Source of the DNA: Bacillota bacterium
GTDB lineage: Bacteria; Vulcanimicrobiota; SpSt-956; JAKJGF01
NCBI GenBank assembly: GCA_022704525.1
Contig: JAKJGF010000012.1
Coordinates: 1 to 41,198 of the forward strand
Reading direction: 5' to 3'
DNA length: 41,198 nucleotides
Both the position numbers and the translations under genes were made by a program. Below the pieces are notes generated by a model that was not told the DNA's origin, searched no databases, and worked only from the letters and a program-made list of their open reading frames with translations. Below are positions 1 through 41,198 of the stretch, in pieces; within the stretch, counting starts at the first letter, position 1; each line of letters opens with the position of its first letter.

Positions 1-639
1 CTTTTTGTCTCTTTCTTCAATTAAAGAAGTTGTTGTAATGACAAGCCCTCCCATAATAGTTAAAAGCACCCATAGAGGAAGAATCTCTTTGAGAGGACAT
101 GAAGATTTCCGATAAAGATTTTCTATTCGCATGTTAAAATCCCCTTCAGAATAAATATGTCTGCTCTCTTTTGAAGAATTCCTGTAAATCTCTTCTATTT
201 TTACATTCATAGGGAAAGACTGTTTAGAGTATATTCTCATTACTTCAAGTAAACCTGTGAATAATAACATTGATTCATTAATAGATTCACTAATTAACAT
301 ATTTACAGAGGGACGACCCTTTTCAGATAATTCTTTATCAAAATGTTCCGGTAAAAGTACTATAGCAAAACATTCCTTCTTTGTAATTCGTTCTCTTGCT
401 TCCTTTTCACTCTTTAAAACTTTTACTGTAAAGATCTTTCTATTTTTTATAAAATCAATAAAACCGGAATGCCCCGGATCGTATATTCCTATAGAAGGAA
501 GTCTGTCAGAATAAGAAAAAGCCATATTAAAAAATAAAGATAATATTATAGGAATTGCCAGACTGATCCAGACAGTCTTACTTTGAGTTACATCAATTAA
601 ATCCTTGATCAAAATAGCAAAAATGCTATAAAAGGACAT
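1..639 (-). CDS. ABC-2 type transporter permease, N-terminal part (cut by window edge)
   Basis: Open frame of 213 codons that starts at the ATG at 639 and runs off the left edge with no stop. The first ~40 residues hold one hydrophobic segment (around WISLAIPIILSLFF), followed by a ~130-residue extracytoplasmic-type region, and a second membrane segment begins near residue 193 (LPLWVLLTIMGGLVITT). One membrane segment, a large soluble loop, then a membrane bundle is the layout of ABC-2 permeases of the DrrB/NatB/YhaP kind, and the loop reads like that family (YDPGHSGFIDF, then a KECFAIVLLP stretch). It probably partners the DrrA-like ATPase at 1532-2380, with the SPOR-like gene between them. 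The ribosome site (AGGTG, 7 bases upstream) is weak. Substrate cannot be told. Confidence 0.72.
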   Translation of the reverse strand, partial: MSFYSIFAILIKDLIDVTQSKTVWISLAIPIILSLFFNMAFSYSDRLPSIGIYDPGHSGFIDFIKNRKIFTVKVLKSEKEARERITKKECFAIVLLPEHFDKELSEKGRPSVNMLISESINESMLLFTGLLEVMRIYSKQSFPMNVKIEEIYRNSSKESRHIYSEGDFNMRIENLYRKSSCPLKEILPLWVLLTIMGGLVITTTSLIEERDKK

Positions 640-811
640 TTAAGACACCTGTGTTTTATATTTGATAAAGCATCTTCAAGGCAAATACGAATTTTTATCA
701 AGCAGGGTTTTATACTTATACTTTTGAACAAGCATGAAGTTGTTTATTGGAAATTATAATACCTGCGGAATTAAAGAGCAAAGTCCCTTAACTCAAGAAA
801 TAGAAAAAAAT

Positions 812-1441
812 CTAATTCTTCTCCACCTTCTCACCGGTCACCTCTGGTGAATAACCTTTCTCTGTTAACTTTATTCTGAAATCTTCAGCCATATATTTAC
901 TTTGCGTTTTAAGAACAACTCCAAATATCTTCTGTTCTCCCACAACAACTCTATTAATTTCTACAGCAAATTGTATAGCTGTCTTATCAAAAACCTTCCT
1001 GGCAAAGTTCCGGGCTTCATTCTCTGTTTTAAAAGCAGATCCCACCTGAATTTTCATTGATAAGGGGTTCATTTCTGGAGTAAATATCTTCCCATTAAAT
1101 CCATTGGTTTCAACAACAGCTTTTGTCTGTTTTGAATAAAGCTCTCTATCTTTACCTTCAAAAGAAAGAACTACTATAAAGCCTTTATCTTCAGTTTTAT
1201 AAAATATATTTGATACAATTTCCGGTTCTAAATCCTGAGACTGTAATTCTTCAAAAAGTTTATTAGCCTCTTCCTTTTTGTCCTGAGTAAAAGAACATGT
1301 AACTTTATACAGTTTCTTATCCAGTTCTACAGATGAGAAACCATAAGTACCAACTAAAATTAGCAAAAAAGAAACAAGACTGATTAAACCTAAAAAGGCT
1401 ATCAACATTTTTGGTGGTGATGGTATTAAATTTCCTCTCAT
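812..1441 (-). CDS. Membrane-anchored SPOR-like protein
   Basis: 209 residues. A single membrane anchor near residues 12-34 is followed by an extracytoplasmic part with two SPOR-like beta-alpha-beta units: residues ~44-115 (LYKVTCSFTQDKKEEANKLF) and ~127-205 (MKIQVGSAFKTENEARNFA, ending GYSPEV). SPOR domains bind denuded peptidoglycan glycan strands and often occur in division or cell-wall proteins; the family is assigned from the IQVGSA-type strand and the paired repeats, and is not certain. It lies between an ABC ATPase and an ABC-2 permease on the same strand, with gaps of 90 and 172 bases, so co-transcription is possible but not compelling. No catalytic motif. Confidence 0.6.
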   Translation of the reverse strand: MRGNLIPSPPKMLIAFLGLISLVSFLLILVGTYGFSSVELDKKLYKVTCSFTQDKKEEANKLFEELQSQDLEPEIVSNIFYKTEDKGFIVVLSFEGKDRELYSKQTKAVVETNGFNGKIFTPEMNPLSMKIQVGSAFKTENEARNFARKVFDKTAIQFAVEINRVVVGEQKIFGVVLKTQSKYMAEDFRIKLTEKGYSPEVTGEKVEKN

Positions 1442-1531
1442 AAAGTTATCTTCTTCATACCAGAGAGTTTTTAAAAAATTAGAGGCATAACTATCTTTAT
1501 ATATTCTAACAAATCAAATTTAAATAGTCAA

Positions 1532-2380
1532 CTATAGTTTGCCAGGATTCGTAATTTTTAGAAAAACTTGTTCCAGTGTAAGTTCTTCAGAATGTATTGA
1601 TACCAAAGATTTACTATTAACATACTCTTTTAATCTGTCACCTGTATCTTTATTATCAATTGATAAAACTACAAGGTTACAAATACCGTCTTCTTTCAGA
1701 CGAATATTAATATTTCTGGAAGAATAACGATATTTTAAGTCTTCTGTCCTATCAAGAGCAATTATATGACCTTTATCCATTATAGCTACTTTACCACACA
1801 GATATTCTGCTTCTTCAAGGTAATGAGTGGTAAGGAAAACTGTGACTCCCAGGGAACTCAAATTTAAAATCATTTTTCTGATCTGATTTGCCGAATGAGG
1901 ATCTAGACCGCTGGTAGGTTCATCCAGGAAAAGCACCTCAGGCCTGTGAAGAAGTGCCCGGGCTATAAGTAAACGCTGTTTCATTCCGTGAGAATAATCT
2001 TTAACTGGATCTTTACTCCTGTCGGAAAGCTGAACCATTTCAAGTACTTCATCCAGCCTGTGGACAGGCAATCTATAAAGCTTTCTAAAAAAATCCAGAT
2101 TAAGTCTTCCACTTAATCGTGTATAAAGGTTTTGATATTCGAAAACAACACCAATATTTTCTCTGAGCTTTTTTCTCTCTTTAACTATATCATAACCACA
2201 TACAGAAGCTTTACCTGAAGTAGGCCGAAGTTGCCCTGTAAGAAGTCGAAGAGTAGTAGTTTTCCCTGCTCCATTAGGCCCTAAAAATCCGAAAATCTCT
2301 CCCTTTTCTACAGTAAAGGAGATATTGTCAACAGCAGTAAAATTCTTGTATTTTTTTGTCAGTCCTTCAACTTTTATCAT
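1532..2380 (-). CDS. ABC transporter ATP-binding protein (DrrA/NatA type)
   Basis: Cytoplasmic ATPase of an ABC-2 exporter. Walker A is GPNGAGKTT, the signature loop is the variant YSHGMKQRL, Walker B is LFLDEPTSGLDP, and the H-loop lies in TTHYLEEAEYLC. The ~70-residue tail after the ATPase core, ending EELTLEQVFLKIT, is typical of DrrA-like subunits. I chose the ATG at 2380 (MIKVEGLTKKYKNF). The frame stays open to 2455, but the extra 25 codons are encoded by an intergenic repeat with a hairpin and look non-native. The ribosome site at 2380 (GGAG, 2 bases away) is poorly spaced. It probably works with the permease at 1-639. It follows the MacB-like pair on the same strand, so the four transport genes may share a transcript. 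Confidence 0.88.
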   Translation of the reverse strand: MIKVEGLTKKYKNFTAVDNISFTVEKGEIFGFLGPNGAGKTTTLRLLTGQLRPTSGKASVCGYDIVKERKKLRENIGVVFEYQNLYTRLSGRLNLDFFRKLYRLPVHRLDEVLEMVQLSDRSKDPVKDYSHGMKQRLLIARALLHRPEVLFLDEPTSGLDPHSANQIRKMILNLSSLGVTVFLTTHYLEEAEYLCGKVAIMDKGHIIALDRTEDLKYRYSSRNINIRLKEDGICNLVVLSIDNKDTGDRLKEYVNSKSLVSIHSEELTLEQVFLKITNPGKL

Positions 2381-2394
2381 AACTCCATTTTGTG

Positions 2395-2457
2395 GATCGT
2401 AATGCGTGATGCGTAACCCGGGCGAAGGCAAGGTTCGCCCCTGCTCACGTCTCACTT
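2395..2457 (-). repeat. Intergenic repeat with GGGCGAA/TTCGCCC hairpin
   Basis: The gap between two ABC ATPase genes contains GTGAGACGTGAG (minus strand), then a perfect 7-base stem GGGCGAA/TTCGCCC (2420-2426 and 2434-2440) with a 7-base loop, then GTTACGCATCACGCATTACG. The stretch is far more GC-rich than the surroundings. GTGAGACGTGA recurs at about 33886. Hairpins of this GGGCGAA form are common dispersed intergenic elements in several bacterial phyla (established); function unknown. Confidence 0.6.
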
Positions 2458-2458
2458 C

Positions 2459-3136
2459 CTAAACAAGTGTTCCCCTTAACTGTCCATTTTCAAGATAAAA
2501 AATGCGGTTTGCCACACTGGCTGATTTCGGATCATGAGTAACCATTACAAGAGTAACTTCCTGGGTTTCATTTATAGAACGTAAAACCTGCATAAGTTCT
2601 CTGCTGGTTTTAGCATCTAAATTTCCTGTAGGTTCATCTGCAAGTAACAGACCCGGTTTATTTGCGAGAGCTCGTGCAATAGCAATCCTCTGTTGTTGTC
2701 CTCCTGAAAGATTTGTCGGTTTATCATCTCTTTTATCTTCAAGACCTACTACTCTTAACAGGGCAAGTGCTCTGGCTTCCCTCTGTCCTTTAAAAGTATC
2801 TCCAAGTTGCATGGGTAAAATAATATTCTCAAGTACTGTGAGAGTTGGAAGAAGGTTATAATTCTGAAAAACAAAGCCTATATTGTAAAGTCTTATTTTT
2901 TCTCTTGTACTTTCATCTGCTTCTGTAACCTCTACATTATCAAGATAAATACTGCCAAAGGTAGGGACATCTATACAGCCCAGAAGAAAAAGAAGTGTTG
3001 ATTTACCGCAGCCTGAAGATCCCATAATAGCAATAAAATCACCTTTTTCTACAGTCAGATTAGCATTATCTATTACTTTCAACACACCGGCAGATGTTTC
3101 AAAGTATTTTCGTAAATTCTGAACTCTTACATTCAT
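2459..3136 (-). CDS. ABC transporter ATP-binding protein, MacB/LolD family
   Basis: 225 residues, the usual size for MacB/LolD/FtsE-like ATPases. Walker A is MGSSGCGKSTLL, the Q-loop lies in FVFQNYNLLPTLTVLENI, the signature is LSGGQQQRIAIARAL and Walker B is LLLADEPTGNLD. The LPTLTVLENI and ADEPTGNLD forms are characteristic of the type VII (MacB, LolCDE) group, which couples ATP use to mechanical movement of periplasmic loops instead of pumping through a membrane pore. The matching permease lies directly upstream at 3194-4360. No ribosome site is visible before the ATG at 3136: the 57-base gap is filled by a TGAAAA-type repeat. Confidence 0.9.
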   Translation of the reverse strand: MNVRVQNLRKYFETSAGVLKVIDNANLTVEKGDFIAIMGSSGCGKSTLLFLLGCIDVPTFGSIYLDNVEVTEADESTREKIRLYNIGFVFQNYNLLPTLTVLENIILPMQLGDTFKGQREARALALLRVVGLEDKRDDKPTNLSGGQQQRIAIARALANKPGLLLADEPTGNLDAKTSRELMQVLRSINETQEVTLVMVTHDPKSASVANRIFYLENGQLRGTLV

Positions 3137-3193
3137 AAATCAAGTGAAAGATGCAAAGTGAAAAATACCTTCCACTTCTCACTTTTCACCATT
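3137..3193. repeat. Heptamer-type repeat, self-complementary halves
   Basis: On the plus strand AAGTGAAAGATGCAAAGTG is followed about 25 bases later by CACTTCTCACTTTTCACC, so the two halves can pair (GTGAAA with TTTCAC). It occupies the whole gap between the permease and ATPase genes and displaces any Shine-Dalgarno sequence for the ATPase at 3136. Confidence 0.5.
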
Positions 3194-4360
3194 TTACTCC
3201 CACCTCAGGGCCTTTATTATTTCCATTCTGGATGCTATAAAAGCCGGAATAAGTGCCCCTAAAAGGCCGACACCTATAGAAAGCATTAAAGCCTCTATTA
3301 TTAATCTGAAAGTAACCTTTGATACAGGAAAAGAAAGCTTTAAAAGAGTAACGATTGCATCATTAAAAAGACCTGAGCCCAAAAAACCCAGTAGAACACC
3401 CAGTATTCCTCCAATAAAAGAAAGGAAAAGAGATTCAAATAAAACCATAGAAAAAATAAAAAATCTGGAAGCCCCTATGGCTCTTAGTGTTCCAAATTCA
3501 TCCATCCGTTCATATGTTGACATAAGCATTGTATTCATAGAAGCTGTTATTGCTATTAATATACCTATAGCAGAAATTGCATATTGAAGAAGCCTTACAA
3601 GAGCCACAAAATGATTGGCATCACCTAAATATTCAACCTTGGTTTTAACAGTAACATCTTTCATTTCTTTCCTGATAGTTTTTATTATATTATCAATTTC
3701 TCCCGAAGACGAGTCATCTGCTACCTGAACCCATATTTCCTGTACACCCTGTGTTCTCTGAACTGTAAGAGCATCATCAAGGGAAATAAAACATGCATAA
3801 TCTTCAAAACTGTAAACAGGATAAGTTTTACCTACTATATTGAAATTTACCTGTGATATAGGAAACTGATTTTCTATGTCTATTTTTAATTCTCTTGATA
3901 TCTGAGGACCTATGATCAAATCATTTGTTTTCTGGAAAAAATCTCCTTCCTGAATTTCAATCTTCGGGAAAAATATATTCATTTTATCCGGAATAATACC
4001 CCATACAACTACACCAACTTTTTCCTTCCCTGCAGTAGCCAGCAGACGGGTTATACCGGTCACATCTTTTACACCTGCAATAGATTTAATCTGATTAATA
4101 TATTCTCTGGAGACAATTAAAGAACCACTCCCTATAGCTCCCATAGATCCTGCAGGCAGAAAAGACGAAGATTTTGGTAAAACATATATATCTACATCCT
4201 GAAGATTTATCTCATAATTTAATCTCTCATAAAGACCCTCGGCAATAGAGACAAGAGAAATTGTTGCGGCTACAGCAAGAAGAACACCTATTATAGTTAA
4301 AGCACTTCTTTCTTTTTTCCTGGTAACATTTTTCTGAGCTAATGAAATAAAAACAAACAT
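3194..4360 (-). CDS. ABC transporter permease, MacB/FtsX family
   Basis: 388 residues with the MacB/LolC/FtsX architecture. An N-terminal membrane helix (ALTIIGVLLAVAATISLV, ~20-40) is followed by a MacB-PCD-like extracytoplasmic domain (~45-245) and a C-terminal FtsX domain with three membrane helices (~255-280, 300-330, 350-375), ending in the common IKALRWE tail. It contains TMLMSTYERMDEFGTLRAIG, the coupling region typical of the family. With the ATPase at 2459-3136 it forms a two-component type VII ABC system, which in other bacteria exports peptides or signals envelope stress. No MacA-like adaptor gene is visible in the window. Substrate unknown. Confidence 0.88.
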   Translation of the reverse strand: MFVFISLAQKNVTRKKERSALTIIGVLLAVAATISLVSIAEGLYERLNYEINLQDVDIYVLPKSSSFLPAGSMGAIGSGSLIVSREYINQIKSIAGVKDVTGITRLLATAGKEKVGVVVWGIIPDKMNIFFPKIEIQEGDFFQKTNDLIIGPQISRELKIDIENQFPISQVNFNIVGKTYPVYSFEDYACFISLDDALTVQRTQGVQEIWVQVADDSSSGEIDNIIKTIRKEMKDVTVKTKVEYLGDANHFVALVRLLQYAISAIGILIAITASMNTMLMSTYERMDEFGTLRAIGASRFFIFSMVLFESLFLSFIGGILGVLLGFLGSGLFNDAIVTLLKLSFPVSKVTFRLIIEALMLSIGVGLLGALIPAFIASRMEIIKALRWE

Positions 4361-4382
4361 TTAATCATCTTTTCTTTTAAGC

Positions 4383-4445
4383 TATTAGAAGTCAGCTTTC
4401 AGCTATCAGCTTTCAAGATGATTAGTGTTAACTGATAGCTTATAG
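4383..4445. repeat. TCAGCTTTCAGC-type heptamer repeat
   Basis: Degenerate tandem units of about 7 bases (AAGTCAGCTTTCAGCTATCAG, then GCTTTCAAGATGATTAG and AACTGATAGCTTATAG) in the gap upstream of the MacB-like permease. It is the same flavour as the TGAAAGC repeat at 32524-32549 before rimO, in the opposite orientation. Confidence 0.55.
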
Positions 4446-4512
4446 CAAACAAACTTCGCCATAGATAACATAACTCCTTCTGGTAAACATGTATTGACAT
4501 AGAAAAAATCCC

Positions 4513-4541
4513 TTGACATTTTAATATCTTTGAAGTATTCT
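4513..4541 (+). promoter_or_regulatory. Sigma-70 promoter of tRNA-Leu
   Basis: -35 box TTGACA (4513-4518, perfect), 17-base spacer, -10 box TATTCT (4536-4541). Predicted transcription start near 4548, about 11 bases before the tRNA 5' end. It reads only into the tRNA. Confidence 0.8.
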
Positions 4542-4558
4542 TATTAGAAGGTTTTTCT

Positions 4559-4647
4559 GCCGAAGTGGTGGAATTGGTAGACACGCTGGACTCAGGATTC
4601 AGTGAGCCTTCAATAAGCTCGTACCGGTTCAAATCCGGTCTTCGGCA
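4559..4647 (+). tRNA. tRNA-Leu (anticodon CAG)
   Basis: 89-base class II tRNA. Acceptor arms are GCCGAAG (4559-4565) and CTTCGGC (4640-4646) with discriminator A at 4647. The D-arm contains GGAATTGGTAGACAC. The anticodon stem is CTGGA/TTCAG around loop CTCAGGA, giving anticodon CAG, which reads leucine CUG codons. A long variable arm (GAGCC...GCTC region) and T-arm CCGGTTCAAATCCGG complete the cloverleaf. CCA is not encoded. The last 19 bases overlap the 3' end of the convergent histidine kinase gene at 4629. Confidence 0.95.
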
Positions 4648-5828
4648 TTAGAATTAAACTCTTTAAGTAAAAAGTAAAAAGTACTTCCCTTACCTGTTTC
4701 ACTTTTTGCATTTATTATACCTCTATGAAGCTCTATAATATTTTTAGCTATAGCCAGTCCCAGACCTCTTCCGCCTTTTTTCAGGGAACGGTCATCATCT
4801 ACACGAGTAAACATTTCAAATATCTTTGGTATACAACTTACTGGTATACCATCTCCTTCATCAGTAATTTCTACCCGCATATATTCTCCCTGTTTCTTTA
4901 CTACAATATCTACAGAAGACCCTTCAGAAGAATACTTAATTGCATTCTCTAGAAGGTTAATTATAACCTGTGTAATTCTATCTCCATCTACCAGTAAGAG
5001 AGAATTAAAATGAGCCCTGTCATAATTAATTTTTATATCTTTCTTATCTGCATAAGGCTTTATATACGTCATAGCTCTGCAAATCAATGAACCCATATCT
5101 AAAAGTTGCCTGTTCATTTCCAGGAAACTGCTCTTTATTGTAGATAAATCGAGTAAATCAGAGGTCAATTTTACCAGTCTGTCAGTTTCAAAACTTATGA
5201 TGTCTAAAAATCTCTGGCATGTATCCTTATCTGACATAGCACCTTCGAGCAAAGTTTCCACATAACCTTTTATACATGTAAGAGGTGTTTTGAATTCATG
5301 AGAAATATTATTGATAAAACTAAACATAAAATCCTGAACTTTAGAATTCAAAAGTAATTCTTTACGGGCTTCATAAATCAATCTTTGAATACTAATCAAA
5401 GGATCTGAAAATAGAAAATTACAACCGCTATAAAACTCAACTCTGTCTCTCATGCCTGTAACGTTTCCATATTCATAGATCTCTTCATTCAGTCTGTGCA
5501 AAATTCTATGGAGGGTTAATTTGATGTCTTCTAAAGCTATAAAATATCTCTTTGAAGGTATTAAAAAAATAAAGAAACAATCTCTACTAAAAGTATCTGT
5601 AGCTATTATATCTTCATCTATCAGAAGGGAAGGGCAAAAATTCAATAAAGTATCATTTACATTACTGACTAAGTCTTCATAAATTTTTTCACCATAATAG
5701 TCTTTTATCTTTCGAGAATTGGCTATCTCAAAATATATAAAACCAGTATATTTATTACTGGAAAGCTGTTTCTCTAACTGAGCTATTACCTTATCTAGTA
5801 AAGGTATTTCTTTAAAATGTCCGGACAT
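4629..5828 (-). CDS. Soluble histidine kinase with degenerate GGDEF-like N-terminus
   Basis: 399 residues, no membrane segment. Residues ~1-165 have the fold pattern of a GGDEF domain (GFIYFEIANSRKIKDYYG, later DCFFIFLIP) but lack the GGDEF catalytic motif and substrate residues, so a sensing or ligand-binding role is more likely than cyclic-di-GMP synthesis. HisKA follows, with phospho-accepting His177 in NISHEFKTPL; then HATPase_c with N-box (LLENAIKYS), G1 (DEGDGIP) and G2 (GGRGLGLAIAKNI). It lies 35 bases downstream of a second kinase and belongs to the operon of the PhoB-like regulator. The last residues and the stop codon are encoded by the complement of the tRNA-Leu 3' arm, so the two genes converge and overlap by 19 bases. 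Confidence 0.87.
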   Translation of the reverse strand: MSGHFKEIPLLDKVIAQLEKQLSSNKYTGFIYFEIANSRKIKDYYGEKIYEDLVSNVNDTLLNFCPSLLIDEDIIATDTFSRDCFFIFLIPSKRYFIALEDIKLTLHRILHRLNEEIYEYGNVTGMRDRVEFYSGCNFLFSDPLISIQRLIYEARKELLLNSKVQDFMFSFINNISHEFKTPLTCIKGYVETLLEGAMSDKDTCQRFLDIISFETDRLVKLTSDLLDLSTIKSSFLEMNRQLLDMGSLICRAMTYIKPYADKKDIKINYDRAHFNSLLLVDGDRITQVIINLLENAIKYSSEGSSVDIVVKKQGEYMRVEITDEGDGIPVSCIPKIFEMFTRVDDDRSLKKGGRGLGLAIAKNIIELHRGIINAKSETGKGSTFYFLLKEFNSNAEDRI

Positions 5829-5863
5829 ACTTTTTGATTACCTGAATAAAAAACTAATTCCTG

Positions 5864-6925
5864 TCATTTACTTACAGGACCTTTCCTGGGAAGGGTAAAT
5901 ATAAATTTAGTCCCTTTACCTGATTCACTTTCTACTCTTATCTTACCACCTAAAGATTCTATTATATCCTTTGTTATTGAAAGACCAATACCTGTTCCTC
6001 CAACATCCTGAGTATATCCTCTATCTACTCTATAAAAACGCTGAAAAATCTTATTAAGATCCTTTTCTGGAATACCCACGCCTGTATCTATAATTCTAAT
6101 CTCCAGTTCCTCATGTTTATCAAAAACCTGAATCGTAATTTTTCCTTTACCTTTTAATCCGGTATATTTAATTGCATTATCTATAAGATTAATAAAAACC
6201 TGTGTTATTCGATCCACATCGACTAAAATAAGAGGCATATCAGAGGAACAGGAAACCTCAAATTCAAGTGAATATTTTTGTGCAAAAGGAGAAAGTTTTT
6301 CAAGGGTATTATTTATTATATCCGATATATTAACAAGCTCATAATTCATCTTTACTACCTTCTCAGAGCAGAGAGAAGAAGTTACATCCAATAAACTTAC
6401 TGTAAGACGAACAAGCCTGTTTGTCTCATCATTTATAACCTGTAAAAAACGTCTGCATACCTCTTCATCACTGAAAGCACCTTCCAGAAGTGTTTCAACA
6501 AAACCCTTTATAGATGTAAGGGGAGTACGAAATTCATGGGACACATTTCCTACAAATGCAATCATTGCTTTTTCAATATTTCTTAAATCAGTCATCTCTC
6601 GCATAATCACTATTAAACCATCTAATTTATTACCTTTTACCAGAGGAACTAAAAATACAGAAAAAACTCTATCATCAGGTAACTCGATTATCTTTTCCAG
6701 AGAACCAGGAGAAGCACTCTTAAAAAACTCGTCTAAATACTCTATAAAAACATCATTATTAAATACTTCTATATATTTCTTTCCAATAACCTTTTCTCTT
6801 TTAATCTCAAACAAAAGCTCTGCTATAGAATTTAAAAGTAATACCTTACCTGATTTATTAAAACCTATAATTGCATCAGTATTACATTCTATGGCACCTT
6901 CCAGAAGTCTCTCATAAGCACTCAT
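5864..6925 (-). CDS. PAS-containing sensor histidine kinase (PhoR-like, soluble)
   Basis: 353 residues. An N-terminal PAS domain (~5-110: TDAIIGFNKSGKVLLLNSIA, ending GLIVIMREMTDL) is followed by HisKA with phospho-accepting His130 (NVSHEFRTPLTSIKGF) and HATPase_c with N-box LIDNAIKYT, G1 DTGVGIP and G2 GGTGIGLSITKDI. PhoR-like in sequence, but without the N-terminal membrane helices of typical PhoR, so it probably senses an internal signal. It follows the response regulator after 52 bases and is the obvious cognate kinase. Its HisKA region closely resembles that of the downstream kinase (SHEF.TPLT.IKG, ETLLEGA), which suggests a duplication within the operon. Confidence 0.9.
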   Translation of the reverse strand: MSAYERLLEGAIECNTDAIIGFNKSGKVLLLNSIAELLFEIKREKVIGKKYIEVFNNDVFIEYLDEFFKSASPGSLEKIIELPDDRVFSVFLVPLVKGNKLDGLIVIMREMTDLRNIEKAMIAFVGNVSHEFRTPLTSIKGFVETLLEGAFSDEEVCRRFLQVINDETNRLVRLTVSLLDVTSSLCSEKVVKMNYELVNISDIINNTLEKLSPFAQKYSLEFEVSCSSDMPLILVDVDRITQVFINLIDNAIKYTGLKGKGKITIQVFDKHEELEIRIIDTGVGIPEKDLNKIFQRFYRVDRGYTQDVGGTGIGLSITKDIIESLGGKIRVESESGKGTKFIFTLPRKGPVSK

Positions 6926-6977
6926 ATAAAAATATTTATCCTTCCTTACCTTAAATTATGCAGGAATTATAGAAAAC

Positions 6978-7688
6978 CTAAACTTTATACAGGCCATTTT
7001 CATCCTCACCCTGAAATTTATAACCTATTCCATGGACGGTCTTCAGATATTTCGGATTACTGGGCTTATCCTCTATTTTCTGCCTGAGACGCCTCACATG
7101 AACATCCACTGTACGAGTATCTCCAAGATAATCATATCCCCACAGCTGTTCCAAAAGAAAATCTCTGGTAAATACTTTACCTGCATTAGTTGCCAGAAGT
7201 TTCAGTAAATCAAATTCCTTGGGTTTTAAATCAATCTTTTTCTCATTTATTCTAACTTCATGCTTTATCAAGTTTAGATATAAATTATCAAAATGTAATT
7301 CTTCCTGTTCATCAATCTTCTGACTTGTTCTTCGAAGAACAGCCTTTATTCTCGCTATTAATTCTCTTGGACTGAAAGGTTTAAGCACATAATCATCAGC
7401 TCCAAGTTCAAGTCCAAGAATCCTATCGATCTCTTCTCCTCTGGCAGTAACCATTATAATAGGAATTTTAGATTCCTTTCTTAATGTTCTACATACATCC
7501 AGTCCGCCAAGTTCAGGCATCATCAAATCCAGAACCATTAAATCAGGCTTCTCTTCTCTTGCTACCCTGAGAGCCTCCACACCATCAAAAGCTGTAACTA
7601 CTTCATAGCCTTCCTTTTTTAAATTAAACTTCATTAATTCAACAATATTACGTTCATCATCAACAACTAATATTTTTTCACGTGCCAA
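6978..7688 (-). CDS. OmpR/PhoB-family response regulator
   Basis: 236 residues. The receiver domain (~1-120) has the acidic pair D10/D11 (ILVVDDERN), phospho-acceptor D54 (LMVLDLMMPE), the conserved Thr/Ser (IIMVTARG) and Lys (DDYVLKPFSPREL). The C-terminal winged helix (~135-230) ends TVDVHVRRLRQKIED and YLKTVHGIGYKF. It is probably phosphorylated by the kinases at 5864 and 4629. The only possible start is TTG at 7688, because a TAA lies just upstream in frame. The strong AAGGAGGT at about 7720 is ~30 bases away and separated by a small hairpin (CTGGTT 7697-7702 / AACCAG 7711-7716), so translation may be controlled. Confidence 0.93.
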   Translation of the reverse strand: MAREKILVVDDERNIVELMKFNLKKEGYEVVTAFDGVEALRVAREEKPDLMVLDLMMPELGGLDVCRTLRKESKIPIIMVTARGEEIDRILGLELGADDYVLKPFSPRELIARIKAVLRRTSQKIDEQEELHFDNLYLNLIKHEVRINEKKIDLKPKEFDLLKLLATNAGKVFTRDFLLEQLWGYDYLGDTRTVDVHVRRLRQKIEDKPSNPKYLKTVHGIGYKFQGEDENGLYKV

Positions 7689-7719
7689 AATATCTTCTGG
7701 TTAAAGTTGAAACCAGGTA

Positions 7720-7803
7720 ACACCTCCTTTGTAAATGGTGAGAGGTGAGAGGTGAGAGATATAATATTATTACGTATTATACTTCACTTTTCATTTCTCA
7801 CCT
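7720..7803 (-). repeat. Composite intergenic repeat: GTGAGAG units, GTATAATACGTA, AAGGAGGT
   Basis: Reading on the minus strand: TGAGAAATGAAAAGTGAA, then GTATAATACGTAATAATATT, then CTCTCACCTCTCACCTCTCA, CCATTTACAAAGGAGGT. The last ~35 bases recur almost unchanged at 28768-28802 upstream of hutI (there CCATTTAACAAAGGAGGT). GTATAATACGTA recurs at about 33924 before the corrinoid gene. It overlaps the end of the radical SAM gene (stop at 7791) by a few bases. Confidence 0.6.
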
Positions 7804-9371
7804 GTAATATGAGACCACGGCAATAACCCGACTCTTGGTTTATAAACATAATTATCAATATCTATACCTTCTTCTTCAAATGCTTTTCTCCAACTCTGAA
7901 AGTTCTCCTTCTTATATTTACTAACTAAAAAAATTATTCTGGAAATACTTCTATCACCTGTGGAAAGAAAAGACTGAATAAGTGACCATTTTAAGCTTTC
8001 AAAAGTAAATTTAAGATTATTAAAATTCCTCAGTTTATTCTTTAAAAAATCAATTTTCTCTTTCATTTCACCCATTTCTTTAAGAGGAATCCTCTCAAAC
8101 TCTGTTCCTGGCTTTGGTATAAACTGATTTATACTCAAATATATCTTTACTAAAGGTGGAGTTATCTTATAAATTTCAGAAAGAAAATATATTATATCTT
8201 CGAGATCACTGCAAGTTTCTTCTGGAAGGCCAATCATAAAATAAAATCTAAAATTTTTTATTCCCATCCTGGCAGACATCTCTACAGCCTTAAAATAAGT
8301 TTCATTCTCAGTATCCTTAAAACATAATTTACGAAGTCTATCACTGCCCGTCTCCGGAGCAAGAGTGATTGTTCTTTGACCTGAACTTATGAGAGACTCA
8401 ACCATAATTTTTGTAAGACTATCAGCCCTGAGAGAAGAAAAGGAAAGTTTCATGCCTTCCTTCAGAATATACAGACAGAGATCGTCTATATCCCTGTAAT
8501 CACTTACGTTTGGTGCTATTAATCCTACAGATGAAGTAAGGGATTTTCCCAGGGAAAGAGTATTTTTCAGAGAATCTAAATTTCTTATCCTGTAAGGTTT
8601 AAAACAATTACCTACCATACAAAAAGCACATTTTCCTTTACAGCCTCTGGCTATCTCAAGTAAAAACATATTTGAAAATTCCGTATCAGGTGTAATAATA
8701 GAAGAAGATCCCTTAAACCTGTTTAAATCTTTTATCCATTGTTTTTTAAAAGACATCTCTCTAACAGGAGGTTTATAGAAAGAAGGTATATAAATACCTG
8801 GCAGCCTGGAAAGATCTTTAAGTAATTGACTCTTATCTTTACTGCCACTAATTTTAAAATTCTTTATGACATCAATAAAAGCAATTAATGTCTCTTCAGC
8901 TTCACCTGAAACTACAACATCAATGAAATCAGAGACAGGTTCAGGATTATAAAAACTAAAGGCCCCTCCTGCAATAATTAGAGGAAATGGGTCTTCTCTG
9001 TCACAGGAAAAAGGAGAAAGACCTCCACAGGAAATTATCTGAGGTACTCTTATATAATCTAACTCAAAAGATAAAGAAAACCCTATTATATCATTGTTAC
9101 CAAGAGGAGTACCTCTTTCAATAGAAAATAAATCTTTCCGTGGAGATGAGTTTAAAGAACCTTCAGGAGGATAAAAAAAACGTTCGCACGAAAGACCTTC
9201 CTGGCTATTAATCAGATCATAAATTACCTGATAACCAAGACTGGACATGCCAATAAAATAACTGTTGGGATAAACCAGAGCAAACCTTATAAAAGCACCC
9301 GACGAAGGACCGACAAAAGATCTCTCTCTTAATACCTGGCTTATTCTTTCTTTATCTATCTGCCATTTCAT
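7791..9371 (-). CDS. B12-binding-domain radical SAM protein
   Basis: 526 residues. The N-terminal ~190 residues resemble the cobalamin-binding-like domain of radical SAM proteins of the TIGR03960 kind (RFALVYPNSYFIGMSSLGYQ, PLIIAGGAFSF, DVVVSGEAEE). The radical SAM core follows with the [4Fe-4S] ligands C244, C248 and C251 in RGCKGKCAFC, then strands such as TITLAPETGS and FYFMIGLPEET. The fragment LSINQFIPKPGTEF is typical of the C-terminal part of such enzymes. Substrate unknown. It sits 12 bases after the unrecognised gene at 9384 and downstream of ftsZ on the same strand, with little sign of a ribosome site, so translational coupling is likely. Confidence 0.82.
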   Translation of the reverse strand: MKWQIDKERISQVLRERSFVGPSSGAFIRFALVYPNSYFIGMSSLGYQVIYDLINSQEGLSCERFFYPPEGSLNSSPRKDLFSIERGTPLGNNDIIGFSLSFELDYIRVPQIISCGGLSPFSCDREDPFPLIIAGGAFSFYNPEPVSDFIDVVVSGEAEETLIAFIDVIKNFKISGSKDKSQLLKDLSRLPGIYIPSFYKPPVREMSFKKQWIKDLNRFKGSSSIITPDTEFSNMFLLEIARGCKGKCAFCMVGNCFKPYRIRNLDSLKNTLSLGKSLTSSVGLIAPNVSDYRDIDDLCLYILKEGMKLSFSSLRADSLTKIMVESLISSGQRTITLAPETGSDRLRKLCFKDTENETYFKAVEMSARMGIKNFRFYFMIGLPEETCSDLEDIIYFLSEIYKITPPLVKIYLSINQFIPKPGTEFERIPLKEMGEMKEKIDFLKNKLRNFNNLKFTFESLKWSLIQSFLSTGDRSISRIIFLVSKYKKENFQSWRKAFEEEGIDIDNYVYKPRVGLLPWSHITGEK

Positions 9372-9383
9372 TCTGTATAAATA

Positions 9384-10130
9384 CTAAAAAGCCTTAACCA
9401 CTCTTTCAAGAGATGATATAAGTAAAAAGTTATTCTGAAACCCTTTGCCTGCCGGTCTTATTAGCCATAATTCCTCAGCAATAGTAAGGATTTTCTGCAT
9501 ATGTTGTAAATTTACAAGAAACATTCTCGGCAGTACTGATTCAAATACATCTGTCATAGATAAACTTATTTTCTTCTTTTCTCTGTTTTCATGATAATGA
9601 TGATAAAGTGCATAAATAAAAGCCTGCCAGCTAACAGGATAATAATCAAATTTAATACTTTTTTCTTTATCTATGTGAAGAAAACCAAATACCTGAAGCA
9701 CATTATTCAGATTATTTAACATAGTATTACTCTCCTGATCCATTAACAGGTAAACACTGCTCTTGAAATTTGATTTACTGATTTCCTTTTTCTGAGGGAG
9801 AAAGTTATAAAGATAATAAAGAATCTGAAGAATCAAAGATTCTCTCAGAATCAAATGATAAAATATTATTTCTTTTTTTATACTATCTTCTATAGGAATA
9901 TTAATTACACTTAAGAGAGGAGTATGAATAAGCCTGCCATCCTCTGTAAACTGAAGAAATCTATCTTTTATAACTTCAATATACTTCTTCTTCGTTTTTA
10001 GGCTCTTGCAAGACAAGGCATTGTTACTTTCAGTCATAAATTCATCAAGAGTCTCAACACGGGAGGCCACTTCCAGAACTACAATTGTCTCCTCTAGCAG
10101 GGCACCACATTTTATACTTTCATGACCCAT
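9384..10130 (-). CDS. Protein of unknown function downstream of ftsZ
   Basis: 248 residues, Leu/Ile/Phe-rich, apparently mostly helical, without a clear signal peptide or membrane anchor. I do not recognise it. Features: an N-terminal helical region with TLDEFMTESNNALSCKSLKT, a central block SIKKEIIFYHLILRESLIL, and a C-terminal wHTH-like end (MQKILTIAEELWLIRPAGKG). The length and the pattern of a loop of basic and serine residues followed by a hydrophobic helix recall the DUF1819/BrxA family, but no BREX partner is present and I would not assign it on that. It lies between ftsZ (66-base gap) and the radical SAM gene (12-base gap). The start at 10130 follows an in-frame TAA and has no good ribosome site. 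Confidence 0.6.
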   Translation of the reverse strand: MGHESIKCGALLEETIVVLEVASRVETLDEFMTESNNALSCKSLKTKKKYIEVIKDRFLQFTEDGRLIHTPLLSVINIPIEDSIKKEIIFYHLILRESLILQILYYLYNFLPQKKEISKSNFKSSVYLLMDQESNTMLNNLNNVLQVFGFLHIDKEKSIKFDYYPVSWQAFIYALYHHYHENREKKKISLSMTDVFESVLPRMFLVNLQHMQKILTIAEELWLIRPAGKGFQNNFLLISSLERVVKAF

Positions 10131-10196
10131 ATTACTTTAGCCCATTAGTATAACCAGCTGGGCAACATCCTCCTCTCATTTTTTTATTCAAGTTCA

Positions 10197-11267
10197 TTAT
10201 AAATCTCTCCTTCTCAGGAAAGCCGGTATATCTATCTCTGATGTAGTGAAAATCTGTTTCCTTGGAGGTGCTATTACAGTAGTTTTCTTATTAGTAGGAA
10301 GAACATTTGCTCCTTGTAAACCAAAACCTGTTGCCACAACAATAATCTTAACATCTGCTTCCATAGTTTCATCACAGGCCGTTCCAAAGATAACAGTGGC
10401 TTCTTCATCAACTGCTTCTGATATAAGATCCCCTGCAGCACTAATTTCTGCCAGTGTCAAATCTTCTCCTCCTGTTATATTATATAATACCCCTCTTGCT
10501 CCATTAATGTTTGTTTCAAGAAGTGGACTGGTTATGGCAGCCTTTGCAGCATCGACAGCTCTACTATCCCCTGTGCCGACTCCTATACCCATCCATGCGG
10601 AACCTGCATTACTCATTATGGTCTTAACATCTGCAAAATCAAGATTTATTTCTCCCGGGATAACTATCAAATCTGAAATACCCTGGACAGCCTGTCTTAG
10701 AATATCATCAGCTTCCCTCATAGCTTCCCGAAAGGTAGTTTTCTTTTCAACTACCTGAACCAGCCTCTCATTTGGTATTGTAATCAATGTATCAACTTTA
10801 GATTCAAGTCTTCCAATACCTTCCTCAGCTATTTTCATCTTTTGCCGCAGTTCAAAGGAAAATGGTTTGGTAACAACTCCTACAGTTAAAGCACCTGTAT
10901 TTTTAGCAACTTCAGCTATCACCGATGCTCCTCCGGTACCTGTTCCTCCTCCCATACCTGCAGTAATAAATACCATATCAGCTCCCTGTAAGGCATTTAT
11001 TATATCTTCTCTATTTTCTTCAGCTGCCTGTTGACCTATTTCCGGTCTTGCCCCGGCTCCCAGTCCCCTGGTAAGTTTGGCACCTACCTGAATCTTCAAA
11101 TCTGCCTTACACATATCTAAAGCCTGGGCATCGGTATTTATAGCTATAAATTCAACGCCCTGGACCCCCATATCAATCATACGAGTAACAGCATTACATC
11201 CTCCGCCACCAACACCCACCACCTTGATGATGGCCTGTTTCTCTATATTTAAAACCTGCTGGTCCAT
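10197..11267 (-). CDS. ftsZ: Cell division protein FtsZ
   Basis: Tubulin-like GTPase that forms the division ring. The N-terminal GTP-binding motif ([12 protein letters not shown]), tubulin signature ([11 protein letters not shown]), T7 catalytic loop ([14 protein letters not shown]) and conserved C-terminal peptide ([11 protein letters not shown]) are all intact. The linker between core and tail is short (about 20 residues), so the protein is near the lower end of FtsZ lengths. I prefer the ATG at 11267, with GGGGG about 9 bases upstream; a TTG one codon earlier is possible. It is the last dcw gene. No ftsA lies beside it, so the membrane tether must be encoded elsewhere or be another protein; the FtsA-binding tail is nevertheless conserved. 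Confidence 0.97.
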
Positions 11268-11385
11268 CAAGATATTCCCCCTTTCGACTAGTTTTTATTC
11301 TATATAAATTTTTAATTCCCTTTAAAGTATTTAATTAATAATAATAAATAAAAATAAATAAAATGATAAAGCAGGATTTTTATAT

Positions 11386-11690
11386 CTAATGTTTTACTTT
11401 ATTAGAGAAAAATTCCTCAAATAAGCACCTCCTGATAGCAGCAACATTAGAAAAAACTCTTACTCCGAAGGTAACAATTACTGCAAGATAAAAATCTACA
11501 CCCATTTTATCACCGGTATAAGTTAAAAAAGCTGCCATAAGAATATTAGTAGTAAATCCTAATATAAATGTACAGTATCCAGACCTGCAAGAAACGAGAC
11601 TGATATATATCTGGTATATAAAACAGGAATATTAACAGGTGGAAGGAAATATCCTATTATAAGTCCTATAAATACTCCTAATAAAGGCAT
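11386..11690 (-). pseudogene. sbp: Small basic protein Sbp (DUF1290), frame broken by internal deletion
   Basis: The ATG at 11690, with GGAAGGAG upstream, starts MPLLGVFIGLIIGYFLPP and continues to SFLAGLDTV, then hits TAG at 11559-11561 after 43 codons. In another frame the family C-terminus continues: FILGFTTNILMAAFLTY, GDKMGVDFYLAVIVTFGVRV, SNVAAIRR, ending at the TAG at 11386. Compared with Bacillus Sbp (recalled: LDTLFGGIRA... before FVSGF), about 14 codons plus one base are missing between ~11571 and 11579, so the product is truncated as written. Sbp is a ~110-residue membrane protein encoded next to DUF881 and ftsZ in Gram-positive-like genomes. This may be real loss or an assembly error. 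Confidence 0.8.
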
Positions 11691-11701
11691 AAATAGCAAG
11701 G

Positions 11702-12460
11702 TTATTCTCCTTCCTTATCAGGACTGGCATACTCAAAAACCAGTGGACCATTATAAGCAGGTATCCTGATATCCCTGTATTGTTTTATTTCTATAGACAC
11801 ACCATTTCTAATACTCAAAGCCATAGAATCCATATAACCACCTGTCATTCGTAAAGCAGCTTCCAATTTTTCTGCAGGGCCTATAGCTTTAATCTCATAA
11901 GGAGGTAATAAACGATTTGTATTAACAAGTATGGAAGGCCCCACACAGCGTATAGATGTCGTTGCTATAGCCCTCTGTTCATTAATAGCTATAGCTTCTG
12001 CCCCTGCTGACCAGAGTTCTGTTATAAGACTCCGAAGATCAACATCATGAACTATGAAAAAATATGAATCTTCGTTTACAGGAGGTTTTGAAAGGCTGTC
12101 CTGTAAAATTATAATTATACCTTCTCCTCTGACCGGAATCAGACCTGCTTCAAGTTTGGCCTTTAAAAATTGTTCTCTTAATGTTTTTAAAAGATGCTGG
12201 TCTTCCGCTGTAACCTCATCATAACGATTAAGGCGTTCTCGCTGAGCCTGAACCTCAGCCTGAAGTTTATTTCTTTCCACTTCCAATTCATTAATTATAC
12301 TGGCCAGTTTTGCCACAGGAACTGAAGAATAAGGAAAACCTTCTTTCTGTTGAATCCTGAACTGAATCACAATTAAAATCCCAAGTAATATAAAAGCTAT
12401 AGTTACCGGAATCTGCCAGTGGTTATTACGTTCTGTTTTATTATCCTTCTTTTCTTCCAT
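11702..12460 (-). CDS. DUF881 family membrane protein of the division cluster
   Basis: 252 residues. One N-terminal membrane helix (~19-37, IPVTIAFILLGILIVIQF) is followed by a coiled coil (~50-105, IINELEVERNKLQAEVQAQR) and the DUF881 domain (~110-240: GEGIIIILQDS, FIVHDVDLRSLITELWSAGA, EAIAINEQRAIATTSIRC, GPSILVNTNRLLPPYEIKAI). DUF881 proteins resemble FtsQ/SepF-neighbourhood genes in Firmicutes and Actinobacteria and are thought to act at the membrane in division; their biochemical role is unknown. The ribosome site GAGGA is well placed. It starts 5 bases after ftsQ and ends 11 bases before sbp. Confidence 0.9.
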   Translation of the reverse strand: MEEKKDNKTERNNHWQIPVTIAFILLGILIVIQFRIQQKEGFPYSSVPVAKLASIINELEVERNKLQAEVQAQRERLNRYDEVTAEDQHLLKTLREQFLKAKLEAGLIPVRGEGIIIILQDSLSKPPVNEDSYFFIVHDVDLRSLITELWSAGAEAIAINEQRAIATTSIRCVGPSILVNTNRLLPPYEIKAIGPAEKLEAALRMTGGYMDSMALSIRNGVSIEIKQYRDIRIPAYNGPLVFEYASPDKEGE

Positions 12461-12465
12461 TTTTC

Positions 12466-13317
12466 TTATTCCTCTTTATGGACATCAAGGTTAGAACTAA
12501 TATTATTATTCTTTACAGGTTTATTTAACTTGAGAACAAATCTCTTATATCTCATATCAACAAAATTTACATCTAAATGTTTATCTTTAAGAGTTTGCAA
12601 AATAGAAGGAATGAGAGATAATTTATTTTCTAAATCGTCTTTTTCAGATCCAATATTAAATTTAATCTTATACTGTGAATAAAGTATTATATTACCTGAT
12701 TCATCAATTTCAATCTCAGGAAAATTCTCTCTCATCATAGAATCATAAGATTTTAAACAGCTTAAAAGAAGGTCTAAATTATTAATCTTCAATTTATTAC
12801 CAGGCAAATTTGTTCTTTCATCCAGACCTCTTATTAAAGGGAAATCCCATCTCTCCAGAATCTCAACATTTGAAACTATAATCCCTTCTTCATCAATATA
12901 AAAAGATTTATCTCCTGATTTTACCATAGCAATAGGGACTCTTTCTTTAATATTTATTATAATTCTATCAGGAAGTTCGAACTGTAATTCTACATCACTG
13001 ATCCAGGGTATAGATTTTAATCGAGAAATTATTTTACTCTCACCTGTATCACCAATATCGAAAATAATATACCATATATTTTTCCTGACAACACCGGATT
13101 GTTCAACAATCTTTTCTACAGGAATATATTTATTCCCCAGAACTGCAATTTCTCTAATGAGAAACAAATCTGATTTACAAAATACAAACTGTGTTATAAA
13201 TAAAATAATTATTATAATAAATTTCCTGTAAGAGTCTTCCTTTTCAACAGAAGAGACTTTTCCACCTTCAATTACACGAAATTTTCTTTTCTCCTGTCCT
13301 ATAATTTCTTTATTCAA
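12466..13317 (-). CDS. ftsQ: Cell division protein FtsQ/DivIB
   Basis: 283 residues, single-pass membrane protein of the divisome FtsQLB subcomplex. A basic cytoplasmic tail (~30 residues) is followed by a membrane helix (~32-46, FIIIIILFITQFVFC), a POTRA domain (~53-125: LFLIREIAVLGNKYIPVEKI, IPWISDVELQFELPDRIIIN, IKERVPIAMV) and the beta domain (~125-260: FYIDEEGIIVS, FPLIRG). Start is TTG at 13317 with GGAG 8-9 bases upstream. It lies 12 bases downstream of ftsW; murG, murC and murB, which often sit between ftsW and ftsQ, are absent. Confidence 0.9.
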   Translation of the reverse strand: MNKEIIGQEKRKFRVIEGGKVSSVEKEDSYRKFIIIIILFITQFVFCKSDLFLIREIAVLGNKYIPVEKIVEQSGVVRKNIWYIIFDIGDTGESKIISRLKSIPWISDVELQFELPDRIIINIKERVPIAMVKSGDKSFYIDEEGIIVSNVEILERWDFPLIRGLDERTNLPGNKLKINNLDLLLSCLKSYDSMMRENFPEIEIDESGNIILYSQYKIKFNIGSEKDDLENKLSLIPSILQTLKDKHLDVNFVDMRYKRFVLKLNKPVKNNNISSNLDVHKEE

Positions 13318-13329
13318 AAAATATACTCC

Positions 13330-14556
13330 TTATAATCTTGAATATAGCCTTTTATTATAAGTTTTTTCCCTGGAAATCTTCCTTAAAGACTTTTCAAGTT
13401 TTACTTCTCTCCTTTCAGGTTCTTTCAAAGGAGGTGAGGCAGAAATCTTAAGTACAAGCCCAACAGAACATAAAGATACAATCATAGAGGTACTGCCAAA
13501 ACTGATAAAAGGCAAAGTCATACCTGTAAGAGGCAAAAGTCCTGAAGCAACAGACATATTCACAAAAGCCTGTATAGCTATACTACCCGTAAGACCTGCT
13601 GCCAGAAGAAAAGAAAATGAATCTTTTCTGGAAAGAGCTATTCTAAAACCTGAATAAATAAAAATCAAAAAAAGCATAATTGTAAATAAACACCCTGCAA
13701 AACCAAGTTCTTCCCCTATAATAGCAAAAATAAAATCTGTATGCTGTTCAGGAAGATAAAATAATTTCTGTCTGCTCTGGCCAATTCCCATCCCCCATAA
13801 CCCCCCTGAACCAAGAGCCAGCAAAGATTGTATTATCTGAAAACCGGAAGATTCCGGATCCTTCCAGGGATTAACAAATGACATCATACGTGCCATTCTA
13901 TAAGGTTTCTCTATAACCTGAAAGATACCAATTCCCAACCCTATGATAAATATGCTGATTAAATGAAAAGCTCTTGTCCCGGCAATATAAAGCATAAACA
14001 TAAAGATTAATCCGATAGCTATAATGGTACCCAGATCAGGTTGCATTTCTATTAAAAGAAATATAATACCCACTAGAAAAAGTAAAGGAAATACTCCCAG
14101 CCAGAAACTCTTAACCTTTTTTTTACTTTCCGACAGATAAGAAGACATAAAAAGTACCAGAGATAATTTACATAATTCCGATGGTTGCAAAGAAAAGCCT
14201 GCCAATTCTAACCATCTTTTAGAGCCATTGCGCTCAACACCAATAAAAAGTACAAGTGCCAGTAAAATTATAGATAACAACACAAAGGGTAAAGACATTT
14301 TCTTTATAAATTCCAGCCTGAGTCTGGTAATAATAAATATACCTGTAAATCCTAATAAAACACCTCTCATCTGTCTTATAAAAAAATAATAACCATTGTA
14401 ATTATAACTAGATGAAGTAGATGCTTCAACAGAACTTGAACTATAGACCATAATAAGGCCGAAACTCACCAGTACAATTGTAACTATAAAAAATCTCCAG
14501 TCTAAATTCTGTCCTTTATTCAATTTAACATCTTTTTCAATATTATCCATATTCAT
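13330..14556 (-). CDS. ftsW: Peptidoglycan glycosyltransferase FtsW
   Basis: 408 residues, SEDS family, about ten membrane segments. SEDS proteins polymerise lipid II glycan strands, with FtsW pairing with the class B PBP FtsI at the septum. Motifs: LIMVYSSSSVEAS near the start, KRWLELAGFSLQPSEL, EMQPDLGTIIAIGLIF, NPWKDPESSGFQIIQSLLAL, GSGGLWGMGIGQSRQKLFYL, PEQHTDFIFAIIGEELGF and LPLTGMTLPFISFGSTSM near the end. The start overlaps the murD stop by 4 bases (ATGA), a sign of coupling. The C-terminal ~40 residues are basic and cytoplasmic. Confidence 0.96.
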   Translation of the reverse strand: MNMDNIEKDVKLNKGQNLDWRFFIVTIVLVSFGLIMVYSSSSVEASTSSSYNYNGYYFFIRQMRGVLLGFTGIFIITRLRLEFIKKMSLPFVLLSIILLALVLFIGVERNGSKRWLELAGFSLQPSELCKLSLVLFMSSYLSESKKKVKSFWLGVFPLLFLVGIIFLLIEMQPDLGTIIAIGLIFMFMLYIAGTRAFHLISIFIIGLGIGIFQVIEKPYRMARMMSFVNPWKDPESSGFQIIQSLLALGSGGLWGMGIGQSRQKLFYLPEQHTDFIFAIIGEELGFAGCLFTIMLFLIFIYSGFRIALSRKDSFSFLLAAGLTGSIAIQAFVNMSVASGLLPLTGMTLPFISFGSTSMIVSLCSVGLVLKISASPPLKEPERREVKLEKSLRKISREKTYNKRLYSRL

Positions 14557-15944
14557 CTTACAATTCTATTTTTCAAATTCTTGACTGCCTGAATGAATTT
14601 ATCTCCCCGGTCATCAGCATTTTTAAACATATCAAAACTTGCACCACCGGGAGATAATAACACAACATCACCCTTTTCAGCTATAGAATAAGCTCTTTTC
14701 ACTGCATCCTCTATGGTAGAAGCCCTCATTATCTGCAAAAGGCCATTTTGAGAACAGTAGTTATATAAAATATCACTGGTAGTACCTATTAAAATAAGAC
14801 CTTTCACACGTCGAGCTATAAACTTGCATAGTTCAGAAAAATCCAGTTTTTTATCAACACCACCGGCAATTAAAATTACCGGTTCTTTAAATGTATTAAG
14901 AGCAGCCATAACAGCATCGGGATTTGTACCTTTAGAATCATCAATAAAATAAACACCTTCTATGTCAGTAACGAATTCCATTCGATGCCTTAAAGTCTTA
15001 AAATTATGTAAACTTTCAAGAATAGAATGTGATGGCACTTTATATATAAGAGCTACAAGCATTGCAGCCATAATATTCTTCAAATTATGTTCACCCTGAA
15101 GAGGTATATCCTGGATATTACATATCTCACAATGAGAAGATCCATTTTTATAATATATTGCATTGTTATGAAGAAATATACCATTTTTAAGCTGAGCACG
15201 ACTGCTAAAAAATAAAACATCTGCTTCAATCTTATCAACTATACTCATAAGCAGGGGATCATCATAATTAATTAAAACATAGTCTCCCTTTTTTTGCTGT
15301 GTAAATATACGACATTTGTAATTTAAATAATTTTCCAGACTGCCATGTCTATCTAAATGGTCAGAACTTATATTAAGCAACAAACTAATATAAGGTCTGA
15401 AGTGTTTTACAAGTTCAAGCTGAAAACTACTTACTTCAGCTACAATCAGCTGCTCTTTTTTTGCATTATAAGCTTTCTCAACAAGAGGTATTCCTATATT
15501 ACCTCCTACTATTACATCCCATCCAGCTAAAGAGAGAAAATTACCTATCAATGTAGTAGTTGTAGATTTACCATTAGTTCCTGTAACAGCTATAAAAGGA
15601 GCTTTAGAAAGCTGAAATGCCAGTTCCAGCTCACTCACAACCGGTATACCATTATCTTTTATATTTTTTACTGCTGGATTCTCTACCGATATTCCGGGAC
15701 TTATAACTACAAGATCCTTATCTTTCCAGACTTTATCAGTATGTATACCCACTTCATAAGCTATACCCAGTCTGTCTAAAAGGGAAGTAGTTTCCTGAAG
15801 TTTACTTCTATCTGCAGAATCACTTAAAAAAACATCAATATTCCTGGAAGAGAAAAATCTACCTACTTCAAGACCACTTTTACCCATTCCAAGAACAGAA
15901 ACTCTCTTTAATTTATTTATATCTATCAATCTATTATTCCTCAT
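14553..15944 (-). CDS. murD: UDP-N-acetylmuramoyl-L-alanine--D-glutamate ligase MurD
   Basis: 463 residues, cytoplasmic Mur ligase adding D-glutamate to UDP-MurNAc-L-Ala. The N-terminal Rossmann-like domain carries VLGMGKSGLEVGRFF. The ATP loop is VTGTNGKSTTTTLIG, and the central domain has NISSDHLDRHGSLENYLNYK. The C-terminal domain holds DDSKGTNPDAVMAAL and a late LLSPGGASFDMFKNADDRGD motif typical of MurD. It overlaps mraY upstream (4 bases) and ftsW downstream (4 bases). Confidence 0.96.
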   Translation of the reverse strand: MRNNRLIDINKLKRVSVLGMGKSGLEVGRFFSSRNIDVFLSDSADRSKLQETTSLLDRLGIAYEVGIHTDKVWKDKDLVVISPGISVENPAVKNIKDNGIPVVSELELAFQLSKAPFIAVTGTNGKSTTTTLIGNFLSLAGWDVIVGGNIGIPLVEKAYNAKKEQLIVAEVSSFQLELVKHFRPYISLLLNISSDHLDRHGSLENYLNYKCRIFTQQKKGDYVLINYDDPLLMSIVDKIEADVLFFSSRAQLKNGIFLHNNAIYYKNGSSHCEICNIQDIPLQGEHNLKNIMAAMLVALIYKVPSHSILESLHNFKTLRHRMEFVTDIEGVYFIDDSKGTNPDAVMAALNTFKEPVILIAGGVDKKLDFSELCKFIARRVKGLILIGTTSDILYNYCSQNGLLQIMRASTIEDAVKRAYSIAEKGDVVLLSPGGASFDMFKNADDRGDKFIQAVKNLKNRIVR

Positions 15945-16912
15945 TTTCCAATTGCTTTCATTACCCAGAATAAATTCAAGCCACCTATAGCAAATAACAT
16001 TGAAACAAGACAGAATCTAACTGTAATAGTAGTTTCATGATAACCCAATTTTTCAAAATGATGATGTATGGGGCTCATTTTAAAAACCCTCTTTCCAGTA
16101 GTTTTATAAGATATTACCTGTATAATTACAGATAACATCTCTAAGACAAAAATTCCTCCCACTACTATAATAAGCAATTCAAGCCTCAAAAGTATAGCCA
16201 TAACAGCAATAGCACCACCAAGCGTAAGAGAACCAGTATCACCCATAAATAATCTTGCCGGATAAACATTAAGCCATAAAAAACCCATACAGATTCCGGT
16301 AAGCACAATTCCTCCCAGAGCTAATCCCTTATATTCCATCATAAAAGCCATAAAACTGAAGGTAATAGCAGAAACAGAAACAGTACTGGAAGCAAGGCCA
16401 TCCAGACCATCTGTAAAATTTACAGCATTTACAGTGGCAGTAAAAGCAAGAATATCCAGCACTATCCGCCATATGCCAAGATTTACTTCTCCTATAAAGG
16501 GAACAAGGATAAAGGTTTCTCCTTTACTATAAAGCCATAAGGCAAGGCCCGCAGCTAAAAGAAGTTGACAGGCCATTTTTTCCCTGGCCCGAAACCCCAT
16601 AGATCTTTTCTTTACAACCTTAAGCCAGTCATCTATGAAGCCTATAAAACCACTTATAAGGGAAACTATCATAAATACTACTAACTCAGGAGTCACTCCT
16701 ACCAGGAGAGAAACAACAATTACTAATATAAAAGGGAAAATAATTCCCCCCATAGTAGGTGTCCCGGCCTTGGATAAATGCATTTCCGGACCTTCCGGAC
16801 GTATATACTGACCAAACTTAAGTTTCTGCAGATATGGTATAAGTATATAATCGCCAATGGCAGTTAATAAAAAAGCTATAGGCCATATAAACAAAATCTT
16901 ATTTATAAACAC
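15941..16912 (-). CDS. mraY: Phospho-N-acetylmuramoyl-pentapeptide transferase MraY
   Basis: 323 residues, about ten membrane segments. It makes lipid I from UDP-MurNAc-pentapeptide and undecaprenyl phosphate on the inner membrane face. Diagnostic motifs: GPEMHLSKAGTPTMGGIIF, FIDDWLKVVKKRSMGFRAR, NAVNFTDGLDGLASS (catalytic Asp region), RLFMGDTGSLTLGGAIA and MSPIHHHFEKLGYHE. Start is GTG at 16912, with GAGGAAG 7 bases upstream inside the end of murF; the genes overlap by 10 bases. Confidence 0.97.
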   Translation of the reverse strand: MFINKILFIWPIAFLLTAIGDYILIPYLQKLKFGQYIRPEGPEMHLSKAGTPTMGGIIFPFILVIVVSLLVGVTPELVVFMIVSLISGFIGFIDDWLKVVKKRSMGFRAREKMACQLLLAAGLALWLYSKGETFILVPFIGEVNLGIWRIVLDILAFTATVNAVNFTDGLDGLASSTVSVSAITFSFMAFMMEYKGLALGGIVLTGICMGFLWLNVYPARLFMGDTGSLTLGGAIAVMAILLRLELLIIVVGGIFVLEMLSVIIQVISYKTTGKRVFKMSPIHHHFEKLGYHETTITVRFCLVSMLFAIGGLNLFWVMKAIGK

Positions 16913-18264
16913 TCAAGGACTTCCTCCATCTGCATGCCCCTGGAACCTTTTACAAGTAATACATCTCCTGGTTGCAGAATATCTTTTAATTTTTTAACCA
17001 GACTTACTTTATCAGCAAAAGATTGGGCATCTATTCCCATAGAAGAAGCAGTTTCTACTGTATAATGACTCAAAGGTCCACAAGTCATTAAATAATTTAT
17101 TCTGGCTTCTGAAACCCACTCTCCCACCTTTCTATGAGATGAAATTCCTTCTTCCCCTAATTCCAGCATATCACCAAGTACTGCTATCTTTCGTCTATCT
17201 GGAAAATATCTGTATATTGTATCAAGAATACTTTTAACGGCCATAGGATTCGAGTTATATGTATCATCTATAATTGTAATATCGTTTTTATTCTGAATTA
17301 TCTTTGTCCTACCTGATAAAGGTGGTATAAAAGACTTAAGGACATCAGAGAGAAGAAGGTCTTCAATTAAATAAGAAGCAACAGAAACTGCAGCCAGAAG
17401 ATTATAAATATTATGATGACCTATCATAGGGAAAAAAATCCTTTCAGTCTTTCCTTTAAAATGAATATCCAGTTCTGTACCATAAAAACCGGCATTTTGA
17501 ATATTACCCGGAAAAATATCTGCTTCCTCTGAAAAACCAAAAGAATTTATTTTACATGATACCTTACGGAGAAGAAACTCAAAGTAATCATTATCTCTGT
17601 TCAAAACTGCAAGACCTTCCGAAGGAAGACTTTCCAGGAGTTCAGCCTTTGCTTTTGCTATATTCTCCCTTGAACCAAGTCTCCCTATATGAGCTTCTCC
17701 AATATTAGTGATAACACCTATATGGGGTTGTGCTATATGAGAAAGCTCTTTTATTTCTCCATGCCCCCTCATGGCAAATTCCAAAACCACACACTCATGA
17801 TGAGGTGAAAGATCAAGCAAAGTTCTGGAGACACCTATCTCATTATTAAAGTTTTCCTGTGATTTTAAAATGTACTTAAACTTTTGTCCCAGAAGAGTAG
17901 CTATAAGCTCTTTAGTGGTTGTCTTTCCATTACTTCCAGTAACAGCAATTACAGGAAGAGAAAATTTTTCCCTATAGACCCTGGCTATATCCTCATAGGC
18001 TTTAAGGGTATCTGAAACTGATATTATAACCTCACCGGGAAGATCGATACAATCCTTTCTGGAAGTTATAAACCCGGCGGCGCCGGCTTTAAGAGCTTCC
18101 TTTATAAAATTATGACCATCAAAATTCTCTCCCCTGAGAGGAATAAAGAGATTACCTTTCTTTAAAGTCCTCGTATCTGTAGAAACTCCATTAAATTCAA
18201 AATTGGGATGTCCTCTCTCTATTACACCATCTATAAAACTTACAAAATCTCTTACCTGTAACAT
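16903..18264 (-). CDS. murF: UDP-MurNAc-tripeptide--D-alanyl-D-alanine ligase MurF
   Basis: 453 residues. Adds D-Ala-D-Ala to UDP-MurNAc-tripeptide, the last cytoplasmic precursor step. The N-terminal domain has VSTDTRTLKKGNLFIPLRG and ENFDGHNFIKEAL. The ATP loop is VTGSNGKTTTKELIATLL, followed by NFNNEIGVSRTLL and EFAMRGHGEI. The C-terminal domain has DDTYNSNPMAVKSIL, AVLGDMLELGEEG and LLVKGSRGMQMEEV. Start ATG with AGGAAG six bases upstream, inside the murE stop region. Its intact N-terminal motif (GENFDGHNF) is the equivalent of the motif deleted from murE. Confidence 0.96.
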   Translation of the reverse strand: MLQVRDFVSFIDGVIERGHPNFEFNGVSTDTRTLKKGNLFIPLRGENFDGHNFIKEALKAGAAGFITSRKDCIDLPGEVIISVSDTLKAYEDIARVYREKFSLPVIAVTGSNGKTTTKELIATLLGQKFKYILKSQENFNNEIGVSRTLLDLSPHHECVVLEFAMRGHGEIKELSHIAQPHIGVITNIGEAHIGRLGSRENIAKAKAELLESLPSEGLAVLNRDNDYFEFLLRKVSCKINSFGFSEEADIFPGNIQNAGFYGTELDIHFKGKTERIFFPMIGHHNIYNLLAAVSVASYLIEDLLLSDVLKSFIPPLSGRTKIIQNKNDITIIDDTYNSNPMAVKSILDTIYRYFPDRRKIAVLGDMLELGEEGISSHRKVGEWVSEARINYLMTCGPLSHYTVETASSMGIDAQSFADKVSLVKKLKDILQPGDVLLVKGSRGMQMEEVLECL

Positions 18265-18267
18265 AAA

Positions 18268-19753
18268 CTACTTCCTGCCAGCCAATTCAAAATATTCTCT
18301 TATAATCTCACTATCATCAAAATGAACTGTTTTATCAGCAAATATTTGATAATCTTCATGACCTTTACCGGCTACAATAACACAATCTCCTCTGTCTGCT
18401 ATGTCCAAAGCTTTTTCTATAGCACGTTTTCTATCAGGTTCCACGACATATCTGGAAGTATTTGTTATACCTGCCTCTATATCCCTTATAATAGCGAGGG
18501 GATCCTCAGACCTGGGATTATCAGATGTTATAATAATATAATCAGACAACGTTACACCAATATGCCCCATAACGGGACGTTTGGATTTATCCCTGTCTCC
18601 GCCACATCCAAAAACAGTAATAATTCTCCCCTTTGTAAAAGCTCTGGCAGATTGAAGAACTTTTTTCAGTCCATCAGGAGTATGAGCATAATCTACAATA
18701 CAAGTAAAATCCTGTTCCCCATAAACAGGATATATACGCCCTTTCACAGGTGGAAGTTCTTCTATGGCCTCTTTTATCAAAGATAAATCTATATTCTGAG
18801 CCAGACCTGCAGCTATAGCAGCCAGAGCATTATACACATTAAACACACCTATTAACTTTAAATTAAAATTGTAAACATGTCCATCCCGGTTTAAATTAAA
18901 CCTGGTTCCCCCTGGAGCACAAGAAACATCATAAGCCATAAGGATATTTCCCTGTTCTCTATAAAGCATATTCGTTTTTTCATTCATAAGACCATAAATA
19001 AATTTTTGCCCATTTCCATGGGGTAAAAGTTTTATAACTTCAGGATCATCTTTATTGAAAACAGAGAAAACCTCTTTCTCTGAAATAAATTCTTTCTGTA
19101 AAGATAAAAAACTGGCTTTAACCTTCCAGTAATCTTCCAGAGTAGAATGAAAATCCAGATGATCCTGAGAAAAATTTGTATAAATAACTCCAGTGAAGAA
19201 TGCATTCCAGACTCTATAAAGAGAAAGAGCATGAGAGGATACTTCCATAGCGACTGTATCCACACCATCCAATACCATCTTATAAAATATTTCCTGTAAA
19301 TCAAGAGACTCAGGTGTCGTGTTTTTGGTCTTTTCTGTCTTATCATCTATTTTAATTTCCATAGTACCAATAAGACCTGTCTTAAAACCAGCTTTTTTCA
19401 TAATATGATCTATCATATAAGTCGTTGTAGTTTTACCATTGGTTCCTGTCACTCCATAGACTTTTAATCTGGATGACGGATGATTATAACAAGCTGCGCC
19501 AAGTTCAGAAAGAGCTTTTCTGGTATTATCAACAACTACAAGTTCCGCCTGTCCATTAAGTAATAAAGGTTTCTCTGAAACTATTATTCTCGCTCCCTGT
19601 GATAGTGCCTGAGAGACATAATTATGTTTTAAAACCCTTTATACATATAAATATATCACCCGGTTTAACTTTTCTGGAATCATAAGATAAACCAGCAGGC
19701 AAATTTTTACTGGCAGACCAGCTGACTTCCTTCAATAAATCTGTGTATTCCAC
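18268..19753 (-). pseudogene. murE: UDP-MurNAc-tripeptide synthetase MurE, frameshifted near codon 42
   Basis: The intact protein would add the third stem-peptide residue. GTG at 19753 (AAGG 5 bases upstream, 16 bases after ftsI) starts VEYTDLLKEVSWSASKNLPA, and SRKVKPGDIFICIKGFKT runs to a TAA at 19622-19624 after 43 codons. The other frame continues HNYVSQALSQGARIIVSEKP without a stop to VTGTNGKTTTTYM (ATP loop) and onward to 18268. A MurE normally reads G-F-x-x-D-G-H here; exactly 8 bases (encoding most of T-D-G) are missing between two ACA triplets. The rest is normal: EVSSHALSLYRV, DYAHTPDGLKKVL, DNPRSEDPLAIIRDI (the DNPR motif found in diaminopimelate-adding enzymes) and AGKGHEDYQ. An internal start at 19452 could only make a protein without the N-terminal domain. 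murE is essential, so an assembly error is a serious possibility. Confidence 0.85.
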
Positions 19754-19769
19754 CTGTTCCTTACCCCGT

Positions 19770-21515
19770 TTACTCTTTTTTCAAAGCAGTATCCTGTTTA
19801 TCTATATATTTCTCGGAAGGTACACCCATATACCAGAGAGATTCCCTCCCAACTTCGCCAAATACAGGAGCAGCAACATAACCACCCCAATAAACTCCCC
19901 GGGCTTCATCGATTTTAACAATCATAACCAATCTGGGATTACGACTCGGCACAAATCCCACAAAAGAACTTATATATTTGTTCGCTGAATAAACACCACC
20001 ATCCACTATCTGGGCAGTTCCTGTTTTACCGGCAACAGAATAACCCGGAATTTGAGCCTTTTTACCTGTTCCATCAGAAATAACTTCCTCTAATATAGTT
20101 ACTATTTTCTCTGTAGTGGAAGGTTTTAATATTACATCTTCCACCTCGGGTGTAAATGTTTTAACTACATGTCCATCAGAGCTCAATATCTCCTTTACAA
20201 GCATAGGACGCATTATTTTCCCACCATTTGAAATAGCCGCCACAGATCTTACAAGCTGCAGGGGAGTAACTGAAATACCCTGTCCAAATGCTATAGTTGC
20301 CAGACTGGATACTGACCAATCTTCAGGATTCAGAACAATCCCTTCCCCTTCTCCTGGTAATTCTATTCCAGTAAGAGAACCAAAACCAAATTTTTTTATA
20401 TAATCAAAATAAATATTTGTTCCTATTTTCATACCTATACCGACAGAACCGGTATTAAAAGAATATTTTATTATATCTTTTATATTTTCATAACCAAATT
20501 CACTTGCAAGTCCATCATTGGCATTATAAATAGTCCATCCTCCCACCTGCATAGAGTTCCCACAGGGGAATACATCAGTCATAGAAACCTTACCGCAATC
20601 CAGAGCAGCCGCTGCCAGAATAATCTTAAATGTAGATCCTGGTTCATAAGAATCACAGACACCTCTATTCCTCAAAACAGATTTAGGAGTAGATGTATAT
20701 TTATTAATATCAAAGTTCGGATAATTGGCCAGAGCCAGAATTTCCCCTGTCTGAGGGTCCATAACAATTATAGTACCACTCCTGGCTTTATACTTTTTTA
20801 TAGCCTTCGAAAGTTCTGATTCTGCAAGGTACTGAATAAATTTATCTATGGTTAACACAAGATTACAACCATCTGTTGCAGGTCTGAGCTCCCTTTTTCC
20901 CTGAGGAATAGCCCTGCCGAAATTATCACATTCAGCTTTCAATAATCCGGCTTTACCTGTAAGATAATTCTCATAAATAGCCTCTATCCCGTCCAGTCCC
21001 TGATCATCTATTCCCGTATAACCAATTATATGACAGGCAAGATTATGATTGGGATAAAAACGTTTACCTGTCTCTTCTTTCAGTAAATATATTCCCTCTA
21101 TATTCAATTTCTTTACTTTACTGGCTATTTCATCACTTACTTTTCTATCAATCCATATAAACTCAACACCCCTGAAGGTCATTTTTTCCAGTAATTCTTT
21201 CTCTGAGATTGAGAGAACTGGTGATAACTGTTTTGCCACTTTTTCCGGTGAATCTATTAACCTGGGGTTTACCCCAATAGAGTAAAGCTGAAGGCTCAAA
21301 GCCAGAATAGATCCATTACGGTCCAGAATTTTTCCCCTCGTACCTGCTATAGGAATATGACAGAGATGTTGTTGAAAAGCCAGTTCTTTATAATGATTTC
21401 CTTTTACTACCTGTGTCTCAAATAAACTAAATATCAAAATTAAAAAAAGAGGCACCATAATATAAAACAATATCTGAACTCGTTGTCTCTCAAAAGGCAA
21501 AACACTGACAGGCAA
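19770..21515 (-). CDS. ftsI: Septal peptidoglycan transpeptidase FtsI/PBP2B
   Basis: 581 residues, class B penicillin-binding protein that cross-links septal peptidoglycan with FtsW. An N-terminal membrane helix (~15-34, ILFYIMVPLFLILIFSLFE) is followed by a PBP dimer domain (~50-210, GTRGKILDRNGSILALS) and a transpeptidase domain with nucleophile Ser294 in the SxxK motif (GSTFK), SxN (SFNTGS) and KTGTA. The tail after KTGTA (SFVGFVPSRNPRLVMIVKID) is complete, and no PASTA domains follow. The most likely start is TTG at 21515, with no clear Shine-Dalgarno; a strong hairpin (21523-21552) ends 7 bases before it. Confidence 0.95.
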   Translation of the reverse strand: MPVSVLPFERQRVQILFYIMVPLFLILIFSLFETQVVKGNHYKELAFQQHLCHIPIAGTRGKILDRNGSILALSLQLYSIGVNPRLIDSPEKVAKQLSPVLSISEKELLEKMTFRGVEFIWIDRKVSDEIASKVKKLNIEGIYLLKEETGKRFYPNHNLACHIIGYTGIDDQGLDGIEAIYENYLTGKAGLLKAECDNFGRAIPQGKRELRPATDGCNLVLTIDKFIQYLAESELSKAIKKYKARSGTIIVMDPQTGEILALANYPNFDINKYTSTPKSVLRNRGVCDSYEPGSTFKIILAAAALDCGKVSMTDVFPCGNSMQVGGWTIYNANDGLASEFGYENIKDIIKYSFNTGSVGIGMKIGTNIYFDYIKKFGFGSLTGIELPGEGEGIVLNPEDWSVSSLATIAFGQGISVTPLQLVRSVAAISNGGKIMRPMLVKEILSSDGHVVKTFTPEVEDVILKPSTTEKIVTILEEVISDGTGKKAQIPGYSVAGKTGTAQIVDGGVYSANKYISSFVGFVPSRNPRLVMIVKIDEARGVYWGGYVAAPVFGEVGRESLWYMGVPSEKYIDKQDTALKKE

Positions 21516-21522
21516 ATAATAA

Positions 21523-21552
21523 CTAATTTCTAAGGGAAACCTTAAAAATTAG
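21523..21552 (-). promoter_or_regulatory. Hairpin directly before the ftsI start codon
   Basis: Minus strand: CTAATTT, one mismatch, TAAGG, loop TTTC, CCTTA, one mismatch, AAATTAG; 12 paired bases in all. The 3' arm ends 7 bases before the TTG start of ftsI, so it covers the place where a ribosome site would lie; the only AAGG is in the 5' arm. No T-run follows, so it is not a standard terminator. A translation control role is inferred. Confidence 0.5.
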
Positions 21553-21629
21553 CCTACACCTCTCTTCTAAAATATATATTTAGAGGGTTCCGGTTTCAGC
21601 TAATAATCTAAAACCTGATACCTGAATAA

Positions 21630-22016
21630 TTATTCTATTAAAGCCAGGTTCTTTTTCTGTTGAAATAATATAACTCTACCATCAAAATCGGGACGATCCA
21701 TACCAAGCTTTATTTTTGCCATAGTTTCTATCCTATCAAGGGATTCAAGGGTATTAACCTGATTAACTAAATTTAAATTCTGATATTCCAGAGCTTCTCT
21801 GGTTACCGTTAGCTCGCAAAGATAATACTGTTTATTCAAAAGCTGTGTCGACTGTTGTATAAGGGAAACAAACAAAATAACCAGTATAATTACCAGTGAT
21901 AAAGTTAACCCCAGAGGAAACTCACTTTCACTCCTCTTAAGAGGGCGAACCTTTGTTTTTTTCTTTGGTTGTTGATCTTTAACTTCTTCTTTCTTTACCC
22001 TTCTTGCTAAAACCAA
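21630..22016 (-). CDS. ftsL: Cell division protein FtsL
   Basis: 128 residues. A basic cytoplasmic tail (~40 residues, rich in Lys/Arg) is followed by one membrane helix (~35-52, LGLTLSLVIILVILFVSLI) and a coiled-coil leucine-zipper-like region (~58-100, ELTVTREALEYQNLNLVNQV) ending with RIETMAKIKLGMDRPD, the usual FtsL/DivIC end motif. Position between rsmH and ftsI confirms the call. Start is TTG at 22016, with GGGGGG about 11 bases upstream. The start overlaps the stop codon of a possible small ORF (22007-22117). Confidence 0.88.
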   Translation of the reverse strand: MVLARRVKKEEVKDQQPKKKTKVRPLKRSESEFPLGLTLSLVIILVILFVSLIQQSTQLLNKQYYLCELTVTREALEYQNLNLVNQVNTLESLDRIETMAKIKLGMDRPDFDGRVILFQQKKNLALIE

Positions 22017-22117
22017 TCTGAAGTTATCCCCCCTTCTATAACTAAATATCTACCACTGACTGCTTCCTCCAACAATTTATACTCAACTCTGGCAGGGGCT
22101 TTCAGGGACTTATCCAC
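22007..22117 (-). CDS. Possible small ORF between rsmH and ftsL
   Basis: The 130-base gap between rsmH and ftsL is open in one frame. From GTG at 22117 it would encode 36 residues (VDKSLKAPARVEYKLLEEAV, then SGRYLVIEGGITSDWF), ending in TAG that overlaps the TTG start of ftsL (TTGGTTTTAG). The open frame continues upstream through IIPDRGRSLW into the end of rsmH with no ATG/GTG/TTG. Composition looks protein-like and the stretch is richer in G+C than its neighbours. Against it: no ribosome site before the GTG and no recognised family. It may instead be a remnant, or a short coupling ORF that brings ribosomes to ftsL. Confidence 0.3.
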   Translation of the reverse strand: MDKSLKAPARVEYKLLEEAVSGRYLVIEGGITSDWF

Positions 22118-22146
22118 CCACAGACTACGGCCCCGGTCTGGTATAA

Positions 22147-23094
22147 TTAAAACTTCTCTAATGCTCTGAGTCTGGCACTGCGAGACCTGGGATTCAACAA
22201 TTCCTCTTCCTTTCCAGGGAAAAGAGGTTTCTTATTAAGTAACCTCACAAGAGGAAATCCTTCGCATTTACATAAAGATAAATCATGTAAACACTTTTTC
22301 ATAGAAGCATCCTTAAAAATTCTTTTTACTATACGATCTTCCAGGGAGTGAAAACTTATCACTACCAGCCTTCCTCCAGATTTAAGAACCTTTAAAGCTT
22401 TCTTTAATCCCTTTTCGAGAGTATCTAATTCTTTATTAAGAAAAATTCTAAGTCCCATAAATGTCTTTGTAGAGGGATGAATTTTCCTCCTTTTTCTTAA
22501 ATTTCTTGAAACCGCTCTAACAACTATATCTGATAATTGTTTGGTAGATAATATCCTGGAAATTTTCCTGGTCTTTACTATTTCCCTGGCTATTTTTCTG
22601 GCATGTTTCTCTTCTCCATAATGATATATAATATAACTTAAATCATCCTCAGAAAAATCATTAACTATATGACTGGCTGTCAAAGACATATTACTGTCCA
22701 TTCTCATATCTAAAGGAGAATCTACCTGAAAAGAAAAACCTCTCCTTGCATCATTTAATTGTGTCGAGGAAATTCCCAGATCAAACAATATACCATCCAC
22801 TTCCTTTATCCCGAAGGACAATAATATTTCATCTAACTCTGAAAAATTACCCTTTACCAGTTTTAAATTCAGGGAAAAATCCCTGGCAAAATCTTCAAAA
22901 GATTTTATTGCTTCAATGTCGCAATCAAGACTGATCAAGGTGCCTCCTGGCAATATAGACTTAAGAATTTCTTTCGAGTGTCCTCCTCCTCCTAAAGTAC
23001 AATCTAAGATCATTTTACCCGGTAAACAATTAAGATAAGAGATAGATTCTTTAAGTAATACCGGTGTATGAACCAGGCATTCCTCTTGTGACAT
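22147..23094 (-). CDS. rsmH: 16S rRNA m4C1402 methyltransferase RsmH (MraW)
   Basis: SAM-dependent methyltransferase for the ribosomal P-site nucleotide C1402. Starts HTPVLLKESISYL; the SAM-binding motif is LDCTLGGGGHSKEIL. Further marks are DGILFDLGISSTQLND, ARRGFSFQVDSPLDMRMD, FMGLRIFLNKELDTLEKGL, GGRLVVISFHSLEDRIVK and NPRSRSARLRALEKF at the end. I chose the ATG at 23094 (MSQEECLVHTP) because AAGGAG lies 7 bases upstream; the frame stays open to 23115. It follows mraZ after 28 bases. Confidence 0.97.
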   Translation of the reverse strand: MSQEECLVHTPVLLKESISYLNCLPGKMILDCTLGGGGHSKEILKSILPGGTLISLDCDIEAIKSFEDFARDFSLNLKLVKGNFSELDEILLSFGIKEVDGILFDLGISSTQLNDARRGFSFQVDSPLDMRMDSNMSLTASHIVNDFSEDDLSYIIYHYGEEKHARKIAREIVKTRKISRILSTKQLSDIVVRAVSRNLRKRRKIHPSTKTFMGLRIFLNKELDTLEKGLKKALKVLKSGGRLVVISFHSLEDRIVKRIFKDASMKKCLHDLSLCKCEGFPLVRLLNKKPLFPGKEEELLNPRSRSARLRALEKF

Positions 23095-23122
23095 AAAATT
23101 TCTCCTTCCTATCACCTCCCGG

Positions 23123-23554
23123 TCATATAAAATACTGGCTCAATACTTTCTTGGAAAGCTTCCTGAACTCTTCACCTTCCTGCAACTGAGACCACTTATC
23201 AGAGCTCCATATCTCAATTCTATCTAAAACACCTGCTACAACTACATTCTCTTTAAGATCAGCATAAGAGATAAGATTATCAGGTAAAACAATTCGCCCC
23301 TGACGATCCATTTGACATTCAACAGAGCTAGAAAAAAAGCGACGAATATAGTCCTGAGCATCTTCGTCGCTTTTTGGCAAAGCTTTTAATTTTTTAACTA
23401 ATTCCTCCCATTCTAAAAGAGGATAAATAAACAAACATTCTTTATCAAGACCAGGAGTGAGATAAAATTTACCTTCCAGATACTTCCTATAAGAAGCAGG
23501 TATAATTACTCTACATTTCTCATCAAGATTACGTTCATAATTCCCAGTAAACAT
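23123..23554 (-). CDS. mraZ: Transcriptional regulator MraZ
   Basis: 143 residues, two SpoVT/AbrB-like MraZ repeats, each with the D-x-x-x-R-x-x-x-P core: LDEKCRVIIPASYR (~10-24) and MDRQGRIVLP (~81-90). MraZ forms ring-shaped oligomers and autoregulates dcw transcription by binding evenly spaced boxes before its own gene. Such boxes are seen here at 23608-23642. First gene of the cluster. Ribosome site is weak. Confidence 0.96.
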   Translation of the reverse strand: MFTGNYERNLDEKCRVIIPASYRKYLEGKFYLTPGLDKECLFIYPLLEWEELVKKLKALPKSDEDAQDYIRRFFSSSVECQMDRQGRIVLPDNLISYADLKENVVVAGVLDRIEIWSSDKWSQLQEGEEFRKLSKKVLSQYFI

Positions 23555-23607
23555 CAGTCAACCCGGATTCTTTTATTTTATGGAAATCTATCTCTCTGGT
23601 CTCCGTC

Positions 23608-23642
23608 TCCACTTTGCTCCACTCTTCTCCACCTATTTCCAC
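23608..23642 (-). promoter_or_regulatory. MraZ operator: four GTGGA boxes at exact 10-base spacing
   Basis: Minus strand reads GTGGAAATAG, GTGGAGAAGA, GTGGAGCAAA, GTGGAGACGG. The four GTGGA boxes occupy 23638-23642, 23628-23632, 23618-23622 and 23608-23612, 54 bases upstream of mraZ. MraZ of E. coli and mollicutes binds 3-4 direct TGGG/GTGG-type boxes one helical turn apart (established), so each box probably meets one ring subunit. No confident -10/-35 pair is visible beside it. Confidence 0.88.
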
Positions 23643-23784
23643 ATTTGCCAATAAAATCCTGCTGGAAATAAAAAAAATTTTTTATTAAAAGGTAATAAGT
23701 ACAAAGGAAAAAAAGGGGCAAGAAAAATTCTTTTACGCTAACTTCATAGGATTAAAGTACTATCAGGATAATTTTCTTTTTATT

Positions 23785-23810
23785 TTTCCCTTTTATAACA
23801 CAAAGGGAAA
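23785..23810 (-). other. Hairpin across the stop codon of the TPR gene
   Basis: Perfect 9-base stem TTTCCCTTT (23785-23793) / AAAGGGAAA (23802-23810) with an 8-base loop containing the TAA stop of the gene at 23793. The downstream minus-strand sequence is A-rich, not T-rich, so it is not a normal intrinsic terminator. It may protect the mRNA 3' end or act with other factors. It separates this gene from the mraZ promoter region. Confidence 0.4.
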
Positions 23811-24815
23811 TAGAAAAGTCTCTTTCTGTCCACCCACATCCTGTTCTGCTATGGAAAGTAAAAGCTGCTTTGCTTTTCCAGTAAAACTAAAAATTAAAAA
23901 TCCCTGTACAGTAGCTGAAGGAGAAATATCCTGTTTTGTCAGAAGTGGAAAAGACTGTTTTTTTAGATAGTAACTCAATCTGGCATAATCATCACGGCTA
24001 ATCATACCTCTATCCAGAGCTTTTTTAGGATAAGTATCAAGCGAATCAACAGGTTCAAATTGCTTACCCGTTTCATCTATCAAGTTCCATTTTTCCAGAG
24101 TAATAGATATGGGCTTGTCTCCCTTATTTGTTATTTTTATATTAAAAAGTATGAGTTTACCCAGGGTAAGTAGACCCTGATCCATATAAACCTCTATTAA
24201 TAAATTACCATATCTGAGTTTTTTATGAGACCATAAAGCAAATATACGTTCATAAGCCTTTCTGGCAGTTTCATTTTTTGGATCTAACTGTACAACAGTA
24301 AGATATTCATTCTGAGCATCAGCAAGGAGATATTTTTTCTCATATAATTTGGCCAGAGCAAGATGGGCAGAAACATTATTGGGTTCTTTCTGAAGTACCT
24401 TATAATAATCAGCCAGTTCTTTATCTGAGAGAGGATCCACCAGGAAAGACCAGCTCTTTTCAAAATAATCCCCTTCCATTGTAAGACAGGTTATCTTTTG
24501 AACAACCTGTCCTAAAGGCAATGGATAAGTAGGCTTAAAAGAAACATAAAGAGACCCGGTTTTAGAATCTATATTAAAAGTCATCTGATCTGAAAAATCT
24601 TTACCATTTATATATAATTTTAAAGAATCTCTGTCTATTAATTTCAATATATCCTCAGATAAAATAGCAGTAAAGCCTCTAAATCTGGATATAGCAGGTG
24701 AATTATCTATAGACACGTTAAAATCGACTTTTTTCTCCTGAGAGAAAGAAATAGTAGAAGTTAAAAGTATTAAAAAAAATAGAATAAATAGAATAAAATT
24801 TTTTTTATATAACAT
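23793..24815 (-). CDS. Secreted TPR-containing protein
   Basis: 340 residues. An N-terminal signal peptide (KKNFILFILFFLILLTSTIS, cleavage near residue 25, no lipobox Cys) is followed by an Ig/stalk-like beta region (~30-125) and one or two TPR units (~135-195: DYYKVLQKEPNNVSAHLALA, LYEKKYLLADAQNEYLTVVQ). The C-terminal beta-rich domain (~205-340: GKLILFNIKITNKGDKPISI) reads like a DUF4352-style extracytoplasmic domain, in which a preserved protein surface binds or scaffolds. Own promoter (24901-24930) and strong GGGAGG ribosome site. It lies upstream of mraZ on the same strand but has a separate 3' hairpin, so it is probably not part of the dcw operon. Function unknown. Confidence 0.75.
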   Translation of the reverse strand: MLYKKNFILFILFFLILLTSTISFSQEKKVDFNVSIDNSPAISRFRGFTAILSEDILKLIDRDSLKLYINGKDFSDQMTFNIDSKTGSLYVSFKPTYPLPLGQVVQKITCLTMEGDYFEKSWSFLVDPLSDKELADYYKVLQKEPNNVSAHLALAKLYEKKYLLADAQNEYLTVVQLDPKNETARKAYERIFALWSHKKLRYGNLLIEVYMDQGLLTLGKLILFNIKITNKGDKPISITLEKWNLIDETGKQFEPVDSLDTYPKKALDRGMISRDDYARLSYYLKKQSFPLLTKQDISPSATVQGFLIFSFTGKAKQLLLSIAEQDVGGQKETFLFPFVL

Positions 24816-24900
24816 AAAGTACCTCCCAAAAGGTGATTTATAGTTTATGGTTTAATAATACAACTATAAAAAGCAATCCTACGCGATTAGTCTTTGAGAA

Positions 24901-24930
24901 ATTCTAACACAGAAAAATTCTCTATGTCAA
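24901..24930 (-). promoter_or_regulatory. Promoter for the secreted TPR gene
   Basis: Minus strand: -35 TTGACA (24930-24925, perfect), 18-base spacer, -10 TAGAAT (24906-24901). Predicted start near 24894, giving a ~80-base leader. It is back to back with the birA promoter. Confidence 0.65.
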
Positions 24931-24939
24931 TAAAATATA

Positions 24940-24948
24940 TGTTATAAT
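24940..24948 (+). promoter_or_regulatory. Extended -10 promoter for birA
   Basis: TGTTATAAT, a perfect extended -10 (TGn-TATAAT), with no good -35 box. Start near 24955, about 53 bases before the birA ATG. Its -10 lies 12 bases from the -35 of the divergent promoter, so the two polymerases probably interfere. Confidence 0.65.
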
Positions 24949-25007
24949 TAGGCGGATAAATTTATGAAAGAAAATTCTTCTTTTATATCTTACGAGGTTA
25001 TTCTTTT

Positions 25008-25832
25008 ATGGACTCAATTTCCAGAGCCTGTAATGAACCAGTATTAGTAAAAAAATTTTCCGAAAATTTAGATACAGAATTTATCGGTAAAAATATTATC
25101 TTCTTTCCCCGGGTGAAATCTACAAATCTTATTGCAAAAAAAGAAGGAGAAAATATGCAAAATGGAACTGTGCTATTAGCAGATTACCAGAGTGCAGGGC
25201 GTGGAAGAAGGAATAAAGAATGGTTTTCTCCCGGGGGACAGGGATTATGGATAAGCATAATTATAAAAAATCCTGATATAAAGTTAAATATTCTCCCTGT
25301 AGTTAACATATTATTATCAGTTGTTATAACCAAAAGCATCATTAATATAAGCAACAAACAAATAAAAATTAAATGGCCCAATGACCTGATTTATAATAAT
25401 AAAAAAGTCTGTGGTCTATTGAGTGAAACTTTTAAAATTTCCCAACATACTATTCTAATATCAGGTATAGGAGTAAATACTGGAAAAAATATTTTATTCC
25501 CTGAAGAAATTTCCTTAAAGGCAGGTTCCATAGAATTAGAAGGGGACAGACAGAGAGAATTATTATTGAAAGACATACTGGAAACATTTGAAAGAAGTTA
25601 TAAGCTATTGATTAAATCAGACTTTCAGAAGATCTTAAAAGAATATAAAGAGTATTCTCTAACCCTTAATAAAAATATAGAAATAATTGAACCAGAGGGA
25701 ATAAGAATTCCTGCCAGAGTTATAGATATAGGTTCATATGGAGAACTCGTTGTAAAAACCTTCAATGGACAAAGAAGAAATATTTATACAGGAGAAGAAA
25801 TTCTTCAGAAAATAAATGCAGGGGCTTCTTAA
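25008..25832 (+). CDS. birA: Biotin--[acetyl-CoA-carboxylase] ligase BirA (no DNA-binding domain)
   Basis: 274 residues. Attaches biotin to carboxylase BCCP domains through biotinyl-5'-AMP. The catalytic domain has the ATP/biotin loop AGRGRRNKEW, GGQGLWISIII, the KWPNDLIYN motif and KVCGLLSE, followed by SGIGVNTGKN. A small SH3-like C-terminal domain (~228-272, IEIIEPEGIRIPARVIDIGS) is present. The N-terminal HTH of bifunctional BirA is missing: the catalytic core starts at about residue 25, so it cannot act as the classic bio repressor. Ribosome site GAGG, about 10 bases upstream. The stop codon lies inside a terminator hairpin. Confidence 0.95.
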   Translation: MDSISRACNEPVLVKKFSENLDTEFIGKNIIFFPRVKSTNLIAKKEGENMQNGTVLLADYQSAGRGRRNKEWFSPGGQGLWISIIIKNPDIKLNILPVVNILLSVVITKSIINISNKQIKIKWPNDLIYNNKKVCGLLSETFKISQHTILISGIGVNTGKNILFPEEISLKAGSIELEGDRQRELLLKDILETFERSYKLLIKSDFQKILKEYKEYSLTLNKNIEIIEPEGIRIPARVIDIGSYGELVVKTFNGQRRNIYTGEEILQKINAGAS

Positions 25833-25844
25833 GAAACCCCTGCA
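25817..25844 (-). terminator. Intrinsic terminator between convergent birA and stalk-protein gene
   Basis: Stem TGCAGGGG/CCCCTGCA (8 bases), one mismatch, then TTC/GAA around loop TTAA. On the minus strand it is followed by TTTATTTTCTG, so it mainly stops the minus transcript from 25861; on the plus strand the following sequence is not T-rich. It contains the birA stop codon (25830-25832). Confidence 0.75.
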
Positions 25845-25860
25845 AACTAAAACCATCTCT

Positions 25861-26409
25861 TTATGGGAACAATGGAGGAGGAACCTCGGGAGGAGGTCCC
25901 GGGGGAAGTGCAATTCCTCCTGGAGGAACTGGTTCCATAGTTGGTACTTCTCTTACCACCTTCTGTTGCCAGTAGGGAGTAGGTTCCTTATAAGCATAAC
26001 TTGGAGAATATACTGCAATCATCTCGTATTCTCCATCTAATCCCACCTCAAGTCCCAGAACTTCCTCTACTCTCTCCAGAGTCAGGTATACATCTCTTCC
26101 ATAATACAAAAAAGGTTGTTCCAACATCTTACCATCCACAAATATGGCTTTCACATAGGGATCATAAGAAATAGAGATATGCAATGCCTCACAGATATAA
26201 CGAAGTGGAACATAAGGCATATAATTTTCATATACCACTGGAACATCCATATCAATTGTTTGCTGATTTATAAAGATGTTCATAGGCTTCAATTCGCCGG
26301 CCTGGGCAGAAAAGGTAATAGCCAGTACAATAGCTATAATCCCTAACTGGACCAGTACTATTTTATAATCTTTCACTAATCCTTTCACTCCTTTACTTCT
26401 AAGTATCAT
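25861..26409 (-). CDS. Secreted copper-amine-oxidase-type stalk-domain protein, proline-rich tail
   Basis: About 182 residues from the ATG at 26409. A basic start and hydrophobic signal segment (VLVQLGIIAIVLAITFSAQA) are followed by one Cu_amine_oxidN1-like domain (INQQTIDMDVPVVYENYMPY, VPLRYICEALHISISYDPYV, later YLTLERVEEVLGLEVGL) and a short proline/glycine-rich tail (ending PPGPPPEVPPPLFP). The domain is a small beta stalk common on surface proteins of Firmicutes and is not an oxidase. Start is uncertain: a GTG at 26376 with AAGGAG upstream gives a more usual signal peptide, and the frame stays open to 26448 inside the preceding gene. It sits 13 bases after a related gene, so the pair is an operon and probably a diverged duplication. 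Confidence 0.8.
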   Translation of the reverse strand: MILRSKGVKGLVKDYKIVLVQLGIIAIVLAITFSAQAGELKPMNIFINQQTIDMDVPVVYENYMPYVPLRYICEALHISISYDPYVKAIFVDGKMLEQPFLYYGRDVYLTLERVEEVLGLEVGLDGEYEMIAVYSPSYAYKEPTPYWQQKVVREVPTMEPVPPGGIALPPGPPPEVPPPLFP

Positions 26410-26422
26410 CACCTCGTATCCC

Positions 26423-27211
26423 CTAAAACCCGAAGTTAAATGGATCACTGCTATCCGGTGCAGGAGAAGGCGGAGGCGGTGGAGGTGGAGTAGCCGCTGG
26501 AGGTGGAGTAGTTACCACCGGAGGCGGCGCTTCCGGACCTTTAACTGGAGGTGGAGGTGTAGGCCCTTCCGGTAGAGGTGGAGGTGTAGCCTCACCCTCA
26601 ATCTGTTTTTTTATGAAAGCATCATCCTGTAAGAGTGATGGATCAATACCCTGTTTCTCCAATTCAGCTCTTTTGGCATCGAGTTTTGCATTTTCTCTTT
26701 CAGAGATCACTTTATTACGCATTCTCTCATAGTACTCAGAAGTACCAATATACCATTTTTCTATGGGATAACCCAGTTCAGCAGGATGCTTTGACCAGAC
26801 TGCTGCAGAATGATTTTTAGTATCATAAGCCACCTGAGAATTACATACTTTTGCTACACTTCTTAAAGAAACGTAACAGGTAGGCCCCAGGATAACTCTT
26901 GTTGTATTCAATTCTTTTCCATTAATGAAAACCTTTCTATTTACCGGATCCCAGACTACTTTTCTTCCAAGAGCATAAGCTACTACACGGACAGGAACAA
27001 ATACCTCTCTATGAATAGTAAAGAAATATATACTGGGGTTCAGGGGTTTTCCATTAATAAATACGTTTTGAACACTAAACTCTTCTGTATTGCCAAGAAA
27101 AAAGTCCGGTTTATTGCTGGGATCATCCCAGGCAGCCATTAATGGAGAAAAACTGGGAAGTAAAAATGTTACTAATAAAAATAAAACAAAACAAAAAGTA
27201 CTTTTTTTCAT
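26423..27211 (-). CDS. Secreted copper-amine-oxidase-type stalk-domain protein with long proline tail
   Basis: 262 residues. The signal peptide (KKSTFCFVLFLLVTFLLPSF, cleavage near AAW at 27) is followed by a Cu_amine_oxidN1-like stalk domain (~45-140: VQNVFINGKPLNPSIYFFTI, VPVRVVAYALGRKVVWDPVN, CYVSLRSVAKVCNSQVAYDT) and a charged helical segment (~155-205, MRNKVISERENAKLDAKRAE). The ~55-residue tail is almost all Pro with Ala, Thr, Val and Gly (TPPPPVKGPEAPPPVV, PPPPPPPSPAPDSS), as in wall-spanning linkers, ending SSDPFNFGF. The tail is locally GC-rich because of CCx codons. First gene of the pair with 25861-26409. Function unknown; a surface or wall-associated role is inferred. Confidence 0.8.
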   Translation of the reverse strand: MKKSTFCFVLFLLVTFLLPSFSPLMAAWDDPSNKPDFFLGNTEEFSVQNVFINGKPLNPSIYFFTIHREVFVPVRVVAYALGRKVVWDPVNRKVFINGKELNTTRVILGPTCYVSLRSVAKVCNSQVAYDTKNHSAAVWSKHPAELGYPIEKWYIGTSEYYERMRNKVISERENAKLDAKRAELEKQGIDPSLLQDDAFIKKQIEGEATPPPLPEGPTPPPPVKGPEAPPPVVTTPPPAATPPPPPPPSPAPDSSDPFNFGF

Positions 27212-27488
27212 TAAATCTCTTCTCTGGCGAAATTTGTGCTCCCAGATACTTCTGAAAGCAACAAATCCAGACTCATCCTCCTTTCTGTCAAAAAACTACC
27301 ATTAAAAATTTAAATTATACTCGCCCTTCCAATAAATTATTTTCACCTATCACCTCCTGGAACGAAATATCCCCTTCAACGACAACACTGACTGAAAATA
27401 TATAAGTCTTTATTTATTTTATATAGAAATTCCTTTTAAACTATTCAACAAAAGAAAAAAAACTCCTCTAAAAACTTCAGGAAAAAAT
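27212..27488. other. 277-base intergenic region upstream of the stalk-domain genes
   Basis: No gene of convincing size. It holds a TATAAT on the minus strand near 27315 without a good -35. A perfect ribosome site (AGGAGGTGAT, minus strand, ~27349-27358) lies before a 14-codon ORF from GTG at 27346 to TAA at 27302. An AAGGAGG lies at about 27281. No terminator was recognised after hutI. Confidence 0.4.
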
Positions 27489-28757
27489 TTATAAAAAAAC
27501 TATCTTCCCATTCTTTATTACTGTTAACACCTGATTGGTACCAAAATAAAAAGGCATATGTGTATAATCTGAAATATCACAGATAAGGAGATCAGCTTTT
27601 TTTCCTGTTTCCAGGGAACCAATAAAGTTTTCCCTTTTTAATGCACAGGCGGAATTAATAGTGGAAGCAACTATAGCCTCTTCAGGAGTCATTTTCAGCT
27701 TTATACAGGCAAGGGACATAACCATTTGCATGGAATATGTCCAGCAGGATCCTGCATTGTAATCTGTCGCAAGAGCTACAGGAACACCTTTTTCTATCAT
27801 ATCCCTGACAGGAGGGTAACGTTCCATATTTAAGAAAAAAGTGGCACCTGGAAGGATGACAGCTACTACTTTCTCTTCAGCCATACGCTTCATACCTTCA
27901 AGAGATATATACTCCAGATGATCTGCAGAAATTGCATTAACCTCTGCTGCGAGCTCTGCTCCGCCAAGATAAGAAAGTTGTTCCGCATGAATCTTCGGTA
28001 ACAAACCACAGGCTTTCCCTGCAAGTAATATCTCTCTTGCTTCCTCTATACTGAAAGCTTTATCTTCACAGAAAACATCACAAAATTCAGCCAGATCCAT
28101 TATAGCTGGCAGCATTTCTTCTATAAGAAGTTTTATATATCCTTTCCGATCATATAAATATTCCTCCGGAACAAGATGAGCACCAAGAAATGTAGGAACA
28201 ATATCTATCACATGATTTATTGCAAGCTCTCTAATTATTTCCAGAGACTTTAATTCATTTTCAGTATTAAGTCCATAACCACTCTTGGTTTCAAGAGTAG
28301 TTGTTCCATGTCTTAACATAGCATGGAGAATATGTTCTGCCTTTTCCAAAAGGTCAGACTTTGCTGCCCTTCTGGTTGCTGATACAGTAAAATGTATACC
28401 TCCCCCTGCCTGCTGAATTTCCTGATAAGTTTTCCCCTGAAGTCTCATATTTATCTCTTCTATACGACTTCCCCCAAAAACCACATGGGTATGAGGATCT
28501 ACAAAGCCAGGTAATACAATCTTTCCTCTGGCAGAAAGCCTTTTACCTCCTTCTTTCAGGGTTACAAGAGATAAAACTTCTTCTGTCTTTCCGGTAGCTA
28601 CTATCCTGCCTGTTTCGCTATCTACAGCAATAGAGCCATCTTCTATAATGCCAAGATCATTTATTACTGGAACTAAAACAGGTTTATCTTTTAAAGTTTT
28701 TAGAGTCAGTAATTGAGAAGCATGTTCTATTATTAAATCGGCAAAAAGTTGGGTCAT
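27489..28757 (-). CDS. hutI: Imidazolonepropionase HutI
   Basis: 422 residues, amidohydrolase family. Hydrolyses imidazolone-5-propionate to N-formimino-L-glutamate, the third step of histidine breakdown. Metal-binding PHTHVVFGGSR near residues 87-97; substrate-region motifs include TTTLETKSGYGLN, PTFLGAHLVPEEY, KIHAEQLSYLGGAELAAEV, SADHLEYIS and ALATDYNAGS. Length is usual (about 400-420). No hutH, hutU or formimino-transfer gene is visible, so it is an orphan here, and divergent amidohydrolase use cannot be excluded. AAGGAGG lies at the correct distance, at the end of an intergenic repeat. Confidence 0.93.
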   Translation of the reverse strand: MTQLFADLIIEHASQLLTLKTLKDKPVLVPVINDLGIIEDGSIAVDSETGRIVATGKTEEVLSLVTLKEGGKRLSARGKIVLPGFVDPHTHVVFGGSRIEEINMRLQGKTYQEIQQAGGGIHFTVSATRRAAKSDLLEKAEHILHAMLRHGTTTLETKSGYGLNTENELKSLEIIRELAINHVIDIVPTFLGAHLVPEEYLYDRKGYIKLLIEEMLPAIMDLAEFCDVFCEDKAFSIEEAREILLAGKACGLLPKIHAEQLSYLGGAELAAEVNAISADHLEYISLEGMKRMAEEKVVAVILPGATFFLNMERYPPVRDMIEKGVPVALATDYNAGSCWTYSMQMVMSLACIKLKMTPEEAIVASTINSACALKRENFIGSLETGKKADLLICDISDYTHMPFYFGTNQVLTVIKNGKIVFL

Positions 28758-28767
28758 AAAAAAATAC

Positions 28768-28916
28768 CTCCTTTGTTAAATGGTGAGAGGTGAGAGGTAA
28801 CAGGCGGTGGGTATAATAAGTTAAGAGTTGATAATTGAAAGTTTAAAATTGAAAATTAACAAACCCTCAACACTTCTCAATTTTTTCACTTTGCACTTCT
28901 CACTACACAATTATAT
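28768..28916 (-). repeat. Composite intergenic repeat before hutI
   Basis: Minus strand: GTGAGAAGTGCAAAGTG and TTGAGAAGTG units, then TTGTTAATTTTCAATTTT, AAACTTTCAATTATCAAC, TTATTATACCC, then TTACCTCTCACCTCTCACC and ATTTAACAAAGGAGGT. It mixes three heptamer flavours. The hutI-proximal 35 bases match the element at 7720-7757 before the phoB-like gene, including the ribosome site. Confidence 0.6.
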
Positions 28917-29032
28917 CAAAAAAATATACAAAAGGCATGTAATCTCTAAAAATATTACCTTTCTGAAGGAAAACTTGATTCCACGAAGAAAGAATACAGG
29001 TTTTCAATTTTGATTTAAGGAGTTTTTTTTAA

Positions 29033-31024
29033 GTGAATAATAAAAAAATTATTATACCTATTTTTTTTATAATATTAATATTTTTAATATATCCATCTAT
29101 ATCTTTATCTAAAACTGATTACAGAGAAGAATATGATACAGCTATTAATAAATATTACGAGTTACTTGCTATAGCACGATCCTCGGGTTATAATACGACA
29201 GAAGCAGAAGCTTTGAGAGAACAGGCAAAAGTGACGGAACAGGGAGGATTTTACAGGGCTGCCTTAATATTGATGGAACATGCCATTAAATTACTGGAGG
29301 AAAAATTAGAAGGGAAACCTGATTTCGTATTACCTACCAAAACCCCTGTTCCCTCAGTTAAACCAACACAATACCCGATATCTACAAAAAAACCCCTTCA
29401 AACTTCTACTCCTACCTGGAGACCAACACAGACTCCTGAAGCGACAGAAAAACCAGCTCTTGTTCCAACACAGACTCCTAAAGCGACAGAAAAACCAGCT
29501 CTTGTTCCAACACAGACTCCTGAAGCGACAGAAAAACCAGCTTTTGTTCCAACACAGACTCCTGAAGCGACAGAAAAACCAGCTTTTGTTCCAACACAGA
29601 CTCCTGAAGCGACAGAAAAACCAGCTCTTGTTCCAACACAGACTCCCGGGCATCAAGACATATATACTCCAACTCCTGAAACTCTTTCAAACAGTTTTGA
29701 AAGAAATGAAGGCTATCCCTTTGGTATAAATACTGCACATCAGCCTATATTTAACGAATTACTACCATATTATAAGAAGACTAATGCAAAATGGATACTA
29801 ATTAATGGATTAGTATGGGCTAAAAGAAAGCCACCTGACTGGACTAAAATAGATGAACAGGTAAACCTGCTTTATAATAATGGTTTCTCCGTTATAATGG
29901 AAATAAATATATTACCCACTTCAGATGGTACAGCTTCAGAGTTTCCATCAGATATAGAAGACTACAGTAAATTTATCTTTCGTTCCGTAGCCCGTTATGA
30001 TGGAGATGGAGATTATAATAACGACGGAATAATAGATGGGCCTCCAATGCCAAAAATTAACTACTGGAAGATATTAAATGAACCAGATCTGAATAGATTC
30101 TGGGCAGATACACCGGCAAATTATGCTAAAGTAGTTAAACTATCGGCCGAAAATGCACATAAAGCAAATCCTATGGCAAAAATAATTTTTGGAGGCATCT
30201 CCAATAAAAATACCATTCTTGGTGAAAAAATAAATACAGGTTTTCTTGAAAATCTATTCAAATTTACTTTTCCCGATGGGAAAAAAGTTCAGGATTATCT
30301 GGATTATATGAGTTTTCACTATCATGGCAATTCTAAGGGTTTCAGTGATTTTATGGAAGCTCAAACAGGTATAATGAAAAAATATAATGTAAAAAAACCT
30401 TTCATGATAACAGAACTGGGTTGTCCTGGAGGAGTAAACTTCAGCTTTGAGGATGGGAATTTTCTTTCTGCACCATTGAATAATCAGGCCATAGAAATAG
30501 TCAAAATGCATACACTGGCTTTTTCTTTAGGAGCTGAAAAAGTTTTCTATTATTCTATTTCAGATCAGAAAAAACAATTAAAAGAATCTTCCAATGACAC
30601 AATCTTTGTATCTGAAGAATCAGTAGAGAATATTTATTTACATGATCTATTATCCTATTATGGTCTATTTTATTTTGACTTTGAACCAAAACCATCTATG
30701 GCGTGCTATAAATTTATGGCAGAAAAACTAAAAAATAGAAAAGTAAGCCATGAAATTTTAGGACTGGCAGAAGGAGTCAGATGTTTTGTTTTCATAAAAA
30801 ATAAAAAATTTTCTACTACAACAGATGAACCATTATATATAATATGGAATGAAACAGGTGAAAAACAAATATCTATGAAACTGCCCTGGAAAAAAGCAAA
30901 TTTGAGCAGTTTTATTCTTATTAAAGGAGATGAAGTATATACCAGTGAATTAGAAGCAACAACAAATGGAACATTCGATATACATCTGGTAAAGGAACCA
31001 ATATTACTTGAATTTTCTCCCTGA
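29033..31024 (+). CDS. Secreted clan GH-A-like glycoside hydrolase with 14-residue repeat linker
   Basis: 663 residues, start GTG with AAGGAG 10 bases upstream. The signal segment (KKIIIPIFFIILIFLIYPSI) is followed by a helical region (~30-95), then a Pro/Thr linker with five perfect-length 14-residue repeats (PTQTPEATEKPALV; residues 131-200), which resembles wall-spanning or O-glycosylated linkers. The TIM-barrel domain (~225-600) resembles GH39/GH5-type enzymes: WKILNEPDLNRFW gives the likely acid/base Glu350, and MITELGCPGG the likely nucleophile Glu461. A calcium-loop-like insert (DGDGDYNNDGIIDG) lies just before the first catalytic Glu. It ends with a small beta domain (~600-663). Substrate cannot be told. 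Confidence 0.8.
   Translation: MNNKKIIIPIFFIILIFLIYPSISLSKTDYREEYDTAINKYYELLAIARSSGYNTTEAEALREQAKVTEQGGFYRAALILMEHAIKLLEEKLEGKPDFVLPTKTPVPSVKPTQYPISTKKPLQTSTPTWRPTQTPEATEKPALVPTQTPKATEKPALVPTQTPEATEKPAFVPTQTPEATEKPAFVPTQTPEATEKPALVPTQTPGHQDIYTPTPETLSNSFERNEGYPFGINTAHQPIFNELLPYYKKTNAKWILINGLVWAKRKPPDWTKIDEQVNLLYNNGFSVIMEINILPTSDGTASEFPSDIEDYSKFIFRSVARYDGDGDYNNDGIIDGPPMPKINYWKILNEPDLNRFWADTPANYAKVVKLSAENAHKANPMAKIIFGGISNKNTILGEKINTGFLENLFKFTFPDGKKVQDYLDYMSFHYHGNSKGFSDFMEAQTGIMKKYNVKKPFMITELGCPGGVNFSFEDGNFLSAPLNNQAIEIVKMHTLAFSLGAEKVFYYSISDQKKQLKESSNDTIFVSEESVENIYLHDLLSYYGLFYFDFEPKPSMACYKFMAEKLKNRKVSHEILGLAEGVRCFVFIKNKKFSTTTDEPLYIIWNETGEKQISMKLPWKKANLSSFILIKGDEVYTSELEATTNGTFDIHLVKEPILLEFSP
29423..29648 (+). 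repeat. 42-base tandem repeat, five full copies plus partial
   Basis: Units start at 29423, 29465, 29507, 29549 and 29591, and a partial copy at 29633; each begins CCAACACAGACTCC. They differ only at G/A in the fifth codon after the start (copy 2 has Lys instead of Glu) and C/T in the Leu/Phe codon, so expansion is recent. In frame (14 residues) inside the glycosidase linker. The repeat also keeps reverse frames open, producing false antisense ORFs. Confidence 0.95.
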
Positions 31025-31075
31025 AAGGGTTCTTTGAAAATTTTGTTCTGAAAGCAGAGGAAAACTCTGATTATT

Positions 31076-31115
31076 ATATGTTATAGAAAAAGGAATTTAA
31101 AATATGTTATAGAAA
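31076..31115 (+). repeat. Direct repeat ATATGTTATAGAAA x2
   Basis: Two identical 14-base copies at 31076-31089 and 31102-31115, 26 bases apart, upstream of the zinc-ribbon/TPR gene. The spacing is not a whole number of helical turns. Operator or chance; no -10/-35 pair is clear beside it. Confidence 0.35.
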
Positions 31116-31152
31116 TTTATAATAAATTTAAAAAACAAAAGAGGTGTATAGT

Positions 31153-31839
31153 GTGACTTGTTCAAAATGTAAAACAGAAAATGAAGAAATCCATAAATAT
31201 TGTTATCAGTGCGGCATTTCCCTCAAAGAAGACATAATAGATGAACTTTTAGAAACACGTCTGACAGAGGAAGAGGCCAATCACTTATTAAGATTTTCAT
31301 ATGTATTTGAAATAAACAATCTCATAGATGAAGCTATAGAAGCCTGTACAGCAATTACTGAAATACATCCGGAATGGGCTGATGTACATTTCAAACTGGG
31401 TAGATCTTATGAAGCCAGAGGATTCCACGGTAAAGCTATAGCAGAATATAGAAAAGCCATAAGCATTAATGAAAACTATATAGATGCTCATAGATGTTTA
31501 GGAGAACTCTATAGTGACGAAGGATTTTATAATGAAGCTATAGAACAATTTAATATAGTCCTCAATACAAAAATAAAATTTGATTATGCAGATATATATA
31601 ATTATAAAGGTTTGGCTTTAGAAAAACTCGGGAAAATAGATGAATCTATAGAAGAATATAAAAAAGCTTTAGAGATAAATCCCGATTACAATGAAGCCAA
31701 TTATAACATAGCAAAGCTTTATCAGAAGAAAAAATTCTTCGATTTAGCCTTTGAACATATAAGTAAAGCCATAAAAGGAGCTCCCAGAGACAGTAGATTT
31801 ACAAAATTAGAAGAAGCTGTCAAACAGAGATTAACATAA
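31153..31839 (+). CDS. Zinc-ribbon and TPR repeat protein
   Basis: 228 residues. The N-terminal zinc ribbon CSKCKTENEEIHKYCYQCG (two CxxC pairs) is followed by about five TPR units from ~45 to 225 (for example AIEACTAITEIHPEWADVHF, KLGRSYEARGFHGKAIAEYR, GEFYNEAIEQFN-like and YNYKGLALEKLGKIDESIEE). Cytoplasmic, no signal peptide; probably a protein-interaction scaffold. I chose the GTG at 31153 because GAGG lies 8 bases upstream; an earlier GTG at 31144 overlaps the ribosome site. It ends 21 bases before the J-like/TPR gene, so the two form an operon and may bind partners together. Confidence 0.82.
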   Translation: MTCSKCKTENEEIHKYCYQCGISLKEDIIDELLETRLTEEEANHLLRFSYVFEINNLIDEAIEACTAITEIHPEWADVHFKLGRSYEARGFHGKAIAEYRKAISINENYIDAHRCLGELYSDEGFYNEAIEQFNIVLNTKIKFDYADIYNYKGLALEKLGKIDESIEEYKKALEINPDYNEANYNIAKLYQKKKFFDLAFEHISKAIKGAPRDSRFTKLEEAVKQRLT

Positions 31840-31860
31840 TATATTGAGGGGAAAAATCCT

Positions 31861-32499
31861 ATGCTGCAAAGAGATCCTTATAAAATTATAGAGGTAGCAC
31901 CTTTATCCTCAGAAAATGAAATTAACAAAGCTTACCGTAAAAAGCTAAAGAATTATCAGGGTGAGGTAACACCAACACCACAGACAGAAGCAAAATTAAA
32001 AGAAATTAATGAAGCATATAGTCTTTTGAGTGATCCTGAACAGAGAAAACAATATGATAGTTCTACTCAATTTCAACTCAGAAGAGTCAGGAAGATCCAT
32101 GAGAAAACTACAAAAAAATTATCTGCAGAACTTAGAACAGAAAAAGGAAAACCCACTTATATAGAATCCAGTTCATTACTGGACCGAATAAAATCTTTTT
32201 TCAATAAACCCAAGAAACAGGAAATTTCTATACCATATAATCCAAAAGAAGCAGATATGCATTTTGCTCTTGGAATATCACTCTGTGATAATATAAAATT
32301 TATTGAACAGGCACCAAATGAATTTAAAAAAGCAATACAATATAATCCAAATCATATAGAAGCACATTATAATACTGGTATAGTGTATTATAAAACAGGG
32401 CAGTTTGAAGAAGCTCTGGTAAGTTTTCAAAGAGTACTTAATATAGATAGAAATGATAAAAGCGCCCTTAGTATGATAGAGCTACTTAAAGAAGATTAA
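31861..32499 (+). CDS. J-domain-like protein with C-terminal TPR, HPD motif lost
   Basis: 212 residues. Residues ~5-65 have DnaJ-like helices (DPYKIIEVAPLSSENEINKA, YRKKLKNYQGE, LKEINEAYSLLSDPEQRKQY), but where J-domains carry HPD the sequence is NYQGEVTP, so Hsp70 stimulation is unlikely. A basic linker (~70-130) is followed by two TPR units (~135-205: MHFALGISLCDNIKFIEQAP, HYNTGIVYYKTGQFEEALVS). The ATG has GAGGGG upstream. Operon with the zinc-ribbon/TPR gene. Probably a cytoplasmic scaffold or adaptor. Confidence 0.82.
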   Translation: MLQRDPYKIIEVAPLSSENEINKAYRKKLKNYQGEVTPTPQTEAKLKEINEAYSLLSDPEQRKQYDSSTQFQLRRVRKIHEKTTKKLSAELRTEKGKPTYIESSSLLDRIKSFFNKPKKQEISIPYNPKEADMHFALGISLCDNIKFIEQAPNEFKKAIQYNPNHIEAHYNTGIVYYKTGQFEEALVSFQRVLNIDRNDKSALSMIELLKED

Positions 32500-32523
32500 T
32501 AGCTATCAGCCCCATATATCCAG

Positions 32524-32549
32524 AGTTGAAAGCTGAAAGCTGAAAGCTT
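32524..32549 (+). repeat. TGAAAGC heptamer repeat before rimO
   Basis: GAGTTGAAAGCTGAAAGCTG then AAAGCT: 3-4 units of 7 bases. It ends 7 bases before the rimO ATG and replaces the expected ribosome site. The reverse-complement flavour is found at 4383-4445. Confidence 0.6.
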
Positions 32550-32555
32550 ATATAT

Positions 32556-33884
32556 ATGAAATGTTTCCTTGTAAGTCTTGGATGTCCCAAAAATCTGGTT
32601 GATTCTGAAATTATGCTTGCTTTACTCGTGAAAGAAGGATATAACCTTACATATTCGGAAGAGGAAGCAGAGATAATAATAGTAAATACCTGTGGTTTTA
32701 TTGAAAGTGCAAAAGCGGAATCTATAGAAACAATCCTCGAAATGGCTATGTTGAAAAAAACCGGTTCCTGTAGAGCACTTGTAGTTACAGGTTGCCTCTC
32801 TCAGAGATATTCAAAGGATCTGAAAGCTGAAATACCTGAAGTGGATGCTTTTATAGGAACGGGAGAATTCCACCGTATAACAGAGGTTCTGGAAAAGCTA
32901 AAAAAGAAGAAAAAAATAGAACTCGTATCAGATCCGGAATATATATGGATACCTGATATACCAAGACTGATAACGACTCCTTTTTTCTATGCCTATCTAA
33001 AAATTGCCGAAGGATGCAGCCATAAATGCAGTTTTTGCATTATACCGGAATTAAGAGGAAAATATAGAAGCAGACCAATGGAAGATATAATAAAAGAAGC
33101 TCAAATGCTTGCAGAACAGGGTGTAAAAGAAATTATTATTATCGCTCAGGATCCTACTATTTACGGACGTGATCTTCCAACTAAATCCAGGCTTATAAAT
33201 CTTCTGAAAAAAATCGAAAAAATAGAAGGTATAAAATGGATAAGACTACTCTACCTTTATCCTGATTCAATTTCTAATGATCTCCTGACTTTCATAAAAG
33301 AATCCGATAAAATATGTAATTATATAGATCTCCCATTACAGCACTGTGAAAGTATCATATTAAAAGCCATGGGCAGACAGGGAAATAAAGATTCCTTTTT
33401 AAGATTGATAGAAAATATAAGAAATAAAGTACCTCATGTTACTCTCAGAACTTCTTTAATAATAGGCTTTCCCGGCGAAACAGAAGAAGAATTTGTGTCT
33501 CTTCTGGATTTTATTGAAAAAGTCAGGTTCGACCGTCTCGGAGCTTTTGAATATTCTAAAGAAGAAGGAACAAAAGCCGCAACACTTAAAGAACAGATAA
33601 AGAAAAAAACAAAAAAAGAAAGATTGCATCGACTTATGACGTTACAACAAAAGATTTCTCTCGAAAAGAATAAATCTCTTATAGGTACTGTCCAGGAAGT
33701 AATAGTGGAAAAAATTATAACTAAAGGCACTTATAAAACTATAGGGAGAACAAAAAGAGATGCTCCTGATATAGATGGTTCAATTTATCTTCAAGCTTCC
33801 GAAGTACTGCCGGGAGATATAGTAAAAGCTAAAATTACAAAGGCAAAAGAGTATGATCTGATAGGAGAAATAGTTAGTAAATAA
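32556..33884 (+). CDS. rimO: Ribosomal protein S12 methylthiotransferase RimO
   Basis: 442 residues. Radical SAM enzyme that adds a methylthio group to an Asp of ribosomal protein S12. The N-terminal UPF0004 domain has cluster ligands C10 (GCPKNLVDSE, the RimO form), C46 (NTCGF) and C80 (TGCLSQRY). The radical SAM cluster ligands are C154, C158 and C161 in AEGCSHKCSFCIIPELRGK, followed by RSRP. A C-terminal TRAM domain (~375-442) is present. No Shine-Dalgarno: a TGAAAGC repeat occupies that position, so translation probably starts inefficiently or by coupling from upstream. Confidence 0.95.
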   Translation: MKCFLVSLGCPKNLVDSEIMLALLVKEGYNLTYSEEEAEIIIVNTCGFIESAKAESIETILEMAMLKKTGSCRALVVTGCLSQRYSKDLKAEIPEVDAFIGTGEFHRITEVLEKLKKKKKIELVSDPEYIWIPDIPRLITTPFFYAYLKIAEGCSHKCSFCIIPELRGKYRSRPMEDIIKEAQMLAEQGVKEIIIIAQDPTIYGRDLPTKSRLINLLKKIEKIEGIKWIRLLYLYPDSISNDLLTFIKESDKICNYIDLPLQHCESIILKAMGRQGNKDSFLRLIENIRNKVPHVTLRTSLIIGFPGETEEEFVSLLDFIEKVRFDRLGAFEYSKEEGTKAATLKEQIKKKTKKERLHRLMTLQQKISLEKNKSLIGTVQEVIVEKIITKGTYKTIGRTKRDAPDIDGSIYLQASEVLPGDIVKAKITKAKEYDLIGEIVSK

Positions 33885-33885
33885 A

Positions 33886-33937
33886 CGTGAGACGTGAAAG
33901 AGTGAAAAGAAAGGCGAAAAGGGAAGTATAATACGTA
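33886..33937 (+). repeat. Intergenic repeat GTGAGACGTGA ... GTATAATACGTA
   Basis: GTGAGACGTGAAAGAGTG and AAAAG units lead into AGTATAATACGTACAT. Both parts occur elsewhere: GTGAGACGTGA at ~2455 and GTATAATACGTA at ~7772. Here, as before phoB, GTATAATACGTA reads toward the next gene and could act as a -10 box (TATAAT). No good -35 is seen. Confidence 0.5.
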
Positions 33938-33986
33938 CATACCGGGCATCCAACACCGATTACTTATACGAAAGGAGCGAATAATT

Positions 33987-34631
33987 ATGGGAGAGTTATT
34001 TCAGCAAATGATGACAAGCGTTATAAATGGTGAAACTGAAGGTGCAGAAAAACTGGCAAAAGAAGCCATATCGAAAGGTCTATCCCCTCTTGATTGCATA
34101 AATCATGGTTTTGTAGCAGGTCTTAATTATGTGGGAGAACAATTCAGTATAGGAGAGATGTTTGTCCCTGATCTGGTTCTGGCAAGCGAGGTAATGAAAT
34201 CTGCCATAGCCATACTGGAACCTGAAATAGTAAAACAGGGAGTAAAAAGAGAATCACTGGGCAAGATTGTACTGGGAACTGTGGAAGGAGATATACATGA
34301 CATTGGTAAGTCTCTTGTAGGCACTATGCTTTCAGCAAGCGGGTTTCAGGTATATGATCTGGGTGTGGATGTATCTGTAGAAAGCTTTGTAGAAAAAGCC
34401 AGGGAAGTGAATGCTCATATTGTAGGGTTGAGTACACTTCTTACCACTACTATGTACAGGCAGAAGGAAGTTATAGACAGACTTACTTCTCTTGGTCTGA
34501 GGCCCGGTGTTAAAGTAATAATAGGGGGAGCCCCTGTTACCGGGAGCTGGGCAGAAGAAATAGGAGCAGATGGCTACAGTGAAGATGCTATGGGAGCAGT
34601 AAATCTGGCAAAAAAACTCCTGGGAGGCTAA
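33987..34631 (+). CDS. Corrinoid protein of a methyltransferase system (MtbC/MttC-like)
   Basis: 214 residues, usual for these proteins. The N-terminal four-helix cap (~5-85, MTSVINGETEGAEKLAKEAI) is followed by a B12-binding Rossmann domain with the DxHxxG cobalamin motif (VEGDIHDIGKSLVGTML, H104), GFQVYDLGVDV, GLSTLLTTTM, KVIIGGAPVT and DGYSEDAMGAV. It carries a methyl group from a substrate methyltransferase to a tetrahydrofolate or thiol acceptor. Good ribosome site (AAAGGAG). The partner methyltransferase genes are not visible: immediately downstream only a gene remnant with a strong ribosome site remains. Confidence 0.92.
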   Translation: MGELFQQMMTSVINGETEGAEKLAKEAISKGLSPLDCINHGFVAGLNYVGEQFSIGEMFVPDLVLASEVMKSAIAILEPEIVKQGVKRESLGKIVLGTVEGDIHDIGKSLVGTMLSASGFQVYDLGVDVSVESFVEKAREVNAHIVGLSTLLTTTMYRQKEVIDRLTSLGLRPGVKVIIGGAPVTGSWAEEIGADGYSEDAMGAVNLAKKLLGG

Positions 34632-34633
34632 TT

Positions 34634-34851
34634 ATGAAAAATATCAAATCTATCACAAATCCACGTATCAGTTTGATGAGTGTCAAAAAGTAGATCCTGT
34701 AGATACCGTAGAAAAGTATAGACTTTCCTATTGTTCCAGACAGCATAAAGTCGCCATATTTCCAGATTTAGATATTAAATTAACATTAATAATTTCAGGT
34801 GTATATTCTATAAAAGAAAAGCTGAATCCTTCTATTTATGCTATAATGTAA
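34634..34851 (+). pseudogene. Possible remnant of the gene after the corrinoid protein
   Basis: GGGAGG six bases upstream of ATG 34634, right behind the corrinoid stop, looks like a real translation start, but the frame gives only 19 codons (MKNIKSITNPRISLMSVKK) before TAG at 34691-34693. A different frame stays open from 34633 to TAA at 34849-34851 (72 codons, DPVDTVEKYRLSYCSRQHKV), with no start. I recognise neither. It looks like a broken or truncated second cistron, but chance open frames are possible. Confidence 0.3.
34839..34847 (+). promoter_or_regulatory. Extended -10 promoter of the toxin-antitoxin pair
   Basis: TGCTATAAT, a perfect extended -10, starts 36 bases before the antitoxin ATG. 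No -35 match. No operator repeat was recognised around it. Confidence 0.6.
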
Positions 34852-34874
34852 ATAGTAATAACTTCTGAGAGGAG

Positions 34875-35108
34875 ATGGATGACATTATTATGACAGAGGC
34901 ACTTTCAAAAGTATTTGCTCTGGCTACAAAACTTCCGGAAGAATTACAGAATGATATTGCGAAGCAATTGATGGAAGACATAGAGGGTGAACTACAATGG
35001 GATAATACTCTGGCCAGATCTCAGGATCAACTTGCAAAATTAGCTAATCAGGCATTGGAAGAATTTAAAGCCGGTCGTACCAGGAAGATTGGATTTGACG
35101 ATTTATGA
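34875..35108 (+). CDS. Type II antitoxin (partner of RelE/ParE-like toxin)
   Basis: 77 residues. Helical N-terminus (MTEALSKVFALATKLPEELQ), acidic middle, and a C-terminal LANQALEEFKAGRTRKIGFD of the kind common in antitoxins of ParE/RelE toxins, where the tail wraps the toxin. It overlaps the toxin gene by 4 bases (ATGA), with toxin second, as in typical modules. Start: AGGAG directly precedes the ATG at 34875, which is too close; the ATG at 34890 is 15 bases away, so the start is uncertain. No DNA-binding fold is obvious. Confidence 0.8.
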   Translation: MDDIIMTEALSKVFALATKLPEELQNDIAKQLMEDIEGELQWDNTLARSQDQLAKLANQALEEFKAGRTRKIGFDDL

Positions 35109-35374
35109 ATTCACATGTGACCGATGATTTTATTGCCTGTTTTCACAAATTATCCAGAAATATTCAGCGAAGAGCCAAAAAAAGTTATAAACTCTGGAAA
35201 CAAAATTTAAATCATTCGGGCTTAGACTTCAAAAAGGTTCACACTACAAAACCCATTTATTCCGTTCGGATTAGCATTGGTTGGAGAGCACTGGGAATAA
35301 TGGAAGGCAATAATATAATATGGTTTTGGATTGGCCCACATCAGGAATATGACAGATTGCTGAAACAATTGTGA
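35105..35374 (+). CDS. RelE/ParE-superfamily toxin
   Basis: 89 residues. Core pattern of the family: FIACFHKLSRNIQRRAKKSY, LWKQNLNHSGLDFKKVHTT, YSVRISIGWRALGIM, then NNIIWFWIGPHQEYDRLLKQL. Members of this ParE/RelE-like group block translation by mRNA cleavage or poison gyrase; which one cannot be told here. Arg and His residues in the beta sheet (RISIGWRALG, GPHQEYDR) match the usual active region. Translationally coupled to the antitoxin. Confidence 0.88.
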   Translation: MNSHVTDDFIACFHKLSRNIQRRAKKSYKLWKQNLNHSGLDFKKVHTTKPIYSVRISIGWRALGIMEGNNIIWFWIGPHQEYDRLLKQL

Positions 35375-35613
35375 CAGAGCTTCAAAAAAGTCTGATTGAA
35401 TAATATTAAACATTACCAGTATATTAGAAAGTCACTGTAATCCTGGAAAATTAACATTTTGTTAACAATATAATCTTGCAAAATTAAACTTTACATTTAG
35501 TATACTTTAGAGTATAATACTTTAGAGTATACTAAATCGAGGCATTCATCTCCACCTGATTGCTTCGTTATACTTCCCAATATAGAGGGAGAATTCTGAG
35601 GTCTTTTAGTTAA
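35375..35613. other. Intergenic region between the toxin gene and the ATPase gene
   Basis: No gene seen. Contents: an AT-rich tail after the toxin without a clear terminator, the operator-promoter element at 35490-35535, and a ~78-base leader to the ATPase ATG. A GAGGGAGAATTC stretch at 35585-35596 lies too far upstream to be its ribosome site. Confidence 0.4.
35490..35535 (+). promoter_or_regulatory. Promoter overlapped by a 39-base palindromic operator
   Basis: -35 TTTACA (35490-35495), 17-base spacer, -10 TATAAT (35513-35518). Around the -10 and start lies 35497-35535: two adjacent identical 15-base units ATACTTTAGAGTATA (each with arms ATACT/AGTAT), framed by TTAGTATACT and AGTATACTAA, so the whole is a near-perfect palindrome. 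A regulator bound there would block polymerase. It drives the ATPase gene at 35614; the regulator is unknown. Confidence 0.72.
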
Positions 35614-36993
35614 ATGTTTATAAATAGGCTACAAGAACTGGAAGTATTGGAAAAATTTTATAAATCCAGCGAATCTCAGTTTTTAATTATCTATGGGAGA
35701 AGGAGAATCGGTAAAACTGAATTATTAAAATATTTTGCCAGAGACAAGAAACATCTCTTCTATTCTGCTGACCTCTCTTCAGAACAGGAACAATTAAGGC
35801 AGTTTACAGAAAAACTATATAGCCTTACAGGGGATGCATTTCTAAAAAATCACTCCTTCCCGGGATGGGAAAATTTACTGAATTATTTATTTGATCATGT
35901 GGTAAAAAAAATCCCTTTAATAATCTTTGATGAATTTCCTTATCTCTGTATGAGCAATAAGGCTTTACCTTCGATTTTACAAAAAATATGGGATGAAAAA
36001 GGTAAAGATAGCGGGGTATTCCTCGTACTATGCGGATCCTATATGAGTTTTATGGAAAAAGAAGTATTGAGCAGTAAAAGTCCCCTTTATGGAAGAAGAA
36101 CAGGTCAGATGATCCTTCAACCATTCAGATATAAAGTATTAAAAGAATTTTTTCCGCTATATACAGAGGAAGAACAGGTAATGGTCTATTCTATAGGAGG
36201 CGGGACTCCTGCTTATTTAAGAAGATTTAATGACAGGTATTCCATTTCGGAAAATGTAAAAGAACAGATACTGGCTAAAAATTCTTTACTTTATAAAGAG
36301 CCAAGATTCTTATTGATGGAAGAACTGAGAGAACCTTCTATTTATTTCTCCATATTGAAAGCTATCGCATCCGGAAAGACCAGATTAAATGAAATTTCTC
36401 AGGAAACAGGACTGGAAGACAGGCATAAAGTGAATAAATATCTTACTGTATTAAGGGAATTAAACATAATAAAAAGAGAAGTTCCTGTTACAGAGGAAAA
36501 ACCTGACAGATCCAGAAAGGGAATTTATTTACTGGAAGATCCATTTTTCCGTTTCTGGTTTCGATTTGTTTATCCGAACCTGAGCTATCTGGAAGAAGAT
36601 GAAATAGATTATGTATGGGAGAAAAAAATTAATCCTTATCTCAACGATTTTACAGGTTTTATTTTTGAAGATATTTGCAGGCAGAAATTAATAGAGCTAA
36701 ATAAAATAGACATGTTACCTTTTAAAGCTGAAAAAATTGGCCGCTGGTGGGATGGAAAAGAAGAAATTGATATAATGGCAACAGGAGAAAAAGGAGAATA
36801 TCTGTTCTGTGAATGTAAATGGTCTGTTAAACATGTGGGAGTAAGTGTTTATGAGAAATTACAGGAAAAAAGTAACAGGATTTCAGAGAACAGGAAAAAA
36901 TATTTATGTTTCTTTTCCAGAAGCGGCTTCAGTGATGAATTAAAGAAATTAAGCAGAGATATGGGAAATATTTATCTCTTCGATTACTATTAA
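35614..36993 (+). CDS. DUF234-type AAA ATPase with nuclease-like C-terminus
   Basis: 459 residues of the archaeal-type ATPase family also spread in bacteria. Walker A GRRRIGKT (28-35), Walker B LIIFDEFPYL (103-108 core), sensor region VLCGSYMSFMEKEVL (GSxxSxM, typical of the family) and a winged-helix segment (~250-295). The C-terminal DUF234 domain has a PD-(D/E)xK-like set: Asp386 (EEIDIMA), Glu400 and Lys402 (CECKW). These proteins are common in mobile or defence-rich regions; activity is mostly unproven. The GRRRIGKTEL and LLEDPFFRFWFRFVYPN motifs are hallmarks. No close ribosome site at 35614. Expression is probably gated by the operator at 35490-35535. Confidence 0.9.
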   Translation: MFINRLQELEVLEKFYKSSESQFLIIYGRRRIGKTELLKYFARDKKHLFYSADLSSEQEQLRQFTEKLYSLTGDAFLKNHSFPGWENLLNYLFDHVVKKIPLIIFDEFPYLCMSNKALPSILQKIWDEKGKDSGVFLVLCGSYMSFMEKEVLSSKSPLYGRRTGQMILQPFRYKVLKEFFPLYTEEEQVMVYSIGGGTPAYLRRFNDRYSISENVKEQILAKNSLLYKEPRFLLMEELREPSIYFSILKAIASGKTRLNEISQETGLEDRHKVNKYLTVLRELNIIKREVPVTEEKPDRSRKGIYLLEDPFFRFWFRFVYPNLSYLEEDEIDYVWEKKINPYLNDFTGFIFEDICRQKLIELNKIDMLPFKAEKIGRWWDGKEEIDIMATGEKGEYLFCECKWSVKHVGVSVYEKLQEKSNRISENRKKYLCFFSRSGFSDELKKLSRDMGNIYLFDYY

Positions 36994-37166
36994 GTTTTTA
37001 AGAAAAATCTTTTATAGACTGCAATTTTCTCCTCTGGTACACTTCTTATTGAGGATGAAAATTAAATATCCTGAAAATATATTATCATAAAATATATGAA
37101 GAAAACCATTACGTCTTACGAATTATCTTGAAAATGTCACATTAGAAGTTTGTATATAGAAAAAAA

Positions 37167-37943
37167 TCAAAAATCATAAGAATAGTAAATATGTAAATTT
37201 ACACTTTTTGCAAATTCCTTAACTTTTGAATTACTTACAGACCTTGTTACCAGGACAGGAAATATTTCTTCTTTAAATACATCTTTTAAAGTCTCTATTC
37301 TTTTTCTTATAAATGATTTTATATCATTCTCAGAAAGGACTGTTTTACTCTCACCTATTATGATTATGTCTTTACCTCCTCTTTTGCCTTTCCCAAAGAT
37401 ATTAACCTCAAATTCTCTCTCTTTATTATCTTTTACATAATCTCTTATCAGTCTACCTTCTATAGTAATATTGAAATCTCTTTTCAATAATGCCGGTAAT
37501 GCTTTATATGCTTTATCTTCCAGATTGTATCCAATACTCTGGGCTATACCTCCCATTTGCCTTTTAGTATCATCGTGTTCCTTAACAAGTTTAGTTAGAG
37601 TTTCTGCCAGTTCTGTAACCTTATCTTCTGTCCTTTTCTGGGCTTCTGCCAGTTCTGTAACCTTATCTTCTGTCCTTTTCTGGGCTTCTGCCAGTTCTGT
37701 AACCTTATCTTCTGTCCTTTTCTGGGCTTCTGCCAGTGCTTTCTGTCCTGTTGTTAGTTCCCCTACTTTTATACTTAAATCCTTAACTATATCTTTTAAC
37801 TCATTAAATTCTGTTTTTGTAACAGTATTCTGTATCTCTTCATACATATAGCTCATCATTTCAACTATTTTTTTTGCTGATTTACTATCCATAGTCTCAC
37901 TTAATTCTTCGTACATTTTCATAGTGTTTATCATTTCTATCAC
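37167..37943 (-). CDS. DUF3782-type coiled-coil protein with PD-(D/E)xK nuclease-like domain
   Basis: 258 residues. The N-terminal helical part (~1-65) is followed by a long coiled coil with three exact 14-residue repeats (AEAQKRTEDKVTEL, ~71-112; two heptads each). A C-terminal restriction-endonuclease-like domain (~135-258) has Glu179 (REFEVNIFG), Asp192 (GGKDIII) and Glu198-Ser-Lys200 (IIGESKTVL). This arrangement is known in DUF3782 proteins of cyanobacteria and other bacteria; the activity is unproven. The ATG at 37943 has GGAGG 6-7 bases upstream. Convergent with the ATPase gene; a functional link is only suggested by position. Confidence 0.8.
   Translation of the reverse strand: MIEMINTMKMYEELSETMDSKSAKKIVEMMSYMYEEIQNTVTKTEFNELKDIVKDLSIKVGELTTGQKALAEAQKRTEDKVTELAEAQKRTEDKVTELAEAQKRTEDKVTELAETLTKLVKEHDDTKRQMGGIAQSIGYNLEDKAYKALPALLKRDFNITIEGRLIRDYVKDNKEREFEVNIFGKGKRGGKDIIIIGESKTVLSENDIKSFIRKRIETLKDVFKEEIFPVLVTRSVSNSKVKEFAKSVNLHIYYSYDF
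37615..37740 (-). repeat. 42-base tandem repeat (three copies) in the coiled coil
   Basis: Units at 37615, 37657 and 37699, each 42 bases and essentially identical in DNA (begins GTAACCTTATCTTC on the plus strand). They encode 14-residue double heptads, so copy-number change would lengthen the coiled coil in phase. Same unit length as the unrelated repeat at 29423. Confidence 0.92.
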
Positions 37944-37993
37944 CTCCTTTAAGGCTATTATAAATTATTAAGTCAATAATAGCAATAAAAAAT

Positions 37994-38245
37994 TTGACCA
38001 GGATTACAATTTTCTATACTTTTACATATAAAAAGCTGCAAAAGTATAGTAAATTATTTAACCTGAAAGATAAAACTCAAAGGCTGATTGAAAAATCCCG
38101 GGATGCGATAGAAGCGGCAGAAATATTATTACAGGCAAAAAAGAACAATCTTGCTGCAGGCAGAGTTTATTATGCCATGTTTTATCTGGCAGAAGCATTA
38201 CTTTATGAAAAAGGATATGAATTTCATAAACACAGCGGCTTATAA
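37994..38245 (+). pseudogene. HEPN-domain protein, truncated remnant
   Basis: Residues from about position 24 of the open frame match the N-terminal half of HEPN proteins (RLIEKSRDAIEAAEILLQ, NLAAGRVYYAMFYLAEALLY, EKGYEFHKHSGL). It then stops at 38243-38245 where a full HEPN continues ~60 residues with the Rx4-6H RNase motif. No normal start is seen: the first in-frame TTG (37994) has no ribosome site, and the native start probably lay near 38063 (now CTG). The tail overlaps the YgiT gene end by 6 bases, and no nucleotidyltransferase antitoxin (MNT) partner is present, so this is a decayed toxin gene cut off by the neighbouring pair. Confidence 0.75.
38014..38049 (+). promoter_or_regulatory. 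10-base inverted repeat before the HEPN remnant
   Basis: CTATACTTTT (38014-38023) and AAAAGTATAG (38040-38049), perfect arms, 16-base spacer; centre distance 26 bases. It ends 14 bases before the likely original HEPN start, so it may be the old toxin operator, or a stem-loop. Confidence 0.5.
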
Positions 38246-38473
38246 AGAACTGACCTCATATAATTCAGCCGTAAATTTTCCAGAAGGATTTATTTTTTCA
38301 TTTAAAACATCTTCTATAATTCGTGCTGTTTTTAGAGGGATTACTTCCTGACCGCATTCTTTACAGACATATATCGTTAATTCTGAGATAATAACAGGTT
38401 CATTGTTACGATGAAAGAGTTTTTCCATTTTTCTTTCTTCCATAAGTAGCTCACATCCATTGGGGCATAACAT
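38240..38473 (-). CDS. YgiT-type zinc-finger protein (MqsA-N-like)
   Basis: 77 residues. Cys pairs CPNGC (3-7) and CKECG (~37-41) bind zinc as in YgiT/MqsA N-domains; between them is EPVIISELTIYVC. The tail (~50-77, IIEDVLNEKINPSGKFTAEL) lacks the MqsA HTH, so this is the short stand-alone form. It lies 6 bases downstream of the DUF4258 gene. Such short YgiT proteins regularly pair with DUF4258 proteins as a suspected toxin-antitoxin module. GGAGGTGAAC lies before the ATG. Confidence 0.85.
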   Translation of the reverse strand: MLCPNGCELLMEERKMEKLFHRNNEPVIISELTIYVCKECGQEVIPLKTARIIEDVLNEKINPSGKFTAELYEVSSL

Positions 38474-38479
38474 AAAAGT

Positions 38480-38737
38480 TCACCTCCTGTTTGCTGTGAT
38501 AATAAAGGCAGGAAAAGAATCTTTTACAACAACTACAATATTACCTTTGGAAATTGTATATTTACTGAATTTACCTTCAGATCTTTCATCTTTTTCTTTT
38601 TTGTTAATTATACCGGTCATAATTGTATCCAATACCTGATCTATTGATATTCCATTCTCCCACATTCTTTGAATAAAATGGGGGCTAAAGGTAATTTCTT
38701 CAGAATTAATATCCTTATAAATTGTATTTATCGACAT
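38480..38737 (-). CDS. DUF4258 protein, probable toxin partner of the YgiT protein
   Basis: 85 residues. Family marks: ITFSPHFIQRMWENGISIDQ (the HxxxRM-type start), VLDTIMTGIINKK, KYTISKGNIVVVVKD and a short end ITANRR. DUF4258 proteins have a RelE/BECR-like look and sit next to short zinc-finger antitoxins. First gene of the pair, with its own promoter at 38781-38809. The toxin-before-antitoxin order matches mqsRA. Toxicity is inferred. Confidence 0.8.
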   Translation of the reverse strand: MSINTIYKDINSEEITFSPHFIQRMWENGISIDQVLDTIMTGIINKKEKDERSEGKFSKYTISKGNIVVVVKDSFPAFIITANRR

Positions 38738-38780
38738 TGTTACACCGTTTATGGCAAATCAAATTTACCTGCTTAATTTC

Positions 38781-38809
38781 AGTATACAAATTGTTCCAAT
38801 GAAAATCAA
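38781..38809 (-). promoter_or_regulatory. Promoter of the DUF4258/YgiT pair
   Basis: Minus strand: -35 TTGATT (38809-38804), 17-base spacer, -10 TATACT (38786-38781). Start near 38775, about 37 bases before the DUF4258 ATG. Confidence 0.5.
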
Positions 38810-38853
38810 GGAAAAAATGAGCGAAAATAAATAAAAAACCTGTATACTCATTT

Positions 38854-39654
38854 CTACCAGTTACACATAAGGCATGGCATGGTAAGGTCTTCCCCGTCCA
38901 TAATATCTGCAAATACTTCAGAAAGGGGTTTATTCGGGGCATTTTTCTTCTCTCTCTTCAGGGCTTCCTCATAATCTGCTATTACCCTGTCTTTTCTTTT
39001 AATAAGATCAGTAAGGCTTTCCGTATCAGCCCATGTATAAATCCGGCTGTCACTGTGTTCTTTTTCATATTTCACCGCTTCGGCAAATAAATCAGGATGA
39101 ATTTCTGATAGTTTAACCCATTCATATTTCCTCTGGAAGAAACAGAAGAAACAGCCTGAACGGCTCCGCCATCTGTAATAATCCGGAAGTCCTATGCCGC
39201 TTTCTTCAAGAAGACGGTAAATATCTGCTTTTACAAGTCCTCTTTCTTTAAAAGGAAAAACAGGTTTTATATTGGGTTTTGTCGATACATATCCGCTTCT
39301 GTCTTCATCGGCACGGATTCCGACATAGCTTACTGCTTCATCATCACCTATGAATTTTTCAAGAGGTTCTATCTTTAATTTCCTGGTGCACCACCTGGTT
39401 CTGGGGGACGGAAGGTAACCGCCGTACATATCGAGCCAGAAATCAAATCCCCTTTCAGAACTCAGATAATTAATCTTCAGTCCGAATCGCGCTTTTATCC
39501 TTTCCAGATATTCATAGGTTTCAGACAGTTCTTTCTGAGTATCACAGAAGAAATATTCCATATCAGGGATTTCCTTATGTAAAAGAACTGCAAGAGCAGT
39601 GCTGTCTTTCCCGCCTGACAGGCCCATTATATGACGGACTTTTTTCTCTGGCAT
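38854..39654 (-). CDS. PP-loop PAPS-reductase-family protein, DndC-like
   Basis: 266 residues. The PP-loop SGGKDS (13-18) binds ATP for adenylation. Cys89 (TRWCTRKLK), Cys168/Cys171 (SGCFFCFF) and Cys261/Cys264 (MPCLMCNW) could hold an iron-sulphur cluster, as in DndC. YFFCDTQKELSETYEYL and YVGIRADEDRSGY are family marks. DndC-like enzymes act in sulphur transfer to DNA; free-standing relatives are frequent in defence islands, often with DUF4007, ATPases or cysteine desulphurases. None of dndA/B/D/E is here, so neither sulphate reduction (no cys genes) nor full phosphorothioation is supported. It begins 2 bases after the DUF2442 gene and has no ribosome site of its own, so it is coupled. Confidence 0.85.
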   Translation of the reverse strand: MPEKKVRHIMGLSGGKDSTALAVLLHKEIPDMEYFFCDTQKELSETYEYLERIKARFGLKINYLSSERGFDFWLDMYGGYLPSPRTRWCTRKLKIEPLEKFIGDDEAVSYVGIRADEDRSGYVSTKPNIKPVFPFKERGLVKADIYRLLEESGIGLPDYYRWRSRSGCFFCFFQRKYEWVKLSEIHPDLFAEAVKYEKEHSDSRIYTWADTESLTDLIKRKDRVIADYEEALKREKKNAPNKPLSEVFADIMDGEDLTMPCLMCNW

Positions 39655-39656
39655 AT

Positions 39657-39923
39657 TTACACCTGAACTTTCAGGGGAATTTTTTCAGTGTAAGAAATAC
39701 TTTCTGTATATAAGAATTCCGGGCATAGATCTAAACCATTATCCCATTGAATGGTATCAAAACTTACGTGAACACTGTTAAATAAAGATATATCTTTAAG
39801 TTGCTTGAACAGACCTTTATTTAAACATGGTTTCATATCGAAAATTCTCTTTTCGTTATTTTCAAAAGTCAGCAATAACTCATAATCAGGTAATGGTTGC
39901 ACTTCTTTGACTCCTGAATACAT
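39657..39923 (-). CDS. DUF2442 protein
   Basis: 88 residues. Typical pattern: VKEVQPLPDYELLLTFENNE, KRIFDMKPCLNKGLFKQLKD, FNSVHVSFDTIQWDNGLDLC, then PEFLYTES. DUF2442 proteins are usually encoded right after DUF4160 genes and the pair is suspected to be a toxin-antitoxin module. Its upstream partner (39937-40203) is present but broken. It starts 13 bases after that partner and has AAGGGAGAAG upstream. Confidence 0.88.
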   Translation of the reverse strand: MYSGVKEVQPLPDYELLLTFENNEKRIFDMKPCLNKGLFKQLKDISLFNSVHVSFDTIQWDNGLDLCPEFLYTESISYTEKIPLKVQV

Positions 39924-39936
39924 AATATCTTCTCCC

Positions 39937-40203
39937 TTATTTTAAAGGTTCAATCTTAAAAGGCATTTCACCATTTGATGCCAGTTGCCAGTTGGCAAGC
40001 AATTCATCTTTATGTAATTCTGCCCAGGCCATAACCAGTTTAGATTGTTTGCCTGGAAGAGTTCCATCGGTAATTTCACATGTATTTATATCTACAATTA
40101 CTTTGTATTTCTGGTAATAGGCATGAAAATGAGGAGGATTATGTTCAGATGGAGCACATTACATTCTGATTATAATTCCATAGAACATACTTATAGTTGG
40201 CAC
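39937..40203 (-). pseudogene. DUF4160 protein with premature TAA at codon 15
   Basis: GTG at 40203 starts VPTISMFYGIIIRM, then TAA (40159-40161), then the frame continues without change CAPSEHNPPHFHAYYQKYKV, VDINTCEITDGTLPGKQS, KLVMAWAELHKDELLANWQL and MPFKIEPLK to TAA at 39937. The family has a Tyr or Phe at the stop position (RMYCAP), so one base (TAT or TAC to TAA) inactivated it. All other family residues are intact, so the mutation is recent or a sequencing error. Partner of the DUF2442 gene. Confidence 0.85.
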
Positions 40204-40317
40204 TAATTTTCATCCTTTTCTATGAATATATTTCATAACTTCCTTAATAATAATATACAAAATTACTTTAAAAAACAAGTAAAAAACTTACAAAAAATAT
40301 TTTCGAAGAATTTATTA
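40204..40317. other. AT-rich gap between DUF4160 remnant and truncated gene
   Basis: 114 bases, very A+T-rich, no ORF. The DUF4160 ribosome site (GGATGAAAATTA) lies at the left end. No clear promoter, terminator or repeat seen. Confidence 0.4.
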
Positions 40318-41157
40318 TTATACTGATTTTAATATTTTCTCGGCCAGCCCTGCTATGAGCGTTTGATGCAACTGTTTATTCCCTCCGGTTTTCTTAAGAA
40401 TTTCCTCAATAATATTATCTGCATCTTTCTTATATTTCTCTTCAATCCACACCATCTGATTGACTTCTGTCCCGTCAGGCCTTGTGAGAGTAATTCTTCT
40501 CACATCAAAACCGTCTCCAGGAGAATAATTTTTCTGTAAAGCTTCCAGATTGATGAATTTCCTGGAAAGATGGGCCAGGTTATTTTCAAAAACAAGAAGA
40601 TCTTCGTCAGACCAGGAAGAAGCCGGCTTATCTGAAATGACCATAACGAGTCCTTCAAGCCAGCCCTTTTCGTCCTGATTATCATCCATAGCAGCAAAGA
40701 CCACTCTTGTTAAATGTCTTTCCACACATTTATCCTGAAGGAATCTAGCTCTCATGGGAAACCTTTGTTTGAGTTCACTGCTTTCTATACTGAAAGCATT
40801 GCAGATATATTGCCGGCACTCGGAAATAAGCTTTTCGTATGCAGTATTTAGCTCCTGAATCGTTTTAACCAGTTTATCTTTAAAAGATTTTATTTTTTCT
40901 TCTTCCAGATTTTCATCTATAGCCGGAAATCCGAGGGCTTTCGGTATTTCCACAAAGATGAGGTTATCCGGTTCTTTTGAAGATAAAAGGGCGTTTCTCA
41001 GGGCAATAGCTTCATGGGAAAGATTTTTCTTTGTGTTTCTGGTATAGGCAGGGAGGTTAATTGCAAATTTTACAGGGAATTTATTGATATTTATCGAATA
41101 AAATAATCCTGTGAACAGGCTATAAAAATATACAAAAATAGTTTTTAAAAGAAAAGG
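40318..41157 (-). pseudogene. C-terminal piece of a larger protein, no start (defence-island type?)
   Basis: 279 codons open between a TAG at 41158-41160 and the TAA at 40318. No ATG, GTG or TTG occurs until GTG 40953, which has no ribosome site and falls inside what looks like a continuous domain (INLPAYTRNTKKNLSHEAIA, NLIFVEIPKALGFPAIDENL, FKDKLVKTIQELNTAYEKLI, NNLAHLSRKFINLEALQK). The 5' ~20 codons look like random AT-rich sequence, so the gene seems cut at about 41100. The text recalls the C-terminal part of large ATP-binding proteins from defence islands, but I cannot name the family. The C-terminal ~60 residues (RRITLTRPDGTEVNQMVWIE, ILKKTGGNKQLHQTLIAGLA) resemble a small beta/helix module. 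Confidence 0.5.
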
Positions 41158-41198
41158 CTAAAATGAAGTTATTTGATTTTTTACCTCAAAACTTATTT

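Follow-up and report, generated by a model that had tools for sequence, protein, structure and literature searches.

MurE, the UDP-MurNAc-L-Ala-D-Glu:meso-DAP ligase (TIGR01085), is a normally essential enzyme with solved structures 1e8c, 7b53 and 2wtz. Within the window, that is, the whole 41,198-nucleotide stretch of DNA analysed here, one minus-strand gene resembles this ligase in its domain order, its GTNGKT P-loop, its DNPR motif and its genomic place between ftsI and murF, but differs from it in that the reading frame of domain 1 is broken and the G-x3-D-G-H motif is without its D-G pair. The locus also resembles the breaks and gaps of short-read draft assemblies: the loss is isolated, out of frame and in a conserved gene of a draft genome of 407 contigs, its contig carries a second break, and a fragmented genome elsewhere in the phylum has one too. 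With prfB-type programmed +1 frameshifting, the window murE shares the +1 direction and the presence of a stop codon where the frame would shift, but its site is unconserved, a stimulatory element was not found there and the product would be without two conserved residues.

The N-terminal part of murE (19625..19753, minus strand) comprises 43 codons from a GTG at 19753, which is preceded at about 5 nt by an AAGGA Shine-Dalgarno-like motif recognized by direct inspection. It encodes the start of the UDP-binding domain as far as KGFKT and then ends in-frame at TAA. The remainder (18268..19629, minus strand; ~452 codons) is open in the +1 frame from HNYVSQALSQGARI to a TAG at 18268 and encodes the rest of domain 1, Mur_ligase_M, Mur_ligase_C and a DNPR motif of the meso-DAP type. 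The initial annotation had placed the first 43 codons (19753-19625) and the rest of MurE in separate frames, with the break inside a conserved G-F-x-x-D-G-H segment, and both statements hold: it is the G-x3-D-G-H motif (19620..19640, minus strand) that is interrupted, with D-G absent and ~8 bases missing. The switch of frame was found independently at ~19635 by coding-potential decoding, for which a periodic Markov decoder had been trained on genes of this organism. Against Pfam, the N-terminal part gave a weak match to the start of Mur_ligase (E 0.005), and the C-terminal part matched Mur_ligase_M (E 1e-46) and Mur_ligase_C (E 2e-32). The C-terminal part alone scored 478.8 bits against TIGR01085 (cut-off 257.3, profile positions 30-471), which assigns the gene to MurE, and the translation contains both the central ATP-binding motif VTGTNGKTTTT and the C-terminal DNPR motif as SDNPRSEDP. 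An uninterrupted N-terminal UDP-binding domain with G-x3-D-G-H is not present in the window gene and, given the frame break and the absent D-G pair, the murE of this assembly is a broken copy. Outside the break, neither part shows additional decay and both look like conserved coding sequence. The window contains no runs of N, and those of the source assembly are limited to whole contigs of <3 kb.

The size of the loss was estimated from an alignment of the two murE parts with 113 MurE homologues, some of the phylum and some of named genomes; one homologue row was empty at the motif. The motif segment, bounded by the residue preceding its first G and the one that follows the conserved A in the next helix, was of equal length in 112 of 112 homologues. 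The columns without a residue in the window gene are occupied by D in 107 and by G in 111 of these 112, and no homologue of equal motif length lacks both residues (0/112). Two codons together with the frame offset thus amount to eight missing bases. An exact 8-base deletion between two ACA triplets had been proposed earlier; the eight bases are supported by the fixed length of the motif (112/112), whereas the second ACA is not, a single ACA being present at the junction. The direct-repeat deletion and its second ACA are the earlier annotation's reconstruction and cannot be observed in this sequence.

The broken gene sits in a division and cell-wall cluster on the minus strand (window 10197-23554) that includes mraZ, rsmH, an ftsL-like gene, ftsI, murE, murF, mraY, murD, ftsW, an ftsQ-like gene, a DUF881-like gene (named by eye), sbp and ftsZ. 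Directly upstream, murE adjoins an intact ftsI encoding a penicillin-binding protein (19770..21515, minus strand) and, directly downstream, an intact murF (16903..18264, minus strand); mraY, murD, ftsW, rsmH, mraZ and ftsZ are likewise unbroken. No evident ftsA, murG, murC or murB was seen in the interval from ftsW to ftsZ. The source assembly (G000) is a draft obtained from environmental DNA, with a size of 5.04 Mb in 407 contigs and a completeness of 90.9%. A profile search of this assembly, which is thus ~91% complete, detected no second murE, the other matches being murF, murD and weaker Mur-ligase-family members below the cut-off, and a DNA search of the same genome matched only the window itself.

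Among the 149 genomes of the phylum, a one-frame murE covering essentially the full model was counted manually in at least 119 genomes other than G000, which is the only genome of its class among those compared. The best matches in named genomes were ~45-47% identical, which places them outside a same-species comparison, and some genomes, such as G028, carry two murE copies. No break common to the relatives was found in the 149 phylum genomes, with no member of the same class among them. One further genome, G002 (350 contigs), has a murE frame break without N, in a different place and with ~16 bases missing; this out-of-frame loss (L206 about 7448-7463, contig G002:C244) falls after the P-loop. 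Apparent breaks in G130 and G133 were rejected as sequence frame breaks, the interruptions sitting at runs of N, and the murE of G027, truncated on first impression only, was intact on inspection. Scattered over the gene and located in draft assemblies, the murE breaks look like assembly faults, unlike a programmed site. An exact search of IMG/VR with the upstream 28-mer gave no match.

A second gene of the cluster, sbp (DUF1290; 11386-11710, minus strand), is also broken, at a distance of 8 kb from the murE break and on the same contig. Its N-terminal part gives a weak match (E 0.067) to model positions 1-20 and its C-terminal part matches positions 36-86 in another frame, so that the gap in the model and the change of frame correspond to ~46 missing bases. 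In the 23 relatives having sbp, the DUF1290 domain lies in one frame, from position 1 or 2 to 84-86. Besides sbp, further breaks occur in the ~0.9 Mb of the assembly that was sampled. Frame breaks were observed near the 3' part of a DUF4139 gene (L194 about 3587, G000:C130) and in a clostripain-family (PF03415) gene (L225 about 6633, G000:C98). Two joins are possible misassemblies: a response regulator joined to an M16-peptidase-like piece (L135 about 300-800, G000:C1) and the start of a membrane-fusion protein joined to the middle of an ABC ATPase (L127 about 600-1090, G000:C83), both of which are chimeric or truncated and lie in a small contig or close to the end of a contig. The frame-switch detector raised 14 flags in 0.91 Mb, mostly adjacent genes when viewed by eye, and recovered 68% (raw) or 24% (filtered) of simulated 8-base losses, making its rate a rough guide only. 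All five long essential genes tested in the source assembly, ileS, dnaE, alaS (in a short form), rpoC and secA, were intact; thus, the assembly is not grossly error-ridden and its error load appears moderate. Fragmentation of alaS was considered and rejected, the gene being an intact short form with an open frame of 588 residues, and it is accompanied by at least two AlaX-like editing paralogues; the loci of alaS and these paralogues are L254 (G000:C284), L255 (G000:C368) and L257 (G000:C158).

Programmed +1 frameshifting could in principle fuse the two parts into one working protein at AAA-ACA-TAA, where, as in prfB, the frame would have to shift by +1 and a stop codon coincides with the shift, but the product would still be without the conserved D-G pair. 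The 91 nt of RNA downstream of the site was no more stable than its shuffles (z-score 0.36), a stimulatory structure was not found in it, no such site recurs across the phylum, the G002 break lying elsewhere, and no bacterial +1 site is known to resemble these codons. We regard frameshifting as highly improbable, and recoding, one of the options raised in the initial annotation, is disfavoured by the near-invariance of the lost residues, the lack of a phylum-wide site and an RNA fold no better than that of shuffled sequence. It is scarcely credible that a C-terminal protein with a start of its own acts together with the 43-residue peptide: the central and C-terminal domains of the larger part are intact, but the first usable start in its frame is a GTG at 19452, ~60 codons past the break and within the strand of the VTGTNGKT P-loop. 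That GTG is without a properly spaced ribosome site, no ATG, GTG or TTG occurs in the same frame between the break and this codon, and the coding signal extends upstream of it without any start. It is extremely doubtful that +1 recoding across the break, or the assembly of two chains, gives the organism a working MurE whose UDP-binding loop is shortened; if proved, a MurE of either kind, recoded or in two pieces, would be strikingly exceptional for an antibiotic target that is nearly universal.

A recent, true loss-of-function deletion in the strain or a subpopulation, faithfully reported by the assembly, is an unlikely explanation for which the clean and N-free junction, the intact long essential genes and the ability of replication slippage to yield such short deletions all speak. 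Against it, cells cannot normally do without murE, the searches of the assembly gave no second copy, the remaining wall genes are intact, and a lethal variant would not normally be expected as the consensus; a null allele is hard to square with an intact peptidoglycan pathway, but could represent a strain variant. We consider it very unlikely that the window copy is a pseudogene backed by an intact murE in the ~9% of the genome that the assembly lacks, given its canonical operon position and lack of other decay, even with a completeness of 90.9% and two copies known in genomes such as G028. Real loss with a second murE elsewhere had been another of the four proposed options, and neither the profile nor the DNA search of this ~91% complete assembly revealed such a copy. 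One of the remaining two options, assembly error or population heterogeneity, fits best, favoured by the similarly broken sbp 8 kb away and the unrelated murE break in the fragmented G002. The gene is probably an ordinary murE of the meso-DAP-adding type, present in a single copy, whose consensus has lost ~8 bases through a local fault of assembly or, more rarely, through capture of a minority allele. The missing bases would be present in the organism itself, and its cells in all likelihood produce a normal MurE, ~498 residues long. Against an assembly error, a clean 8-base loss is atypical of base-calling errors, and the long essential genes are intact; the other split genes of the assembly could be true pseudogenes. 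A search for literature on indels in metagenome-derived genomes returned nothing usable.

For the murE break, the evidence favours a fault of assembly or a minor strain variant over a new biological mechanism, and frame breaks in essential genes of draft assemblies need checks against family spacing, relatives and neighbouring genes before a biological reading. Elsewhere in the window, tandem repeats of PTQTPEATEKPALV units were observed at 29354-29740 (plus strand), inside the gene of a glycoside-hydrolase-like protein (29033-31024), and near-identical repeats (AEAQKRTEDKVTEL) at 37471-37851, within that of a coiled-coil-like protein (37167-37943, minus strand).
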